In this document: piece after piece, positions 1-64,000 of the stretch | How positions within the stretch are numbered: the first letter of the stretch is position 1 | Layout of the letters: each line of letters opens with the position of its first letter | Source: Candidatus Zixiibacteriota bacterium | GTDB taxonomy: Bacteria > Zixibacteria > MSB-5A5 > GN15 > FEB-12 | Assembly: GCA_034003725.1 (NCBI GenBank) | Contig: JAVEYB010000005.1 | Span: 132,831 to 196,830, forward strand | DNA length: 64,000 bases | Reading direction: 5' to 3' | The notes under the pieces: generated by a model | What the model saw: only the letters and a program-made list of their open reading frames with translations | What the model was told of the DNA's origin: nothing | The model's database searches: none | Made by a program: the position numbers and the translations under genes

Positions 1-663
1 GGTGGAGATACCCTGAAGTCCGCGGACTTCGAGTCCGTAGCGCCGACCGAAGTATTCAAAGGCGTCGTGGGCGGTCACCAGCACGCGGCTGTCGGCCGGG
101 ATGGTTGCGATCTGCTGGACTACCCAGTCATGGAGGGCGGCGAGCGAATCGTCGTATACTTTGCCGTTGGCCCGGAAGTATTCGGCGTTGGCGGTGTCGG
201 CTGCAGCGAGCGTTTCGGTGACCTGCGCCACCGCCTGCCGCCAAAGCACCAGATCGAACCAGATGTGCGGATCGGGCTGGCCCTCGGCGCCGGTCGGGTA
301 GCGAAGCTCGGCGCTGTCCAGCGCATCGGCGATAGCTACCACGGTCTTCTGGCGGGACATTTTCCGGAAGACGTCGGTGAGTTTCGCTTCGAGATGCAGG
401 CCGTTGTAGAGAATGACGTCGGCGTGGTTGAAGCGGTCGATATCGCCGCTGGTTGCTTTGTAGAGGTGGGGATCGACGCCGGGACCCATCATCACGGCAA
501 GCTCTACCTTATCGCCGCCGATCAGGCGCACGGCGTCGCCGATCATACCAGTCGTGGCGACGACTTTCAGACGCGTGGACGCGTTTTGTTGCGGTTCGGG
601 GCCGCAGCCCGCGACAGCCAGAATCGCGAGTGCGACGACGGTTACGAGAGCACGGAACTTCAT
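1..663 (-). CDS. Metal (Mn/Zn) ABC transporter substrate-binding lipoprotein, C-terminus cut by window edge
   Basis: I translated this gene directly: it opens at 663 and stays open to base 1 (221 codons), so the C-terminus is missing. Residues 1-20 form a lipoprotein signal ending in the lipobox LAVAGC. Family A-I (TroA/PsaA/ZnuA) hallmarks follow: GPGVDPHLYKAT near residue 61 (first His ligand), NGLHLEAKL (second His) and DPHIWFD (third His). The last visible stretch, TAHDAFEYFGRRYG, is the usual hinge region. There is no long His-rich loop, which fits a Mn or Fe transporter somewhat better than ZnuA. It lies 19 bases after the MntR-like regulator on the same strand, so the two probably share a metal-repressed operon with permease and ATPase genes beyond the edge. 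Confidence 0.92.
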   Translation of the reverse strand, partial: MKFRALVTVVALAILAVAGCGPEPQQNASTRLKVVATTGMIGDAVRLIGGDKVELAVMMGPGVDPHLYKATSGDIDRFNHADVILYNGLHLEAKLTDVFRKMSRQKTVVAIADALDSAELRYPTGAEGQPDPHIWFDLVLWRQAVAQVTETLAAADTANAEYFRANGKVYDDSLAALHDWVVQQIATIPADSRVLVTAHDAFEYFGRRYGLEVRGLQGIST

Positions 664-682
664 GTTACATCCTGTGGTGCGG

Positions 683-1168
683 TTATTTTCGCCACCCGTC
701 GATGCGACGGTCCGGCAGGTTTTCAAAGTCCCTGGCTTTCGGGCTGGCCGTACGCAGGTAGCCGGTGACGACGCGGCGTTTATCGGCGGTCAGTTGCTGC
801 ACATGTTCGAGGAACTCGTGGAGTCGCTGCGAGGCTTTGCCGGACAGTCCGTGTTCGATCTGGCAGGCATCGCGCTCGGCCTCATTTTCGCTGAGGCCGA
901 GGACGAGGACGAAAAAGCGCACGAGGTCTTCGTGGCGGTGAACGATTTCGCGTGCGATGCGCCGGCCGCCGGCGGTGAGCGCCACTTCCCGGCGGGCGTC
1001 ATGGGTGACCAGTTTCAGGATCGCGAGTTTGCGCACGGTGCGGCTGACGGTCGGCAGGCGCGTGCCGAGCGCGTCGGCGATCGCGGTCACGCGCACGCCG
1101 GTGTCGCCCGCGTCCTGCTCAAGCCGATAGATCACTTCGATATAGTCCTGCTGGGCGGCCGTTAACAT
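683..1168 (-). CDS. mntR: DtxR/MntR-family metal-dependent transcriptional regulator
   Basis: A 161-residue protein. Residues 1-70 form the winged helix of the DtxR family (MLTAAQQDYIEVIYRLEQ, then the recognition region LPTVSRTVRKLAILKLV). Residues 75-145 are the helical dimerisation and metal-binding part, with the His/Glu-rich stretches REIVHRHEDLVRFF and ACQIEHGLS that normally supply the metal ligands. There is no SH3-like third domain, as in MntR and unlike full-length DtxR. The ATG at 1168 has a GGAGG 4 bases upstream (1173-1177). A perfect palindrome lies just upstream at 1197-1214. The expected role is Mn/Fe-bound repression of its own operon, including the binding protein that follows. 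The exact metal is not readable from sequence. Confidence 0.9.
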   Translation of the reverse strand: MLTAAQQDYIEVIYRLEQDAGDTGVRVTAIADALGTRLPTVSRTVRKLAILKLVTHDARREVALTAGGRRIAREIVHRHEDLVRFFVLVLGLSENEAERDACQIEHGLSGKASQRLHEFLEHVQQLTADKRRVVTGYLRTASPKARDFENLPDRRIDGWRK

Positions 1169-1530
1169 CGATCCTCCATGGTCGGTAGTGGCGTTGACTT
1201 ACCCGTGGGTAAGTATGGAACAAGATCATATCCCGGCCGGGTTCCGTCAACCAAAATCTATTTTATGGAGTCATGTTGCCTATTATACCAACGGGGCCGG
1301 GCCGCCTTGACAACACGGCGGGACTCCCGCTTATTGGACGTATCGAAAAGTGCCATAGTGAGCGCTGCCCGGGCGGGGTCGCCCGACAGCGCCCGATAGT
1401 ACCGCCATCGGTATGCAATGGCTTCGGTCGGCGGTCGCCCACTCCATTGGGATACCACCCGACGGAACGGAGTCGAAAGTTATCACTCAACACGCTTCTG
1501 TTGGCAGCAATGGCTGTTCCGGGACGAATC
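1169..1530. other. Intergenic region between divergent mntR and the endonuclease V homologue
   Basis: This 362-base stretch holds the mntR ribosome-binding site, its operator and a TATGAT -10 element for the minus strand (1225-1230; the -35 is poor). On the plus strand there is a TTGACA at about 1307-1312 but only a weak -10. The open frame that continues through it from 1273 in phase with the downstream gene has no protein-like composition. I see no RNA gene here. Confidence 0.5.
1197..1214. promoter_or_regulatory. Perfect 18-bp operator palindrome upstream of mntR
   Basis: ACTTACCC-GT-GGGTAAGT has two perfect 8-base arms around a 2-base centre. It lies 28 bases upstream of the mntR start and just downstream of a TATGAT -10 candidate (1225-1230, minus strand), so a bound repressor would sit over the start of transcription. 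DtxR-family regulators bind dyads of this size. Autoregulation by the adjacent gene is inferred. Confidence 0.75.
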
Positions 1531-2280
1531 ATGTACTCGGATAATACAGGCCCGGCGACGGATCAACGGCCGCCGCGGGGCGGGATGCACGAGTGGCCGG
1601 AGACGATCGCTGAGGCGCTGGCGATCGAGCGGCGGCTGGCGGAGCGGGTTGTGGTCGGTCCGAATCGAGAAACGCCGGCGTCGATAGCAGGTATAGAGAC
1701 CGCGTACGGTACCGGGGCGACCCGGATATACGCATCGGCGGTCCTGCTTCGGTATCCCTCCCTGGAAGAAATCGGGCGGTCATCGGCGTGGAAAGAAGTT
1801 GTGTTCCCGTACGTTCCCGGATTGTTTTACTTTCGAGAGGGCCCGGCGGTGCTGGAGGCGCTGGCGAACCTGCCGAGCCGGCCCGACGTTGCACTGGTAC
1901 ATGGGCATGGCAGATCGCACATGCGCCGATGCGGGATGGCCAGTATGATCGGCGTCGTTATGGATCTGTGCACAATCGGGTGCAGCCGCCGGCTGCTGGC
2001 GGGGCGACACCGGCCCGTTGCCACCGGACGAGGAAGTTGCGAGTCCATCCGGATCGAGCGGGAGACGGTCGGCTATGCGCTTCGGACGAAGGAAGGCGTC
2101 AAACCCCTGTATATCTCGGCGGGACACCGGTGCGATTTGTCCGACGCCCGGCGGCTCGTGTGGCAGTCTCTTACGGGCTTTCGGCTGCCGGAGCCGATGC
2201 GATTGGCCCATTTGCTCGCAAACAAGTATAAACGACATATGGAAGACCGGAAGTATCCCGACCACCAGTCGGAGGGCTGA
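1531..2280 (+). CDS. Endonuclease V homologue with altered catalytic metal ligands
   Basis: The protein aligns along its length with endonuclease V (Nfi), which nicks DNA or RNA next to deoxyinosine or inosine. Conserved landmarks are IAGIETAY (E. coli IAGADVGF), LLRYPSLE, the wedge FPYVPG, the FRE motif, TIGCSRRLL, ISAGHR and RLPEPMR. Two metal-ligand aspartates are replaced: D35 is Glu here, and D110 in DGHG is His (VHGHGRSH). The Glu of FRE and the His of GHR are kept. Activity is therefore doubtful, although the rest of the fold is well preserved. The start is uncertain: ATG codons at 1510, 1531 and 1585 are in frame and none has a strong Shine-Dalgarno; 1531 gives about the family length. 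The next gene starts a few bases after its stop. Confidence 0.85.
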   Translation: MYSDNTGPATDQRPPRGGMHEWPETIAEALAIERRLAERVVVGPNRETPASIAGIETAYGTGATRIYASAVLLRYPSLEEIGRSSAWKEVVFPYVPGLFYFREGPAVLEALANLPSRPDVALVHGHGRSHMRRCGMASMIGVVMDLCTIGCSRRLLAGRHRPVATGRGSCESIRIERETVGYALRTKEGVKPLYISAGHRCDLSDARRLVWQSLTGFRLPEPMRLAHLLANKYKRHMEDRKYPDHQSEG

Positions 2281-2304
2281 CCAGTGCAACCGAAGCAGGC
2301 ACCT

Positions 2305-3504
2305 ATGACCAAACACGACCCTGTCGCCGCCCAAATCATGGCCGCCGCACGAAAGATCGCGAAAACACAAGTCGGGTGGCGTCGCCACCTTCATCAATAT
2401 CCGGAGCTTTCCAACCGGGAGTTCAAGACCACGGCGTGGTTGAAGGACCAGCTCACAGGCATGAGGCTTGCGCTTCTGCCGCTGAAGATGAAGACCGGTG
2501 TGCTGGCTGAGCTGCGCGGAAAGAAAGGCGGGCCGGTGGTCGCCATCCGCAGCGATATCGATGCGCTGCCGATTGTCGAGCGCTCGGGTGTGCCGTACGA
2601 GTCGAAGCATCCGGGCTGCATGCACGCGTGCGGACATGACGTCCACATGGCAACGGTATTGGGGGCGGCGGCGGTCTTGTCCGAGCTGCGTGACCTGCTG
2701 CCCGGGACGGTCCGGTTTGTCTTTCAGCCGGCGGAAGAGATGCCGCCGGGCGGGGCGCGACCGATGATAGCGGCCGGCGCGTTACGGGGCGTTTCCATGA
2801 TATTCGGCCTTCATGTCGACCCGCATCTTTCCACCGGCAGGATCAGCCTGCGCGACGGCGCCACGATGGCGTCGGTTTTCGATTTCGACTTGATCATACG
2901 CGGGCGCGGCGGTCATGCGGCGCGTCCGCATGCAGCCGTGGATGCTATCGTCGTCGCAGCGGAGATCGTGACGTCGATACAGACGATCGTATCGCGGGAG
3001 ATTGACCCGGTGGAGCCGATCGCGGTGACGTTTGGGGAGATCGGCGGCGGAACGGCGCGCAACGTGATCGCCGAGGAAGTCCGGCTCGTGGGAACGGCTC
3101 GAAGTCTGTCGACGACCGCGTTCAAGAGACTGCCGGCGTTGATCGGTCGCACCGCGAAAGGCATCTGTCAGGCGCGCGGCGCGACATTCGAGCTTCGACC
3201 GGTTGCCGAGTACCCGGTACTTTCGAATCACCCTCGCGCTAACAGGATTCTGGCCCGTTCATTCGAAGGGATGTTCGGCAAGGGGAAACTGGAAGAGACG
3301 CCACGGGTACTGGGCGGCGAGGATTTCGCCTGTTATCTGGAGCATGTCCCCGGCGCCATGTTTCGACTCGGTACGATGAACAAGAAGATCAAGGCGGACA
3401 AGCCGTGGCACTCGCCGGAGTTTGCCGTCGATGAGGCGGCCATGCCGGTGGGCACCGCGGTGCTGGCGGCATCGGCACTCGACGCGATAGGCGGCACACG
3501 ATGA
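2305..3504 (+). CDS. M20 family metal-dependent amidohydrolase (N-acyl amino acid/hippurate type)
   Basis: About 399 residues. It shows the M20D layout: WRRHLHQYPELSNREF at the N-terminus, the metal-binding HACGHDVHMATVLGAA, PAEEMPPGGARPMIAAGAL with the catalytic Glu pair, a dimerisation domain beginning around IIRGRGGHAARPH, and the C-terminal GGEDFACYLEHVPG. The family hydrolyses N-acyl amino acids, hippurate or auxin conjugates with two metal ions; the substrate cannot be told here. No signal peptide is visible, so it should be cytoplasmic. A GTG at 2284 is an alternative start, but ATG 2305 fits the family better. Its stop overlaps the ATG of the next gene (ATGA), so it is probably co-transcribed with both neighbours. 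Confidence 0.93.
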   Translation: MTKHDPVAAQIMAAARKIAKTQVGWRRHLHQYPELSNREFKTTAWLKDQLTGMRLALLPLKMKTGVLAELRGKKGGPVVAIRSDIDALPIVERSGVPYESKHPGCMHACGHDVHMATVLGAAAVLSELRDLLPGTVRFVFQPAEEMPPGGARPMIAAGALRGVSMIFGLHVDPHLSTGRISLRDGATMASVFDFDLIIRGRGGHAARPHAAVDAIVVAAEIVTSIQTIVSREIDPVEPIAVTFGEIGGGTARNVIAEEVRLVGTARSLSTTAFKRLPALIGRTAKGICQARGATFELRPVAEYPVLSNHPRANRILARSFEGMFGKGKLEETPRVLGGEDFACYLEHVPGAMFRLGTMNKKIKADKPWHSPEFAVDEAAMPVGTAVLAASALDAIGGTR

Positions 3505-4973
3505 TGCGGCGAATCGGAGTGGTGTCGGCTGCGCTGCTGTTCGTGGTGGCGTTCGCATCCGGCGCGGGAGCGGTTCGCCTGAGCCGGCAGGCGGTGACGT
3601 TTACCGATTACAATTATATCAATTACGTCACGGCTTCGATGAAACGTGTTTATTTCGCGACCACGAACGGGGTCATTCGCTACAACAAGGACCTGCAGCG
3701 CTGGGACGATCCGCTGGTGCTTCCTCGGGAAGTTACCGAGGTACTGCGCGTCTGGGTCGACGTATTCGATCAGCGGCTTTTTATCGAGACGCCGGTGAGT
3801 TACTACGAGTACGACGTGACGCTGGACGCCTGGTACTCATTGATCGACATGCCGCAGGTGAACAACAGCGACATACGCCACCTCCCTATCCCGCGCAACA
3901 TGATGCCGCCGTTCGGTTACAATTACTCCGGGAACGGCGATTTGATCGATCCGGACGGAAACGCCTACCAGGTGACCGACGTGCTCGACGACGGCGCCGG
4001 TACGCTGTGGATCGGCACGTGGGGGTATGGCGCGGCCCGGGCCAACGCCGTGACCAATGCCCTTGAATTGCTGCCGTTCGGGCTTTTGCAGCGGCGCGTG
4101 AATGCGATATGGCTGGAGGACAGCACGCTCTGGGTTTCCGGGGCGATAGAGACCGACGTCCGCAGCGGCATCAGCGCTTTCGATCTTCGCACCGGTTCAT
4201 TCCAATACTACGAAACCGGGCTGACAAACACAATCCGAGCCACCGATGTCAATTGTCTGGAGGGTGATGACGAGTTCGTGTACTTCGGAACACCGCTGGG
4301 GCTGTACATACTCGACCGCGACAACATGACGGTCCGCGAGCACTACGACTACCGCCGGGGACTGTCGGATGACAATGTTATCAGTCTGCGCATAGTCGGC
4401 GATTCGCTGTTTGTCGGCACAGCGGCGGGCCTGACGGTGATCAGTTTCGGGCGAGACTCGATCTATTATGTGTCGCCGCAGGAACTGGCCAACCAGGTCG
4501 TGTACGACATGGAGCCGGCGATGGGGTATGTCTGGATAGGCGCGCAGTCGGGGGCGTACCGGTACCGTTTGTCGGACGGCGCACTGCAGCGATTCGAGGA
4601 TCCGACCAGCGTGCTGTTCGGCCCGGTGTACGATATCGAGCGAAACGGCGACGTTCTCTGGCTGGCGTCGGACGACGGCGTGGTGCGGGTCAATCTCCGC
4701 ACGGCCGATATCGTGCCGTACCATGAGATCACCGCGAGACGGGGCGGGCGGGCGCTGGCGGTGAACGACGAAGTGGCGGCGCTCTCGTCGGACCGGGGGG
4801 TGACGCTGATCTTTCACGATCGGGACGAGCCCTTCTCCAGGGAGTTCACGGTCGAGGACGGAATCGCCGACGGTACGGTGTACAGCCTTAAGATGGACGG
4901 ACGGTATCTCTGGATCGGCACAAGCCGCGGGCTCACGAGGTTTCTCTGGGACAATCCCGAGCGGGTTGACTGA
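3501..4973 (+). CDS. Secreted beta-propeller protein (two-component-regulator-propeller-like repeats)
   Basis: 490 residues with a cleavable signal peptide (hydrophobic residues 8-23, ending around GAGA). The rest is built from about seven repeats ending in motifs such as LWIGTWGYG, VYFGTPLGLYIL, LFVGTAAGLTVIS, VWIGAQSGAYRY, LWLASDDGVVRV and LWIGTSRGLTRF. These are the blades seen in the sensor domains of hybrid two-component systems. There is no kinase or membrane domain, so this is a free periplasmic or surface propeller. Its start overlaps the preceding amidohydrolase stop by four bases. The function is unknown; ligand binding or a scaffold role is inferred only from the fold. Confidence 0.85.
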   Translation: MMRRIGVVSAALLFVVAFASGAGAVRLSRQAVTFTDYNYINYVTASMKRVYFATTNGVIRYNKDLQRWDDPLVLPREVTEVLRVWVDVFDQRLFIETPVSYYEYDVTLDAWYSLIDMPQVNNSDIRHLPIPRNMMPPFGYNYSGNGDLIDPDGNAYQVTDVLDDGAGTLWIGTWGYGAARANAVTNALELLPFGLLQRRVNAIWLEDSTLWVSGAIETDVRSGISAFDLRTGSFQYYETGLTNTIRATDVNCLEGDDEFVYFGTPLGLYILDRDNMTVREHYDYRRGLSDDNVISLRIVGDSLFVGTAAGLTVISFGRDSIYYVSPQELANQVVYDMEPAMGYVWIGAQSGAYRYRLSDGALQRFEDPTSVLFGPVYDIERNGDVLWLASDDGVVRVNLRTADIVPYHEITARRGGRALAVNDEVAALSSDRGVTLIFHDRDEPFSREFTVEDGIADGTVYSLKMDGRYLWIGTSRGLTRFLWDNPERVD

Positions 4974-5078
4974 GGAGAGTGCGGCCGCGGAAATTGTATT
5001 GATTCCGATGGTTGTTTATCGTAGTCTTCGGTCGATATGTGTATGTAGGGTAACGTCTTTCTCTCGATCCGGAGAACC

Positions 5079-6023
5079 ATGCGGAAGCTGCTCGACAATT
5101 TCTGGCTGAAACTGACGGCGATTGCCCTTGGATTGCTGGTCTGGCTGCATGTGGCGACGGAGAAAGATTACTCCTACGAGATGCGGCTGCCGGTGACGGA
5201 TGTCGCGCTTGGGGATTCGCTGACGCTGGCATCGCCGCCGCCGGACACGCTGACGGTCACCGTCTCGGCGACAGGGAAACAGCTCCTGCGCCAGAAGTGG
5301 CGGGACCGCGGCCTGCGAATCAATGCCTCGCAATACACGACGGGGCGGCACCAGGTCGCGCTGACGGCGAATAACGTTGCGCTGGTCGGACTGACCGGCG
5401 AACTCGCGCTGGAGGACGTGGTCGGACCAAAGCAGGTGACGCTCAATATCGATATACTCGCCGACATCACCCTGCCCGTGACGCCCAATTTCATAGCTGA
5501 AGCCGACGAAGGTTACGCTATCGTGACGCCGTTTTCCATCTCGCCGGATTCGGCTATTCTGTTCGGACCGCGTTCGGTGATCCGCCGGTTCCACGATATC
5601 GCAACCGAAGCAAAGCAGCTCAAGGGTCTTCGCGACGACGTGGTGTTCACGCTGGCGCTGGACAGTCCGCCGATGCACGGGCTGTCGGTTGCGCCCGAGT
5701 CCGTGACCGTGAATCTGCATGTCATGCCGGTGAAGACACGCGTTTTCGAGTCCGTGCCGGTTCGCATATTCAACGCCCCGCCGAACCAGGAAGTCGCGTC
5801 ACAGCCGGCAACGGTTCGGATCGAGATTACCGGCCCGCCGTCGGATGTCGACCTTCTGGAGACAGGGGTCGTAACTGCATCAGCCAACTACCGCGCCCGG
5901 GCGAAATCCGGCAAGGCGGGTCTGAAGGTTGACTGTCCTCCCGCGTTCAGAATCCGGAGCGTTTCCACGGATTCGGTTCGCATCGTAACGTCCCCGGAGA
6001 GCGATGCTGACGCTGGGCATTGA
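5079..6023 (+). CDS. YbbR/CdaR-like domain protein
   Basis: 314 residues with one N-terminal membrane anchor (NFWLKLTAIALGLLVWLHV) followed by about three extracytoplasmic YbbR repeats, for example FRIRSVSTDSVRI at the end. In Firmicutes this family (CdaR) regulates the membrane diadenylate cyclase CdaA. No cdaA or glmM is adjacent here, so a link to c-di-AMP is not supported by this window. The ATG has GGAGAACC directly upstream. The 3' end overlaps tsaD by 20 bases, which indicates co-transcription. As in other FCB-type genomes, the YbbR part is one membrane anchor plus periplasmic domains. Confidence 0.88.
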   Translation: MRKLLDNFWLKLTAIALGLLVWLHVATEKDYSYEMRLPVTDVALGDSLTLASPPPDTLTVTVSATGKQLLRQKWRDRGLRINASQYTTGRHQVALTANNVALVGLTGELALEDVVGPKQVTLNIDILADITLPVTPNFIAEADEGYAIVTPFSISPDSAILFGPRSVIRRFHDIATEAKQLKGLRDDVVFTLALDSPPMHGLSVAPESVTVNLHVMPVKTRVFESVPVRIFNAPPNQEVASQPATVRIEITGPPSDVDLLETGVVTASANYRARAKSGKAGLKVDCPPAFRIRSVSTDSVRIVTSPESDADAGH

Positions 6024-7002
6024 GACATCGTGCGATGAGACATCGGTGGCCGTGGTCGACAGCGGCCGGCGGGTGCTGTCGAACGCGATACTCTCGCAGA
6101 GCGTGCACACCCGGTTCGGCGGCGTGGTACCCGAGGTTGCCAGCCGCGAGCACGTTCGCACGATCCTGCCTATCTACCGTCAGGCGCTGGCCGATGCCGG
6201 GGTCGGTCGCGACGACATTCAACTGATCGCCGCCACGATGGGTCCGGGGCTGGTCGGGCCGCTTCTGGTGGGGTTGTCGTTCGCGAAAGGGATGGCGTGG
6301 GGGCTCAATCTGCCGTTTGTAGCCGTAAACCATATGGAAGGGCACCTGGCCGCCAACCTGCTGGCGGCGCCGGATCTGAATGACAATCACCTGACGCTGA
6401 TCGTCTCGGGCGGGCATACCATGCTGGTCCATGTGCGGTCGTTTGGGGAGTATGAGATCATGGGTCGCACGGTCGATGATGCGGCGGGCGAGGCGTTCGA
6501 TAAGGTCGCCAAGGTGATGGGGCTGGGCTATCCGGGCGGCGCGGCGCTCGACGCCCTGGCAAAAACGGGCGACCGGAAGTACGTGAGGTTTCCGCGCGCG
6601 ATGCGGCACGACGGATACCGGTTCTCATTTTCCGGTCTCAAGACGGCCGTGACACAGTATCTCGACAAACTCCCCGAGGCAGAGCGGGAAAGCCGTCTGG
6701 CCGATATCGCCGCCTCGTTTCAGGAGGCGGTGGTAGAGGTCCTTGTGGACAAGACCGTTCAGGCGGCGCAGGAACGACAGATTTCCGATGTCACGATTTC
6801 GGGCGGCGTGGCGGCGAATTCCCGTCTTCGCGAGGTGATGCAGCAGAAGTTGTCGCGGGCCGGCAAGCGGTTCTTCGTCCCTCCGCTGTCTCTGTGCACC
6901 GACAACGCCGCGATGATCGCGGCGGCGGGGTATTTCCGGTATCGGAAGTGGGGCAAGACCGAGTTTGTGGTCGACGCGGTACCGTACCTGCCGCTCGACT
7001 AA
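6004..7002 (+). CDS. tsaD: tRNA N6-threonylcarbamoyladenosine transferase TsaD (Gcp/YgjD)
   Basis: 332 residues, normal length. TsaD transfers the threonylcarbamoyl group to A37 of ANN-decoding tRNAs together with TsaB and TsaE. The N-terminus MLTLGIETSCDETSVAVVD is the family signature of this ASKHA-fold enzyme. The metal-binding motif VNHMEGHLAAN, the SGGHTMLVHV loop, DDAAGEAFDKVAK and FSFSGLKTAV are intact, and SGGVAANSRLRE marks the C-terminal nucleotide-binding part. A GGAGAGCG precedes the ATG inside the end of the ybbR gene. The tsaB and tsaE partners are not in the window. Confidence 0.98.
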   Translation: MLTLGIETSCDETSVAVVDSGRRVLSNAILSQSVHTRFGGVVPEVASREHVRTILPIYRQALADAGVGRDDIQLIAATMGPGLVGPLLVGLSFAKGMAWGLNLPFVAVNHMEGHLAANLLAAPDLNDNHLTLIVSGGHTMLVHVRSFGEYEIMGRTVDDAAGEAFDKVAKVMGLGYPGGAALDALAKTGDRKYVRFPRAMRHDGYRFSFSGLKTAVTQYLDKLPEAERESRLADIAASFQEAVVEVLVDKTVQAAQERQISDVTISGGVAANSRLREVMQQKLSRAGKRFFVPPLSLCTDNAAMIAAAGYFRYRKWGKTEFVVDAVPYLPLD

Positions 7003-7005
7003 AGC

Positions 7006-7034
7006 TTGCGATCGCCGGGCGAATGCGCTATTGT
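7006..7034 (+). promoter_or_regulatory. Promoter of the radical SAM gene
   Basis: TTGCGA at 7006-7011, 17 bases, then TATTGT at 7029-7034. It sits right after the tsaD stop and about 50 bases before the next start, and matches the promoter pattern repeated in this window. Confidence 0.5.
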
Positions 7035-7083
7035 CTGCGCGATAGCCGCACTGTACAGGAAACCGTAGCACTTACGACAATTG

Positions 7084-9588
7084 ATGAGAACTCGACTCGA
7101 CCACACTTTTTTCCCCTTTGTCATCAAGCCCGGTCGATACGCCGGCGGCGAAATAGGCCAGATCGTCAAGGACCCCGCCGGGCGGACGTGTTATCTCCAT
7201 GCATATCCGGACAAATATGAGCTGGGGCAGTCGTATGTCGGGTTGCAGACGCTGTACCATCTCGTGAACAGGGACGAGCGGTTCCTGTGCGAACGGGTGT
7301 TTGCGGTGGACGCCGACGCCGAGGCGTTGATGCGCCAGAAGCAGATTCCCTTGTTTTCGTTGGAGTCTTCCCGGCCGGCTTCGGAGTTCGATGCGATCGG
7401 ATTCACGCTGGTTGACGAGACGGTGTATACGAATGTTTTGAACATGATTGATCTGGCGGGGCTGCCGATTCACAGCGATCAGCGCTCCGACGAGCATCCG
7501 ATCGTGATGGCGGGCGGGCCGGGCGTGTTCGCGCCCGAGCCGCTGGCGCCGTTTATCGACCTGTTCTATATCGGTGACGGCGAGGTCGGCTTGCCGCACA
7601 TGCTGGCGCTGCTCCACGAGATGAAAAGGGCGAGCCGACTCGAGAAGCTGGAACGGCTGTGCCGCGACGTGGAGGGGGTGTACATACCGGCATTTTATGA
7701 CGACAATCGCGCGCCGCGCGTGGATTTCGCTCCCCCGCGCATCACCGCGCGCCTGGTGCCGGAGCTGAAGCCGGAGTATTACCCCCGGCAGCCGCTGGTG
7801 CCGCTGGTTGAAATCGCGCATGAACACCTCGGGATCGAGATCATGCGCGGCTGCCCGCAGGGATGCCGCTTCTGCATGGCGGGGCCGATATACAAACCGG
7901 TGCGTCATCGCCCGGTCGGCGATATTCTCGCGCAGGTTCAGCAGCAGCTCGACGCGACCGGGTATTCGGAAGTGACGCTTTTGTCGTTGTCGTCGTCGGA
8001 TTATCCGCAAATCGAGGAGCTTGCGCAGAAGCTGTCGCGACGGCTGGAAGCGTACGGCGCATCGCTGAGCCTGCCCTCGCTTCGACCGGGAACGATCAGT
8101 ACGGGGCTGCTTGCTGCGGTGAACCGGATGCGTGTGGGCAGCCTGACGATCGCCCCGGAGGCGGGGACCGAGCGGCTTCGCTTGTTCATTCGCAAGGACT
8201 TTCCCGACCGGGCGATCTACGACACGGTGCGGCTCGCGTTCGATACGAGTGTCAACACGATCAAGCTTTATTTCATGGTGGGGTTGCCGACCGAGACGCA
8301 GGATGATTTGCTCGGTATCGTCGACATGTGTCGCACGATCCACGGTATCGCCCGGGACTACGCGGGCAAGCGCAACATAATCGTGACGCTGTCGCCGTTT
8401 GTGCCGAAGCCGCACACACCGTTCCAGTGGGACGAATCGGTTCCGGAGAAGGAGTTGTTCGAGCGCATACAGTTTGTCCGTCGGAAGCTTCGCACGAGTA
8501 CGACGACCGTTCGGCACAACAGCACCATTCTTGCGAAGCTGGTAACGATAATCGGGCGCGGCGACCGCACGGTGGCCGGGGCGATCGAGGCTGCCTTCCG
8601 CAAGGGCTGCCGGTTCGATGCCTGGACGGAGCATTTTCAGTGGGACAGGTGGCAGGAGGCATTCGCGGAGACCGGAATCGACATCGAGCAGAACCTGCGT
8701 GCGATCGGATTCGACCGTCCCCTGCCGTGGGACCATATCCACAAAGGGCCATCGAAAGATCATCTTCGCGAGGAACGCCAGCGCACGTCGCTCAAACTGA
8801 GGGACTACGTACCGGTGCAGCCCGGCGAAGCGACAGTGGAACAGGAAGTCGATTCGGCGGGGGCGTTCGGTCGCGGCAAGAAGAAGCTCGCGGCGCGCAC
8901 GCTGGTACAGCCGACGAAGACGAAGATACGCATTCGCTGGGGGCGCACCGACCGGTTCAAGTACATGTCGCATCTCGATACGCTGCGGTTACTGGAGCGA
9001 TCGATCCGGCGCGCCCGTCTTCCGGTCGCATACTCGCAGGGCTTCAACCCGACCATGAAGCTGTCATTCGGACCGCCGCTCACGGTCGGGTACACGTCGG
9101 ACGCCGAGCTGGTGGAGATCACGATGGACCAGGTGTTTTCGCCGCCGATGCTGGAGCAGCTTCGCCGCGCCATTCCGCCCGGTATCGAGCTTTATGAAGC
9201 CCGCGTGGTGCACGCGAAGTCAGCGTCGCTGACGTCGATTCTGAATCGCGCCCGGTACCGGATCGACGCGGCCTACTGGAGCGATACCGGACTGCTCGGG
9301 GAGCAGGTGGCTGCATTAGTGTCGCGCGACACGGTCGTGGTGCACCGCAAGGGCAAGGACGCGACCAAGGAGGTCGATATCCGGCCGGCGGTCTATGAAG
9401 TGAAGCTGACGGATGATGCTCTCGAGTTGTTGCTGGGGATCGGCGAGGGCGGGTATGCGCGGCCCGGCGAGGTCCTGGAGCAGTTGACAGACGGGCTGAC
9501 CGTGCCGACCGAAGCGGTCACGTGTCACCGCACCGGGTTGTACCGGGTGATCGACGAACAGACCATGGTCGAAGGGCTGCAGGCGTAG
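7084..9588 (+). CDS. B12-binding-type radical SAM protein fused to a DUF2344 domain (TIGR03960 + TIGR03936)
   Basis: 834 residues from ATG 7084; a TTG lies directly before it, and there is no clear Shine-Dalgarno. Residues 1-230 resemble the cobalamin-binding N-terminus of this family. The radical SAM core holds the cluster motif GCPQGCRFCMA with C257, C261 and C264, followed by TIAPEAGTERLR and a TIKLYFMVGLPTE strand. From about residue 612 (TKIRIRW) the C-terminal DUF2344 domain begins, including YSQGFNPTMKLSFGPPL. In many genomes these are two adjacent genes; here they are one chain. Members often sit beside ribosome assembly or RNA genes, as here before rsmB. The exact reaction is unknown to me. 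Confidence 0.93.
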   Translation: MRTRLDHTFFPFVIKPGRYAGGEIGQIVKDPAGRTCYLHAYPDKYELGQSYVGLQTLYHLVNRDERFLCERVFAVDADAEALMRQKQIPLFSLESSRPASEFDAIGFTLVDETVYTNVLNMIDLAGLPIHSDQRSDEHPIVMAGGPGVFAPEPLAPFIDLFYIGDGEVGLPHMLALLHEMKRASRLEKLERLCRDVEGVYIPAFYDDNRAPRVDFAPPRITARLVPELKPEYYPRQPLVPLVEIAHEHLGIEIMRGCPQGCRFCMAGPIYKPVRHRPVGDILAQVQQQLDATGYSEVTLLSLSSSDYPQIEELAQKLSRRLEAYGASLSLPSLRPGTISTGLLAAVNRMRVGSLTIAPEAGTERLRLFIRKDFPDRAIYDTVRLAFDTSVNTIKLYFMVGLPTETQDDLLGIVDMCRTIHGIARDYAGKRNIIVTLSPFVPKPHTPFQWDESVPEKELFERIQFVRRKLRTSTTTVRHNSTILAKLVTIIGRGDRTVAGAIEAAFRKGCRFDAWTEHFQWDRWQEAFAETGIDIEQNLRAIGFDRPLPWDHIHKGPSKDHLREERQRTSLKLRDYVPVQPGEATVEQEVDSAGAFGRGKKKLAARTLVQPTKTKIRIRWGRTDRFKYMSHLDTLRLLERSIRRARLPVAYSQGFNPTMKLSFGPPLTVGYTSDAELVEITMDQVFSPPMLEQLRRAIPPGIELYEARVVHAKSASLTSILNRARYRIDAAYWSDTGLLGEQVAALVSRDTVVVHRKGKDATKEVDIRPAVYEVKLTDDALELLLGIGEGGYARPGEVLEQLTDGLTVPTEAVTCHRTGLYRVIDEQTMVEGLQA

Positions 9589-9593
9589 GGACG

Positions 9594-10961
9594 ATGGACG
9601 GACAGGACGGTATACGGCAGAAATTGGGCTACGACCCGGTGCGGGCGCTGGTAGTCGAGGCGATCGAAAAAATCGAAAACGGCGCGCAGACCGATGAGGC
9701 CATCAAGGCGGTGACGGCGGGCCGACAGCTTCGCCCCCTCGATCATCGTTTTATCCAGCAGCTCGTCAACGGGGTGACCAAAATGCGGCGCCGTCTCGAC
9801 CACGAGATCGATCCATATCTGACCCGGCCGGCCGCGCAGCTTCACCCGAAGATCCGTCAGGTTCTCCGTCTCGGATTCTACCAGTTGATCTTCACCGACC
9901 GCGTGCCCGACGCGGCCGCGGTATCCGAGTCCGTAAATCTGAGCCGGCATTTCACCGATGATCGGTTGTCGCGGCTGGTGAACGCGGTCATGCGGGCGCG
10001 GCTTCGCGAACCGGGCAAAGTGACGTTTGCGGACAAGGGCACGGATCCGTGCACGCATCTCGCGGACTATTACAGCTATCCCGATTATTTCGTCAAGTAT
10101 TGCCTCGATGAGTTCGGATTCGAGCACGCTGAGAAGCTCCTGCACTATTACAACCAGCCTCCTCAGGTGACCTACCGCGTGAATTTCCTTCGGGCGAAAC
10201 CCGACGAGGTCACACACGCGCTGCAGGAGGCCGGAGTCGAGTTTTCTTTCGGGCGGTATCTGCCCGAGTTCATTCACATCCATCAGGGCGGGCTTCCGCT
10301 GGAGGAAGTCCTGCTCGGCACGGGGAAGGTGTTCGTTCAGGATGAGTCGGCGGGTCTGCCGGTCCGTCTGCTGAACCCGAAGCCGGGCGGCAACGTGATC
10401 GACCTGACCTCCGCCCCCGGCGGCAAAACCACGTATGCGGCCATTCGCATGCGCAACAAGGGCCGGGTGACGGCGCTGGACAAGTCGGCCGAGCGGCTGA
10501 AGCTCGTGGTGCAAAACGCCGAGCGGCTCGGGATCAAAATCGTTGCGCCGGTTTTGTGCGACATGACCGAATTCAAGGGCAAGCAGTTCGACCGCGTCCT
10601 GCTCGATCCTCCCTGCTCCGGATGGGGAACGGCGGGCAAGAATGCGGACCTTCGCTGGACCAAGACGGAAAAAGACATCGTTGACTTGAGTCACATCCAG
10701 ACCAAGATGATCGACCGCGCCGCCAAACTGGTCAAGCCCGGCGGCGTACTGGTTTACTCGACCTGCACGATCATTCGCGCGGAGAACGACCAGATTGTCG
10801 AGGAGTTCCTGCTTCGGAACAAGGAGTTCGAGATCGATTCGGCCGCTCAGTTTTTCGATGAGACGATCGTCAACGACCGTGGATTCGTCAAGACCTACCC
10901 GTATATCGAAGATCTCGACGGCGCTTTTTGCGCGCGTCTCAGGCGGACCTTGAACCCGTGA
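9594..10961 (+). CDS. rsmB: 16S rRNA (cytosine-967 C5)-methyltransferase RsmB
   Basis: 455 residues, using ATG 9594, which has GGGACG just upstream; an open frame extends back to 9522 but overlaps the previous gene. Residues 1-150 form a NusB-like RNA-binding domain. The SAM-dependent part has LTSAPGGKTTYAA (SAM site), and the two catalytic cysteines of m5C methyltransferases are present: C341 in LLDPPCSGWGT and C391 in YSTCTI. The gene follows the radical SAM gene by five bases, so the pair should be one transcript. fmt, which often precedes rsmB, is absent here. Confidence 0.96.
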   Translation: MDGQDGIRQKLGYDPVRALVVEAIEKIENGAQTDEAIKAVTAGRQLRPLDHRFIQQLVNGVTKMRRRLDHEIDPYLTRPAAQLHPKIRQVLRLGFYQLIFTDRVPDAAAVSESVNLSRHFTDDRLSRLVNAVMRARLREPGKVTFADKGTDPCTHLADYYSYPDYFVKYCLDEFGFEHAEKLLHYYNQPPQVTYRVNFLRAKPDEVTHALQEAGVEFSFGRYLPEFIHIHQGGLPLEEVLLGTGKVFVQDESAGLPVRLLNPKPGGNVIDLTSAPGGKTTYAAIRMRNKGRVTALDKSAERLKLVVQNAERLGIKIVAPVLCDMTEFKGKQFDRVLLDPPCSGWGTAGKNADLRWTKTEKDIVDLSHIQTKMIDRAAKLVKPGGVLVYSTCTIIRAENDQIVEEFLLRNKEFEIDSAAQFFDETIVNDRGFVKTYPYIEDLDGAFCARLRRTLNP

Positions 10962-11042
10962 TTTGTTTTAAGTTGCATCGGGCCGCGTCAATGCCCAGCA
11001 TTGAAACGATTTCTCTTTGAACGGATATTGTATAACGGATAT

Positions 11043-11855
11043 ATGGACAGACCGCGCGCCAGCAGACTTCAGCAGGGTTCGGCGAGCAGCCGGATCGGTT
11101 TTCTCACCCGGTGGCTTCCGTACGGCACGACCAAACGCAAGGTCGTCCTTCGGGTTGTCGTTCCGATTGTCAGTTTTCTGGCGATCGTGCTGATATTCGA
11201 CAAGATCGTCATGCCGATCATGACCCGTCATGGCGACGAGTTTCCGCTGCCCGACTACCGCGACCTGACCGTGGAGCAGGCCGGCGCCGAGTTGGCGCAG
11301 GTCGATTTGCGCTACGAGATCGCAAGCGAGACGTACTCGCCGGGCAAGGAAGCCGGGGTGATTCTCGACCAGTACCCGGCGGCGGGAACCAAAGTCAAGG
11401 CTGACCGCGCGATCAAGTTTGTCGTATCGCTCGGAAAGAAGATGGTGATCATTCCGAATCTGGCGGGCAAATCGGTCCGCCAGGCGATGCTGGATCTGGA
11501 GGCGACCGGGCTGGCGCTCGGTGACATCGCCTGGGCGTTTTCCGACACGATCCCTGAGCGCGTGGTGGTGTTTTCGTATCCGGCGGTCGGAACGGAGATT
11601 CCACTCGGTGCGCCGGTGAACCTGATGGTCAATCGCGGCCGTGCATCAAACTTCACGTACATGCCGGACATTACCGGGATGCCGCTGTCGCAGGCGAAGC
11701 TGAAGCTCGAGGAAAAGCTGTTGAAGGTGGGGGTGGTCAGTTATCGCACTGACGAGAACTATCTGCCGGAGACGGTGCTGGAGCAGTCGGAGCCTGAGGG
11801 GGCGGAGCTTGACGTGAACACGGAGATTGACCTGGTGGTGAGCGCGACGCCGTGA
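11043..11855 (+). CDS. Membrane-anchored PASTA-domain protein
   Basis: 270 residues from ATG 11043; the frame is open to a TTG at 11001, but the ATG is preferred. There is a basic cytoplasmic N-terminus, one membrane helix (VVLRVVVPIVSFLAIVLIF) and then three PASTA repeats of about 65 residues, each with the typical pattern of a proline-introduced loop and GxxxxQ-like turns (VEQAGAELAQVDL, VRQAMLDLEATGLALG, LSQAKLKLEEKLL). PASTA domains bind peptidoglycan fragments or mediate contacts. No kinase domain is attached, so it is not a PknB receptor by itself. In related genomes a PASTA protein commonly follows rsmB. It may serve as a wall sensor or anchor. Confidence 0.88.
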   Translation: MDRPRASRLQQGSASSRIGFLTRWLPYGTTKRKVVLRVVVPIVSFLAIVLIFDKIVMPIMTRHGDEFPLPDYRDLTVEQAGAELAQVDLRYEIASETYSPGKEAGVILDQYPAAGTKVKADRAIKFVVSLGKKMVIIPNLAGKSVRQAMLDLEATGLALGDIAWAFSDTIPERVVVFSYPAVGTEIPLGAPVNLMVNRGRASNFTYMPDITGMPLSQAKLKLEEKLLKVGVVSYRTDENYLPETVLEQSEPEGAELDVNTEIDLVVSATP

Positions 11856-11935
11856 CGATCACTGTCGGATGTCGCTCGAGCGCCGATCGCGCTCTTGCCA
11901 GCATCCGACAGAACGTCGCCCGAAGATACCTGCAC

Positions 11936-11964
11936 TTGCACCTCGATTGCCTCTCCCCTACCTT
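11936..11964 (+). promoter_or_regulatory. Promoter of the alpha/beta hydrolase gene, predicts a leaderless mRNA
   Basis: TTGCAC (11936-11941), 17 bases, TACCTT (11959-11964), then only CCCCCC before the ATG at 11971. Transcription should start at or next to the start codon. No Shine-Dalgarno is present. Confidence 0.6.
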
Positions 11965-11970
11965 CCCCCC

Positions 11971-12834
11971 ATGACAGATTCAACCGGCACTCTCATTGAC
12001 CGCGAGCCGCTTGTGCTCTCGAAAATATTCGAACAGACCTTCAAACGCATGTACGATGGCTCGATCCTTGAGCGTGTGACGGTTGAGAAGATCACCTATA
12101 TCTCCGACGGTCTCAAAGTCAAAGGCGTGATTGCGTTGCCCAAAAGCGATGGTCCGTTTCCGGTTTTGCTCTGGAGTCGGGGCGGGCATGGCGACCGCGG
12201 GGCGCTCGACGATCTGACGTCGTGGCTGATTCTCGGCAGTACCGCCGACTGGGGGATCGCCGTGGTGGGGTCGCAGTATCGCGGCAACAAAGGCGGCGAG
12301 GGCGAGGAGGACTGGGGCGGCAGGGATGTCGACGACGCGCTGAACATGCTTCTGGTCGCCGAGCAGTTGCCGCAGTGTGACATGAGCCGCACAGCAATCG
12401 AAGGGGCCAGTCGCGGCGGGATGACCACCTACCGGGCGCTGGCCCGCGACGATCGGTTTCGCTGTGCGATCGTGCACGCCGGGGTCTCGGATATCGAGGC
12501 GATCCGGCAGTATTCGGAATCATTTCGTACGTATACCGACCGTCTGCTGGCGGATTTGAGCGAGGCCGAGAAGGCGCACGCGATTCGCAGTATCTCCGCT
12601 ATCCATTTCGCCGACAAACTGCCAAAAACTACGCCATTGTTGCTGATGCACGGTACGGAGGACAAGATAGTCCCGATGTCACAGACCGAGTCGCTGATCG
12701 AGCAGCTTGACAGATACGACGTGCCGTATCGGTATGAGCGGATTGAGGGGGGCGGGCATGTGGCGCTGAAGGACGGCTCGTACAAGCGAATCGACGAGTT
12801 GCGGAAGGAGTGGCTGGAGAGGCATTTGTTGTGA
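11971..12834 (+). CDS. Alpha/beta hydrolase, prolyl-oligopeptidase (S9) type
   Basis: 287 residues from ATG 11971; the longer frame from 11869 would run through the promoter. The fold shows a beta-strand LKVKGVIALPKSDGPFPVLLWSR region with an RGGHGDRG oxyanion loop, the nucleophile elbow EGASRGGMTTYRAL, the acid in LLMHGTEDKIVP and the His in EGGGHVAL. This catalytic Ser-Asp-His triad is complete. No signal peptide is visible, so it is a cytoplasmic esterase or peptidase of unknown substrate; the beta-propeller of true S9 peptidases is missing. The gene has its own promoter and probably a leaderless transcript. Confidence 0.88.
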   Translation: MTDSTGTLIDREPLVLSKIFEQTFKRMYDGSILERVTVEKITYISDGLKVKGVIALPKSDGPFPVLLWSRGGHGDRGALDDLTSWLILGSTADWGIAVVGSQYRGNKGGEGEEDWGGRDVDDALNMLLVAEQLPQCDMSRTAIEGASRGGMTTYRALARDDRFRCAIVHAGVSDIEAIRQYSESFRTYTDRLLADLSEAEKAHAIRSISAIHFADKLPKTTPLLLMHGTEDKIVPMSQTESLIEQLDRYDVPYRYERIEGGGHVALKDGSYKRIDELRKEWLERHLL

Positions 12835-12958
12835 GTGTAGGTCCGGTGGTGAGGGGCCGGACACGCATCCGCCCCAGATTAATCTCATCGAAGCTGTAAC
12901 GATAATTGTTTCAGGCACTTACGAGGGCCGAAGAGCGCCTTTTAGCCCCATAAACCCC

Positions 12959-12986
12959 TTGCCTATTTTGTCACAATCCATATATT
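12959..12986 (+). promoter_or_regulatory. Promoter of the ffh-rpsP-rimM-trmD-rplS operon
   Basis: TTGCCT (12959-12964), 16 bases, TATATT (12981-12986). This is one of the clearest examples of the window's promoter pattern and lies about 100 bases before ffh, leaving a long 5' leader. Confidence 0.65.
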
Positions 12987-13045
12987 AGTTGGCTCTGGTA
13001 AACCGTTGGTACGCTTACCGGAAAAATCGCCTTCGTAAAGACGGC

Positions 13046-13070
13046 CTGCCGGGATACGTCTGCCCGGCAG
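13046..13070 (+). promoter_or_regulatory. Hairpin in the ffh 5' leader
   Basis: CTGCCGGG and CCCGGCAG form an 8-base-pair stem around a 9-base loop, followed by CATTTTG and then the ffh ATG at 13090. It could be a weak attenuator or a structure that controls translation. The U-run is short, so a real terminator is not certain. Confidence 0.4.
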
Positions 13071-13089
13071 CATTTTGTATGAACGGATT

Positions 13090-14424
13090 ATGTTTGGTTC
13101 GCTGACAGACAAGCTCGACGGCATTTTCAAGCAGCTTCGCGGCCGCGGTAAGCTGACGGAGAAAAACGTCAAGGACAGCATGCGCGAGGTTCGCCAGGCG
13201 CTGCTCGAGGCGGACGTCAATTACAAAGTGGCGCGCGAGTTCGTGGCCGCCGTGCAGGAGCAGGCGCTGGGCACGAAGGTGCTCGAGTCGATCGAGCCGG
13301 GCCAGCAGATGGTGAAGATCGTTCACGACGAGCTGGTGAAGCTGCTCGGTGAAGAAGCGGTGGACCTTCACCCGATCGACAAACATCCCACGGTCTACAT
13401 GGTGTGCGGCCTGCAGGGTTCGGGCAAGACGACGTTGTGCGGCAAGATCGCGCTTATGGCGAAGCGGAAGAACAAAAAGCCGCTTCTGGTAGCCGCCGAT
13501 ATTTACCGCCCGGCGGCGGTGCAGCAGTTGAAGATGGTTGCGGATCAGCTCGCGGTGGAGCATTTCCACCTGACGGGCAAAAAGCCGCCGGAGATCTGTC
13601 GCGAGGCGGTGGCGTACGCGAAAAAGAATTTTGTCGACCTGGTCATTCTGGACACCGCCGGTCGCCTGCATATCGATACCGAGTTGATGGCGGAGTTGCA
13701 GGAGATTCAGGAGCAGGTCACGGTCGATGAGACGCTGTTGGTGGCCGACGCCATGACCGGCCAGGACGCGGTGAATGTCGCGCAGCAGTTTCACGAGCAG
13801 ATCAACCTGACCGGCGTGGTGTTGTCGAAACTCGACGGCGATGCGCGCGGCGGTGCGGCCCTGTCGATTCGCAAGGTAACGGGCTGTCCGATCAAGCTGG
13901 CCTCGACGGGCGAGAAACCGTCGGATCTGGAGCCGTTCCATCCGGACCGGATGGCCTCGCGAATTCTCGGCATGGGCGATATCGTCTCCCTTGTCGAGAA
14001 GGCGCAGGAGGCGATCGACATCGAGCAGGCTGCGAAGATGCAGGAGAAACTGCTCAAGGCGCAGTTCGATTTCGAGGATTTTCTCGACCAGATGACGCAG
14101 TTGAAAAAGATGGGACCGCTCGAGAATATACTCGGCATGATTCCCGGTCTGGGCAGACAGCTCAAGGGGATTCAGGTCGATGAGCGCGACATGGAGCGGA
14201 TGGCGGCGATCGTGAAGTCGATGACGGTGGAGGAGCGCCGCAAGCCGGGCATAATCGATGGTTCGCGCAAGCGGCGGATCGCGATGGGATCGGGCAACAC
14301 GGTGCAGGCGGTGAATCAGTTGTTGAAGCAGTTCAGCGCCATGCAGAAGATGTTCGCGCAATTGGGCAAGAATAAGAAGAAACTGAAGGGGTTATCGCTT
14401 CCGGGCGGTATGCCCCCGCTATAA
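13090..14424 (+). CDS. ffh: Signal recognition particle protein Ffh
   Basis: 444 residues. Ffh binds signal sequences and SRP RNA and delivers nascent chains to FtsY. The NG domain carries the P-loop [13 protein letters not shown] (about residue 108), DTAGRLHID and [10 protein letters not shown]. The M domain has [13 protein letters not shown] and the RNA-binding helix [20 protein letters not shown], and ends in a glycine/methionine-rich tail. ATG 13090 starts the conserved [13 protein letters not shown]; the TTG at 13075 in the same frame is less likely. The gene heads a transcript with rpsP (26 bases downstream), as in many bacteria. Confidence 0.98.
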
Positions 14425-14450
14425 GTCAACGAACCAGAAGGAGAAAACGG

Positions 14451-14846
14451 TTGGCAGTACACATCAGACTTCGCCGGATGGGCAAGAAGAAACAGCCGTA
14501 CTACCGGATAGTGGCGGCTGATTCGCGCCGCGCCCGGAACGGCAGGTTTCTCGAGACGATCGGCACCTACAACCCGGTGACCAGGCCCGCGGAGGTGAAA
14601 ATCGACGAGGCGCTCATGTCGCGCTGGCTCGACGAAGGCGCGGTGCCCTCGGATACGGTCAGTTCGCTGATGACGCAGGTCGGGTTTACGGAGAAGTATC
14701 TTCGCGCCAAGAAGGGCGAGGACGTTTCGACGGTGACGATCAAGACGCAGATCAAAGAGCGTCCGAAAAAGACACGCCGCATGAAAAAAGCTGCGGTTGC
14801 GACGGAGACGGCCGAGGCCGGCGGCGAGACGCCCGCGGAAGCGTAA
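14451..14846 (+). CDS. rpsP: 30S ribosomal protein S16 (bS16), TTG start
   Basis: 131 residues. The start is TTG: AAGGAG at 14438-14443 stands 7 bases upstream, and the reading [16 protein letters not shown] is the conserved bS16 N-terminus, so no ATG is available. The S16 core covers residues 1-85. The remaining 45 residues form a basic then Ala/Glu-rich tail, longer than the usual 80-90-residue protein. It follows ffh in the classic ffh-rpsP-rimM-trmD-rplS order. The KH-domain gene khpA that often lies between rpsP and rimM is missing; only 74 bases separate the two here. Confidence 0.97.
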
Positions 14847-14920
14847 CGGGTTCCGACATGACCGTCACCGGGCGGGTGACCGCCTGAGGCCGTGTCGAGG
14901 TCAGTCACAGGGAGCAGCTC

Positions 14921-15445
14921 GTGAACGAGGCGCAGCAGTACATCACGGTGGGACGGCTGGGTCGCACGCGCGGCGTGCACGGCGAGTTGTATATCACGCC
15001 GTTGACCGACTTTCCGGACCGCTTTCTCGATCTCACCGAGATTTTCGTCGAGAATCGCGGCCGCTGGGAGCGATACGAGATTCGTTCGTCGCGACTGATC
15101 GGCGGGAAGCCGGTGATCGGGTTTGTCGATATCATGACGCTCGAAGATGCGGCCCGTCTCACGAACCGTCACGTGGCGGTGCCGCGTGAGAGGGTGGTGG
15201 AGCTTCCGTCGGGAAGCTACTACATTTTCGACCTGGTCGGGTGCGTGGCGTACGAAGTCGGAACGGAGCGGCGGCTGGGCGAGATTGTCGACGTGCGGCA
15301 ATACCCGGCCAACGACGCGTACGTGATACGGCGGGAAGACGGGAGCGACGTGCTGTTCCCGGCGGTTCGGCACTACGTGAAGTCGATCGATATCGCGCAC
15401 AAGAAGATCGTGATCGACGCGGCCGGGTTGTTTGACGACGCCTGA
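14921..15445 (+). CDS. rimM: Ribosome maturation factor RimM
   Basis: 174 residues, GTG start with AGGGAGCAGCTC upstream. RimM binds S19 and helps mature the 30S head. The N-terminal beta-barrel begins VGRLGRTRGVHGELY, the family signature, and the C-terminal PRC-barrel has YYIFDLVGCVAYE and LFPAVRHYVKSID. Fourteen bases separate it from trmD. Upstream, 14861-14880 holds a small inverted repeat (GTCACC and GGTGAC) in the space where khpA would normally lie; its meaning is unclear. Confidence 0.96.
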   Translation: MNEAQQYITVGRLGRTRGVHGELYITPLTDFPDRFLDLTEIFVENRGRWERYEIRSSRLIGGKPVIGFVDIMTLEDAARLTNRHVAVPRERVVELPSGSYYIFDLVGCVAYEVGTERRLGEIVDVRQYPANDAYVIRREDGSDVLFPAVRHYVKSIDIAHKKIVIDAAGLFDDA

Positions 15446-15459
15446 GGGCGAGTGACAAG

Positions 15460-16215
15460 ATGACGTTTGAGATAGTCACCCTTTTTCCGGATTACTTCAG
15501 CCTGTCGCTGAAGCAATCGCTGGTCGGCAAGGGGGTTGAAAACGGGCTCTTTGACATAAAGATTATCAACCTGCGGGATTATGCCGTCGACAAGCATCGC
15601 ACGGTCGATGACACCCCGTTCGGCGGAGGCGGCGGTATGGTGATGAAAGTCGAACCGCTTGACCGCTGCCTGACGGCGATGGGGTGGTCTCATCGCGGGG
15701 CGGCCGCCGCGGATCGGCGCGAGCATCTCGTGCTGACGTCGGCGGCGGGCAAACCGTTGGTGCAGGACGATGCGGTGCGGTACAGCCTTGCCGAGCGCGT
15801 GACAATCATCTGCGGGCATTACCTCGGGGTCGACGACCGCGTGTTGCAGTTGTACGACATCGAGGAAGTGTCCATCGGTGATTACGTGCTGACCGGCGGC
15901 GAGCCAGCGGCCGCGGTGATGGTAGATGCGATCGGCCGGCTGATTCCGGGAGTGCTCGGCAATTTCGAATCCGCGCTGGAGGATTCGTACATGAATCAGC
16001 TGCTTGGATCGCCGTGCTACACCCGGCCCGCCGAATATGAGGGTCTGACGGTGCCGGACGAGTTGCTCTCCGGCGACCATGCCAGAATACGGCAGTACCG
16101 TCGTCGCGCCGCAATCGCCCGATGCGCCGAGCGTCGCCCGGAGCTGCTCGAGCGCGCCGATTTATCGGAAGACGAGTGGCGATATGCCCGCAGTGTTATG
16201 GAAAAAAAGAAATGA
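15460..16215 (+). CDS. trmD: tRNA (guanine-37 N1)-methyltransferase TrmD
   Basis: 251 residues of the SPOUT (trefoil-knot) class. TrmD methylates G37 next to the anticodon and prevents frameshifting. It shows MTFEIVTLFPDYF at the start, DDTPFGGGGGMVMK, GHYLGVDDR and the knot segment EVSIGDYVLTGGEPA, all canonical. The C-terminal domain ends in basic helices. It sits between rimM and rplS with tight spacing and should be translated from the ffh operon. Confidence 0.98.
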   Translation: MTFEIVTLFPDYFSLSLKQSLVGKGVENGLFDIKIINLRDYAVDKHRTVDDTPFGGGGGMVMKVEPLDRCLTAMGWSHRGAAAADRREHLVLTSAAGKPLVQDDAVRYSLAERVTIICGHYLGVDDRVLQLYDIEEVSIGDYVLTGGEPAAAVMVDAIGRLIPGVLGNFESALEDSYMNQLLGSPCYTRPAEYEGLTVPDELLSGDHARIRQYRRRAAIARCAERRPELLERADLSEDEWRYARSVMEKKK

Positions 16216-16239
16216 GTGATATACGGAAAGGATGATTCG

Positions 16240-16653
16240 ATGAAACAGATTGCCCAGATCGAACAGAGCTATATGCGGGATGATCTTCCCGATTTCAGCT
16301 CGGGCGACACGGTCAAGGTCCATGTGAAGATCAAGGAAGGCGACAAAGAGCGTATCCAGGTCTTTCAGGGAACGGTAATCGGTCGTCGCGGCGGCGGCAC
16401 GGGCGCAACGTTCACCGTGCGCAAGATCTCGTCGGGCGTTGGGGTAGAACGCGTGTTCCCGCTGCTTTCGCCCAATATCGACAAGGTCGAGCTGGTCCGC
16501 AAAGGACAGGTTCGTCGCAAGAAGCTGTCGTACCTTCGCGACCTGACCGGCAAGTCGGCTCGTATCAAAGAACAGCTTACCGACGCCCAGAAACTGGCCG
16601 GCGGCGGTACCGCCTCGGCATCGCATTCCGAGGAAGGGCAGGACAAAGAATAA
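16240..16653 (+). CDS. rplS: 50S ribosomal protein L19 (bL19)
   Basis: 137 residues from ATG 16240, preceded by GGAAAGG; the upstream in-frame GTG at 16216 is not needed. L19 lies at the 30S-50S interface. Core motifs are [45 protein letters not shown] and [16 protein letters not shown]-like basic segments. The C-terminal 25 residues are a variable Glu/Ala-rich tail. A strong terminator ends the transcript 27 bases after the stop. Confidence 0.97.
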
Positions 16654-16680
16654 AGAGTCCGCTTGTCCTATTCAGGCTTG

Positions 16681-16712
16681 AAACACCCCGAGCAATCTCG
16701 GGGTGTTTTTTT
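16681..16712 (+). terminator. Rho-independent terminator after rplS
   Basis: AAACACCCCGAG, a CAAT loop and CTCGGGGTGTTT form a 12-base-pair stem followed by a T-run. It closes the ffh-rpsP-rimM-trmD-rplS operon. Confidence 0.92.
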
Positions 16713-16813
16713 GTTCTTTTTGCGGCGTGTCTAGGTTCGCGCAGTCAGGCGCACGAGATCACACTCCGAATAACACGGTGGACGTTCAATTCATCATGTG
16801 TGAGGGGTCATCT

Positions 16814-17206
16814 ATGAAGCTGCATCGCCTGAAGAAGTGCCCCCGATGCAAGGAGTGGTTTTCGTGGTCATCGATCATCAACGATCCTGCAATCCGCCCG
16901 CTGGGGCTCAATGTCGATCCCGAGAATCACGAACATGGTTACCTCCATTTCTTTCACGCGATGCCGACGTGCCAGACGGCGTTTGTCATTCCCACGCGGG
17001 AGATAAGTCCGGCGATCATTGCACGGCCGCAGGTCCCGAGGTCGGGGAGGCCGGGTTCTTGTCCGGGGCACTGCACCGATGTGGTCGATTTGACCCCGTG
17101 CGGGCCCGAATGCAGCTTCGCTCCGATCCGCCGGCTGTTTCTGGAGATTTTCGACAATGACGCGAGGGTCGGAGACAGGGCGCTCTCGTTTGAACTCGCG
17201 GGGTGA
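16814..17206 (+). CDS. Cys-rich putative zinc-binding protein, first of a tandem pair
   Basis: 130 residues from ATG 16814 (GAGGGG upstream). I do not recognise the family. It opens with KKCPRCKEWFSW, an apparent zinc knuckle, continues with PLGLNVDPENHEHGYLHFFH, and has a C-terminal cluster GSCPGHCTDVVDLTPCGPEC. It aligns along its length with the next gene, but the middle CxxC of that paralogue (CAGC) has become MPTC here, so one ligand is lost. The pair sits between rplS and rnhB, which are usually adjacent. Role unknown; a small metal-binding or redox protein is a guess. Confidence 0.75.
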   Translation: MKLHRLKKCPRCKEWFSWSSIINDPAIRPLGLNVDPENHEHGYLHFFHAMPTCQTAFVIPTREISPAIIARPQVPRSGRPGSCPGHCTDVVDLTPCGPECSFAPIRRLFLEIFDNDARVGDRALSFELAG

Positions 17207-17274
17207 ATTCCGGAGCAGACGCAGGAAAGTGAGTACCTCGGCCTGCGGAGTGCGTTGAATTGGTCGATACAATG

Positions 17275-17685
17275 ATTATGGACAACGCCAGGCCCATGCC
17301 GAGTGATGAAACACGGCTCAAGCAATGCCCGTGCTGCGGGCGATGGATTACGCTCGGCGACTTCCTCACCAACTCCGAGGTGGAGCCGATCGGCATGTCG
17401 ATCGACCCGGAAGACGCCACTCTCAATTACTATTATTTCAACCACGAGTGCGCCGGTTGCGGCACGACATTCCTGGTGGATGTGATGGCATTTCGCACGT
17501 GTATTGAAGAACCGATACCGCAGAATATACTGACAGGCACTGCCGACTGCGCGGGGCACTGCACGCATATCGAAGACCTCGCGGTGTGCCGGAACGAGTG
17601 CCGCTACGCTCCATTCCGCCGGTTTCTGCTGAGAATGCGAGAGAAACCTGGCAACCGCCGGACACACCGCGCCGCCCGGCGGTGA
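17275..17685 (+). CDS. Cys-rich putative zinc-binding protein, second of a tandem pair
   Basis: 136 residues; ATG 17275 is chosen (an earlier in-frame start at 17260 is possible). It is a paralogue of the preceding gene. Three Cys clusters are visible: KQCPCCGRW near the N-terminus, HECAGCGTTF in the middle and ADCAGHCTHIEDLAVCRNEC near the C-terminus, followed by a basic tail. The first two CxxC pairs could form one rubredoxin-like zinc site. The shared pattern of the pair is C-x2-C, P-[IL]-G-[ML]-x-[IV]-D-P-E, GHCT, DL and C-x3-C. No function can be assigned. Confidence 0.78.
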   Translation: MMDNARPMPSDETRLKQCPCCGRWITLGDFLTNSEVEPIGMSIDPEDATLNYYYFNHECAGCGTTFLVDVMAFRTCIEEPIPQNILTGTADCAGHCTHIEDLAVCRNECRYAPFRRFLLRMREKPGNRRTHRAARR

Positions 17686-17692
17686 CAATAGC

Positions 17693-18286
17693 TCAGCCCC
17701 TCTTTTCCATCCGCATCGCCGTGAATGTCGTGTTGCCGTACTTGCGGCGCTGCAGGATTTCGAACCCTTCCAGCCGAAGATGTTTCACCTCGGACGTATC
17801 GTGCTGACACAGTATGAGCGTATCGGGGGTCGCGATGGTGGTGCGCCGGATGATTTCCAGGGTGCGGTCAATCCAGCCCTGGTATTGGGGCGGCGCCACC
17901 ATAATGATATCAAACTGCTCCCCCGTGTCGGCCAGCGATGGCACCGCCCAGCGCACGTCGGCCTCGAGGCATCGTAACCGGTCGGCGATATTGAACTGCC
18001 CGGCCTGCGCATTGATGGCGGCTGCCAGTGCGGGATGCAGCTCCACACCGACCGCAGTGGCTACCCCCCGGGAAACGGACTCAAACAAGTACGATCCGGT
18101 TCCGCTGAACAAATCGAGGTAGCGAGCGTCCTCGAGATATGGCTTGAGAAAGTCGAAGATAGACTTTCTCAGACGACTCAGCGGCGGGCGCGTAATCCCC
18201 AAATCCGGCGCGGTGATGCGTCGGCCCTTCAGTGTGCCGGCAATGATCGTGAACTCAAACTGCGGCGTTTCAGACTGTTTTTTCAT
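17693..18286 (-). CDS. RsmD-like RNA methyltransferase with an altered catalytic motif
   Basis: 197 residues, antisense to its neighbours. It resembles 16S rRNA (G966-N2)-methyltransferase RsmD: IIAGTLKGRRITAPD at the N-terminus (RsmD IIGGQWRGRKL), the SAM site YLDLFSGTGSYLFESVSRG and an acidic VGVELHP. The catalytic motif IV, normally DPPF/Y, reads VAPPQY, so the Asp is Ala, and the usual PTxDRxRE is PPLSRLRKS. It may be a divergent methyltransferase or an inactive relative. The ATG at 18286 is preceded by AGGGAA. It separates rplS from rnhB. Confidence 0.85.
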   Translation of the reverse strand: MKKQSETPQFEFTIIAGTLKGRRITAPDLGITRPPLSRLRKSIFDFLKPYLEDARYLDLFSGTGSYLFESVSRGVATAVGVELHPALAAAINAQAGQFNIADRLRCLEADVRWAVPSLADTGEQFDIIMVAPPQYQGWIDRTLEIIRRTTIATPDTLILCQHDTSEVKHLRLEGFEILQRRKYGNTTFTAMRMEKRG

Positions 18287-18372
18287 TTCCCTGCCATTTC
18301 CGGCGGACGGACCGGCTCCGCAAAGTAAGAAATCTCGCGTAACAAGTCGATACTGTGAATACGTGAAATTTG

Positions 18373-18401
18373 TTGAAATCGAACCCTGCGTGAGGTATGT
18401 A
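18373..18401 (+). promoter_or_regulatory. Promoter of rnhB, predicts a leaderless mRNA
   Basis: TTGAAA (18373-18378), 17 bases, TATGTA (18396-18401), then 7 bases to the rnhB ATG at 18409. No Shine-Dalgarno is present in those bases. Confidence 0.55.
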
Positions 18402-18408
18402 GAACCAA

Positions 18409-19080
18409 ATGGCTCACCCTACCACGTCAAGATCGCGACTGGCCGCGTTCGATGCTGAGATCGACATAGAGTTCATGCTTCGTGAGCGCGGGTACAAGAA
18501 TCTCTGCGGAGTGGATGAAGCCGGGCGCGGCCCCCTGGCCGGGCCGGTGGTGGCGGCTGCGGTCATCCTGCCGACAGACTGCGCAATCGAGGGATTGCAG
18601 GACTCCAAGCAGTTGACCGCGGACCAGCGCGACCGTCTGTTCGAAGAACTCGCCGACGATTCCATCGTCTCGGCGGTCGGCATTATGGATCATGCCGCGA
18701 TCGATACGATGAATATCCTTCGGGCCAGCCTGATGGCGATGCGCAAAGCGGTACTGGACCTGGCGCAGACACCCGACGTCGTGCTGGTGGACGGCACATT
18801 TGCGGTGCCGAATCTCAGCCAGCCGCAGTACGCTATCGTCAAGGGCGACAGCCGGTGTCGCGCGATCGCCGCGGCCTCGATTGTGGCGAAAGTCACCCGC
18901 GACCGCATCATGTCGCGCTACCAGGACATCTACCCCCACTTTTCTTTTGCCGCCCACAAAGGGTACCCCACGGCCGAGCATCTTCGGGAACTGCGGGAAT
19001 TTGGTCCCTGCGATATACACCGGCGCTCGTTTCGCCCGGTCGCCGAAATGCTCGATCAGTATGAGCTCTTCAAAGGATAA
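18409..19080 (+). CDS. rnhB: Ribonuclease HII
   Basis: 223 residues. RNase HII removes ribonucleotides and RNA primers from DNA. The catalytic set is present: GVDEAGRGPLAGPVVAAAV carries the first Asp and Glu, LVDGTF the next Asp, and RDRIM and YPHFSFAAHKGYPT follow as in the family. About 20 extra residues precede the core. It overlaps yraN by 20 bases. Its own promoter sits right at the start codon, unlike the usual rplS-rnhB read-through. Confidence 0.96.
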   Translation: MAHPTTSRSRLAAFDAEIDIEFMLRERGYKNLCGVDEAGRGPLAGPVVAAAVILPTDCAIEGLQDSKQLTADQRDRLFEELADDSIVSAVGIMDHAAIDTMNILRASLMAMRKAVLDLAQTPDVVLVDGTFAVPNLSQPQYAIVKGDSRCRAIAAASIVAKVTRDRIMSRYQDIYPHFSFAAHKGYPTAEHLRELREFGPCDIHRRSFRPVAEMLDQYELFKG

Positions 19081-19444
19081 GAAAAAACCACCTTCCCGGC
19101 AGCAGCGCGTGGGTCGTCGATACGAAGATCAGGCGGCGGCGTTTTATCAGCGGCAGGGGTTTGCGATTGTGGCGCGCAACTGGCGAAGCGGCCACAAGGA
19201 GATTGACCTGATTGTCCGCCGCGCCGAACTGCTGGTGTTTGTCGAGGTGAAAGCGTCGATGTCGCAGGAATTCGGTCACCCGGCGGCCCGGATCGACGCG
19301 ACCAAAATGAAAAACCTGTCTTCCGCGGCGCAAGCCTACATGGTCGAAGAAGGAATCGATACCTGCGACTGCCGCTTTGATGTGGTGACGTTCTTCGAGG
19401 GACGACTCGAACATTACCCCGACGCTTTTCCGTTCACCGATTAG
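19061..19444 (+). CDS. YraN (UPF0102) family endonuclease-fold protein
   Basis: 127 residues from ATG 19061, inside the end of rnhB. The core RRYEDQAAAFYQRQGFAIVARNWR, then GHKEIDLIVRR and LVFVEVKASMSQEFG matches the UPF0102 family, which has a Holliday-junction-resolvase-like fold with E, D and ExK residues kept here (EIDLI, VEVK). No function has been firmly established. The linkage rnhB-yraN is widespread in bacteria. Confidence 0.93.
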   Translation: MSSSKDKKKPPSRQQRVGRRYEDQAAAFYQRQGFAIVARNWRSGHKEIDLIVRRAELLVFVEVKASMSQEFGHPAARIDATKMKNLSSAAQAYMVEEGIDTCDCRFDVVTFFEGRLEHYPDAFPFTD

Positions 19445-19522
19445 ATCGCGGCAGAGGCGGAATGCGTGGTGGCGGAACCCAACCGGCCGTCAGGCATGGC
19501 TTCGGTCATGACGGCGGGATGT

Positions 19523-19912
19523 CTACTCGTAGCCGGACGTATCCGGGTGTGCGGCTACCCCTCCCCGCTCCAGTGCGATTAGCGAGTCGACACAGGTGTT
19601 GACCCGCTTGGTAAACGCCGACGGGTCATCGTCGGAGTTCTCGTACCGGCGAAGAAAGCGCGTCAGTTGGTCATCGGTCAGGTCGTGGGCGGACAGCAGG
19701 GAGTCGCGGTAGGTTTCGTACCGGGCGGGATCGTGGCGGTACCTGGTCGCGGCGACCCATAGCTGGGCGGTTACCAGCGCGTTGTCGAGTTCGGCCCGGG
19801 CAGTCGCGCGTTCGCGTTGTTGGTCGTAGAAGCGCCATCCAAACCACCCGGCAGCGATCAGGACAAAGGGCAGAATTCGTTTAAACCAGATAATGTGGGG
19901 CCAACTTTCCAT
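19523..19912 (-). CDS. Small membrane-anchored protein, DUF4296-like pattern
   Basis: 129 residues with an uncleaved N-terminal anchor (IIWFKRILPFVLIAAGWFGW). The outside part is helical. Its stretch RYETYRDSLLSAHDLTDDQLTRF and then FTKRVNTCVDSL resembles the pattern of DUF4296 lipoproteins of Bacteroidetes, but this is a visual impression only. It has its own promoter, divergent from ispG. Function unknown. Confidence 0.7.
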   Translation of the reverse strand: MESWPHIIWFKRILPFVLIAAGWFGWRFYDQQRERATARAELDNALVTAQLWVAATRYRHDPARYETYRDSLLSAHDLTDDQLTRFLRRYENSDDDPSAFTKRVNTCVDSLIALERGGVAAHPDTSGYE

Positions 19913-19940
19913 TGATTTTCTGCGTTACAGGTATAAATTA
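19913..19940 (+). promoter_or_regulatory. Promoter candidate of ispG
   Basis: TTGATT (19913-19918), 16 bases, TAAATT (19935-19940). It overlaps the divergent promoter for the gene ending at 19523. Confidence 0.4.
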
Positions 19941-19964
19941 CGTGCTCGTTTGACCCCGGTCAAG
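19936..19964 (-). promoter_or_regulatory. Promoter of the gene at 19523-19912
   Basis: On the minus strand TTGACC (19964-19959), 17 bases, TAATTT (19941-19936), about 24 bases before the ATG. Its -10 shares bases with the -10 of the ispG promoter, so the two may compete. Confidence 0.5.
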
Positions 19965-19972
19965 GAAACTGC

Positions 19973-21064
19973 ATGGAACTGACGTATCCCATACAACGGC
20001 GCAAGAGCCGCGCGGTCAAGATCGGCGACGTTATTATCGGCGGCGGTTTTCCGATCGCGATCCAGTCGATGACCACGACGGACACGCGCAACGTGGACGC
20101 CACGGTCAAGCAGGTCACCGACCTGTTTGAGGCGGGCTGTGATATCGTGCGGCTGTCCGTGCTCAACCACCAGGCTGCCGACTGCCTGCCCGCGATCCGC
20201 GAGCGGATAACGGGGCCGCTGGTCGCGGACATTCATTTCCAATACAAGCTCGCGCTGAAGGCGATCGAGTCCGGGTTCGACAAGATACGGATCAATCCCG
20301 GGAATATCGGCGCGGAGTGGAAGGTACGCGAAGTCACCAAAGCCGCCCAGGAGCGGGAGATTCCCATCCGTATCGGCGTCAACTCGGGGTCGCTGCCGGA
20401 GGATGTGCTCGCCAGGCACGGTCACGACGATCCGCGCGGGTTTGTCGAGGCGGCGCTCCGCGAGGTGCATATTCTCGAAGATATGAATTTCGAGAATATC
20501 GTTATTTCGGTGAAATCCACCAATACGCATACGGCGTTCTGGGCGTACCACATGCTGGCCCGGGAGTGCGACTATCCCCTGCATATCGGGATAACCGAGT
20601 CGGGAATTCTCGAGACGGGTACGATCAAGTCTTCGGTGGGGATCGGGGCGATCCTGATGACCGGTATCGGGGATACGATTCGTGTGTCGCTGGCGGCGGA
20701 CCCGATTCACGAACCGCGAGTCGCCAAACAGATTCTGACTTCGTGCGGTCTTGGTCCGGACGGGGTCGAGGTGATTGCCTGCCCGACGTGCGGAAGGTGC
20801 CAGATCGACATGATCCCGCTGGCCGAGTCCATCTCGGCCAAGACGCGTCATATCAAAAAACCGCTGAAAGTGGCAGTTATGGGCTGCGCGGTGAACGGTC
20901 CCGGGGAGGCGAAGGCGGCCGATGTCGGGATTGCCGGGGGCGCGGGTCAGGGGATGATTATCAAAAAGGGCGAGGTGGTAGCCCGATTCAAGGAAGCGGA
21001 GCTGGAGAGTCGGCTTCTGGACGAGATTGAATCGATGACGGGAGAGAAGATTCCCCGGGGGTGA
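19973..21064 (+). CDS. ispG: 4-hydroxy-3-methylbut-2-en-1-yl diphosphate synthase IspG (GcpE)
   Basis: 363 residues, close to the E. coli length. IspG is the penultimate enzyme of the MEP isoprenoid pathway and uses a [4Fe-4S] cluster. The ligands C270 and C273 (ACPTCGRCQ) and C305 (GCAVNGPGE) fall at the same numbers as in E. coli. The TIM-barrel start reads GGGFPIAIQSMTTTDT. It shows the MEP route is used here. A terminator follows directly. The other isp genes are not in the window. Confidence 0.98.
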   Translation: MELTYPIQRRKSRAVKIGDVIIGGGFPIAIQSMTTTDTRNVDATVKQVTDLFEAGCDIVRLSVLNHQAADCLPAIRERITGPLVADIHFQYKLALKAIESGFDKIRINPGNIGAEWKVREVTKAAQEREIPIRIGVNSGSLPEDVLARHGHDDPRGFVEAALREVHILEDMNFENIVISVKSTNTHTAFWAYHMLARECDYPLHIGITESGILETGTIKSSVGIGAILMTGIGDTIRVSLAADPIHEPRVAKQILTSCGLGPDGVEVIACPTCGRCQIDMIPLAESISAKTRHIKKPLKVAVMGCAVNGPGEAKAADVGIAGGAGQGMIIKKGEVVARFKEAELESRLLDEIESMTGEKIPRG

Positions 21065-21087
21065 CGGGCGAATTGTCAGATATTGCC

Positions 21088-21119
21088 ACGGCCGCGGCAG
21101 CAACCGCGGCCGTTTTTTT
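21088..21119 (+). terminator. Rho-independent terminator after ispG
   Basis: ACGGCCGCGG and CCGCGGCCGT pair perfectly around CAGCAA and are followed by seven T. Confidence 0.93.
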
Positions 21120-21362
21120 ATGGGTGGGGCCGGCGGCCAAATATCGTAAAACAGGGTATATAAAATCCTCATTTTTAGACTGGCGTCGCGTGTATTTTTT
21201 ATGGATAATTTGCGTCTATTTTTTGGGCCGGGAATGCAACTCTTCCCCCGGAGATTGCGTACCCGGTTGAGTTGATTGTTTTGTGTAGAGCACGCGTCGG
21301 ACGGCGGCGGCCGGAGCCGACGCACAATCCAAAAACCCATAGTTCTTACGCGGAGTCCATTC

Positions 21363-21971
21363 ATGCAACACGGTTTGTTGTGTCGGATTCATGAAGGTCG
21401 ATTTTTTGCGGTGCTGTTGTGCGCCGGAGCGCTGGCGGTGCTTGCGTTCGTGGCTGCGTGCAGCACGACAGGCGAGGCCAAGACCGCGCAGTCCGATCCG
21501 GTGAAACGCGGCGAGTACCTGGTGACCGTGGGCGGCTGCCATGACTGCCATTCGCCGAAGGTGATGGTTGACGGCGTCCCGCAGCCGGATCCGACACGTC
21601 TGTTGTCGGGGCATCCGGCCAGCGAAACGATGCCGCCGCTTACGCCGGAGCCGTTTGATCCGCACGGCTGGATGGTGCGGACCAATCTCAATATAACGGC
21701 GTGGGCCGGGCCGTGGGGGATCTCCTATGCGGCCAACCTGACGCCTCATCAGGTGACCGGTTCAGGCGCCTGGACGGAGGAGTCATTCATCAAGGCCATG
21801 AGAACCGGGAAGCATCTCGGCGCCGGTCGGCCGATTCTGCCGCCGATGCCGTGGCAGAATTTGTCGAACATGCCGGAAGAGGACCTGAAGGCGATTTTCG
21901 CATATATGAAGTCGCTGCCGGCTATCGACAACATGGTACCGCAGCCGGTCCCCCCGGTGACCGCTCAGTAA
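21363..21971 (+). CDS. Cytochrome c lipoprotein, single heme
   Basis: 202 residues from ATG 21363; the frame is open further upstream but with no protein-like sequence. The N-terminal hydrophobic segment ends in the lipobox FVAAC, so the protein should be lipid-anchored in the periplasm. One heme site CHDCH lies in GGCHDCHSPK, typical of the class I cytochromes seen beside alcohol or aldehyde dehydrogenases. A Met in ILPPMPWQN is the likely sixth ligand. It is followed by its own terminator, so it is probably monocistronic. Electron donor and acceptor are unknown. Confidence 0.9.
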   Translation: MQHGLLCRIHEGRFFAVLLCAGALAVLAFVAACSTTGEAKTAQSDPVKRGEYLVTVGGCHDCHSPKVMVDGVPQPDPTRLLSGHPASETMPPLTPEPFDPHGWMVRTNLNITAWAGPWGISYAANLTPHQVTGSGAWTEESFIKAMRTGKHLGAGRPILPPMPWQNLSNMPEEDLKAIFAYMKSLPAIDNMVPQPVPPVTAQ

Positions 21972-22010
21972 CGATATTACCTGTCAGCGACGGGAGATGA
22001 ATCACACATG

Positions 22011-22047
22011 ACCCGCGGCGGCCCTTAACGGGCGGTCGCGGGTTTTT
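22011..22047 (+). terminator. Terminator after the cytochrome c gene
   Basis: CCCGCG (22012-22017) pairs with CGCGGG (22037-22042), with an inner GCCC/GGGC stem around TTAA, then TTTTT. Confidence 0.8.
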
Positions 22048-22098
22048 GTGTAATACATCGTCCCCCGGGCGAGCGCGCGGAAGGGCTGGGATTGATCC

Positions 22099-22128
22099 TT
22101 GACATCGAGCGGCCAACCAGACTAACTG
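22099..22128 (+). promoter_or_regulatory. Promoter of the DUF2231-like gene
   Basis: A consensus TTGACA (22099-22104), 18 bases, TAACTG (22123-22128), about 37 bases before the ATG. Confidence 0.5.
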
Positions 22129-22164
22129 TGCTCAGCACGCACCCGTCTTTCAAGGAGTCGAATC

Positions 22165-22641
22165 ATGAACGCGGCGCATCTTCATTTGATCTTTAATCAT
22201 GTACCGGTCATCGCGACTTTGTTCGGCTGCGGTTTTCTGCTGGTGGGCCTGCTGGCACGAAAGGACACGCTGATCCGGTCGGCTTTTGTGGTGTTTATCG
22301 TCGCCGCGGTCACGACCGTCCCCGCCTTCGTCAGCGGAGATGGGGCCGAGGACCTTATCGAACGCCTGCCGGGGATCGACGAGAAGTACATCCATGCGCA
22401 CGAGGAGGCGGGAGAAAAGGCGCTGGTGGTTATGATTGCAGTCGGCGTGCTTGCTGGTGCGGGGCTCTGGGTGTTTCGGTTCATGAACCGTCTTCGTATC
22501 ACCGCCGCGGTGATCATTCTGCTGGCCTCAATCGCCGCGGCCGGGTGGATGGCATACACGGCCAACCTCGGCGGAGAGATTCGTCATCCGGAAATCCGCC
22601 AGGATTTCGTACCACCGCCGCTCACGCCGGACGCAGGGTGA
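22165..22641 (+). CDS. DUF2231-like four-helix membrane protein
   Basis: 158 residues with AAGGAG upstream of the ATG. It begins MNAAHLHLIFNHVPVIATLFG, the His-rich pattern of DUF2231-type membrane proteins, and has four hydrophobic helices (about residues 10-30, 36-55, 82-102, 110-128). Further His residues occur in IHAHEEAGEKA and GEIRHPEI, which may bind heme or metal. It follows the cytochrome c gene but has its own promoter. The family is linked to redox proteins in several genomes; that is the only hint of function. Confidence 0.82.
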   Translation: MNAAHLHLIFNHVPVIATLFGCGFLLVGLLARKDTLIRSAFVVFIVAAVTTVPAFVSGDGAEDLIERLPGIDEKYIHAHEEAGEKALVVMIAVGVLAGAGLWVFRFMNRLRITAAVIILLASIAAAGWMAYTANLGGEIRHPEIRQDFVPPPLTPDAG

Positions 22642-22728
22642 TCGGGCTGAACGACCGGTCGTATACCCGTGAGACAACAGCGCAGCCCTGCATAGGCCGT
22701 GAGAGATCGCCAACAAATGCGACAGAAG

Positions 22729-22758
22729 AAGCCGCCCGGCAAACCAGGCGGCTTTTCT
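22729..22758 (+). terminator. Terminator after the DUF2231-like gene
   Basis: AAGCCGCC and GGCGGCTT pair around a 10-base loop, followed by TTCTG. It may also serve the decayed minus-strand gene just beyond. Confidence 0.8.
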
Positions 22759-22779
22759 GTCGGCTAAACAGAGTCGTGC

Positions 22780-23220
22780 TTAGAAGTTGAACCGTACACC
22801 TGACCAAACGATGATCATCGAACCGGTCCCTTCGGCGTAGACCCAGGGCTGGTTGTCGGTGAGGTCCGCGTAGTCGAGGTCGGCGGTCCAGACCACATTC
22901 GGGGCGAGGGTGAATTCGCCGCCGAATGTCAGCCGCATGAGGGTGTAGTCGGAATCGGAGTACCCGTTCATCTCTTCAAACGTGAAGTCCTGCCTGTTTC
23001 GTGTTCGTCGGTCAGCGCAGTCGTGATCGGCTGATACCGGAGTGCCTCCCGCTCGTAAAAAAACGTGAACGGAGCCGGCGAATTGCACAGGTCGCGACCG
23101 AGTATTTCGCGTCGGCGCGCTTCGAACGGGCCGCGCGAGGGTAGCTGTACCGGTTGATACGCTCGTACCCGGCCAGCACGGTCAAACCCGACCATGCGAT
23201 CCTCTCAGGGGGTGTGCTCC
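22780..23220 (-). pseudogene. Remnant of an outer-membrane beta-barrel gene
   Basis: On the minus strand three frames give successive pieces of one barrel. Around 23157-23220 the frame reads WSGLTVLAGYERINRYSY, typical alternating barrel strands; a second frame carries the middle; and the frame ending at 22780 reads LTFGGEFTLAPNVVWTADL and closes with VWSGVRFNF, ending in Phe as the BAM signal requires. No start codon or signal peptide remains, and at least two frame changes are needed. It lies just after a TetR gene, which probably once regulated it. Confidence 0.7.
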
Positions 23221-23247
23221 AGCTCCCTTGCGGTACTGCAGAGGAGT

Positions 23248-23838
23248 CTACTTGCGGAGGCCGCGTGCGTAAATCGGGACGTTGTTTGCGACCACCTCTT
23301 CGGGCCCGAACAACTTGCCTTGCATCCCCCGCCAGAGCGTCCGGCCCAGTGCGCAGTCGAACACCATCCCGATATAACAGCGGGCCGTGATTTCGTTGTT
23401 CTTTTCCACGATCGCCCCTGCCCGATACAGACGGTCGAGTTGCGCCGCGAGGAATCGCACGTATGTGCCGCGGATGACGTCGTAGACCTTCCGCGCCTTG
23501 GTGTGCTCCTTCAGGGCCGAAAACAGCAACAGGCGGTGCATATCATCGTGGCGGGTGAAGAACGTGATGACGTGCGTCGCGACCGCGTGCAAGAGCACTT
23601 CGACGTCATTCTCCGATTCCAGTCGCGCGAACAGCGGACCGCAATCCATCCGCTCCTCGAGCGAATCCAGCACCGCGTCGTAGATGGCGTCTTTGGATAC
23701 AAAATGCCGATACACCGCCGGTTCGGTGATGCCACAGACGCGGGCAAGTTCTTTAACCGTCACTTCGTCGAATCCCCGCCGGCTGAACAGTCGGGTCGCT
23801 TCCGCGACAAGTTGCGCTTTTCGGTCGATAGTCGACAT
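23248..23838 (-). CDS. TetR/AcrR-family transcriptional regulator
   Basis: 196 residues. The N-terminal helix-turn-helix is canonical (AATRLFSRRGFDEVTVKEL, then GITEPAVYRHFVSKD). The C-terminal ligand domain is helical and resembles those of efflux or lipid-stress regulators. A 14-bp palindrome lies 13 bases upstream and overlaps its -10, so it is probably autorepressed. Its downstream partner is only a decayed outer-membrane gene, so the regulon in this strain is not visible here. Confidence 0.92.
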   Translation of the reverse strand: MSTIDRKAQLVAEATRLFSRRGFDEVTVKELARVCGITEPAVYRHFVSKDAIYDAVLDSLEERMDCGPLFARLESENDVEVLLHAVATHVITFFTRHDDMHRLLLFSALKEHTKARKVYDVIRGTYVRFLAAQLDRLYRAGAIVEKNNEITARCYIGMVFDCALGRTLWRGMQGKLFGPEEVVANNVPIYARGLRK

Positions 23839-23851
23839 AGCAGTCCTTGTA

Positions 23852-23865
23852 AGTTAGGACTAACT
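23852..23865. promoter_or_regulatory. Operator candidate of the TetR-type regulator
   Basis: AGTTAG-GA-CTAACT, two perfect 6-base arms, overlapping the -10 element of the tetR promoter. This resembles the TTAGTTAG-type boxes of many TetR regulators. Confidence 0.65.
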
Positions 23866-23890
23866 AAACCAGATATCGTCAACCTGTCAA
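23861..23890 (-). promoter_or_regulatory. Promoter of the tetR gene
   Basis: On the minus strand TTGACA (23890-23885), 18 bases, TAGTTA (23866-23861), overlapped by the palindrome. Confidence 0.5.
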
Positions 23891-24071
23891 CGAAAATCGT
23901 CCGATTTATCTATTCTCGGGGCTGCAAATCGACCACTGTGATTCTATAACTAATTTATACGCAACAATATAAGAAATCCTCGCATGGTCTCGATGCGTTG
24001 CCGATGGCCGATAACGCCGCGCATTATGTGAAAAATATCACGAAATTGGGGCGGAGCGAAGGCGGCGCGAT

Positions 24072-25748
24072 TTACTCGGCGGGGCGTGGCTCGACCATCA
24101 CCGAGGTTTCCCGTTCGACGGTAACCAGTCCCGGCTTAGCTTTGCGGGGTTTGCGGACATACTTGCGCTGCGTGTAAATCACCGGCACGAGGGAGTCATT
24201 GCGGGCTTTGGAGTGCCACGCGGCGATAGCCGCCGTTTCCTCGATCTCGCGTTTCGACGGTTCGAAGGACTTGTTGGGAAACTTCATGACGACGTGTGAC
24301 CCCGGGCATTGCTGCGTGTGGAACCAGTATTCGTAGGGGCGGGCGAATTCGAACGTCGTGCGGTCGTTGTCGGCGCCGTCACGACCGATATATATCGTCA
24401 GCCCGGTGGACAGGGTGTGCTCGCGATACGGCAGGCGGGCCACACTCTCTCTTTTGGCGGCCTCCTTCGGCATCAGCGACGCTATCTCCGCGCGGTATTT
24501 AGGGGCGGCCGCCTCGTACGAGCCTTCCAGTTCCGCCAGCATCCGGTTCAACTCGTCGAGTTCAGATCGAGTAATCTCTCGTCTCCTCACCAGCAAATCG
24601 AGGCCTTCCCTGCCCTTGCGATACTTGCGGAAATACGATTCCACGTTCTCCTGAGGGGGAAGGGCCGGGTCGAGACTGATCGTGATCGACTCGGTGTGGT
24701 CGTCGTACACGTCGTTCACCGTGATGGACGTCATGCCTTTTTGCAGCAGGTGACGGTTGATGGTGAGCAGTTCGCCGAGTTTTTTGAACGTTTCATAATC
24801 GGCGGCCTGTGCAATATCGGTTTCAATATTCGTCAGGCGTTTCTCGAGCCGCTTGACCGCACGTCCGACCGCCTGCAGGACCGACTGCTGTTCGGTTTCC
24901 TCCTCCCTGCTCACCTGTCGACGCTGGATTACTTCGAGCACCGCGAGTGAGAGAGTCTTGAACTTCTCGGGTTGTTCCTCGCGCGATTTCAGCTTGAAAG
25001 GATAGGCCTCCAGTCCACCGCGAATCTGGTACAGATAGCCGGTATCCGCCGCGACAAAACGACCGGCCATCTCGGCGAGGATCGCACGCAGGGCGCTGAT
25101 ATCTTCCGCGCGCAGGTCGGCCGGCTCGGCAAAGTCCAGGTCGGCCCGGCGAACGGCCTCGAGAGCCATCGTCCGATTAAACCCCAGAATGTGCTTATCC
25201 ACGATGGCAAGAAGACCGGCTCCGGTGACGGTGCGGAGAAGGGTTGCGAGATTATCATCGGTCATCTGGAGCGGATTGAGCCGATGCGCCGGAAGGGGTG
25301 ACGGCTCATAGCGGGAGCCGTCACTGTATTCGCGGTTGCGCAGGGTTCCCCGAAGGCCGTGTGATTCGTCGAGCAGCCAGACGTTGCCGTTGGGTCCGAT
25401 AGCTTCAAAGGCGAGCCGGACCGTGGATTTGTCGGGACGCAGGAGTGACAGGTAGAAGATGCGGTCGAGCGCTGGGAACTCAACGCCGGAGACCAGCGAA
25501 CCGTCGAGTCCGAATATCGGCCACGGTTTCTCTTTGGTATCCGGGCGGACTTTCCGCGCCGGCGCCAACACGACTCCGGACCCTGCCGGATGAAATACGA
25601 ACGCGAGTGTCTGAACGGTTTTATCCTTTTTCACGACGAAGAAAGCCGCGCGTTCTTTTTTGAAGAACTCCGTTGCGACGATCTTTCCGCCGACAATTTC
25701 GCGGCTCAGTTCGCCGACGAGAGACAGGATGTGGAGTGCCGTTTGCAT
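24072..25748 (-). CDS. rqcH: RqcH/Rqc2 (NFACT) ribosome-associated quality-control protein
   Basis: 558 residues. RqcH binds 50S subunits with stalled chains and recruits tRNA-Ala to add alanine tails that mark the chain for proteolysis. The NFACT-N domain has the Asp-Arg pair in FPALDRIFY (D95-R96), which is needed for tailing in characterised members. A coiled-coil region of about residues 270-420 follows, and the C-terminal NFACT-R domain has FEFARPYEYWFHTQQCPGSH and ends in a basic tail. The family is often annotated as fibronectin-binding protein A. Its promoter predicts a leaderless mRNA. Confidence 0.94.
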   Translation of the reverse strand: MQTALHILSLVGELSREIVGGKIVATEFFKKERAAFFVVKKDKTVQTLAFVFHPAGSGVVLAPARKVRPDTKEKPWPIFGLDGSLVSGVEFPALDRIFYLSLLRPDKSTVRLAFEAIGPNGNVWLLDESHGLRGTLRNREYSDGSRYEPSPLPAHRLNPLQMTDDNLATLLRTVTGAGLLAIVDKHILGFNRTMALEAVRRADLDFAEPADLRAEDISALRAILAEMAGRFVAADTGYLYQIRGGLEAYPFKLKSREEQPEKFKTLSLAVLEVIQRRQVSREEETEQQSVLQAVGRAVKRLEKRLTNIETDIAQAADYETFKKLGELLTINRHLLQKGMTSITVNDVYDDHTESITISLDPALPPQENVESYFRKYRKGREGLDLLVRRREITRSELDELNRMLAELEGSYEAAAPKYRAEIASLMPKEAAKRESVARLPYREHTLSTGLTIYIGRDGADNDRTTFEFARPYEYWFHTQQCPGSHVVMKFPNKSFEPSKREIEETAAIAAWHSKARNDSLVPVIYTQRKYVRKPRKAKPGLVTVERETSVMVEPRPAE

Positions 25749-25754
25749 AGGGCG

Positions 25755-25783
25755 AATATACGTGCGGGGGCCATCGGACTCAA
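25755..25783 (-). promoter_or_regulatory. Promoter of rqcH, predicts a leaderless mRNA
   Basis: On the minus strand TTGAGT (25783-25778), 17 bases, TATATT (25760-25755), then six bases to the ATG at 25748. There is no Shine-Dalgarno. Confidence 0.6.
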
Positions 25784-25793
25784 GCAGGCGATG

Positions 25794-26186
25794 CTATCGA
25801 TCGAACGTGTCGGTCAGGATTGTTGCATGATCGAACGCCAGCGAAAGCGATCGCCAGTCCGATGTTTTCAGGGTATCGGCGGCATCGGAGTCGGCGCGAA
25901 GCGACCCGCCGACCGGCGCCGCGAGAAAGACAACCGAAACCGTATGGCCGCGAGGATCACGCGCGGGGTCGGAGTACACGCCGATCAGACGCTCGAGGCG
26001 GATATCCAGTCCCGTTTCTTCGCGGGCTTCCCGGACGATGGCTTGTTCGACGGTCTCGCCTATTTCGACGAATCCGCCGGGCAGGGCCCAAGACCCGGCA
26101 AACGGGGCATGACCGCGCTTGATCAGCACGATATCGCCATCGGGGTATAAGATAACCGCGCCGACGGTGAGGGCGGGTGATTTCAC
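25794..26186 (-). CDS. Nudix hydrolase, ADP-ribose/8-oxo-dGTP type
   Basis: 130 residues from GTG 26186, which has GGAAGGA 7 bases upstream; the longer frame to 26429 would run over the molbindin gene. The Nudix box is complete: GGFVEIGETVEQAIVREA followed by REETGLDI, with the catalytic REUXEE residues. The neighbouring stretch VYSDPARDPRGHTVSVVF is common in ADP-ribose pyrophosphatases. The substrate is not certain. It shares a short divergent region with the molbindin-like gene. Confidence 0.9.
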   Translation of the reverse strand: MKSPALTVGAVILYPDGDIVLIKRGHAPFAGSWALPGGFVEIGETVEQAIVREAREETGLDIRLERLIGVYSDPARDPRGHTVSVVFLAAPVGGSLRADSDAADTLKTSDWRSLSLAFDHATILTDTFDR

Positions 26187-26250
26187 TGGCGAATCCTTCC
26201 GAACGGTGTTATTTGGAGCTGGTACCATTATCATCGCACGGAGGCAACTT

Positions 26251-26463
26251 ATGAAACACGGTGCACGAAACAAGATTGAAGCGACCGTCACGTCGGTAAA
26301 AAAAGGTGACATTATGGCGCTGGCCAAGTTCCGGGTCGACGCGCCGCATGACATGGCCTCGGTACTGACGGTCGAGTCGGTCAACGACCTCAAGCTCAAG
26401 AAGGGAGACAAGGTGATGCTCGTCGTCAAGGCAATCCATGTTCTCCCGGTAAAAGAGGGATAG
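26251..26463 (+). CDS. Molbindin-like (Mop/TOBE) protein
   Basis: 70 residues with GGAGG 6 bases before the ATG. A single Mop/TOBE domain: GARNKIEATVTSVKKGDIMA, then a repeated beta-barrel ending VMLVVKAIHVLPVKEG. Such proteins bind molybdate or tungstate as oligomers and buffer the oxyanion. No Mo transporter or cofactor gene is adjacent; a degenerate MobA-like protein occurs far away at 49370. A terminator follows. Confidence 0.85.
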   Translation: MKHGARNKIEATVTSVKKGDIMALAKFRVDAPHDMASVLTVESVNDLKLKKGDKVMLVVKAIHVLPVKEG

Positions 26464-26562
26464 TCGGCCTGAAAGAGGGAAACCCGCAGCCGGGTTTTGA
26501 CGTTTAAGGAGTGTGCGTTCGTGAGGCCTGAGGGATGGGTCCGCGTCGCATAGTCGGATTGC

Positions 26563-26594
26563 CGGGCGGGGCAGGATGCCCCGCCCGCTTTCTC
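26563..26594 (+). terminator. Terminator after the molbindin-like gene
   Basis: CGGGCGGGGC and GCCCCGCCCG pair perfectly around AGGAT, then CTTTCTC. The T-run is broken, so efficiency is uncertain. Confidence 0.65.
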
Positions 26595-26621
26595 ATTAAT
26601 GGGCCGATTTTCGGTTCCCTT

Positions 26622-27089
26622 TCAGAACTTCCGCTCAGCTCGCGATTTTCGATAATCCTCGTAGTCCGGGATCGTTCGTTCATACTTTTCGGTCATAATC
26701 GGCGATGCGATCAAAAAATCGGCCGTGATGCGGTTGCATGCCAGCGGGATATTCCAGATGACGGCAACGCGCAGGAGCGCGCGCACGTCGGGATCATGCG
26801 GGAGTGCTTCGAGCGGGTCCCAGAAGAAGATCAGGGTGTCGATTTCCCCTTCAACGATCTTCGCGCCGAGCTGCTGATCGCCGCCGAGCGGGCCGGAGTT
26901 GAAGGTCGTGATGTCGAGCCCGGTTTCGTGTTTGAGGAGGGCGCCGGTCGTCCCCGTGGCGAACAGGGTGTGGCCCTTGAGGAGGGGCTTGTTGGTATGA
27001 ACCCAGTCGAGCAGGTCGCGCTTTTTGTGATCGTGCGCCACGAGCGCGATGCGCTTGCGCGAGGGCGTGTGCATTTTCAGATCGGCCAT
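26622..27089 (-). CDS. mgsA: Methylglyoxal synthase
   Basis: 155 residues, normal length. MgsA converts dihydroxyacetone phosphate to methylglyoxal and phosphate, a bypass of lower glycolysis. The motifs [31 protein letters not shown] with the catalytic Asp, [14 protein letters not shown] and ACNRITADF match the family closely. An Arg/Lys-rich C-terminal tail follows. CCGGAG precedes the ATG. It looks monocistronic. Confidence 0.97.
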
Positions 27090-27257
27090 TGTTCAAACTC
27101 CGGGAGGTTGATGTCTTTGAACTTCACGATACAACGGCAAAGGGGCGTCGGGCGAGAATAAAGACGTATCGCAGGATGTCGTCACCGGGGGCGGGCCTGC
27201 AGAACGCGGAGTCCGCCAAGGGTGGACGAACCGTGGGGGCGGACCCCGGACACCATC

Positions 27258-27704
27258 TCACTCCCCGCGCAGAAATGCCTCCACCCGCTTGATCGACTCC
27301 TTGTCATCCCACCAGTACAGCAAGGCGAGCGCTTCACCGAACAGGCACCATCGGTAGTCGTCATGTTCTTTCGGATCGAGTGCAGGCTCGAAGTCGGACG
27401 GTGCGGTCGCTACGAAGACATGCTGGGTGATGGTCTCGACCGGTTGGTCGTACATGTCTTTGAAGAATTCGTCGACCGGAAACGTGTAGGTGTAGCCGAT
27501 GGGTCGGAGCGTGTCGGCAGGCAATCCGGTCTCTTCGGCAAGTTCACGGGCAGCAGTCTGTTCGATCGTCTCCCCCGATTCAACGCCGCCCGTCACGCCT
27601 TGCCAGAAAGAAAGGCGCTTCAGGACGCGGTGGAGCATGAGGTATTGGCAGGTATCGCCGTGCGGTCGGACGACATAGACGGCGATTTGGATGGGGAGGC
27701 GCAT
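27258..27704 (-). CDS. Nudix hydrolase, NudB-like
   Basis: 148 residues. The Nudix box is GGVESGETIEQTAARELAEE followed by TGLP. The start MRLPIQIAVYVVR and the segment RLSFWQGVTGG resemble dihydroneopterin triphosphate diphosphatases (NudB) of folate synthesis, but the substrate is uncertain. Its promoter places the -10 only six bases before the ATG, so a leaderless transcript is expected. Confidence 0.88.
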   Translation of the reverse strand: MRLPIQIAVYVVRPHGDTCQYLMLHRVLKRLSFWQGVTGGVESGETIEQTAARELAEETGLPADTLRPIGYTYTFPVDEFFKDMYDQPVETITQHVFVATAPSDFEPALDPKEHDDYRWCLFGEALALLYWWDDKESIKRVEAFLRGE

Positions 27705-27710
27705 GAGAGA

Positions 27711-27739
27711 AATGTATTAACTAAGGTGTATAGGTGCAA
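27711..27739 (-). promoter_or_regulatory. Promoter of the NudB-like gene, predicts a leaderless mRNA
   Basis: On the minus strand TTGCAC (27739-27734), 17 bases, TACATT (27716-27711), then TCTCTC and the ATG at 27704. Confidence 0.6.
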
Positions 27740-27924
27740 GTAGTCGGTGGGCGGCGTACGTGCAGGCGGACCGCGCCATTGTCATGTCGGTTAGCTTCCG
27801 GAGAATGGTAGAGTCGCCGACGTTCATCCGGAGGTTGTCGACGGTCATCCCGCCCGTGCTTTTGCGTCCGAGCCGAGGTCCATTTCCGAAAACCGACATG
27901 CTTTGTACACCGGTAAGGCGAGTG

Positions 27925-27953
27925 AAAAAACCCCGCCGGAACGGGCGGGGTTT
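27925..27953 (-). terminator. Terminator of fumC
   Basis: Read on the minus strand, AAACCCCGCC and GGCGGGGTTT form a 10-base-pair stem followed by a run of T (27930-27925). It lies 36 bases after the fumC stop. Confidence 0.88.
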
Positions 27954-27988
27954 GCGATGACATGACTGTCGGCGTCGGTAGCGTCGCG

Positions 27989-29380
27989 CTACTTTTTCGG
28001 TCCAATCATGTTCTCCGGCCGGACTTTCTGGTCGAACTCGTCCGCCGTCAGCAGACCCAGCGCGACGGCCGCTTCTTTAAGTGTGGAGCCATCGGAATAC
28101 GCTTTCTTGGCGACCTTGGCCGCGTTGTCGTACCCGATATGCGGGTTGAGCGCCGTGACCAGCATGAGCGAGCCGTGCAGGTTCTTGTGGATGTTGGTCT
28201 TGTTCGCTTCGATACCGACCGCACAGTTTTCGTCGAACATCTCGCACGTGTCGGCAATCAGGCGAATCGACTGGAGCAGATTATAGATCATGACGGGCTT
28301 GAACACGTTCAGTTCGAAATGCCCGGTGGCGCCGCCCATATTAACCGCTACGTCGTTGCCGATCACCTGCGCCGCAACCATCGTCATCGCCTCGCACTGC
28401 GTGGGGTTGACTTTGCCCGGCATAATGGAGCTGCCCGGCTCGTTGGCAGGCAGAAGAAGTTCGCCGATTCCACAGCGGGGACCCGAGCCCAGCATGCGAA
28501 TATCGTTCGCGATTTTCATCAGCGAACATGCAATGGTCTTCATGACGCCGGACGCTTCGACAATCGCGTCGTGTGACGCCAGCGCTTCGAACTTGTTCGG
28601 CGCCGTGACAAAGGGTTTGCCGGTCAAACGCGCGATCGTTTTGGCGGATCGTTCCGCGAACTCCGGATGAGTGTTGAGGCCGGTGCCGACCGCGGTGCCG
28701 CCCAGCGCCAGCGGATAAAGCCGTTTGAGGCAGTCGTCGATCCGGGCCAGTCCGTTGGTCAACTGCTGCGTGTATCCGGAGAACTCCTGCCCGAGTGTCA
28801 GCGGCGTGGCATCCATCAGATGCGTACGTCCGATCTTGATGATGTCCTTGAACTCCACCGACTTCTTGTGAAGGGTGTCGCGGAGCCGGGTCACCATGGG
28901 GATAAGCCTGCGATGAATCTCTTCTACCGCGGCGATATGCATCGCGGTCGGGAAGGTGTCGTTCGAGGACTGCGCCTTGTTGACATCGTCGTTGGGATGG
29001 ACCGGCTTCTTGGAGCCCATCTCACCGCCGGCCATTTCGATTGCCCGATTGGATATCACCTCGTTGGTGTTCATGTTGGTCTGGGTGCCGGATCCGGTCT
29101 GCCAGACGACCAGCGGGAAATGGTCGTCGAGCTTGCCATCGATAACTTCGTCGGCGGCGCGGACGATCAGATCACCCTTCTCTTTGGGCAGGGTGCCGAG
29201 TTCCATATTGACCAGCGCGGCGGCCTTTTTGAGTATGCCCATCGCGCGGATCAATTCGCGGGGCATGCGTTCGCCGCCAATGCGGAAGTTCTTGAGGGAC
29301 CGGGCGGTCTGAGCTCCGTAGTACCGGTCGGCCGGAACCTGTATCTCGCCCATCGAATCGGTTTCTGTCCGGAAATCCAT
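27989..29380 (-). CDS. fumC: Fumarate hydratase, class II
   Basis: 463 residues from ATG 29380, preceded by AGGAG. FumC interconverts fumarate and malate in the TCA cycle without an iron-sulfur cluster. The signature [15 protein letters not shown] is present, as are the active-site regions [14 protein letters not shown] and [15 protein letters not shown]. The extra 24 residues of the longer open frame are not conserved-looking and are left out. It has its own promoter and terminator. Confidence 0.98.
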
Positions 29381-29424
29381 CGCGCTCTCCTGCTTTGTCA
29401 CAGAATTCACATAACAACCCGCCC

Positions 29425-29452
29425 AATATACGGGAAAGCGACGGCCGGGCAA
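29425..29452 (-). promoter_or_regulatory. Promoter of fumC
   Basis: On the minus strand TTGCCC (29452-29447), 16 bases, TATATT (29430-29425), about 45 bases before the ATG. Confidence 0.65.
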
Positions 29453-29478
29453 GTCAGATTGCGGGGCAAAAAGGCCGG

Positions 29479-32064
29479 TTACTGCTCCACCCGCGCCAGG
29501 ACCGATTCGAACGGATTCAGGGTGATCCGATTCGGCTGTTTGGCCAGCGGCGGCAGTGTGATGGTCTGCTGCGGGCGGTCTACCAACAGCCGGAGGTATG
29601 CTTTGCCGCCCCCTTTGAACTCAATCTCCACCGGCACGAACATCTGGAAGCCCTCCCCGACGCCGGACTGGGTGATGTCGCAGACAGCCTGGTACGTACC
29701 GTCGTCGCCGTCCGTAACCGTATACGAGAATTTGTACGTGGGGATGCTGGACCCGTAGACCCACTGGTCGAAGAACCAGCCCAGATCCATGCTGCAGTAT
29801 TTCTCGGCGATTTGCCTGAAGTCATCGGTGGTGGCGCGTTTGCCGTAGAAGATCTCGTGCCATTCTTTCAGCATGGCAAAGAACCGGCTGTCATCGAGTG
29901 TCTGCAGATCCATCAGCATGTTGCGAAGCATGTGGAGCACATAGGCCCCTTTGCGGTAAATGCTCAGCTCCTGCAGCGAGATGGTCGTGTCGATGAGCGC
30001 TTCCCGGCCGGCGGCGGTCGCGAGGTCCTGCCCGCCGAGGATTTCGGCCGGCGAGCGGCGGAACCGCACCACTCCCGCCTGATCGTTGTCGGGGTTGTCG
30101 TCACCTCCGCCCAGAGTCGTGGTAAACTCCTCGACCTCGACATTCGAGCGGTGTTCCTGCAGCGTGTAGACACTGGCGATACCGGCTTCGGCCAGCGGCT
30201 CGACTGCCTTCATATTGTAGTCGGTTTCGGTCGATGCAACGCGCCGCCCGAGAGCGATCGGGACGGAGCGGGCGGGATCACTTCCCACGAACTTGCTCAT
30301 GGCCTCGATGTCTTTGCGGTACTCGCGAAGCCACCAGAAGAAACGGTCGTTTCCTTCGGCAGCCTGCAGGTACAGCAGCGAGGAATAGACGGCGAAACTC
30401 TCGCTGAGCCAGCGATCGCGGTAGCCGTCGATCAGCACGCCGTCGCCCCACCACTGCCGCGCGACCAGGTTGGAGCGGCGCAGGCGCTGTTCCCCCCACT
30501 GGTCGGCGAGGTGTACCGCGTCCCAGTTCAGGTGGACGATACCGGGATGGCTCTCGCCGAACGGAACGAGCGTCTCGGAAACAATCAGTTTGGGCAGTCG
30601 GTAGGGTCCGAAATAATGTGTGAACAGCTTCAACGCCCCGCTGACATCTTCGGCGACGCGCTGACGCATCTGGCGCCCGCCCAGTCTTTTGTTGTCGGGG
30701 AGGTTACGCGAGACATCGCGCTTGAGCGTCTCGCTGATATACAGCTCGATCGGAGCGACATCGGTGGCATAGTCGTATTTCTCGAATTCCCCGATCGTAA
30801 ACGAAACGGCGGGGACCGGATCGCGAACCACCCAGCGGGTGATGCGCTGGTCGTTGGCCGTCCGATCCTCGGTCTTTTCGCCGGAAGCGATAAACGCAAA
30901 CACCGAGGGGGTCGTAAAGCGCATGTCAAACGTCGCACGCTGCATCAGACCGTGACGCGGGTACCAGTTGTCGCCGGCTTCCACGTTCATGATACCTTCG
31001 CGCCGCTCAACGATCTTGCCGCCGTAATAGAAGGTCAGCGCTCCGCTCTCTTCCTGATTCATCGGCCGGTCGAGAAAAAGGTACAACGAGTCGGTTTTAT
31101 TGCCCCAGTCCGTGTAGCGCAAAAACGGCAGCGAACGGCCGTCGCCGTCAACTATCGAATCGACAATGGCCTCCTCGTTGAGGTCCAGCTGCAGCATCTG
31201 GGTTTCGCTCAGCAGGGTTTCGTAGCGCATGTCCGCCCGGCATCGCATGCCGCCACCCTGATCGACGACGCTCTCGATAACGTAGTGGGTGGGCCTGATT
31301 CGCTCCCGGTTAATACCGTTGATGCGACGGTGCGTTCGATCGGCGTACACGGAGTAACTGCACACTTCTTCCATGAAAAACGAGACGAAAAACTGCTTGT
31401 AGTCTTTCAGCAGCGCCACTTCCTCGCGGTCGGCGGGATTAAAGCGATAGAATACGTGGGTTGCGTCGTCCAGGTCGGCGTCGACCAGCAGAAACGGACG
31501 TCGCTGTGGAAAGGCGAGGTTGCGAAGCGTCTCGAACAGATACATCCGGGCTTCGTTGCGGACGAGGTGCGCGTGAAGTTCCTTTAGTTTCCCGTTGGCC
31601 TCTTTGTCCCACGGCGGGTTATCCGGCAGCGCCGTCCCGGCCTGCCTGATCCAGCCGGCAATGGAGTCGTTGAACAACAGCAGCGCGTATCGTGTCGGTC
31701 GGTTCAGTGAGTCGGACTTGAAGAACAACTGAAGCTGGTTTTGTTCGATTGGCAGCGGCGGCGCAAACTGGAACAGGGCGTCGCCCACGAAGAGCGCGCC
31801 CCAGAATCGGGATTGGCCGTCGATCGTCACCGGTTCGAAGAAGTACATCCGCCCCGATGCGATTCGCAGAGCGAAATCCTGACGCTCGAGGGCGTAATCC
31901 GACAACTCGTAGACTTCGGATGGTGCGGACGGAAGAGTTTCCATGACCCGGTACACCGCCGCCAGTTCATCGGCTGTCGCTCCAAGAACCTGAGTACCGA
32001 GACCGGCACCCACCGTCACCGCGACGGCCGTCGCTATCACCAATCGTTTCATCATCAACCTCAT
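29479..32064 (-). CDS. M1-family peptidase homologue lacking the zinc site (probable pseudopeptidase)
   Basis: 861 residues with a signal peptide (residues 5-28). It aligns with its upstream paralogue across the gluzincin domain. Where that protein has HEVAHQWWG, this one reads NLVARQWWG (N532 to R536), so both zinc His and the catalytic Glu are gone. The downstream Glu of LSESFA (E555) and the QWWG context remain. It also has an insert of about 75 residues after [13 protein letters not shown] (from about residue 620) that the paralogue lacks. The frame is fully intact, so the protein is probably made and used as a binding or regulatory partner. It is the third gene of an M48-M1-M1 operon. 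Confidence 0.88.
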
Positions 32065-32099
32065 CGTATCCGTCTCAGAACCGCACGCTACGGGTCACG

Positions 32100-34397
32100 T
32101 CACTGTTTCACGCGGGCCAGCACCGCAGCAAACGGGTTCATCTTGATTTTTCTGACCGGTTTTTTGACATAGAGCGAAAACGGAGAACTCCGCTCGTCCA
32201 CCCATTTCGCCGCGTAGTCTTTACTTCGATCCGCGTACTCAATTTCAAACGGCATCAGCATGCAAAACGACTCCGAGCCGCCGTCGCGGGTGACCCTGCA
32301 ATTCGCCTGCCACCCGCCGGACACCGTATCTGCTACAATATCGTAAGCGAACCGGTATTCGGGCAACTCGTTATGATACACCCATTGATCGAAGAACCAA
32401 CCCATGTCGGTCCGCGTGTGTTTTTCGACCATACGGCGAAAGTCGGTGGTCGACACCGCCCGACCCGCGTACGTGCCGTAGAAGTCGGCCAACATCGAGA
32501 AAAACCGGCTGTCGTCGCGGGTGGTCCAATCGGTCAGGCAGGTGCGAAGCATGTGCAGCACGAGCGCGCCTTTTTTATAGATGATCAGATCATAGTCGCC
32601 TTCGGTCCTGGTCGATGCGGTGCGCCGGCCGAGAATAATCGGACCCGACTCAGCACCATCGAAAAAGAGGTATTTCCGGGCCGAAATCACCTCGTCCGCA
32701 TATTCACCGAGTTTATCATAATAACGCTCGTCGCCTTTCTCCTGTTGCAAATACAATAGCGATGCATACGTGGCGAATCCTTCGGAGAGCCACTGGTCGT
32801 GATACGTTTGGTAATCAAGCGAGCTGCCCCACCACTGGTGGGCGACCTCGTGTGAGCGGAACAGGTGGTCTTCGCCCCAGTGATCGGTGCTGACGAACGT
32901 ATTGGCGCCCATATGGATGAATCCGGGAAACGACTCGCCGTGGGGATAGATGATTTCCCCGATTACAAGTTGCTCGAAGGGAAACGCACCGAACAGCTTC
33001 GAGAAGAGCCGCACGGCCCCGACAACATCTGACCCAACGTCTTTATATACGTTGCGGCCCGACCCCTTGAGGATGTACTGGTGGAGCCACTCGTTGTAGT
33101 AGAGCGCAACCGGCGGCAATCCCGAATCGGTAAAATCGTACCGCGTGAACCAGCCGACATTGAAGGAGATGTTACGCGCGGGCCGATCGACCGTCCAGCG
33201 TGTGTACAGGGTGTCGCCGGTTGTCGCGGAATCGAGCAGCTCGGCCGAGGCGATGAGTGTAACATCGCGGGGCGTCCGAAACTTCAGGCTGTACGTGTGC
33301 CGCTGATCGAGACCGTAACGGGGATACCACGATGCGCCCGCTTCGACTTTGAATTCACCGACCTCGCGCTTCGCGATATCGCCGTGGTAGAATAACGACA
33401 GGCTGATTGAGTCTCCGGCGTGCCGGACGTCGGGCAGCAGAACGAAGAGAGCTTCGGACTTGTGCGAGTCGCTGGTGTACCGCATGAAGGGCACGGGCAA
33501 GCCGTATTCGTTGCGGATACTGTCTACCTTGAGTTTCTCATGCAGCGCCATCGGAACGAATTGCACCGTGCTGTCACGCACGGTGCAGGCGACAGTCGCG
33601 CGGCCGCGATATTCTCCCCCGCCGCTGATTGTTGCGTCGATATCGATGTGGTGTACCAGCAGCTGGTCGGTCGACGCGCCGTTTATGGTCGCGTAGGTTT
33701 CATCGATATCGCTGACATAACTGCAGACGAGCTCCATAAACCGCTCGCCGGGGATGTCGTGGTCGCGATAGAGGCTGACCGGTTCCCGACGGTACGGGTC
33801 GTACATGTATGCCGTGAGACCGCGCCGCTTGATCCGGACAATGGACAGCAGGAACGGCTCGGATCGCGGGTGGACAATCGAGCGAAGCGCAGAGAAGGTG
33901 AAAGCGTGATTTTCGTTTTGCACCAGCGGCTCCAGGAATTCATCAAACGCCTCGCGGACCGACTTCTCCGGGCGCATCTGAACCGGGAGTCCATCGTCTT
34001 CGAGAAGACTGCGAATCGAGTCGTCGCACAGAAACAAGGCCTCGCCGACCGCCTCGTCGAGCGAGTCGACATCGTAGAATCGCCGAAGCTGGTCACGCTC
34101 GATCGAGACCGGCGGCACGAACCGGAAACGTGCCCGCCCTCGGAAATAGTACGCCCAGCGGACGGGTCCGGATTCGGTGGGCACCGGGCGGGCCGGGTAC
34201 AGGGTCCCGGAGTCGATATGGAACGTATAGCTGTGGTGGACTATGGTTCGGCTGTCGATCTCGAGCGCGACCGTGTCCAGGCGGGCTTGCTGCATCTGCC
34301 GGAGCGCCTCGGTCCACACGGAGCTGTCGGCCGGCGGTTTCGCGGCGGCGACCGCGCAGAAAGCCGGGATCAGGGCTGTCAATCGAAGCCAGCGCAT
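32100..34397 (-). CDS. Secreted M1-family (gluzincin) metallopeptidase
   Basis: 765 residues from the ATG at 34397; the longer open frame to 34808 overlaps the M48 gene. A signal peptide (RLTALIPAFCAVAAA) is followed by a large N-terminal region shared with the next gene and by the gluzincin core: HEVAHQWWG (zinc ligands H516 and H520, catalytic E517) and LSEGFA with E539 exactly 18 residues after H520, the M1 spacing. It should hydrolyse peptides in the periplasm or at the surface. It begins five bases after the Ste24-like gene and is followed by a paralogue that has lost the zinc site. Confidence 0.92.
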   Translation of the reverse strand: MRWLRLTALIPAFCAVAAAKPPADSSVWTEALRQMQQARLDTVALEIDSRTIVHHSYTFHIDSGTLYPARPVPTESGPVRWAYYFRGRARFRFVPPVSIERDQLRRFYDVDSLDEAVGEALFLCDDSIRSLLEDDGLPVQMRPEKSVREAFDEFLEPLVQNENHAFTFSALRSIVHPRSEPFLLSIVRIKRRGLTAYMYDPYRREPVSLYRDHDIPGERFMELVCSYVSDIDETYATINGASTDQLLVHHIDIDATISGGGEYRGRATVACTVRDSTVQFVPMALHEKLKVDSIRNEYGLPVPFMRYTSDSHKSEALFVLLPDVRHAGDSISLSLFYHGDIAKREVGEFKVEAGASWYPRYGLDQRHTYSLKFRTPRDVTLIASAELLDSATTGDTLYTRWTVDRPARNISFNVGWFTRYDFTDSGLPPVALYYNEWLHQYILKGSGRNVYKDVGSDVVGAVRLFSKLFGAFPFEQLVIGEIIYPHGESFPGFIHMGANTFVSTDHWGEDHLFRSHEVAHQWWGSSLDYQTYHDQWLSEGFATYASLLYLQQEKGDERYYDKLGEYADEVISARKYLFFDGAESGPIILGRRTASTRTEGDYDLIIYKKGALVLHMLRTCLTDWTTRDDSRFFSMLADFYGTYAGRAVSTTDFRRMVEKHTRTDMGWFFDQWVYHNELPEYRFAYDIVADTVSGGWQANCRVTRDGGSESFCMLMPFEIEYADRSKDYAAKWVDERSSPFSLYVKKPVRKIKMNPFAAVLARVKQ

Positions 34398-34402
34398 GGT
34401 GC

Positions 34403-35707
34403 TTACGGACCGGGCGGTGAATCGTAGGATTGCACGAATGCCATACGCTTGCTCAGCGCCGGGTGCGAGTAGAACCAGAATTCGATGATGGCCGGCGGAT
34501 TCGGGTCGGACAGATTGAAAACCGACAGTTTGTCGAACGCACGCGCGGCATCCTCGCCCGACACGCCCGTGATATCCATGCCGTAAATGTCGGACTGGTG
34601 TTCCATGTACCGCGAGACCGAATTGGTAACCGGCTGGAAGACAAAGGTGATGATGGAAACGAATATCAGCACCAGGGGCAGCGAGGCGATATCCTCGAGC
34701 TTGTCGAATTTGAACGCACCCTGAAACATCCTGATCACCGGATGAATCAACAGGTCCATCAGCCAGAGCGCAAAGAGCATAAACACGATCAGGACGCCCA
34801 ACCCCCACCAGATGTGGTTCATGACGTAGTGTCCCATCTCATGGCCCATGACGAACCGGATCTCGTCGAGCGAAAAGTGTTTGATCAGCGTGTCGTACAG
34901 CACAATCCGCTTGGTGTTGAACAACCCGGTGACGTACGCGTTGACTTTCGACGATTGCCGGGACGCATCGACTTCAAACACGTCGGAGCCGTGGATACCG
35001 GCTTTGTCGGCCAGCGCCAGAATTTCGGACTCGAGCTGTTTATCTTTCAGGGGCGTGAACTCATTGAAGATCGGGCTGATGAACACCGGGGAGATCACGA
35101 CCACGACCACGACAAATGGAATGGCGCCAAGCGTAAACGCCAGCCACCACCGTTTCATGTAACCGACCAGCCAGTAGAAAAACCAGGCCGGGATGCTGCC
35201 AAGGACCAGCACGATTGCCAGATTCAGAAGGTCATCGGTCAGCCATTGCTGCAAGGTCTGGTTGGAGAAACCGAAATCATGCTCAACCATAAAATTGCGG
35301 TAGTAGTTGGCGGGGAAGCCGAGGATGTAGTCGGCGACCATTATCATGATGAAAAAGAGCCAGATGACGAAGAAACGTTTTCGGGCGGCGAAGGCCCAGG
35401 ACCGGAACTTCGCCGAGAGCCCGGTGAACAGCAGAATAGCGAGCGTGAGGATTCCGATCCCGAAAGAGACAAACCGCCAGAGATTGTTGAACTGGGAGTA
35501 GGCGATCAGCAGCTCTTTGCGTTCGGGGGAGAGCGGGTAGATCGCGTCTTCGTCCGGCTGACTTGTTTCGGTCGCAGGAACGGATATCTCGTCGGCCGGG
35601 GATTCCACCGGTACGGGTTCAGACCCAGGGGCTTGAGCGACCAACGTACCGGCACAGAGCAGGACGAGTCCCGCCGCCAGCCAAATTACGGCATATAGAG
35701 TCTTCAT
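34403..35707 (-). CDS. M48-family metalloprotease, CAAX prenyl protease (Ste24)-like
   Basis: 434 residues. A signal-like N-terminus is followed by an Asp/Glu-Pro-rich spacer, then several membrane helices. The active site FVMGHEMGHYVMNH gives H289 and H293 as zinc ligands with E290 as base, and SRYMEHQSDIYGMD supplies the third ligand (Glu). The order and length match Ste24-type enzymes, which in bacteria act on membrane or misfolded proteins. GGGAGA precedes the ATG. It is the first gene of an operon with two M1-type peptidases. Confidence 0.94.
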   Translation of the reverse strand: MKTLYAVIWLAAGLVLLCAGTLVAQAPGSEPVPVESPADEISVPATETSQPDEDAIYPLSPERKELLIAYSQFNNLWRFVSFGIGILTLAILLFTGLSAKFRSWAFAARKRFFVIWLFFIMIMVADYILGFPANYYRNFMVEHDFGFSNQTLQQWLTDDLLNLAIVLVLGSIPAWFFYWLVGYMKRWWLAFTLGAIPFVVVVVVISPVFISPIFNEFTPLKDKQLESEILALADKAGIHGSDVFEVDASRQSSKVNAYVTGLFNTKRIVLYDTLIKHFSLDEIRFVMGHEMGHYVMNHIWWGLGVLIVFMLFALWLMDLLIHPVIRMFQGAFKFDKLEDIASLPLVLIFVSIITFVFQPVTNSVSRYMEHQSDIYGMDITGVSGEDAARAFDKLSVFNLSDPNPPAIIEFWFYSHPALSKRMAFVQSYDSPPGP

Positions 35708-35764
35708 ATCGGGTTTCTCCCTGTCTCATGAGGAGACGTACGGATATGCTCAGGATTTGAAAGG

Positions 35765-35794
35765 AAACTAGGGTGCCGGGCGTGTCCAAGTCAA
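35765..35794 (-). promoter_or_regulatory. Promoter of the M48-M1-M1 operon
   Basis: On the minus strand TTGACT (35794-35789), 18 bases, TAGTTT (35770-35765), about 60 bases before the first ATG. Confidence 0.5.
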
Positions 35795-35873
35795 CAAAAT
35801 GAGCAACCATCCGAATGATTCGCGGTAGAACAGGTGGACAGCCGAAGCAGGTTTTTTCCCCGGGAGGGTTTCC

Positions 35874-37049
35874 ATGCGACCAGCGATACCGTGCGTCGTA
35901 TTGCTGCTACTGTGTCTTGCCGCCGTCAGTGTTTCCGCTCAGAGTCAGCCCGATCTCCGCGCGCTTCTTTCACCGACGCGCCCCGATACCTGCCGTAACT
36001 ATATCCGAAATGCCCATGACTTGATTCCGCGATTGTATGACGATGGGAAGCTGGACTCGATCTGGCTGGTGATTGACTTCGTCGAACAGGAATGCGAGAC
36101 GAGCTCATTCGGGCGACTCAAGACATTGCTTCGGATCGAATCGGGGGAATACGAGAGTGATCTGTGCGACTCGGCCCTGATCGATCACGTGCTTCACGGC
36201 TACTACCGTCGGGGCGATCGGTCTCCCGACTGGCTCACACTTCTGGTATGGGGTGAGCGGATTCCGATGATCGATACCTCGGCCTACTCGCGGCTGGTCG
36301 ACAGCCTGACTACCCGGCTCATTCGGGAGACGGACTCTAGCAGCGTCGCGTATGTTATCATCATGAACTTGACGTACGACTACGCATTCATCAGGGAGAG
36401 ACTCCACCGGGGAGCATACCCCGGCACCTGCCTTCAGGAAGCGTATGACCGGGAGATCGCCTTCTGGCTGGAGCGGCGGTATCGGGGGAGGATTCATCTG
36501 GCGGCGCTTGCCGGTATCTGGATGCCTCAGCAGGCCGCGAGTGCGCTCGGCAACAAGGCCGAAGCCGGGTTCAAGATCGGCTGGCGGGGAGATCGATGGG
36601 GGGCCGAAGGGACGTTGATATTTCGCTTTCTCGAGGCCAAACGGGAGTACGTGGTGCGTCAGGACGACAAAGAGGATCGCGGCCGGAGTTTTTTCGGCGG
36701 CTATGTAGGCGCTGACCTGGCGTATGAGGCATTTCGGTCGGAGGTTCATGCGGTCAGCCTGATCGGGGGAATCGGGCTTGATGGGTTCGGGCATGGGTCA
36801 TCGAAAGACGACGACACCAGCACCGGCGGCGTGAACTCGCTGAACCTGAATATCGGCGCCGAGTATCGGCTGGCCTGCAACCGCACGCGAACCCGTTATG
36901 TCGGTTTGCAGGGGCGCTACAATGTGGTGAACTATGCAACCGGTGGTGGGACTGATTTGTCGGGCAATACCGTGTCGCTTGAGCTGGTTTACGGTGGTTT
37001 GAGCAACGCGGCTTCGAGTCGGCTGGACCGGTTGAAGTACTATGATTGA
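35874..37049 (+). CDS. Secreted protein with C-terminal beta-barrel, first of a tandem pair
   Basis: 391 residues, GGGAGGG before the ATG and a clear signal peptide (VVLLLLCLAAVSVSA). The N-terminal part (to about residue 215) is helical with paired Cys (TCRNYI, ECETSS, LCDSAL, TCLQEAY), likely disulfide-linked. The C-terminal part has alternating barrel strands and the shared motif DRGRSFFGGYVG, then TRTRYVGLQGRYNVVN and GTDLSGNTVSLEL. It is clearly homologous to the next gene. An outer-membrane or surface function is inferred; I do not recognise the family. Confidence 0.82.
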   Translation: MRPAIPCVVLLLLCLAAVSVSAQSQPDLRALLSPTRPDTCRNYIRNAHDLIPRLYDDGKLDSIWLVIDFVEQECETSSFGRLKTLLRIESGEYESDLCDSALIDHVLHGYYRRGDRSPDWLTLLVWGERIPMIDTSAYSRLVDSLTTRLIRETDSSSVAYVIIMNLTYDYAFIRERLHRGAYPGTCLQEAYDREIAFWLERRYRGRIHLAALAGIWMPQQAASALGNKAEAGFKIGWRGDRWGAEGTLIFRFLEAKREYVVRQDDKEDRGRSFFGGYVGADLAYEAFRSEVHAVSLIGGIGLDGFGHGSSKDDDTSTGGVNSLNLNIGAEYRLACNRTRTRYVGLQGRYNVVNYATGGGTDLSGNTVSLELVYGGLSNAASSRLDRLKYYD

Positions 37050-37141
37050 TCTCGCGCGAGGTAGATTTCCACTACCCATCCCGGTACCTGGGTCTTATAC
37101 TTGGGTCGACTGATCTGATGTTCAACTCCGGGAGGGTTCCT

Positions 37142-38323
37142 ATGCGGGGAGTTCCGATTCATTCAATTGTATGCCTGTTGTCATTTGCAATTGTCTCAGG
37201 CGTGTTGGCACAGGAGGACACCACCGGCATGCATGCTTTGCTGACCGAGCGGTCGACGGAGAAGTGCGACGAGTATGTGTTCAACGCGATGTTGCTCATA
37301 CCGGACATGTATCAACGCGGCCAGTCGGACTCGGTCTTGCAGCTTATCCGTTTCATAGAATCCGAATGCGATTACAGAACGTTTGCGTCGCTGAGAGAGC
37401 TCATCGCCATCTCGCACGGTGATTTCGATGGCACACTGTGTGACAGGCTTACCGTCTGTTCCCTCATCGGTGATGTACCGGGGTACGGGTGTTTCGGGAT
37501 CTACTATGTTCCCTCTGACTGGATTCAAAGGAGATACAACGGTCCACCGTCTCAGAGGTACGCCGACTTTGAGGATTCTCTCGCAAAGGAACTGCTCCGT
37601 GAGACCGACAGCACCACAGTCGCTCATTACTGGTTGCGACATTTCACGGGTGACGATTCATTCATTCTCCGCCACCTTAAAGCACGAGACTGCCCCGAGC
37701 CATGCCTGCAAGACGCCTACGATACGAGGGTAGCGGAGCTTTGTACCGAGCAGTACAACTTCCGTGCGCATCTGGGTATTATCGTGGGAGCGTGGATTCC
37801 ACAGGACGAGGCCGATGTGCTCGGACCAAAAGCCGAACTGGGCGCCAGGGCCGGGCTGTATGCCGGCCGATTTGGATTTGACGCCACGCTCGTTCTCCGA
37901 TTCCTCCGCGCCCGCGAGGAATTCGTCATCATGGACAACGACCGACCAGACAGCGGCAGGAGTTTCTTCGGCGGATACTGCGGCCTCGACTGCTCATACG
38001 AGTTGCTGAGGTCGGACCGGCATTCACTTGGTCCGCTGCTGGGTATAGGCTACGGCTGGCTCGGCCATGCTGAAAGCGGTGACAACAGCAGTCGTCCCTA
38101 TGCCGACGTACTTGACCTCAATGTTGGCTGGACCTATCGATTCGCTTACAACAGAACGCGAACAAAGTACCTCGGGCTGTCACTGCGGTTTAATCCGGTA
38201 AATTTCGGGACGGCCGGTGGCACCGATTTGTCGGGAGACGCGTTCTCAATAACCCTCATTTGGGGGTGGCTGTCTCATCCCTGGGCAACCGGAGAGTTAG
38301 AAAGATTGGGGCATTTCGAGTGA
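37142..38323 (+). CDS. Secreted protein with C-terminal beta-barrel, second of a tandem pair
   Basis: 393 residues from ATG 37142, with the same GGGAGGG ribosome site as its paralogue. Signal peptide ending around GVLAQ. Shared blocks include KCDEYVFNAMLLIPDMY, IESECDYRTFASL, LRETDSTTVAHY, DSGRSFFGGYCG, NRTRTKYLGLSLRFNPVN and GTDLSGDAFSI. Cys positions in the N-terminal half are conserved between the two, which supports structural disulfides. Divergence is considerable, so the duplication is not recent. A bidirectional terminator follows. Confidence 0.82.
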   Translation: MRGVPIHSIVCLLSFAIVSGVLAQEDTTGMHALLTERSTEKCDEYVFNAMLLIPDMYQRGQSDSVLQLIRFIESECDYRTFASLRELIAISHGDFDGTLCDRLTVCSLIGDVPGYGCFGIYYVPSDWIQRRYNGPPSQRYADFEDSLAKELLRETDSTTVAHYWLRHFTGDDSFILRHLKARDCPEPCLQDAYDTRVAELCTEQYNFRAHLGIIVGAWIPQDEADVLGPKAELGARAGLYAGRFGFDATLVLRFLRAREEFVIMDNDRPDSGRSFFGGYCGLDCSYELLRSDRHSLGPLLGIGYGWLGHAESGDNSSRPYADVLDLNVGWTYRFAYNRTRTKYLGLSLRFNPVNFGTAGGTDLSGDAFSITLIWGWLSHPWATGELERLGHFE

Positions 38324-38350
38324 GTTCCTCAAGAGGAGACTCACGCATAC

Positions 38351-38385
38351 AAAAAGCCGCTCTCTGATTCCAGAGAGCGGCTTCG
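38351..38385. terminator. Bidirectional terminator between the barrel gene and rpmA
   Basis: AAGCCGCTCTCTG and CAGAGAGCGGCTT form a perfect 13-base-pair stem around ATTC (38354-38383). On the minus strand it is followed by TTTTT, so it mainly ends rpmA; on the plus strand it is followed by CGTGCTTTT. Confidence 0.9.
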
Positions 38386-38409
38386 TGCTTTTCGGATCGT
38401 CAGCGTCGC

Positions 38410-38679
38410 TTACGCGTTGCCTTCTTCGGGTGCGTACACCGAAACCTGTTTACCCTTCTTGCCGACCCGCTCGAACGTAACAAAGCCGTCGACCTTGGCA
38501 AACAGCGTATAGTCGGTGCCGAGCCCGACATTGACGCCGGGTTTGATCGGCGTGCCGAGCTGGCGGACGATAATCGAGCCGGCCGAGACAAACTGTCCGC
38601 CGTAGACTTTCGTGCCGCGCCGCTGGGAATTGGAGTCACGACCGTTTTTCGACGATCCTACACCTTTTTTGTGAGCCAT
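38410..38679 (-). CDS. rpmA: 50S ribosomal protein L27 (bL27)
   Basis: 89 residues. L27 reaches the peptidyl-transferase centre. The sequence [19 protein letters not shown] and [20 protein letters not shown] is canonical, and its N-terminus needs no protease trimming (no Firmicute-type extension). AAAGGA precedes the ATG. rplU, its usual upstream partner, is absent, and L27 has its own promoter at 38762-38789. Confidence 0.98.
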
Positions 38680-38761
38680 GACGCTGGTCCTTTATCCACT
38701 ATTCTTTTTTGTCGCATCCGAATCCGGCGGTTCGAGACACAGCTCGGCCCCGGAGCCTGCT

Positions 38762-38789
38762 AATATAGCAGATGGGTCCGTTTTGGCAA
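38762..38789 (-). promoter_or_regulatory. Promoter of rpmA
   Basis: On the minus strand TTGCCA (38789-38784), 16 bases, TATATT (38767-38762), about 80 bases before the ATG. Confidence 0.65.
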
Positions 38790-38838
38790 GCGGAATTAAT
38801 AGCCTGTTATTACGCAACGAGTTGCGGCGATCAAACAG

Positions 38839-38868
38839 AGCGGCCGGAATCAAATGATTCCGGCCGCT
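38839..38868 (-). terminator. Hairpin after clpC, probable terminator
   Basis: A perfect 14-base-pair inverted repeat (AGCGGCCGGAATCA and its complement, separated by AA), 30 bases after the clpC stop. The following T-run is weak. Confidence 0.6.
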
Positions 38869-38898
38869 TGCGGTTCTATCAGTCAATCGAATTTTCGA

Positions 38899-41361
<2,463 letters not shown>

Positions 41362-41433
41362 TACTGATCATCCTTCCTCTGTGTCTGTCTCCACATTCGC
41401 ACATCACAGCGTCTGCACAGGTTAAACGCCCGG

Positions 41434-42498
41434 CTAGGCGTTGATGTTCCGTAGTTTGTCCCGAACCATCTGGGCTCGCACGAAGTCCCGTTTATTGTTG
41501 TCCATCTCCTGTCCAAAGAACTTCTGGAGATGCGCCGGCTGCGACAACAGGAGGATCTCGTTGATCAAAGCAACATCGATCCCGTCCAGTATCTTCATCG
41601 CACGCCCCAGACGGATCGCCGACAGCAGGTTCATGACCTCGTCGGACGTCAGCACCCGGGCGTGCTTGAGGATACCGTATGCACGCCAGATCTTATCTTC
41701 AATCATATCGCCGGCTTCGTCAACCAGTCGCTGGCGCGCCGCTGCCTCTTCTTCGGTTATATCGGCAGTTGCCCGGCTGATTTGATTGATGATCTCCTCT
41801 TCCGTAATCCCCAGCGTGTACTGGTTGGAAATCTGGAAGAGGTTGCCCAGCACGTCCGAGCCCTCGCCGTAGAAGCCGCGGACGACCAGGCCCGAGGTGG
41901 TCAGGCGGTTGATGATCCGATCGATTTCGCGGGTCAGAACCAGCCCCGGCAGGTGAATCAGGACCGAGGCCCGCATGCCGGTACCGGCGTTGGTCGGACA
42001 TGCGGTGAGGTATCCGAAGTCGTTGTCGTAGTTGAACTCGAGCATTCCGTTCAATTCGTTTTCGTACCGCAGCGCCATCTGAAACGACTCCTGCGGGTTC
42101 AGTCCGGCCGACAGCGCCTGGATGCGAAGATGGTCTTCCTCGTTGACCATGATCGATACCCGCTGATCGTTGCCGATAAAGACCGACTTGGCCGGGTCGC
42201 CATCGAGAAAGACCGGCGAGATGAGATGCCGCTCGATCAGAAACTGCCGGTCGAGGTCGTTGATTTCGGCTGCCGTGTGGTACTCCCCGTCGCCGAGCAA
42301 CGGCGAGCGCGAGCGCGCCGAGTCGAAGTAACTGATAATGCGTTGTTTGGTTTCGTCGTCGGCCTGCGGCGGAAACAGCGCGCCCGCGACATTGCGGGCC
42401 AGCCGCACGCGGGTCGACAACACCACCATCGAGTCATCACCCTGACCGGAGAGCCAGGCCGCCGGAAGTTTTGCCATCGCCTCAAACATTGTCTGCAA
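41434..42498 (-). CDS. mcsB: Protein arginine kinase McsB
   Basis: 354 residues. McsB phosphorylates arginines to mark proteins for ClpCP. The phosphagen-kinase core is intact: VVLSTRVRLARNVAGALFP, the active-site loop ACPTNAGTGMRASVLIHLPG and the Glu/His elements of ERHLISP. The C-terminal KRDFVRAQMVRDKL keeps the RDxxRA pattern of the phospho-arginine binding pocket that activates the Bacillus enzyme. It lies between mcsA and clpC. CtsR, the usual repressor of the operon, is missing. Confidence 0.97.
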   Translation of the reverse strand: MQTMFEAMAKLPAAWLSGQGDDSMVVLSTRVRLARNVAGALFPPQADDETKQRIISYFDSARSRSPLLGDGEYHTAAEINDLDRQFLIERHLISPVFLDGDPAKSVFIGNDQRVSIMVNEEDHLRIQALSAGLNPQESFQMALRYENELNGMLEFNYDNDFGYLTACPTNAGTGMRASVLIHLPGLVLTREIDRIINRLTTSGLVVRGFYGEGSDVLGNLFQISNQYTLGITEEEIINQISRATADITEEEAAARQRLVDEAGDMIEDKIWRAYGILKHARVLTSDEVMNLLSAIRLGRAMKILDGIDVALINEILLLSQPAHLQKFFGQEMDNNKRDFVRAQMVRDKLRNINA

Positions 42499-42515
42499 CT
42501 TTCACCCCGTCCTGC

Positions 42516-43043
42516 CTAGTTGTCAACTGGAAATCCCTCGCGGAGACTCTTGAGCTTATCGCGCAACTCAGCGGCGCGTTCGAAATCTTCGTCCTCGATC
42601 GCCTTGCGAAGTTCCGCCTCGACCCGCTGTTCCTCCTTGATAGGAACGAGCTGTTGGCGGGGGCTTTCCGCCGACATGCGGGGATTGCGGCCGCGGTGGA
42701 TCGAGTTGCCGTGAATCTTGCGCATGATGCCTTCCAGGCGCGGTCGGAACGAATCGTAGCAGTCGCCGCAGCCGAACCGTCCCTGGCGGGCGAATTCCTC
42801 GAACGTCAGGCCGCACGTCCGGCAGACCAGTTGCTCGCCGGTCGGAGCGCTGCGCGCTGCCGCGTACCCGTGCGACCAGTTGGCGAGGATCTCCGCCAGC
42901 GGAAACGGCATGTTGTCGAGCGGCGAGTGAAACCCGTGTTTCGCCGCACACTGCCTGCACAGCGACAATGATATCTTTTTGTTATTTTCTATGCGGGTAA
43001 AATTGACCTCGGCTTCCCGTTTCTGGCACTCCTGGCACAGCAT
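42516..43043 (-). CDS. mcsA: McsA, activator of McsB, zinc-binding UVR protein
   Basis: 175 residues. Four CxxC pairs are visible: MLCQECQKR, SLCRQCAA, VCRTCGLTF and FGCGDCYDSF. The C-terminal UVR motif LRKAIEDEDFERAAELRDKL interacts with partners such as ClpC. In Bacillus, McsA activates the McsB kinase. It follows lolD by 24 bases and precedes mcsB by 17. Confidence 0.95.
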   Translation of the reverse strand: MLCQECQKREAEVNFTRIENNKKISLSLCRQCAAKHGFHSPLDNMPFPLAEILANWSHGYAAARSAPTGEQLVCRTCGLTFEEFARQGRFGCGDCYDSFRPRLEGIMRKIHGNSIHRGRNPRMSAESPRQQLVPIKEEQRVEAELRKAIEDEDFERAAELRDKLKSLREGFPVDN

Positions 43044-43067
43044 GCTACTTCACCACCTTCCCTGTGA

Positions 43068-43751
43068 CTACTCGTGTACGCGTCCGTCCACCATCGTGAA
43101 TCGCCGGTGACAGCCGGCAGCCAGTTCTTCGTTATGCGTGGCGATCAAAAACGTGATGCCCTGCCGGGAGTTCAACTCCAACAGCAGTTCATGCAGCGCG
43201 CGCCCGGTTGCGGTATCGAGATTGCCCGATGGTTCGTCGGCGAGGACAATATTCGGCGCATTGGCCAGGGCGCGTGCGACCGCCACCCGTTGCTGCTCGC
43301 CGCCCGAAAGTTGTTTCGGCCGGTGGCTTGTCCTGTCCTGTAAACCGACCTGCCCGAGCAGCAGTTCCGCCCGTCGGCGGGCGTCGTTCGGCGGCGTATC
43401 GGCCAGAATCAGGGGAATCATCACGTTTTCCAATGCGCTAAAGTCGTCCAACAGGTAGTGAAACTGGAAGACGAAGCCGATGGTGCGGTTGCGAAACCGG
43501 GCCAACGCTTTCTCCGACTGCGTGTGGATCGCGGTATCTAATATCGTTATCTCTCCGCGGGTGGGCCGGTCGAGCCCTCCCAGGATGTGAAGCAAAGTCG
43601 ACTTGCCCACACCGGAAGCGCCGGTCACCGCCGCCACTTCGCCTGTCGTCAGTTCCAGATCGACTCCCTTGAGCACCGGCAGCGTTTTCTCGGCCGTTTT
43701 GAACTCTTTGAAAACGCCTTTGGCAGAGAGGATAATCGGTTGCTGGTTCAT
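43068..43751 (-). CDS. lolD: Lipoprotein-export ABC transporter ATPase LolD
   Basis: 227 residues. The Walker A GASGVGKSTL, Q-loop FVFQFHYLLDDF, signature LSGGEQQRVAVARAL and Walker B IVLADEPSGNLD are complete. The motif FQFHYLL and the neighbour gene identify LolD, which powers release of outer-membrane lipoproteins with LolC/LolE. A second promoter (43782-43810) lies between lolC and lolD. Confidence 0.94.
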   Translation of the reverse strand: MNQQPIILSAKGVFKEFKTAEKTLPVLKGVDLELTTGEVAAVTGASGVGKSTLLHILGGLDRPTRGEITILDTAIHTQSEKALARFRNRTIGFVFQFHYLLDDFSALENVMIPLILADTPPNDARRRAELLLGQVGLQDRTSHRPKQLSGGEQQRVAVARALANAPNIVLADEPSGNLDTATGRALHELLLELNSRQGITFLIATHNEELAAGCHRRFTMVDGRVHE

Positions 43752-43781
43752 GGCCGTAGGTACACCTCTCCCACCGGCTTA

Positions 43782-43810
43782 CACTTACCTTTTTCGCCAG
43801 TTTTCGGCAA
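43782..43810 (-). promoter_or_regulatory. Promoter candidate in front of lolD-mcsA-mcsB-clpC
   Basis: On the minus strand TTGCCG (43810-43805), 17 bases, TAAGTG (43787-43782). It would let lolD and the Clp genes be transcribed apart from lolC. Confidence 0.45.
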
Positions 43811-43842
43811 ATATTTAGTCATCGTCCCTCTTTTCGCCCCGG

Positions 43843-45069
43843 TTACTGCCGGAGGACGTCGATCACCGACGTGCGCGAGGCCTGCAGGGCCGGATATACC
43901 GACGCCAGAAAGCAGATCACCATGGTCACGAGACCGGCGAACAAAAAATCGGTCGGGTGTACATCGATGGGCACATAGCTGATAAAGTATATGTCCGGCG
44001 GCAGCGAAATCACTTTGTAGGTGTTTTGCAGCCAGGCCGCCAGACCGGCCAGCGTCCAGCCGCCGGCCACTCCGCCGATTCCAATCAGGAGCCCCTTCAA
44101 CACAAATATCGTACCGATCTCACGCGGAGTACTTCCAATCGTTTTCAGGATTCCGATCTCAGCGCGCTTTTCCATGGTTGTCATGACCAGGGTCGAAATG
44201 ATCGAAAAGCCGGCGACCAGCACGATCAGGATGAAGCCGATAAACAGGATGATCTTCTCGAATTCAATCCATGAAAAGATGTTCTTGTGGAGGACGTTCC
44301 ACGGGACGACTTCGTAGCGATAATCCAGCAGCTGGTCGATCAGCGGCGCCACGTCCTGCGCCATGTAAATATCGGTCAGCTTCAGATGGACGGCGGTGAC
44401 GCCGCTGTCCATCGAGAAGAGCCGCTGGGCATCGACCAGCGAGATATACGCCAGTTGCGCGTCGAATTCGTACATTCCGGTTTCGAAGATCCCCGAGACA
44501 TAGTGCTTGGCGATTCGTGGACGGCTCCCCGCCCGGATGTCGTCGCCGCTCATGGCGTACAGCACGACCGGTTGGCCGACAAACGTCTGAAGGCGGTCGG
44601 CAAGCCCCCTGCCCAGCAGTATGCCCGGCAGGGTGTCGTCGAGTACCACGGCCGGCTCAAAGGTGTAATCGCCGACCACAAGATCTCGTTTGACATTTGA
44701 TGTCCCGGCCTCGGCCTGAAGGTCGATGCCGCGGATCACGATTCCGTCGGTCGAGGCCGGCGACGATATCCCGCCCTTGTAGTAAATGAAGGGCGAGGCG
44801 GCCACGACACCGTCCATTGCGTTCAGTCGGTCGACCAGCTCATCGTAGTCGTAGATGAGTTTCTCGCCTGACGGGAATATCGAGATGTGCGCCGTCGTAC
44901 CGAGCAGGCGGGAGCGGATTTCGGATTCAAACCCGTTGTGCAAAGACATCACGAAACACACGACCGCGACACCGAGCATGACGCCGAGAATCGTGATCCA
45001 GGTGGAAACGGAGACGAAGAAGCGACCGGAGCTGAAGTATCGGCGGGCGATGAAGGTCTCAAAGCGCAC
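43843..45069 (-). CDS. lolC: Lipoprotein-export ABC transporter permease LolC/LolE
   Basis: 408 residues: an N-terminal helix (WITILGVMLGVAVVCFVMSLH), a large periplasmic domain, and three C-terminal helices with the FtsX-like core (IILFIGFILIVLVAGFSIIS, then KTIGSTPREIGTIFVLKGLL). It works with LolD to extract lipoproteins from the inner membrane. Only one permease gene is present, so it probably acts as a homodimer (LolF-like), as in many non-enterobacteria. The start MRFETFIARRYF is typical. Confidence 0.94.
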   Translation of the reverse strand: MRFETFIARRYFSSGRFFVSVSTWITILGVMLGVAVVCFVMSLHNGFESEIRSRLLGTTAHISIFPSGEKLIYDYDELVDRLNAMDGVVAASPFIYYKGGISSPASTDGIVIRGIDLQAEAGTSNVKRDLVVGDYTFEPAVVLDDTLPGILLGRGLADRLQTFVGQPVVLYAMSGDDIRAGSRPRIAKHYVSGIFETGMYEFDAQLAYISLVDAQRLFSMDSGVTAVHLKLTDIYMAQDVAPLIDQLLDYRYEVVPWNVLHKNIFSWIEFEKIILFIGFILIVLVAGFSIISTLVMTTMEKRAEIGILKTIGSTPREIGTIFVLKGLLIGIGGVAGGWTLAGLAAWLQNTYKVISLPPDIYFISYVPIDVHPTDFLFAGLVTMVICFLASVYPALQASRTSVIDVLRQ

Positions 45070-45115
45070 GGGCGTCCCTGTTGTTGTCGATGCCTAATCC
45101 TTTATACACGAAAGT

Positions 45116-45143
45116 ATTATACCACACGCCGGGGGTGGTGCAA
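45116..45143 (-). promoter_or_regulatory. Promoter of lolC-lolD-mcsA-mcsB-clpC
   Basis: On the minus strand TTGCAC (45143-45138), 16 bases, TATAAT (45121-45116), the closest match to a consensus -10 in the window; about 46 bases before lolC. Confidence 0.65.
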
Positions 45144-45181
45144 CCGTTTTTGACGGCCGCGTACCGGAATCGGCCGGAATG

Positions 45182-45210
45182 AAAAACGACGGGCCGGATA
45201 CCGGCCCGTC
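45182..45210 (-). terminator. Terminator after the small frameshifted gene
   Basis: GACGGGCCGG and CCGGCCCGTC pair around ATA; on the minus strand TTTTT follows. It lies 37 bases after the stop at 45247. Confidence 0.88.
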
Positions 45211-45246
45211 GGGGAAACGATTCATCCGGAAATCCGGACGGCTCGC

Positions 45247-45580
45247 TTATTCACCACAGTTCTGAGTCCGGAGGCGCGTGTGAGTCCGATCGCCAACGCT
45301 TTCCGGATTGATGCAGGTCTGGATTTCGTAGCGATACCGGTAACGGTATTCGTCACCGCCGCCGTCGGTCGCAGACTGCTCGCCGACCCGGAATCAATTG
45401 ACGTTCTTTCTGGTACCCGTCGCCGTCGTACGGCCGCACCCAGTCGGGGTCGAGTCCGTTCGGGATGCTATCACCGTCGGCGTCACGGAACCAGTCAAAC
45501 GCGTGTGCCCATCCGGAGCCTTTTCCATCGCCGGCCATGGCGCTGGGTGCACCGACCAGCGCGTGCCAACCAACCATCAC
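45247..45580 (-). pseudogene. Small secreted protein with a calcium-type DxDGD motif, one frameshift
   Basis: Starting near 45577 (ATG, with AGGATG upstream) the frame gives a short signal-like segment (VGWHALVGAPSAMA) and the calcium-type stretch DADGDSIPNGLDPDW, then loses sense after KERQLIPG. A +1 shift at the CCGGG near 45387-45392 continues coherently as GEQSATDGGGDEYRYRYRYE and ends LRTQNCGE before a TAA at 45247. So a protein of about 110 residues is split by one base. A good terminator follows, and the gene sits between lysS and lolC. It could be a true mutation, a sequence error or, less likely, programmed frameshifting. Confidence 0.7.
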
Positions 45581-45741
45581 ACACAGAAGTTTACATCCTG
45601 CAGGGGATTGTAAAGACGAGACGGGGATGGTCGTGTTTGCGAGCGTGTACCGATTGGTCCACGTGGCGGCCGCACGGGGACGCTGGAAGCGAACTCTGAT
45701 TGACGCCGGCTGTTCCGGCGTTGGGCAGACTCGAGCACCGA

Positions 45742-47319
45742 TCAGTCGGCGCCCTCTTCTTCCACCAACTGCATCAGGATTCTCGATACCGGCACCGTGC
45801 CTTCTTTCGTGTCCTTCATCTGCGGGAAAAACAGCACGTCGCGGATCGAATGTTGATTGGTCAGAAGCATTACGAGGCGGTCGATCCCGAACCCCAGCCC
45901 GCCGGTCGGCGGCATGCCGTAGGCCAGCGCGGTAATGAAGTCGTCATCGAGCGGCTGCGCTTCCTCATCGCCGGCGTCGATCGCTTTGCCCTGCTCGAGA
46001 AACCGCTGCAACTGATCGACCGGGTCGTTGAGCTCGGAGAATGCATTGCCCAGCTCTCCCCCGGCTACAAACAACTCAAACCGTTCGACAAAACGCGGAT
46101 CGGTTTTGTGCTTTTTGGCCAGCGGTGAGATTTCGACCGGGTGGTCGGCAATGAAAGTCGGCTGAATCAGGGTCGGCTCCACTTTGGCTTCCCACACGCC
46201 TTCGATTACCTTGCCGCGATTGTGCAGATCGGTTGTGTCGACCTGGAGCGCTTTCGCCGCCGCCACCGCCTCCTCATACGTAAAATTCGTGAAGTCCACG
46301 CCGGTGGCCTCTTTGATCGAATCAACCATCGTTACCCAGCGGAACGGCCGGCCGAAGTCAATCTCGTGTTCGCCATAGGTGACAGTGTACGATCCGCACG
46401 TTTCTTTCACCGTGTGGCGCACAAGCCGCTCGAAAAGCTTGGCGATATCCCGGTAGTCCGCATAGGCCCAATACAACTCGATCATCGAGAACTCCGGGTT
46501 GTGAAAGCGGTCGAGGCCCTCGTTGCGGAAGTCCTTGCAGAATTCCCAGACTTTGTCGAACCCGCCGACAATCAGTCGCTTGAGATACAACTCGTCGGCG
46601 ATCCGAAGGTACATCGGGATGTCCAGCCGGTGGTGATGCGTAATGAACGGGCGCGCCGAGGCGCCGCCGTAGAGCGGCTGCAGGATCGGCGTTTCAACTT
46701 CCAAAAAGCCCTCGCCGTTTATGAAGTCACGGACGGTCTGGATAACGCGCGACCGCATCCGGAACACCTCGCGCACTTCGGGATTCACGATGAGATCGGC
46801 ATAGCGGCGGCGGTATCGCGTTTCGACATCGGTCAGCCCGGCGTGCTTGTCCGGCAGCGGATGAAGGGCCTTTGACAGCAGCTCGTACGACTCCACATGA
46901 ATCGTCCGCTCGCCCGTCTTGGTGACGAACACGTAGCCCTCACAACCGATGATATCGCCCATATCGAGCGAGTTGAACACGGCGAAGCTCTCTTCGCCGA
47001 GATCGTCCTTGCGGACGTAAATCTGGATGCGCTCGGATACGTCGCGGACGTCGGCGAAAATCACCTTCCCCATTTTCCGCTTGAGCATGATCCGGCCGGC
47101 AACCCTCACGCGCACCTGGGCCGTCATGAGAGCGTCAAATTCGCGAAGCACGTCGCGGATGTAATGCGACCATTCGTACTTGTACGGGTACGGGTTGATA
47201 TCTTTGGCGCGCAGTTCCCGGACCTTCTGGTAGCGGGTCCGGATCAACTCCGTCAGCGGGATCTGCAGGCTCTCCTGCGCCTCATCGGAAACGGGTCGGT
47301 TGTCTCGTTCATCACTCAT
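45742..47319 (-). CDS. lysS: Lysyl-tRNA synthetase, class II
   Basis: 525 residues. The anticodon-binding OB domain (VRVAGRIMLKRKMGKVIFADV) is followed by the class II core with motif 2 (FCKDFRNEGLDRFHNPEFSM) and motif 3 (MPPTGGLGFGIDRLVML). The N-terminus begins at MSDERDNRPVS; the final stretch is SVSRILMQLVEEEGAD-like. Its stop is followed by a hairpin without a T-run (45703-45721). It has its own promoter. Confidence 0.98.
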   Translation of the reverse strand: MSDERDNRPVSDEAQESLQIPLTELIRTRYQKVRELRAKDINPYPYKYEWSHYIRDVLREFDALMTAQVRVRVAGRIMLKRKMGKVIFADVRDVSERIQIYVRKDDLGEESFAVFNSLDMGDIIGCEGYVFVTKTGERTIHVESYELLSKALHPLPDKHAGLTDVETRYRRRYADLIVNPEVREVFRMRSRVIQTVRDFINGEGFLEVETPILQPLYGGASARPFITHHHRLDIPMYLRIADELYLKRLIVGGFDKVWEFCKDFRNEGLDRFHNPEFSMIELYWAYADYRDIAKLFERLVRHTVKETCGSYTVTYGEHEIDFGRPFRWVTMVDSIKEATGVDFTNFTYEEAVAAAKALQVDTTDLHNRGKVIEGVWEAKVEPTLIQPTFIADHPVEISPLAKKHKTDPRFVERFELFVAGGELGNAFSELNDPVDQLQRFLEQGKAIDAGDEEAQPLDDDFITALAYGMPPTGGLGFGIDRLVMLLTNQHSIRDVLFFPQMKDTKEGTVPVSRILMQLVEEEGAD

Positions 47320-47358
47320 GAATTGCTTCCTGAATTCGTGGTCTGCCGTGAAGGGCGT

Positions 47359-47387
47359 AGTATACGGCCCGAACGGCGTTTGAGCAA
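47359..47387 (-). promoter_or_regulatory. Promoter of lysS
   Basis: On the minus strand TTGCTC (47387-47382), 17 bases, TATACT (47364-47359), 40 bases before the ATG. Confidence 0.55.
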
Positions 47388-47420
47388 CGGCTGATACGCG
47401 GGGCGATCCGTGCGGCCCGG

Positions 47421-47936
47421 TCAGCGCGTCTCGGCTTTGACTTTGGCGATTATGGTATCGACAATGCTGTCCGGGACCAGCCCGGCAATGTCGCCGTCGT
47501 GTCGGGCGACATCTTTGATCATCGAGGACGAAAGGTATACCCAGGACAACGCGGGCATCAAAAACACGGTCTCGACATCGTGCGCCATGCGACGGTTCAT
47601 CAGCGCCATCTGGAACTCATACTCAAAATCAGATACCGCCCGCATGCCGCGAATGATTGCCACCGCGCCAAGTTCAACGGCAAGATTGGCCGTCAGTCCT
47701 TCAAACGAAATAACGCGGACCTCCGTGTGATGCGGAAGACCGGCGATTGCGGTCTGCATCATCGCTACGCGCTCATCGCAGGTGAACATCGTGCTTTTCG
47801 ATGACGTCCGGCGGGCGACCGCTACCACAACTTCATCGAAAATCCCCACCGCCCGCTCCACGAGCGAGAGGTGACCATTGGTGACCGGGTCAAACGTGCC
47901 CGGGTAAAGCGCCAACTTACGCGAATCGGCTGACAT
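47421..47936 (-). CDS. coaD: Phosphopantetheine adenylyltransferase
   Basis: 171 residues. CoaD makes dephospho-CoA. The nucleotidyltransferase motif YPGTFDPVTNGHLSLVERA, then FEGLTANLAVELGA, RGMRAVSDFEYEFQMA and the YLSSSMIKDVA motif (ISSS/T-type) are canonical. It is often coupled to rsmD in other bacteria, but here the RsmD-like gene is elsewhere. A clear promoter precedes it. Confidence 0.98.
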   Translation of the reverse strand: MSADSRKLALYPGTFDPVTNGHLSLVERAVGIFDEVVVAVARRTSSKSTMFTCDERVAMMQTAIAGLPHHTEVRVISFEGLTANLAVELGAVAIIRGMRAVSDFEYEFQMALMNRRMAHDVETVFLMPALSWVYLSSSMIKDVARHDGDIAGLVPDSIVDTIIAKVKAETR

Positions 47937-47968
47937 ATCCTATCCTTCTGTCCGGCAACGGATGCCGC

Positions 47969-47997
47969 AATGTAGACTGATTCGGCTGCCGTGGCAA
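47969..47997 (-). promoter_or_regulatory. Promoter of coaD
   Basis: On the minus strand TTGCCA (47997-47992), 17 bases, TACATT (47974-47969), 33 bases before the ATG. The -35 lies only a few bases after the stop of the preceding gene. Confidence 0.6.
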
Positions 47998-48001
47998 GAA
48001 G

Positions 48002-48820
48002 CTATTTGACCGTCAGGCCGAGAGCCACCATGCAGCGTTCCGGCTCGATTCCGGAACGCCTCGCCCGTTCGTCAAAATAGGCTTCATTGAGACTTGGACG
48101 GGCAACCCCCGAGGGAAACAATCGAGTGAATTCCGGCAGCGCGGTATCGCGGCAGCGACCCGACAAAATCAGTTTCGCCAACGGCACCGTGATTCCCCAC
48201 TCCGCGAGCTCGGCCAGCTTGAAGTTGACGACCGTGCGAAGCTCCACGGCCACCTGGCGGCATCCCCGTTCGGTTGCCGGATCGAATCCGTTCAGCGACA
48301 GGTGGGCCAGATTGATGATTCTCTTCTGATACAGCAGGCAAATCGAGACGGTATCGATACCGATATCGGCAAGGCAGAGCAGGTCGCCCGGCTCGATTCG
48401 TCCGAAGGCGAGGTAGCCCATCCCGAGAGCTGCTGCCCGCATACGACCGTCAACCGGAGAGCCTCCCGGAGGCGTCGCCCTGTCCCGCTGGCGGTACGCG
48501 AGTCCGACGACACGATGCTCCCGCGCGGTAGGAATCAGGTCAATCGTAAACTCCGATTCCGGATCCAGCAGCGACGCGGCCATCTCAAACCGGGCTCGAT
48601 CCTCCTGTGACAACGGCTGGTCCGATCGGACGTGAAGCGACTTGACGATGACGTCGCGATCGGGCACCGCACACACGCATCGCGCCGTTCCGACCTCGGC
48701 CGAGTCCGCCGACTCAAGCCGCTCGGCCGAACGCACGACCGTGCGCCCGCCGTCATGGTCGACTCGAACGGCAACGACATACTCCCCGTACGGATCTATC
48801 CCGAGCCGCTGTCCATTCAC
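48002..48820 (-). CDS. PilM-like actin-fold protein (divergent)
   Basis: 272 residues. It starts RLGIDPYGEYVVAVRVD, matching the phosphate-1 strand of PilM/FtsA-like actins, and has LCLADIGIDTVSICLLYQKR (phosphate-2) and KLILSGRCRDTALPEFTRL (adenosine motif, with a worn GGG). The middle is shorter than in PilM. Its start overlaps the comEA stop by four bases, so the two form a unit. A role in type IV pilus assembly or DNA uptake is inferred; no other pil genes are in the window. Confidence 0.65.
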   Translation of the reverse strand: MNGQRLGIDPYGEYVVAVRVDHDGGRTVVRSAERLESADSAEVGTARCVCAVPDRDVIVKSLHVRSDQPLSQEDRARFEMAASLLDPESEFTIDLIPTAREHRVVGLAYRQRDRATPPGGSPVDGRMRAAALGMGYLAFGRIEPGDLLCLADIGIDTVSICLLYQKRIINLAHLSLNGFDPATERGCRQVAVELRTVVNFKLAELAEWGITVPLAKLILSGRCRDTALPEFTRLFPSGVARPSLNEAYFDERARRSGIEPERCMVALGLTVK

Positions 48821-49191
48821 GGTCGTTGCACTTTCAGGTAGGGTTTCAGACGTTCGTACAGGCGGGGACCGATCCCTTTGACGTTGGTGATGTCGATCTC
48901 CTGCTCGAACCGGTTATGCTGGCGGTAGGCGACGATCCGGTCGGCGAGTATTGCCCCGATACCCGGCAGAAGTTCGAGCGAGTCGGCCGGCGCGGTGTTC
49001 GGGTCCAGCACAAACAGACCGGTGTAGTCAGGAGCGGAACCGAGCAGGACAGGCAGCTCAGGTCCGGTTTCTGCCGGGGAGGTATTCGCCCGGACAAAAT
49101 GGTATCCCGATACGAGCAGCAACACAACGCTCAGCCCGGCCAATACTTTCAATTGTGTATCAGAGAAATCAAAGAAGCGGTTTATACCCAC
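48817..49191 (-). CDS. ComEA-family helix-hairpin-helix DNA-binding protein
   Basis: 124 residues from GTG 49191, with GGAG about 10 bases upstream. An N-terminal membrane anchor (LKVLAGLSVVLLLVSGYHFV) leads to two HhH motifs: DPNTAPADSLELLPGIGAIL and ITNVKGIGPRLYERLKPY. ComEA binds incoming DNA outside the inner membrane during transformation. It is coupled to a PilM-like gene, which makes an uptake or pilus function plausible. Other com genes are absent from the window. Confidence 0.88.
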   Translation of the reverse strand: MGINRFFDFSDTQLKVLAGLSVVLLLVSGYHFVRANTSPAETGPELPVLLGSAPDYTGLFVLDPNTAPADSLELLPGIGAILADRIVAYRQHNRFEQEIDITNVKGIGPRLYERLKPYLKVQRP

Positions 49192-49219
49192 GCCGACTCA
49201 CTCCATTATTAACGGAGTC

Positions 49220-49248
49220 AATATAGGAAGGCGCCGCCCGACAGGCAA
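49220..49248 (-). promoter_or_regulatory. Promoter of comEA and the PilM-like gene
   Basis: On the minus strand TTGCCT (49248-49243), 17 bases, TATATT (49225-49220). Just after it GACTC-CGTTAATAATGGAGT-GAGTC forms an interrupted dyad over the expected start of transcription, which may be an operator. Confidence 0.65.
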
Positions 49249-49304
49249 CGGGGACGAAGTCAAAAGCGTGTGGTCTTTGTCTGGGAACGTCCGCCGAACG
49301 GCAG

Positions 49305-49331
49305 AAAAAAACCACCCCCGCGCGGGGTGGT
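49305..49331 (-). terminator. Terminator of the MobA-like gene
   Basis: ACCACCCC and GGGGTGGT pair around CGCGC; on the minus strand a run of T follows (49311-49305). Confidence 0.88.
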
Positions 49332-49369
49332 CTACCCGTTTCCATAGTCATTTGTCGGTCGGACGGCGA

Positions 49370-49918
49370 TTAGTTCAAGCCGATACTTGCCGCAGGAACA
49401 TCGTCCGGAAGCGGAAGCAGCCTGCCGGCCCCCTGCATGAGCTCACGAAGATCCCGTCTGCCCTGCTCGAGCATGGCCTTGATTTTCGGCGCGAGTTCGG
49501 TCGAATAGATTCCGAACAGCGGCTGCGCCTTGCCCGGATCGGCCTTTGGGTCGTAGTATCCGAGGAACGGCTCGCCGTTGTAGTTGCGCACCAATTCCAC
49601 CACGAGCTGGAGCGGGAAGTCTCTTATCTCCAGCGACCCGATAAACACCGCCGTGGTTTCGGCGCTGTCGAGGGCCGCCTTGACACCGTACGCCGGGGCG
49701 ATCTCGCTGTCCGCATCACACACGTGGGGGAAATTGAGGTACTTTTCGCGCGCCTGCTCGGGTTTAAGGACCAGCGCGACCCGCTCGAACACGGCGGCAT
49801 AACGGCGGTAGCTTTTCTCCAGACGTGTGAGCGGACCGTCCTTGACGAAATGCTCTTCGCGGCCGCGCTCGCCGCCGGCGAGCACGTAACAGGTCATCTC
49901 TCGAAACGGGTTTTGCAT
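49370..49918 (-). CDS. MobA-like nucleotidyltransferase-fold protein with degenerate motifs
   Basis: 182 residues, AAGGAG before the ATG. The plan resembles MobA (molybdenum cofactor guanylyltransferase): CYVLAGGERGREEHFVKDGP at the N-terminus, then FERVALVLKP, PAYGVKAALDSAETTAVFIG, and a C-terminal QPLFGIYSTELAPKIKAML. However, the nucleotide-binding LAGGxSxRMGxDK is badly altered, and the Asp of the usual CDMP is missing (GSLEIRDFP). It may be an inactive relative or use another ligand. Identification is by pattern only. Confidence 0.6.
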   Translation of the reverse strand: MQNPFREMTCYVLAGGERGREEHFVKDGPLTRLEKSYRRYAAVFERVALVLKPEQAREKYLNFPHVCDADSEIAPAYGVKAALDSAETTAVFIGSLEIRDFPLQLVVELVRNYNGEPFLGYYDPKADPGKAQPLFGIYSTELAPKIKAMLEQGRRDLRELMQGAGRLLPLPDDVPAASIGLN

Positions 49919-49994
49919 ACCATCTCCTTGCTCAGAGTCGCACGTCGAGAAAGAGTTTCCCTGTGGTGGACTTATTGGGGGAATATGGTTGGAT

Positions 49995-50011
49995 TTTCAG
50001 TGACACTGAAA
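49995..50011. promoter_or_regulatory. Perfect 17-bp dyad upstream of the MobA-like gene
   Basis: TTTCAGTG-A-CACTGAAA, two perfect 8-base arms around one base, about 77 bases upstream of the ATG at 49918 and 87 bases after lptC. It has no T-run, so it looks more like a protein-binding site than a terminator. Confidence 0.4.
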
Positions 50012-50097
50012 GCATATGAATACGACTAACCGGATAGAATGCAACAGGAAAAATACGGACAAGGAGAAGAATTTGTATCGTCTTGATTCGTCGCGAC

Positions 50098-50658
50098 TTA
50101 CAGCTCTGACTCTTCCGGCTTCTGGTCCAGCGAGCCGGATACGCCGCGAAGGATTTTGAGGCCGCGAAGTTGCCGGTCGGCTTCGAGTCCCCAGCCAGTC
50201 AGGGTATCGGCGCCGCGCGTGATTTTGACGAATTCGTCGGTGTGAATGAGATTGGTGGCCGGATCAAAATACAGTGAATCGGTTTCCAGCTTGCTTGAGT
50301 CTTCGGTGATCACCACCACATGTCCGTACGCGTGAAGATCCTCGGTGGACTCGCGAATCAGCCCCGAGTCGGAGACGAGCGATGATACAAGCTTGCCGGT
50401 GGTATCGAACATGTTGATATCGAGTACGTACCCCATCGTGGAATCGACCGACTCGAACTTGCGTATGCGCTCGGCTCTGATTTCAGCTGTCACATATTGA
50501 CGATCATACATGAAGATAGTCGCACCGAGCATATCGGAGTCCGGGCGAAGGGTATCCGAACCCGACGATTGCGCGGCGGACTGATCCCTGTCGAATGAGC
50601 AGCCGACAGCGAACAGGAGTGACACTGTGACGATAGTTGTCAGAAAAAGTTGTCTCAT
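50098..50658 (-). CDS. lptC: LPS export lipoprotein LptC-like
   Basis: 186 residues from ATG 50658 (AGAAGAG upstream); a longer frame runs into the promoter. A lipoprotein signal ends in LFAVGC. The middle has the repeating beta-jellyroll of LptC (GATIFMYDRQYVTAEIRAER, then YVLDINMFDTTGKLVSSL, AYGHVVVITEDSSKLETDSLY and VKITRGADTLTGWGLEAD). LptC hands LPS from LptB2FG to LptA. The genes lptA and lptB that often follow are not adjacent. Confidence 0.88.
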   Translation of the reverse strand: MRQLFLTTIVTVSLLFAVGCSFDRDQSAAQSSGSDTLRPDSDMLGATIFMYDRQYVTAEIRAERIRKFESVDSTMGYVLDINMFDTTGKLVSSLVSDSGLIRESTEDLHAYGHVVVITEDSSKLETDSLYFDPATNLIHTDEFVKITRGADTLTGWGLEADRQLRGLKILRGVSGSLDQKPEESEL

Positions 50659-50997
50659 GGCTCTTCTTATACGGATTGTCGGACCGCCAAGATACCTCAT
50701 TTAGCGCCACCTCCAAATTCTTTCGTTAGGCAACCAGGAGAGCGGGCAAATGTTCCGCAAACTGAGAATTCCGTGCATTACGGTGTCGGGAATCTCGGCC
50801 CCGATTTGCTGCCGCTCACATATGACGACTGCCTGCCGTAACCAACGGCTCACCTGACAGCCAATTCGATATCACGCACGTGTGACCGGCTTCTGTGCGA
50901 TCAAAGCTGGAAAGCGGGGACGATATTCCGTATCATTGGCTTACGCGACTGTAGTGCTTTCAAAGGAGCGGCGCCGCTCATGCTGAAAAGAGGCTGT
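50659..50997. other. Intergenic region between divergent lptC and the TIGR04076 gene
   Basis: This 339-base stretch holds the lptC promoter (50689-50716) and, near its right end, AAAGGAG at about 50960-50966 in front of the next gene. I see no further gene, RNA or repeat. Confidence 0.45.
50689..50716 (-). promoter_or_regulatory. Promoter of lptC
   Basis: On the minus strand TTGGAG (50716-50711), 16 bases, TATCTT (50694-50689), about 31 bases before the ATG. Confidence 0.45.
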
Positions 50998-51300
50998 ATG
51001 ACCAAACGATACGACATCAAAATCACCCTGATATCGCAAATCAAGAAGTGCCCTGCCGGTCACAAAGTCGGCGACCAGTGGGTTGTTTCACGGTATACGC
51101 CGGCGGGTATGTGTCTTGGTGCGTTTAATTCAATTCTGCCATACATCACAACGCTGCGGTTCGGCGGCTCATTTCCATGGGAAAAAAATGCCGACAGCGG
51201 CACATTTTGCTGCCCGGATCCGGCCGTGGTCAACACGTTTCGTCTCGAGCGCGTATCAACTGGCAGAGACAACGATGAAAGCGACGTTTTCAATGCCTGA
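50998..51300 (+). CDS. TIGR04076-family protein
   Basis: 100 residues from ATG 50998; ATG 50980 is an alternative. The family pattern is clear: MTKRYDIKITLISQIKKCPA, GHKVGDQWVV, GMCLGAFNSILPYI, LRFGGSFPWEKN and CCPDP. The conserved Cys residues hint at metal or redox binding, but the family has no known function. It stands alone between lptC and the OmpA-type gene. Confidence 0.88.
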   Translation: MTKRYDIKITLISQIKKCPAGHKVGDQWVVSRYTPAGMCLGAFNSILPYITTLRFGGSFPWEKNADSGTFCCPDPAVVNTFRLERVSTGRDNDESDVFNA

Positions 51301-51509
51301 GCGGTGCGACATGGGGCCGCTCGATTGACGGCGCGAGGTAGTGCCGTCCGGCATGCATTTCTTCGCGGTGATCAGTCCAGTGAGGCGATACGATTCCATC
51401 GTTGACTTTTTGGTCGGCATTTATCTCATTGCTTCATGACGAGGTGTACGATGGTGACGGCGGTCGTCACGCCGCTCGAAAACTGTCGGTCGATGAATGG
51501 AGGTTACAC

Positions 51510-53000
51510 ATGGTCTGGAAGAAACTCGCGGTGGCGCTGCTGGTAGTCCTGGTGGCAACATCGGTAACGGCATTCGAACGAAAAGGCACAACCGCGCTCG
51601 GCGTGCGCGCCGGAGTCTTCATGCCGCTTTTCGACGGTGATGATTTCACCCTGTACAACGGTTCCCATCAGCCCTTTCTCGCCGGGTGGGATTTCGGTCT
51701 CGAAGCGCGACGGGGACTCTCACAGAAGGTCAATGTCGGCCTGACGTTCAACTACCTGGTCACCTATGACGACACGACGACAACTGACAATGCGGGAGAT
51801 GAGTGGTACAGTTCCGAAAACGCCTTGGCCAAACTGACCGGCATGGCGTTCGGACTTGATGCACAGTGGTTTTACGCGCCGGAGTGGCGGTTCCAGCCAT
51901 ACCTGCTGGGCGGAATCGGAATCGACATGTGGTCCGTTGAAGACCGCGAGAGCGAAGATTCTTACGGCAGCACGGACTTCAACGTCAAGATCGGCACCGG
52001 CTTGTTTGTCCCGCTGAGCGACAAAGTGGGGATGGATTTCCAGGCGAAACTCACCACCGATATCGCCAATCTCTCCGAGGACTTCCCGGATGGATTCTAT
52101 GGGCCGTCGACATGGGAAGAGTACAGCGACCGGCCGTTCAAAGGTTACCTCGAAGTCACCGCCGGCCTGTCGTATTTCTTCGGCGGCAAGGTAGACACCG
52201 ATCGTGACGGGGTTGAGGATGCGCTGGACGCCTGTCCCGATACGCCGAGGAAAGTTGAAGTTGACGAACGGGGCTGTCCGCTCGACAGCGACGGTGACGG
52301 TGTGCCCGACTATCTCGACCGGTGCCCGGATACGCCGTCAGGCGTGAAGGTCGATGACATGGGGTGCCCGCTCGACTCTGACGGCGACGGAGTCGCCGAT
52401 TATCTGGACAAGTGTCCGGACACGCCGAGCGGAGTGGCGGTGAATCCCGACGGTTGTCCTCCCGATGCGGACGGTGACGGTGTTGGCGACTATGCCGACC
52501 AGTGCCCGGAAACGCCGGCCGGCGTGAAGGTGGATCCGCAGGGCTGCCCGCTCGACAGCGACGGTGACGGTGTGCCGGACCATCTTGACAAGTGTCCCGG
52601 CACGCCCCGGGGGGTCGAGATCGATGCCACCGGCTGTCCGCTGGTGCAGCGTATCACCGAGAAAATCACGCTGAATATCACGTATGCCAGCAATTCGTTT
52701 GAACCGGATGACGTGTCCAAGAGCAAGCTCGACAGCATCGCGCTGCGGATATTCGCCTATCCCGACACGAAGATCGAGATTCGCGGTTATACGGACAGCC
52801 AGGGTTCGGAACAGCACAACCAGACGTTGTCTGAAAACCGTGCCAACGGCGTACGCGACTATCTCATTTCAAAGGGCGTCCCGGCGGACCAGTTGACGTC
52901 GAAAGGCTTCGGAGAAAATCCCGAATATTTCGTCGCCGACAACGACACGGCCGAAGGACGGGCGAAAAACCGCCGCGTTGAGATCGAACAGGCCAAATAG
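51510..53000 (+). CDS. OmpA-family porin with thrombospondin type 3 calcium repeats
   Basis: 496 residues from ATG 51510, with GGAGG 6 bases upstream. A signal peptide ends in SVTAF. Residues 20-225 form an N-terminal barrel. Five tandem thrombospondin type 3 units follow (each about 30 residues, DSDGDGVPDYLDRCPDTPSG type), which should bind Ca2+. The C-terminal OmpA domain (KIEIRGYTDSQGSEQHNQTL, GFGENPEYFVADNDTAEGRA) binds peptidoglycan. It is a structural link between outer membrane and wall. A strong terminator follows. Confidence 0.95.
   Translation: MVWKKLAVALLVVLVATSVTAFERKGTTALGVRAGVFMPLFDGDDFTLYNGSHQPFLAGWDFGLEARRGLSQKVNVGLTFNYLVTYDDTTTTDNAGDEWYSSENALAKLTGMAFGLDAQWFYAPEWRFQPYLLGGIGIDMWSVEDRESEDSYGSTDFNVKIGTGLFVPLSDKVGMDFQAKLTTDIANLSEDFPDGFYGPSTWEEYSDRPFKGYLEVTAGLSYFFGGKVDTDRDGVEDALDACPDTPRKVEVDERGCPLDSDGDGVPDYLDRCPDTPSGVKVDDMGCPLDSDGDGVADYLDKCPDTPSGVAVNPDGCPPDADGDGVGDYADQCPETPAGVKVDPQGCPLDSDGDGVPDHLDKCPGTPRGVEIDATGCPLVQRITEKITLNITYASNSFEPDDVSKSKLDSIALRIFAYPDTKIEIRGYTDSQGSEQHNQTLSENRANGVRDYLISKGVPADQLTSKGFGENPEYFVADNDTAEGRAKNRRVEIEQAK
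52185..52640. repeat. Tandem repeats coding the thrombospondin type 3 units
   Basis: Five in-frame copies of about 90-96 bases, each encoding a D-x-D-x-D-G-x-x-D core and a Cys pair spaced through PDTP. The copies differ at many third positions, so this is an old amplification. Confidence 0.8.
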
Positions 53001-53027
53001 TCGTTAGCTCATACCCAATCGGAAGAA

Positions 53028-53057
53028 GAGGCGGCCACGGGCCGCCTCTCTTTTTTT
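53028..53057 (+). terminator. Terminator after the OmpA-type gene
   Basis: GAGGCGGCC and GGCCGCCTC pair around ACG, then TCTTTTTTT. Confidence 0.93.
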
Positions 53058-53102
53058 GGAGACTATTTCCCGGCTGTAGCGGTCATCGTCACGCGAGGTC
53101 GA

Positions 53103-53168
53103 GAGTCGGCAACTCCGTACTCGTACGGGATGATGTTTTTACGGGGCTGTCGGAGTGGCTGCCGACTC
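53103..53168. repeat. Imperfect inverted repeat abutting the kdsD stop
   Basis: GAGTCGGCA-ACTCCG on the left and CGGAGT-GGC-TGCCGACTC on the right make 15 base pairs with a 3-base bulge, around a loop of about 33 bases. There is no T-run on the minus strand. It may stabilise or end the kds transcript. Confidence 0.5.
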
Positions 53169-54130
53169 TATACCAGTTTGGAGCGGAGGATATCGTGCAG
53201 ATGGATGATGCCGACCAGCCGCCTCTGTTCATCGACCGTCGGCAACTGCGTAATGGAATAGCGTTCCATCATCGCGAGGGCGGCGTCGAGAATCGCGTCC
53301 TGTGAGATCGACTTGGGATTTTTGATCATCACGTCGGACATCCGCAGCGTGTACATGTCGGTCTTGCGTTCCACGCAGCGGCGCAGGTCGCCATCGGTGA
53401 AAATTCCCCCGATCGTACCGTCATCGTTGCGCACGAGCACGCATCCGAGCCGCTTGCCGGTCATAGCCAGAAGCAGGTCGGACATCGAGGCATCAGGGTC
53501 GACCAGGGGCAGTTGCTCGCCCGTATGATGGAATTCCGACACGCGTTTCAGCAGCCGTCGACCCAGAAAGCCTCCGGGGTGCAGGGCGGCGAAATCGTCC
53601 GCGGAGAACTTCCGCTCCTGCAAAAGGGCGATTGCGAGCGCGTCTCCCATGACCAGCGCGGCGGTCGAAGACGATGTCGGAACGAGATTATTGGGGCAGG
53701 CTTCGGACGCGACCGAGCAATCGATCGGGAAGTCCGCGCGCTGGAACAACGGTGAGTCGACCGTACCGCACAGCGCGATAATCCGCACGTTCAACCGGCG
53801 CGCGGTCGCGATCAACACGTCGGCTTCGTCCATCTGTCCGGACTTCGAAATCAAAAGCAGGATGTCTTCGGGACGCATCAAACCGATATCGCCGTGCATG
53901 GCCTCGGCGGGATGCAGGAAAAAAGAGGATATCCCAGTAGAGTTGAACGTCGCCACGATCTTCTTGCCGACCAGCCCCGATTTGCCCATTCCGGAGACGA
54001 TTACCCGGCCGGTGCAATTGAGAATCGCCTCGACCGCCTTATCGAACGACTCATTAAGCCGCTCGGCCAGCCCGGCGATCGCCTCGGACTCGAGCCGGAA
54101 AACGTCGAGCGCGTGCTTGCGGGCGTTCAT
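53168..54130 (-). CDS. kdsD: D-arabinose 5-phosphate isomerase (KpsF/GutQ family)
   Basis: 320 residues from ATG 54130, overlapping the kdsC stop (ATGA). The N-terminal SIS domain (RVIVSGMGKSGLVGKKIVAT, HPAEAMHGDIGLM, KSGQMDEADVLI) binds the sugar phosphate; two CBS domains follow (from about residue 205), including GGIFTDGDLRRCVE. It makes arabinose 5-phosphate, the precursor of Kdo. The kds operon order is kdsA-kdsC-kdsD. Confidence 0.97.
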   Translation of the reverse strand: MNARKHALDVFRLESEAIAGLAERLNESFDKAVEAILNCTGRVIVSGMGKSGLVGKKIVATFNSTGISSFFLHPAEAMHGDIGLMRPEDILLLISKSGQMDEADVLIATARRLNVRIIALCGTVDSPLFQRADFPIDCSVASEACPNNLVPTSSSTAALVMGDALAIALLQERKFSADDFAALHPGGFLGRRLLKRVSEFHHTGEQLPLVDPDASMSDLLLAMTGKRLGCVLVRNDDGTIGGIFTDGDLRRCVERKTDMYTLRMSDVMIKNPKSISQDAILDAALAMMERYSITQLPTVDEQRRLVGIIHLHDILRSKLV

Positions 54131-54675
54131 CCTCTGATAAACTCCTTCGGGTCTTTGCCGATCGCCTCGAAATACATGGTGAGTATTTCGCGCACGGCGC
54201 CGAACCCGCCCTTCTTCTGCGTGACCCACATCGATGCCGCCTGCATTTCGTCGACTGCATCGGCCACCGCGATCGGCAGTCCCACCGCTCGTGCCAGCTT
54301 CAGATCGAGCAGATCGTTGCCGACAAACGCGACCTCGTCGAATCCGATGTGCAGCCGTTCGAGCAGCGGCGTCAGCATGGACACCTTGTCCTTTTGTCCC
54401 TGCAGGACATTGGCCACGCCGAGGTCTTTCATGCGTGTGTCGGTGGCCGGAGAATACCGGCCGGATACGATGGCGATTTCCAGACCGGCCCGCATGGCGA
54501 GCACGATCAAAAACCCGTCGCCGATATTAAACCGCTTCATCTCGAACCCATCGGGGCCGAAATAGAGACTGTCGTCGGTCAGCACGCCGTCGACATCCAG
54601 CGCCAGCAAACGCACGCGCTTCAGCCGCTCGATAAACTGCTCCCGATCGAGCCTTTCTACAACACGGTCCGTCAT
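54127..54675 (-). CDS. kdsC: Kdo-8-phosphate phosphatase
   Basis: 182 residues from ATG 54675, overlapping the kdsA stop. A HAD-family phosphatase: LALDVDGVLTDDSLYFG with both catalytic Asp, AIVSGRYSPATDTRMKDL, and GNDLLDLKLARAVGLPIAVAD. It releases phosphate from Kdo-8-P. The protein is short and lacks a cap domain, as usual for KdsC. Confidence 0.96.
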   Translation of the reverse strand: MTDRVVERLDREQFIERLKRVRLLALDVDGVLTDDSLYFGPDGFEMKRFNIGDGFLIVLAMRAGLEIAIVSGRYSPATDTRMKDLGVANVLQGQKDKVSMLTPLLERLHIGFDEVAFVGNDLLDLKLARAVGLPIAVADAVDEMQAASMWVTQKKGGFGAVREILTMYFEAIGKDPKEFIRG

Positions 54676-55469
54676 CGGTGCGCCGCCTCCCGCACACGCA
54701 GCACTTCTTCGATAAGCTGTTCCATCTTTGCCAGCGGAAGCATCGCGCCGGCGTCCGATCGGGCCTTCGACGGATCCGGATGCGTCTCGACAAAGAGCCC
54801 GTCGATACCGACCGCCACGGCGGCCTTTGCCATCGGAATGACATACTGTGGCTGGCCGGACGAAGTCGCCCCGGCGCCGCCGGGCAACTGCAGGGAGTGC
54901 GTGACGTCGTAAATGACCGGGTATCCGGTCTCGCGCATTATTAATAGAGAGCGAAAATCGACTACCAGCGTGTGGTAGCCGAAACTGACCCCGCGTTCGG
55001 TCAGCATGATTTTTTTGGATTCGGCCTTGGCGGCGATTTTGGCCATGTCGTCGGGCGCGAGAAACTGCCCCTTCTTGATGTTTACCCAGCGGCCGGTCCG
55101 CGCTGCGCCGACGACAAGATCGGTCTGACGACACAAAAATGCCGGTATCTGGAGAATATCCGCTACCTCGGCGGCCGCGTCGATCTCACCCGTTTCGTGG
55201 ATGTCGGTAAGTATCGGGAGGCCGGTTCGTTCCTTGACGCGTCGCAGTATCGCCAGTCCCTCGTCGAGGCCCGGCCCCGCGTATGAGCCTTTCGAAAGTC
55301 GGTTGGCCTTTTTGAACGACGCCTTAAACACGTACGGCAGGTTATGCCGCGACGCCGTCTGGCCGACCTGCTCGGCGATCTGCAGGCAGAGCTCGCCGGA
55401 CTCGGCGGCGCACGGCCCGGCGATCAGAAAAAATCTTCCGGCTGCGATCTGTGTCATTGTGTCCGTCAT
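54672..55469 (-). CDS. kdsA: 3-deoxy-D-manno-octulosonate 8-phosphate synthase
   Basis: 265 residues; the ATG at 55469 or 55457 is the start, and the longer frame to 55607 has no support. The TIM-barrel shows FFLIAGPCAAESG, KASFKKANR, LPILTDIHE, VNIKKGQFLAP and DVTHSLQLPGG. It condenses phosphoenolpyruvate with arabinose 5-phosphate. Asn/His/Cys pattern analysis was not done, so metal dependence is left open. A TATATT lies upstream (55480-55485) with only a poor -35. Confidence 0.96.
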   Translation of the reverse strand: MTDTMTQIAAGRFFLIAGPCAAESGELCLQIAEQVGQTASRHNLPYVFKASFKKANRLSKGSYAGPGLDEGLAILRRVKERTGLPILTDIHETGEIDAAAEVADILQIPAFLCRQTDLVVGAARTGRWVNIKKGQFLAPDDMAKIAAKAESKKIMLTERGVSFGYHTLVVDFRSLLIMRETGYPVIYDVTHSLQLPGGAGATSSGQPQYVIPMAKAAVAVGIDGLFVETHPDPSKARSDAGAMLPLAKMEQLIEEVLRVREAAHR

Positions 55470-55533
55470 ATCGGCTCTGAATATAGGCTCGCAGGGTCCG
55501 AACGCCAGCGATAAAGTTCTCGACCTCTGCCCG

Positions 55534-55905
55534 TTACCACCCCGACACGCGGTAGTGCCAGACCACGCGGTCGCTGTCAGATGTAACGTACCGGTCGGCG
55601 CCGACACTGGGATTCGAGTCGTTGACCGAGTAGATCCAGTACGTTTCGCGGGTGACCTCGAGCGTGTCGATTGCGGTCACAAATGTTCCGAGACTGCTCT
55701 GTTTATACTGCACCTGGTGGCTTTCCATCAAGAGGGCCAATACGGTTGTCGAGTCACGTCCGACCAGTTCGATTCTGGCCAGGTCGCCCTGTTCCGACGA
55801 ATCCGACCGCTCGGCTTTGTCTCCGCACCCGGCGGCCATCAGCATCAGCAGAAGCATCAAGGCGCCAAAGAAGTACTGGCGCCGCTGGATACAATTTGCC
55901 ATCAT
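55534..55905 (-). CDS. Lipoprotein with a DUF4430-like domain
   Basis: 123 residues. A lipoprotein signal ends in LMAAGC. The remaining part carries the YWIYSVNDSNPSVGADRYV motif of DUF4430 (transcobalamin C-terminal-like) domains, a small beta-grasp fold. GGGAG lies upstream of the ATG. Members occur on surface or cobalamin-linked proteins; the ligand here is unknown. It has its own promoter. Confidence 0.82.
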   Translation of the reverse strand: MMANCIQRRQYFFGALMLLLMLMAAGCGDKAERSDSSEQGDLARIELVGRDSTTVLALLMESHQVQYKQSSLGTFVTAIDTLEVTRETYWIYSVNDSNPSVGADRYVTSDSDRVVWHYRVSGW

Positions 55906-55929
55906 ATCAACATTCTCCCGTTCGTGCTA

Positions 55930-55959
55930 CAATTAGCCGGATCGGGCGTTCCGCGTCAA
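55930..55959 (-). promoter_or_regulatory. Promoter of the DUF4430-like lipoprotein gene
   Basis: On the minus strand TTGACG (55959-55954), 18 bases, TAATTG (55935-55930), 24 bases before the ATG. Confidence 0.5.
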
Positions 55960-55983
55960 CGGAGTTCTTCTCGGGGTGTAGTC

Positions 55984-56874
55984 ATGGCACAATCGGCACA
56001 GCGTCTCGGGCACCTGTTGGACCGCTCCATCCAGACGGCGTGGCATTACCGCGGTCTCTGGCTGCTGGGGATATTCGCCGGCTACGGCATGAACTTCAAT
56101 CTGAAGGCCCCCTCAGGGGAACCGATAGCAGGCACGGTTGGACCGTTGACCACCAGTCTCCCTTTTCCATCGGTCTGGTCCGTTGTCTATCTGCTGGCCC
56201 TGTTCTTCCTGTGTTATACGATCGCCGTACCCGCCCTCGTGTCGGCAATCAGCAGCCTCAACCGCACCGGATCATATCGGTTTGGAGAGAGCCTGCTGAT
56301 CGGGGTTGACGTGTTTTTCCCGATTCTCGGACTGAGTTTGACCGGTGTCGTGCTTTTGATGCTGCCGGCAACGGTACTCGCTGCGCTCGCCGGGTTGTTG
56401 TTTGCGATCTCGACGATCTTAGGGGTGGTGTCGTTGATCGTCATCGTTCCGGCGGGACTTCTCCTGATCTTTCTCTACGCATCGCTTGTCAATCTCTCGA
56501 TCAGGGACATAACGATTCGCCGCGCCCGACTGCTCGATTCGCTGCAGACATCGTGGCGGTTTGTGCGAAGGCACACCAGACGCACATTTGGCGTTTTTTT
56601 GATTTCGGTCGGATTCGTGGCGGCGGCCTTTGTCGCCCTGCGCTTCTGCTTTCACCTCGTGCAGCTGGTGGCATCGCTCTTCAGCGCCGAAGCCGGTGAG
56701 TCGCTGCCGACTCTGTATGCCGTACTATTCGGTTTGCCGTTTTCCATTATCGTGGGCGGGTTCTTTGGCGTGTGCGCCGAAGGGCTCTACACGTTTTTCT
56801 ATCTCTCCGTCGAGGAGCCGTCGCGCGATGATATCTGGGCGACCACTGGCGCCCGGGACAAACACAAGGACTGA
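55984..56874 (+). CDS. Polytopic membrane protein, first of a tandem pair
   Basis: 296 residues from ATG 55984; the longer frame overlaps the genes on the other strand. It has about six membrane helices and the block SIQTAWHYRGLWLLGIFAGYG at the N-terminus, GSYRFGESLLIGVDVFFPIL in the middle and PFSIIVGGFFGVCAEGLYTF near the end. All three blocks recur in the next gene. The family is unknown to me; such six-helix proteins often assist membrane assembly or transport. A cytosolic Asp/Lys-rich tail follows. Confidence 0.85.
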   Translation: MAQSAQRLGHLLDRSIQTAWHYRGLWLLGIFAGYGMNFNLKAPSGEPIAGTVGPLTTSLPFPSVWSVVYLLALFFLCYTIAVPALVSAISSLNRTGSYRFGESLLIGVDVFFPILGLSLTGVVLLMLPATVLAALAGLLFAISTILGVVSLIVIVPAGLLLIFLYASLVNLSIRDITIRRARLLDSLQTSWRFVRRHTRRTFGVFLISVGFVAAAFVALRFCFHLVQLVASLFSAEAGESLPTLYAVLFGLPFSIIVGGFFGVCAEGLYTFFYLSVEEPSRDDIWATTGARDKHKD

Positions 56875-56922
56875 TCCACTCGTCGAACCTTGCACGGCGG
56901 CGAAATACGGCTAAACATTTAG

Positions 56923-56952
56923 TTGATCGCGTTCACCTGCCCTGAATATATT
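56923..56952 (+). promoter_or_regulatory. Promoter of the second membrane-protein gene
   Basis: TTGATC (56923-56928), 18 bases, TATATT (56947-56952), 38 bases before the ATG at 56991. Confidence 0.6.
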
Positions 56953-56990
56953 GACCGCGAACGTAGTAACACGGGTAACGAAGGGGAGTT

Positions 56991-57929
56991 ATGGACTACG
57001 GATATATCGTCAACAGAGCCTTTCAGATTGCCTGGAAGTACAAATCGCTCTGGGTGTTTGGGCTGTTTGTGGGCGGATTCACCAACTTTAATGTCGATCT
57101 GCCGACCAACAGCTTCTCGTTTGACCCCGAAAGCGCCGAGCTTCCATTTCACATCTCTCCGGAGATCATCGCTGCGCTGCTCCTGGTGGGATTCGTGCTG
57201 TTTATCCTCTTTCTGGCAGCGTACTGCATTTCCGCTCCGGCGCTTATCGACGGTGTCAATCGGATCGAGCGAGGCGGCGTTTATCGGTTCGGCGCCTCGT
57301 TTTCCGCCGGCGTTGACTACTTCTTCCGCATCCTCGGGCTGGGGGTGCTGTATTTCCTTACTGTTTTCGTCTCTATGGTGATCCTGACCCTGATCTTCAT
57401 CTTCGTGGCTATTCTTGCGGGTGTATCGCTCGGCGACAGCGGCGCCGGACCGGCCATTGCGATCTTTTTGCTCGGCCTGTTAATCCTGATTCCCCTTTTG
57501 CTGTTTGTCTATCTGATCATTATGACGCCGTTTTCGCTGGCGCAGCGCGTTATCGTCGTGCGCAATGCACCGATATCCGACGCGCTTTCCGAAGGCTGGC
57601 TGTTGTTCAAACGCAATTTCGGCAAATCGATGCTGATTTATCTGATCAATCTCGGTATTTCGCTGGCCGTGATTATCGCCCTCGCAGTGCTGTTTGCCGT
57701 TGTCGCCCTGATCGTCATCATATTCGTGCCGGACCCCATGGAGCATATCACAGAGTTCATCATTCTCGGGATTGTATTCGGCCTGCCCATATCTCTGCTG
57801 TTGGGCGGATTCTTCGGCACGTTCCACAGCGCGTTGTACACACTTTTTTACTTTGAGCTGGTCGAGCCGGCTGCCGGCAGGCAGATCGCCGCGCAGACAC
57901 CGCCGATTATCCCCGGGACGGCCGGCTGA
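56991..57929 (+). CDS. Polytopic membrane protein, second of a tandem pair
   Basis: 312 residues with GGGGAG upstream of the ATG. A paralogue of the preceding gene: AFQIAWKYKSLWVFGLFVGG, GVYRFGASFSAGVDYFFRIL and PISLLLGGFFGTFHSALYTL match its three blocks. It has about six helices, several long and Ile/Val-rich. The PDZ-domain gene follows after 19 bases, so the two are probably co-transcribed. Function unknown; a membrane assembly or stress role with the PDZ protein is only a guess. Confidence 0.86.
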   Translation: MDYGYIVNRAFQIAWKYKSLWVFGLFVGGFTNFNVDLPTNSFSFDPESAELPFHISPEIIAALLLVGFVLFILFLAAYCISAPALIDGVNRIERGGVYRFGASFSAGVDYFFRILGLGVLYFLTVFVSMVILTLIFIFVAILAGVSLGDSGAGPAIAIFLLGLLILIPLLLFVYLIIMTPFSLAQRVIVVRNAPISDALSEGWLLFKRNFGKSMLIYLINLGISLAVIIALAVLFAVVALIVIIFVPDPMEHITEFIILGIVFGLPISLLLGGFFGTFHSALYTLFYFELVEPAAGRQIAAQTPPIIPGTAG

Positions 57930-57948
57930 TGCGATGGTATAAGTAGCT

Positions 57949-59160
57949 ATGAAAATGACTTCACTGCGCTCTTGTGCTACCGGTCGTATACTGTTTGTTG
58001 CAATCTCAGTATTGTGCAGCGGCGCTGCGGCACAGAATCCTTACCCTGCGCCATCGACAACCCATGCGGGGATTCCCCGTGTATCGGTGATCGATAACGC
58101 CGTCGCACTGCAGACCGGGCTGTATCAAGATTACTATCGTACCCACTCGGCCGAGGCCGACCTTCGTTGGGTCCGCGACAACGACAGCTCCCTGGTGGCG
58201 TTCTGGGAGACCAGCGGGGGGCTCATTTTGCGATTGCTGTCGCAGAACGCCGGCATCTCGTGGGTTGAGAGGGAATTCGATTTGTATCTCCTTCGCTTTT
58301 ACCCGACCTCCGGCGAGGGGGATCCGCTGGTGATTCCGCTTGGGGGCACGCGCACGGGGGGGCTGACCGAGGCCCCGCCGTCGGGCGCCCGCCTGCAGTT
58401 CGGACTCATTTATCAGCTCGCGAGGCGCATGCTCGCCCAGGTCGACCGCCCCGAGAACATTGCCGACCTGTCGATCGCCAGTCACCCCCTGATGCAGCCC
58501 GGTCCGTACCGCCGCGACAATCTGGCCATGCTGCTGGCACTGGTGACCGCGGAGCAGGTGATGGGTTTGGACTCCACATTCGATGCGTACCAGTCGGCGT
58601 ACTGGAAGCACCGTCATCCCGGGCGCGAGATATTCGAGGAATATTTGCTCAAAGAATGGATCCTGACACCGGACCGTCCGCTGGCCACGTGGATTGCCCG
58701 TGAACCTTATGGCTCTCGGCTGGTGACGGCCGTGCGTCCTCAGCGCCCGGCACGAGCGGGCGATGGCGCGGCTCGCCAGCGCGTCGAAGGGCTGCCGCTG
58801 AAAGGGCGGCTCGGATTCTCCGTCGGTATCGACGAACGCAACCGGCTGGTGGTTGATAAACTCGACCCGGAGCGTCTTGCCTTCGCTTCAGGGCTGCATG
58901 AAGGGGACATCATTCGTCAAGTTGACGGCGCCCGGGTGACCAGCCAGAAACAGCTTATCGAACGCATCATCCGCGGGCTCAATGGTATCGGCGCCACCCT
59001 CAGCATTCAGCGCGACGGACAGCCGATGACCGTAATCCTTCGGCCCCGGCAGGCTGCACCGCTGACTGACGAGTACTTCTGGAATGAGGTCGATTCGCCC
59101 CGGTACGATTACCCGCAATCGCCGGATGCGTCAGGCGACAGCTCAGCCCCGAATGAGTAG
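57949..59160 (+). CDS. Secreted PDZ-domain protein
   Basis: 403 residues. A signal peptide ends around GAAAQ. The middle, about residues 40-270, is unassigned and contains helices with conserved Trp and Arg. A PDZ domain occupies about residues 280-365 (LGFSVGIDERNRLVVDKLDP, then ASGLHEGDIIRQVDGARVTS and LSIQRDGQPMTVIL). No protease domain is visible, so it is not a DegP-type enzyme. Its 3' end overlaps the convergent polyketide synthase gene by 18 bases. Confidence 0.85.
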   Translation: MKMTSLRSCATGRILFVAISVLCSGAAAQNPYPAPSTTHAGIPRVSVIDNAVALQTGLYQDYYRTHSAEADLRWVRDNDSSLVAFWETSGGLILRLLSQNAGISWVEREFDLYLLRFYPTSGEGDPLVIPLGGTRTGGLTEAPPSGARLQFGLIYQLARRMLAQVDRPENIADLSIASHPLMQPGPYRRDNLAMLLALVTAEQVMGLDSTFDAYQSAYWKHRHPGREIFEEYLLKEWILTPDRPLATWIAREPYGSRLVTAVRPQRPARAGDGAARQRVEGLPLKGRLGFSVGIDERNRLVVDKLDPERLAFASGLHEGDIIRQVDGARVTSQKQLIERIIRGLNGIGATLSIQRDGQPMTVILRPRQAAPLTDEYFWNEVDSPRYDYPQSPDASGDSSAPNE

Positions 59161-60195
59161 CGACTCCGAACAGAAGCCCGGACCAAGCGCCGACACCACA
59201 CAATGGCCGACCTCCGAGACCGCCCGCTCCCGCAGGTATCGTTCCAGCACGAACAGGACCGTGACTGACGACATATTGCCGAAGTCGCGAAGGGTCTCCC
59301 GAGAGAAACGAAAGGCCTCTTCGGCTGTGCCGTACGCAGTGCGGTATGCGTCGAGCACCTTCTTCCCGCCCGGGTGGTAGAGGAAACAGCGGATATCATC
59401 GCGGGCCAAACCGTTTTGCTTCAAAAAGACATCGAGTTCCGTAGCCGAGTTCTCCGCTACCAGATCGGGGATGCGCCGGTCGAACACCACCTGAAGGCCA
59501 CGCGACTGAATATTCCAGCCCATGACATCAAGGGAGTCGGGATAGAAATTGGACTGTGTGGCCAGAATGTGCGGCCCGCCGCCGTGGACGTAATCCCCGC
59601 TCACCAGCACGGCCGCAGCGCCTTCACCGAAAAGCGCGGTCGCGACCAGATTGCTGCGGGAGAAGTCATCATGCATGAATGTCAGGCCGCACAATTCGAC
59701 GGCGACAATCAGCACCCGGTGTTCCGGGTGGCCGATCGCATAGTGGTGCGCGTGGGACAGCGCCGCCGCGCCGCCGGCGCACCCCAGCCCCCAGATCGGC
59801 GTCCGGCGGACGTCCGTGCGGAGATTCAGTGTGTTGATCAGGCGGGCGTCGATCGACGGCGTCGCCAGGCCGGTCGTGTTGATGTAGACGATGTAGTCGA
59901 TCTGTGCCGGACTTATCCCGGCGAGTTCAAACAACCGCACGCATGCGTCGGCGCCCAGTCGAGTGGCTGATTCGATGTACGCGGCGTTTTTCTCCTCAAG
60001 CGAATGCTCGACCGCAAACCACTCCAACGGCATGGTGAAATAGCGCCGTTCTATACCGGTATTGTCAAACAGTGACAGCCGAAGATCGAGATCATCGAAA
60101 TGCCCGGCGAAAAGCGTTCGCGCAAATCTGCGTGCCGTTGCCTGGTCGATTTCATGAGTCGGTACGGCTGTCGTAATTGCGTCGATTGTGGGCAT
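59143..60195 (-). CDS. Type III polyketide synthase (chalcone synthase-like)
   Basis: 350 residues. The catalytic triad is complete: C139 in WGLGCAGGAAALSHAH, H274 in FLYHPGGKKVLDA and N307 in FGNMSSVTVLFVLE. Such bacterial enzymes make alkylpyrones, alkylresorcinols or chromones from malonyl-CoA and a fatty acyl-CoA, often for membrane-associated quinone-like lipids. Neither a methyltransferase nor a monooxygenase is adjacent, so the product is unknown. The N-terminus and start at 60195 look normal. Confidence 0.94.
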   Translation of the reverse strand: MPTIDAITTAVPTHEIDQATARRFARTLFAGHFDDLDLRLSLFDNTGIERRYFTMPLEWFAVEHSLEEKNAAYIESATRLGADACVRLFELAGISPAQIDYIVYINTTGLATPSIDARLINTLNLRTDVRRTPIWGLGCAGGAAALSHAHHYAIGHPEHRVLIVAVELCGLTFMHDDFSRSNLVATALFGEGAAAVLVSGDYVHGGGPHILATQSNFYPDSLDVMGWNIQSRGLQVVFDRRIPDLVAENSATELDVFLKQNGLARDDIRCFLYHPGGKKVLDAYRTAYGTAEEAFRFSRETLRDFGNMSSVTVLFVLERYLRERAVSEVGHCVVSALGPGFCSESLLIRG

Positions 60196-60395
60196 GGTAC
60201 ACTGATCCGTGCTTGTCGGTCATTCCCGTTGAGACCGCGCGGTTGGCCGAAGCGAAGATTCATCGCCGGACCGAGCTATGCCGGTGCTGTCGTCCGCAGG
60301 CCCGTGATATGGTCACCGGTCAACCGGCGCCCATGGACAGGTACCGACATCCGGCACCACGCCCGTCTACTGCGATTTGCTGAAGGCTACAGCGT

Positions 60396-60755
60396 CTAGT
60401 AGCTCTTGTCCGCGTAAGCGCTGGTCGGTACGATACAAATGAATTCAAACGGCTCGTCGTACGGATTATCGAACTGGTGTTCGGCGTTGGGGGGCACGAC
60501 GGCGAAATCTTTCGGCCCCACCTCGTGAACGGCAGTGCCGATCCGAAGCCGGCCGCGGCCGCTCACCACGTAGTTGATATGTTCCCACTCGTGCTGGTGT
60601 CGCGGCGTATGCCCACCCGGCTCGATCTGGAACAAGCGGAGCACATGATTGCCCCAGCCTTCTTTTGGTCCGATAACCTCGGTGCCCGTGGCTTTGTCGA
60701 CACCGTCCATCTGGAGCGGCTTCTTGACGATGTCGGTATATGCAAAAACACCCAT
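60396..60755 (-). CDS. Cupin-domain protein
   Basis: 119 residues from ATG 60755, with GGAGG five bases upstream (the ATG at 60767 is a weaker option). A single cupin barrel: HTPRHQHEWEHINYVVSGRG with His and Glu metal ligands, then FAVVPPNAEHQFDNP with the third His. The substrate is unknown; such small cupins bind metal and act as enzymes or sensors. It has a strong promoter upstream. Confidence 0.9.
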   Translation of the reverse strand: MGVFAYTDIVKKPLQMDGVDKATGTEVIGPKEGWGNHVLRLFQIEPGGHTPRHQHEWEHINYVVSGRGRLRIGTAVHEVGPKDFAVVPPNAEHQFDNPYDEPFEFICIVPTSAYADKSY

Positions 60756-60780
60756 TGCTTCCTCCATTCGTAGTACGCCC

Positions 60781-60809
60781 AATATACTAGCCGGCGTTGG
60801 GACAGGCAA
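60781..60809 (-). promoter_or_regulatory. Promoter of the cupin gene
   Basis: On the minus strand TTGCCT (60809-60804), 17 bases, TATATT (60786-60781), about 26 bases before the ATG. Confidence 0.65.
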
Positions 60810-60883
60810 CCCGTCAACACAGGGAGCCCCGTCAGGTCAGCGGTGGAGGTGAATCGGCAGCGCCGACGCTTGTTTTGTCGGCC

Positions 60884-60912
60884 TTGCCAACAACCACGCG
60901 CTTCCCTATATT
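60884..60912 (+). promoter_or_regulatory. Promoter of the TPR gene
   Basis: TTGCCA (60884-60889), 17 bases, TATATT (60907-60912), followed by TGCCC. The ATG is at 60945. It mirrors the cupin promoter on the other strand. Confidence 0.65.
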
Positions 60913-60944
60913 TGCCCAAATCAATCCGAACCCGGAGCTAGACG

Positions 60945-61928
60945 ATGAAAGCGATCACACGTGCGATCCTGCTGGCGAGCGTGCCGGTCATGATATACGC
61001 CGTTGATGTCGTCGACAGGAAACCCGCTATGACCTACGTTGAAGCGTCCGCAAGCCAGTTGCTCGAACAGGCCGATTCCGTCTTCCAGTCGCGCGACTAC
61101 GAAAACGCCCTCACCGCCTACAGCTCAGTGGTCGAGCAGGCCCGTAAAGAATTCAACCGGTCGGTCGAAGTCGAAGCGCTCGCGCAGGTGGCGCGCATGA
61201 ACCTGATCCTGAACAATAAGGACGAAGGCCGGACGTGGCTGCAGAAGGCCGCAGAACGGGCCGACGACGCCGACCCGATGGGCTGGTCGCGGTATCTGGG
61301 CGTCAAGGGCCGCTTTGAATGGAAGGACGACGATCTGGTCACCGCCCGAAAGACGTTCGACGATATGTATTCATACTGCAATACCAACGCCCTGTGGGGA
61401 CGGGCGGTTGATGCCGCCCACATGATCGCGATCGTCTCCCCCGACTCGAAAGACCAGATCACCTGGAGCTACCGGGGAATCGAAGCGGCCGAGAAGTCCG
61501 GCGAAGAATCCTGGCTCGGACCGCTCTGGAATAACCTCGCCATCACCTACTTCGACATGAAATCCTATGACTCGGCGCTGACCTGTTTCCAGAAAGCCCG
61601 CGAGTACCACTGGCGCCACTCCGGCGAGATCGGCAAGTTGTTCGCCGACTACCACGTCGGGATGACCCTCCGGCACATGGGCCGCTACGATGAGGCTGCC
61701 ACGTGGCTCCGCCCGGTTCTGGCGTGGGCCGAGCGGCTCGGCGACCACAGCGCGATCGGACAGGCGTGCGAAGATCTCGGCGAAGTCATGATCGCCACCG
61801 GGGACAAAGCGGGCGGGGTGAGACTGCTCAAACGCGCCCGCGATGAATACAAAATCGAGAAGTGGGACGAGCAGGTGCCCGATGTCTGGAACAAACTCAA
61901 CGACCGAATCGCGGCGCTCGAGAAATAG
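60945..61928 (+). CDS. TPR-repeat protein with N-terminal signal segment
   Basis: 327 residues. A short hydrophobic N-terminus (AILLASVPVMIYAVDVV) may be a signal peptide. About six tetratricopeptide repeats follow, for example LEQADSVFQSRDYENALTAY, WNNLAITYFDMKSYDSALTC and VGMTLRHMGRYDEAATWLRP. TPRs bind other proteins; no catalytic motif is seen. A periplasmic scaffold role is likely. It is followed by the DUF5946-like gene after 56 bases. Confidence 0.88.
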   Translation: MKAITRAILLASVPVMIYAVDVVDRKPAMTYVEASASQLLEQADSVFQSRDYENALTAYSSVVEQARKEFNRSVEVEALAQVARMNLILNNKDEGRTWLQKAAERADDADPMGWSRYLGVKGRFEWKDDDLVTARKTFDDMYSYCNTNALWGRAVDAAHMIAIVSPDSKDQITWSYRGIEAAEKSGEESWLGPLWNNLAITYFDMKSYDSALTCFQKAREYHWRHSGEIGKLFADYHVGMTLRHMGRYDEAATWLRPVLAWAERLGDHSAIGQACEDLGEVMIATGDKAGGVRLLKRARDEYKIEKWDEQVPDVWNKLNDRIAALEK

Positions 61929-61984
61929 CGGCGCCCCCGCCCGATACGCTTGTCACCTGCCGGACTGCGCCAAGAACGACTGTC

Positions 61985-62503
61985 GTGTCACCTGAAACGC
62001 ACATCGCGTGCTTCGGCTGCGGCGCGCTTGTTCCGAATACTGAGGGCCCCACACACGCCTATATCGGCGCGCCGCCCGGCTGCTGGGCGATATACACATC
62101 GATACTCGAACGCGAGTACGGTGAGTTCCGCAACCCGCCTTGTCACCGCCTCACGGTTGACTCCTACGCCGCCCAGCACCCCGGAGTGCCGTCACGCCGT
62201 TCAATCCAGTCGGTCGCTGTCCATCTAGTCAGTCTCCACCTCGTTCTCGAACTCGCGTTTGACCATCAAGAAGCCACGCGGGCCCTTGCGAAGTTCACCG
62301 GCAATGGCGTACCTTACATATGGATAGAGCCGCCGACTGCCCCGGACTGGCTGACCGTTGTCGATGTATGCGGTGCGCCGGATCTGACCGAGCATGAACG
62401 GCGCGTGATTCGCTGGGCGCGTTCGGTCTGGGACGCATGGTCGGAACATCACGATACCGTGCGCTCCTGGGCAAGCCGGTCGCTCGACTTGAACAGAGGA
62501 TAG
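61985..62503 (+). CDS. DUF5946-like protein
   Basis: 172 residues if the GTG at 61985 is used; there is no strong Shine-Dalgarno. It starts CFGCGALVPNTEGPTHAYIG, then PPCHRLTVDSYAAQHPGVPS and VAVHLVSLHLVLELA, a pattern I associate with DUF5946. A conserved CxxC and several His suggest a metal site. Function unknown. It ends five bases before the next gene, with which it is probably co-translated. Confidence 0.75.
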   Translation: MSPETHIACFGCGALVPNTEGPTHAYIGAPPGCWAIYTSILEREYGEFRNPPCHRLTVDSYAAQHPGVPSRRSIQSVAVHLVSLHLVLELAFDHQEATRALAKFTGNGVPYIWIEPPTAPDWLTVVDVCGAPDLTEHERRVIRWARSVWDAWSEHHDTVRSWASRSLDLNRG

Positions 62504-62508
62504 CGCAT

Positions 62509-63156
62509 ATGTTCTCCCCCAACGGCTTCATACGAATCGTGCGGGTATCGGTCGTCTCCGCTGTCTGCCTCGTGGTCGGCGTCACCCTCTCCTGCACGAC
62601 CCAAAGCGTCGAACCCGAAGTGATCGGCGAAGGGACCTATCCTGCCGCTGTCGGCACGCAGTGGATCTACGCCCGCTATGACAGCGTGCGATCGTCACAG
62701 GACACCATTACGATCACGATCACCTCATCGCGCCCGCTCCAAAACGGATGCATGGAACATACCGCACGCTACAAGGCCGGCGACACGCTTCGCGATGACA
62801 CCCTTGTGACCTGCGGCGACACGGCCACCTGGCTCAGCGGCAACGGCTACAACAGCTGGATCACCGAACGGTACGTCTTCCCGCTGACTGTCGGCAACGC
62901 CTGGAGTGCGAGTTTCGAGTACGATTCGGTCTGGGTCAGGCAGAAAAACCTCCTCGCGGTACCGGCCGGAGAGTTCTACAAGACCTATCAACTCGAGCGA
63001 ATCATGTTTTTCCTGAACTACTCGCTTGTCGACCGGATCTGGGTCGCCCCCGGCTACGGCGTCATCCAAAAACATGTCCGTCGCTCCTGGATTGAGCCGG
63101 ATTTCCGTGAGCAAAACGACGTCTGGACGCTGATCGACTATACAATCGCTGAATGA
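62509..63156 (+). CDS. Putative lipoprotein, function unknown
   Basis: 215 residues from ATG 62509; the frame open from 62437 overlaps the previous gene. A lipoprotein signal ends in GVTLSC, so it should be lipid-anchored. The rest is a beta-rich extracellular domain with the repeat-like phrases YPAAVGTQWIYARYDSV and PLTVGNAWSASFEYDSVWV, and a C-terminal APGYGVIQKHVRRSW. I recognise no family beyond this common lipoprotein pattern. Confidence 0.8.
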   Translation: MFSPNGFIRIVRVSVVSAVCLVVGVTLSCTTQSVEPEVIGEGTYPAAVGTQWIYARYDSVRSSQDTITITITSSRPLQNGCMEHTARYKAGDTLRDDTLVTCGDTATWLSGNGYNSWITERYVFPLTVGNAWSASFEYDSVWVRQKNLLAVPAGEFYKTYQLERIMFFLNYSLVDRIWVAPGYGVIQKHVRRSWIEPDFREQNDVWTLIDYTIAE

Positions 63157-63186
63157 GAACGCCTTCTCTGGGCTTTGCACCGGATG

Positions 63187-63215
63187 TTGCGGATCGTCAC
63201 CGATTGACGTACCTT
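63187..63215 (+). promoter_or_regulatory. Promoter of the aldo/keto reductase gene
   Basis: TTGCGG (63187-63192), 17 bases, TACCTT (63210-63215), about 42 bases before the ATG at 63258. Confidence 0.55.
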
Positions 63216-63257
63216 GCCGACAGTGAGCACACATCATCCGACCACGAATGAGGAATC

Positions 63258-64000
63258 ATGAAATACCGTAAGCTCGGCAGGTATAGCATCAAGGTATCCG
63301 AAATCTCGATCGGCGGCTGGTTGACCTACGGTAAGTCGGTCGACCAGGCCCAGACCGCCGCCATAATCCGACGCGCGGTCGATCTCGGCATCAACTTCAT
63401 CGACATCGCCGACATCTACGCCCGAGGCGAGGCCGAACGGGTGATCGGCGCCGCCATCAAAGACATGACCCGCTCCGATCTCGTCATCTCGTCCAAGGTG
63501 TTCTGGCCGATGTCGGAGAACGTCAACGACCGCGGCCTCTCCCGCAAACACATTATCGAGTCGATCGACAAGTCTCTGGCGCGTATCGGCACCGACTACC
63601 TCGACCTCTATTTCTGCCACCGCTTTGACCCGGAGACGGAAATCGAGGAAGTCGTTCGGGCGATGGACCATGTCGTGCGGCAGGGCAAGGTGCTGTACTG
63701 GGGCACCTCGGTGTGGGATGCATCGCACATCAGAGTTGCGGTCGCCGAGGCCGAGAAGATCAACGGGTATATCCCGGCGGTGGAGCAGCCGCGTTACAAT
63801 ATGATCGACCGCCACATCGAAACCGAGATCCTGCCCATCTGCCAGAAACACGGACTGGGCCTGGTCGTCTGGTCGCCGCTCGCACAGGGACTGCTCACTG
63901 GCAAGTACAACAAGGCGCTGCCGAAAGGCACGCGCGGCGCCGAGACCGACTGGTTGAAAAGCGACCTGACCGAGGGCAATCTCGAAAAAGTGAAAGCCCT
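63258..64000 (+). CDS. Aldo/keto reductase, C-terminus cut by window edge
   Basis: ATG 63258 with AGGA upstream; the frame is open to the end of the window (247 codons), so the C-terminus is missing. My translation begins MKYRKLGRYSIKVSEISIGG. The AKR catalytic residues are present: the Asp and Tyr of FIDIADIYARGEAE, the Lys of SSKVFWP and the His of YLDLYFCHRFDPET. Later segments such as GKVLYWGTSVWDASHI and VVWSPLAQGLLTGKY match the Kv-beta/YghZ-like branch. NADPH-dependent reduction of an unknown carbonyl is expected. Confidence 0.95.
   Translation, partial: MKYRKLGRYSIKVSEISIGGWLTYGKSVDQAQTAAIIRRAVDLGINFIDIADIYARGEAERVIGAAIKDMTRSDLVISSKVFWPMSENVNDRGLSRKHIIESIDKSLARIGTDYLDLYFCHRFDPETEIEEVVRAMDHVVRQGKVLYWGTSVWDASHIRVAVAEAEKINGYIPAVEQPRYNMIDRHIETEILPICQKHGLGLVVWSPLAQGLLTGKYNKALPKGTRGAETDWLKSDLTEGNLEKVKA

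Follow-up and report, generated by a model that had tools for sequence, protein, structure and literature searches.

Here we describe a variation on the known pseudopeptidases: bacterial proteins with the M1 fold, probably exported and encoded beside a membrane protease of family M48, that have been inactivated repeatedly and independently. The example we followed lies in a 64,000-nucleotide stretch of DNA (the window) from a metagenome-assembled genome of the Zixibacteria (GN15), a little-studied bacterial group, and comprises an M48 gene and two M1 genes, one with an intact zinc site (M1a) and one without (M1b). To judge from its sequence, M1b is a true pseudopeptidase, having the M1 fold and lacking the means to bind a catalytic zinc or activate water. 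At least twice, an M1 encoded behind M48 has lost precisely its zinc-binding residues, with selection on the remainder staying strong; such an inactive enzyme therefore probably serves a purpose of its own.

The genes form a unit on the - strand in the order M48, M1a, M1b, with intergenic gaps of 5 and 35 bases, just as a preliminary description of the window had placed them (Table 1). The M48 protein matches Pfam PF01435 (5.8e-35) and PF16491, which covers five membrane helices (5.7e-21), both over the cut-off, and is therefore Ste24-like; with GHEMGH in its sequence, it has both the M48_N membrane domain and the HExxH-bearing M48 domain of the M48A group. Downstream of M1b, a fumarase gene (fumC) starts approximately 100 bases further on. 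Upstream of the operon and divergent from it are two tandem genes for related proteins of ~390-425 amino acids (window 35874-38323), the first with a weak match to an OMP beta-barrel; another species of the genus, G001, has three frames of this type in tandem.

Table 1. Positions in the window of the M48-M1a-M1b unit and of the residues and segments discussed
Feature	Position	Strand	Remark
M48A Ste24/CAAX-protease-like membrane metallopeptidase, 434 aa, HEMGH	34403..35707	-	first gene of unit
M1a, probably secreted M1 metallopeptidase, 765 aa	32100..34397	-	ATG at 34397, stop at 32100
M1a HEVAH zinc-binding motif, residues 516-520	32838..32852	-	sequence
M1a E539	32781-32783	-	
M1a Tyr607	32577-32579	-	
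M1b, probably secreted zinc-less M1 pseudopeptidase, 861 aa	29479..32064	-	start 32064, end 29479
M1b NLVAR replacing HExxH, residues 532-536 (NLVARQWWG)	30457..30471	-	sequence
M1b retained E555	30400-30402	-	
M1b retained Tyr703	29956-29958	-	
M1b insert, residues 615-694	29983..30222	-	between active-site helices and Tyr helix

M1a has most of the features expected of an active M1 peptidase. Its zinc site, H516-E517-V-A-H520 with E539, follows the pattern HExxH-x18-E (18 residues between), and its catalytic Tyr607 lies in IIYKKGA; this tyrosine is kept in 35 of the 36 aligned M1 proteins that keep the zinc site. The GxMEN exopeptidase motif is absent from M1a, which has GESFPGF at the corresponding place. 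The protein matches Pfam PF01433 (1.2e-17, 64.6 bits), and its AF2 model (pLDDT 89.5) returns IRAP and ERAP in Foldseek, with an E value of 2.6e-28 to IRAP, as expected of the M1 fold. An alignment of 569 residues gives 36% identity between M1a and M1b, which share a further C-terminal segment at 43% identity. Both are probably exported, as their N-termini, read by eye, resemble signal peptides.

In M1b, the positions of the HExxH motif are occupied by N532, L533, V, A, and R536, and the third-ligand position (E555) and the tyrosine position (Y703) are kept. The preliminary description had reported HEVAHQWWG with a glutamate 18 residues on in the first M1, and NLVARQWWG in a second M1 that is nevertheless intact; both readings hold. 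M1b still matches PF01433 (4.7e-8, 33.3 bits, above the cut-off of 27.7), and its AF2 model (pLDDT 83.4) matches IRAP/ERAP in Foldseek at 2.9e-26; outside one insert, the body of the protein folds like M1a and confidently as M1. The insert had been noted before as 75 residues long; it is present, but its length is closer to 80. It is modeled at pLDDT < 50, without a confident predicted structure, and its length does not vary within the genus: all three species have 90 residues from one flanking landmark to the other, with 73% and 57% identity.

The loss of the zinc site is an established trait of the genus. The M48-M1a-M1b trio with N[LM]VAR is found in all three species, i.e., the host, G001 (MAG50; NLVARQWWG), and G002 (NMVARQWWG, same gene order), all of which have lost the zinc ligands and the general base (N532, L/M533, R536). 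The preliminary description had suggested checking related genomes for a conserved loss of HExxH; within the genus it is conserved, and M1b is under strong purifying selection as well. A truncated zinc-less copy, which would have counted against the interpretation given there, was not found in the other species of the genus; the M1b of G002 is split by contig ends, with both pieces open up to those ends. Across 132 genomes from the phylum, a DNA pattern for VARQWWG matches four times, namely, in the three species of the genus and in G077, which belongs to a second genus, and the reversed control pattern has zero matches in the same genomes; the pattern detects this replacement only and misses other replacements in unsampled M1 proteins. 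Between species pairs, M1b has dN of 0.18-0.22 and dS of 1.1-1.4, for a dN/dS of roughly 0.13-0.20 in a frame without stops, ratios that are only rough because dS is near saturation. The corresponding dN values are 0.29-0.38 for M1a and 0.17-0.24 for M48. By dN, constraint is thus stronger on the dead copy than on the active one. A sequencing artefact as the source of NLVAR was ruled out because three species share the change. That M1b is a decaying pseudogene, or its motif an assembly error, is extremely improbable: loss of catalytic residues alone would suit early decay, but three species share the replacement, the frames are full length, dN/dS is low, the gene evolves more slowly than the active copy, and some 80 insert residues are kept at constant length, which together rule it out.

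The link between M48 and M1 extends well beyond this genus. We compared 54 genomes of the same taxonomic family, 38 of which have a Ste24-like M48. In 18 genomes from nine genera, an M1 of the M1a/M1b subfamily follows the M48 gene on the same strand, and several of these pairs overlap start-stop by 4 bases, so the linkage suggested earlier is recurrent. The common arrangement is M48 with one M1, usually with an intact HExxH. Many relatives have the M48 without an M1 of this subfamily; therefore, the M48/M1 pathway link is not obligatory.

Two relatives are especially informative. In G077, the sole M48-linked M1 (L159:8181-10523, G077:C19) reads AREVARQWWG...WLSD, having lost all three zinc ligands, and its congeners G005 and G033 retain HEVAHQWWG...WLSE. 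Elsewhere, the G077 genome still encodes a distant M1 with HEVLH, but no active M1 of the subfamily was found in it, so this lineage does not need a strict partnership of the M1a kind. In G017, two tandem M1 copies are sisters of each other (100/100), and the duplicate (L043:3676-6330, G017:C12) keeps HExxH and has Asp in place of the catalytic Tyr. It also carries an insert where M1b has one, but the two inserts resemble each other no more than expected by chance (the score is reached by 61, 371, and 803 of 2000 shuffles). The M48-M1 linkage in G017 is likely: the genes are on separate contigs whose ends look compatible, with no sequence overlap. A search for orthologous operons in which both M1 copies keep HExxH found none, as the preliminary description would have it, the G017 pair being a separate duplication. 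That description had gone on to propose that an active and a dead peptidase form a functional module with the membrane protease. The part concerning a functional dead copy stands, but the active-dead pair is not a general unit, because most relatives have M48 with one intact M1 and G077 has M48 with one dead M1. G047:C5 (L062:2637-5141) encodes a further M1 protein, of 834 aa, that has lost the zinc motif (TYAARQWFG); next to it, on the opposite strand, are frames that read as an intact M1 (HELAHQWWG).

The losses are confined almost entirely to the catalytic residues. As a reference set, we took the 48 alignment columns that are ≥95% conserved among the 36 HExxH keepers. M1b deviates at 4 of these (H, E, H, and one Arg), and the G077 protein at 3, which are exactly the three zinc ligands; the chance that random departures among the 48 columns would hit the five catalytic columns in this way is ∼0.002 and 0.0006 (hypergeometric). 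The second G017 copy deviates at a single column, the catalytic Tyr. On a tree of the complete sequences, two independent zinc losses are counted, and a single loss shared by G077 and M1b is rejected (AU p 1.4e-4), as is orthology of the second G017 copy with M1b (AU p 6e-144). Going by this phylogeny, the zinc site has been lost beside the same M48 independently at least twice. M1b branches with the sole M1 of G016, which is intact and comes from another genus, with moderate support (90/84), and that pair then joins the M1a group (91/90); therefore, the M1a/M1b duplication is probably older than the genus, though the long M1b stem calls for caution. M1b as a simple sister of M1a is likewise rejected under the model (p 2.4e-4), with the same caution about its stem.

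In these bacteria, M1-like proteins without a zinc site have persisted over the long term. The host genome encodes a second secreted M1-like protein of 738 amino acids (G000:C7 ∼88915-91131; L261:8916-11132; L074:4916-7132), and at E ≤ 1e-40, members of its protein family occur in 53 of the 54 genomes compared. At the same threshold, matches outside the taxonomic family are to other M1 proteins only, mostly in the C-terminal part. HExxH was kept in none of the 30 members examined, and in about 28 of them the second His is replaced by Arg or Lys. This second family is scarcely recognised by Pfam.

What might M1b do? Our best reading, which we would put at an even chance, is that it has a noncatalytic peptide-binding or regulatory role in an M48/M1 pathway. 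The M48 and M1 proteins may act on the same polypeptides at the membrane or in the periplasm, where M48 would cut, the intact M1 would trim, and the zinc-less M1, without cutting, would keep peptides or unfolded stretches bound within its cleft or modulate its neighbours. In the simplest form of this idea, the chains bound would be those that M48 releases or handles. In most lineages, one M1 protein would do both the catalytic and the binding jobs; in this genus, a duplicate would have taken over binding, and in G077, the binding job alone would remain. The recurrent change of His to Arg at the second ligand, with an acidic third ligand kept (Glu/Asp), suggests that Arg sits in the metal's place, and in M1b, Arg536 could do so by pairing with Glu555. 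It is tempting to extend this further: an M1 behind the Ste24-like protease would have a selected noncatalytic role, catalysis would be dispensable, the zinc site would be removed repeatedly with Arg replacing the second His and standing in for the metal, and the same would have happened earlier and completely in the second M1-like family. We offer this wider picture only tentatively.

Other roles for M1b need to be weighed. It could act on its own as a secreted binding protein or chaperone that has nothing to do with the activity of M48 and M1a and simply stayed in the operon. A dead M1 without an active relative of its subfamily, as in G077, would fit such a role, as would the second zinc-less family, which is unlinked to M48 in the neighbourhood read in the host's own genome. 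However, none of the three species in the genus departs from the gene order of the operon, and in G077, too, the dead copy lies behind M48; we consider this explanation rather unlikely.

Alternatively, M1a and M1b could be an obligate heterodimer, with the dead subunit serving to shape the chamber or to recognise substrate, by analogy with the alpha and beta subunits of M16B peptidases. M1 enzymes close their cleft within a single chain, which speaks against such an arrangement, as do the relatives with a single M1 of either state, the position of M1b outside a direct sister relationship with M1a, and the faster evolution of M1a than of M1b, which is atypical for a tight obligate pair. In its favor, the M1a and M1b genes are adjacent, their products are homologous and both probably exported, and bacterial M16B has adjacent active/inactive pairs (TTHA1264/1265, SPH2681/2682, and AlbF/AlbE; PMC12731061). 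We consider a heterodimer rather unlikely. That M1b hydrolyses something by another mechanism is very improbable: Glu555, Tyr703, and the fold are retained, but all three species lack the two His ligands and the Glu that acts as general base, so the known gluzincin mechanism cannot run.

These proteins should also be useful experimentally. Close relatives provide a natural series in which the M48-linked M1 is intact, lacks only the zinc ligands, or lacks only the Tyr. Such a series separates the role of the fold from that of the chemistry and supplies matched proteins for binding and activity tests.

To our knowledge, M16 pairs account for most of the pseudopeptidases known in bacteria, and the literature that we searched yielded no paper on M48-M1 operons or on bacterial M1 proteins without a zinc site. 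The window M48 has PF16491, PF01435, and HEMGH in common with Ste24/CAAX protease and HtpX, and differs from them in being encoded beside secreted M1 proteins. The best Foldseek and sequence matches of the M1 proteins are IRAP, ERAP, PepN, and two-domain bacterial M1 enzymes (PDB 6a8z and 6iff), with which they share the M1 fold and the layout of the zinc site. They differ from these in the N-terminal part (in M1a, HExxH begins at residue 516) and in lacking a canonical GxMEN string, and identity in the fold matches is 12-15%. In M16B, neighbouring bacterial genes encode zinc-bearing and zinc-less copies of one peptidase family (PMC12731061, PMC11266112), and these pairs, like mitochondrial processing peptidase, resemble M1a/M1b in being adjacent active and dead homologues. 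However, fold and family are different, and the dead half of M16B builds the chamber; moreover, the M1a/M1b pair occurs only within the genus, with a single M1, active or dead, elsewhere. The yeast M1 protein Tma108 has a substrate pocket thought to bind rather than cut (PMC11266112) and is thus like the proposed M1b in using the M1 fold for binding. Tma108 keeps its zinc site, has lost a substrate-binding residue, and is ribosome-associated, whereas M1b, a probable exported protein encoded behind M48, has lost its zinc site.
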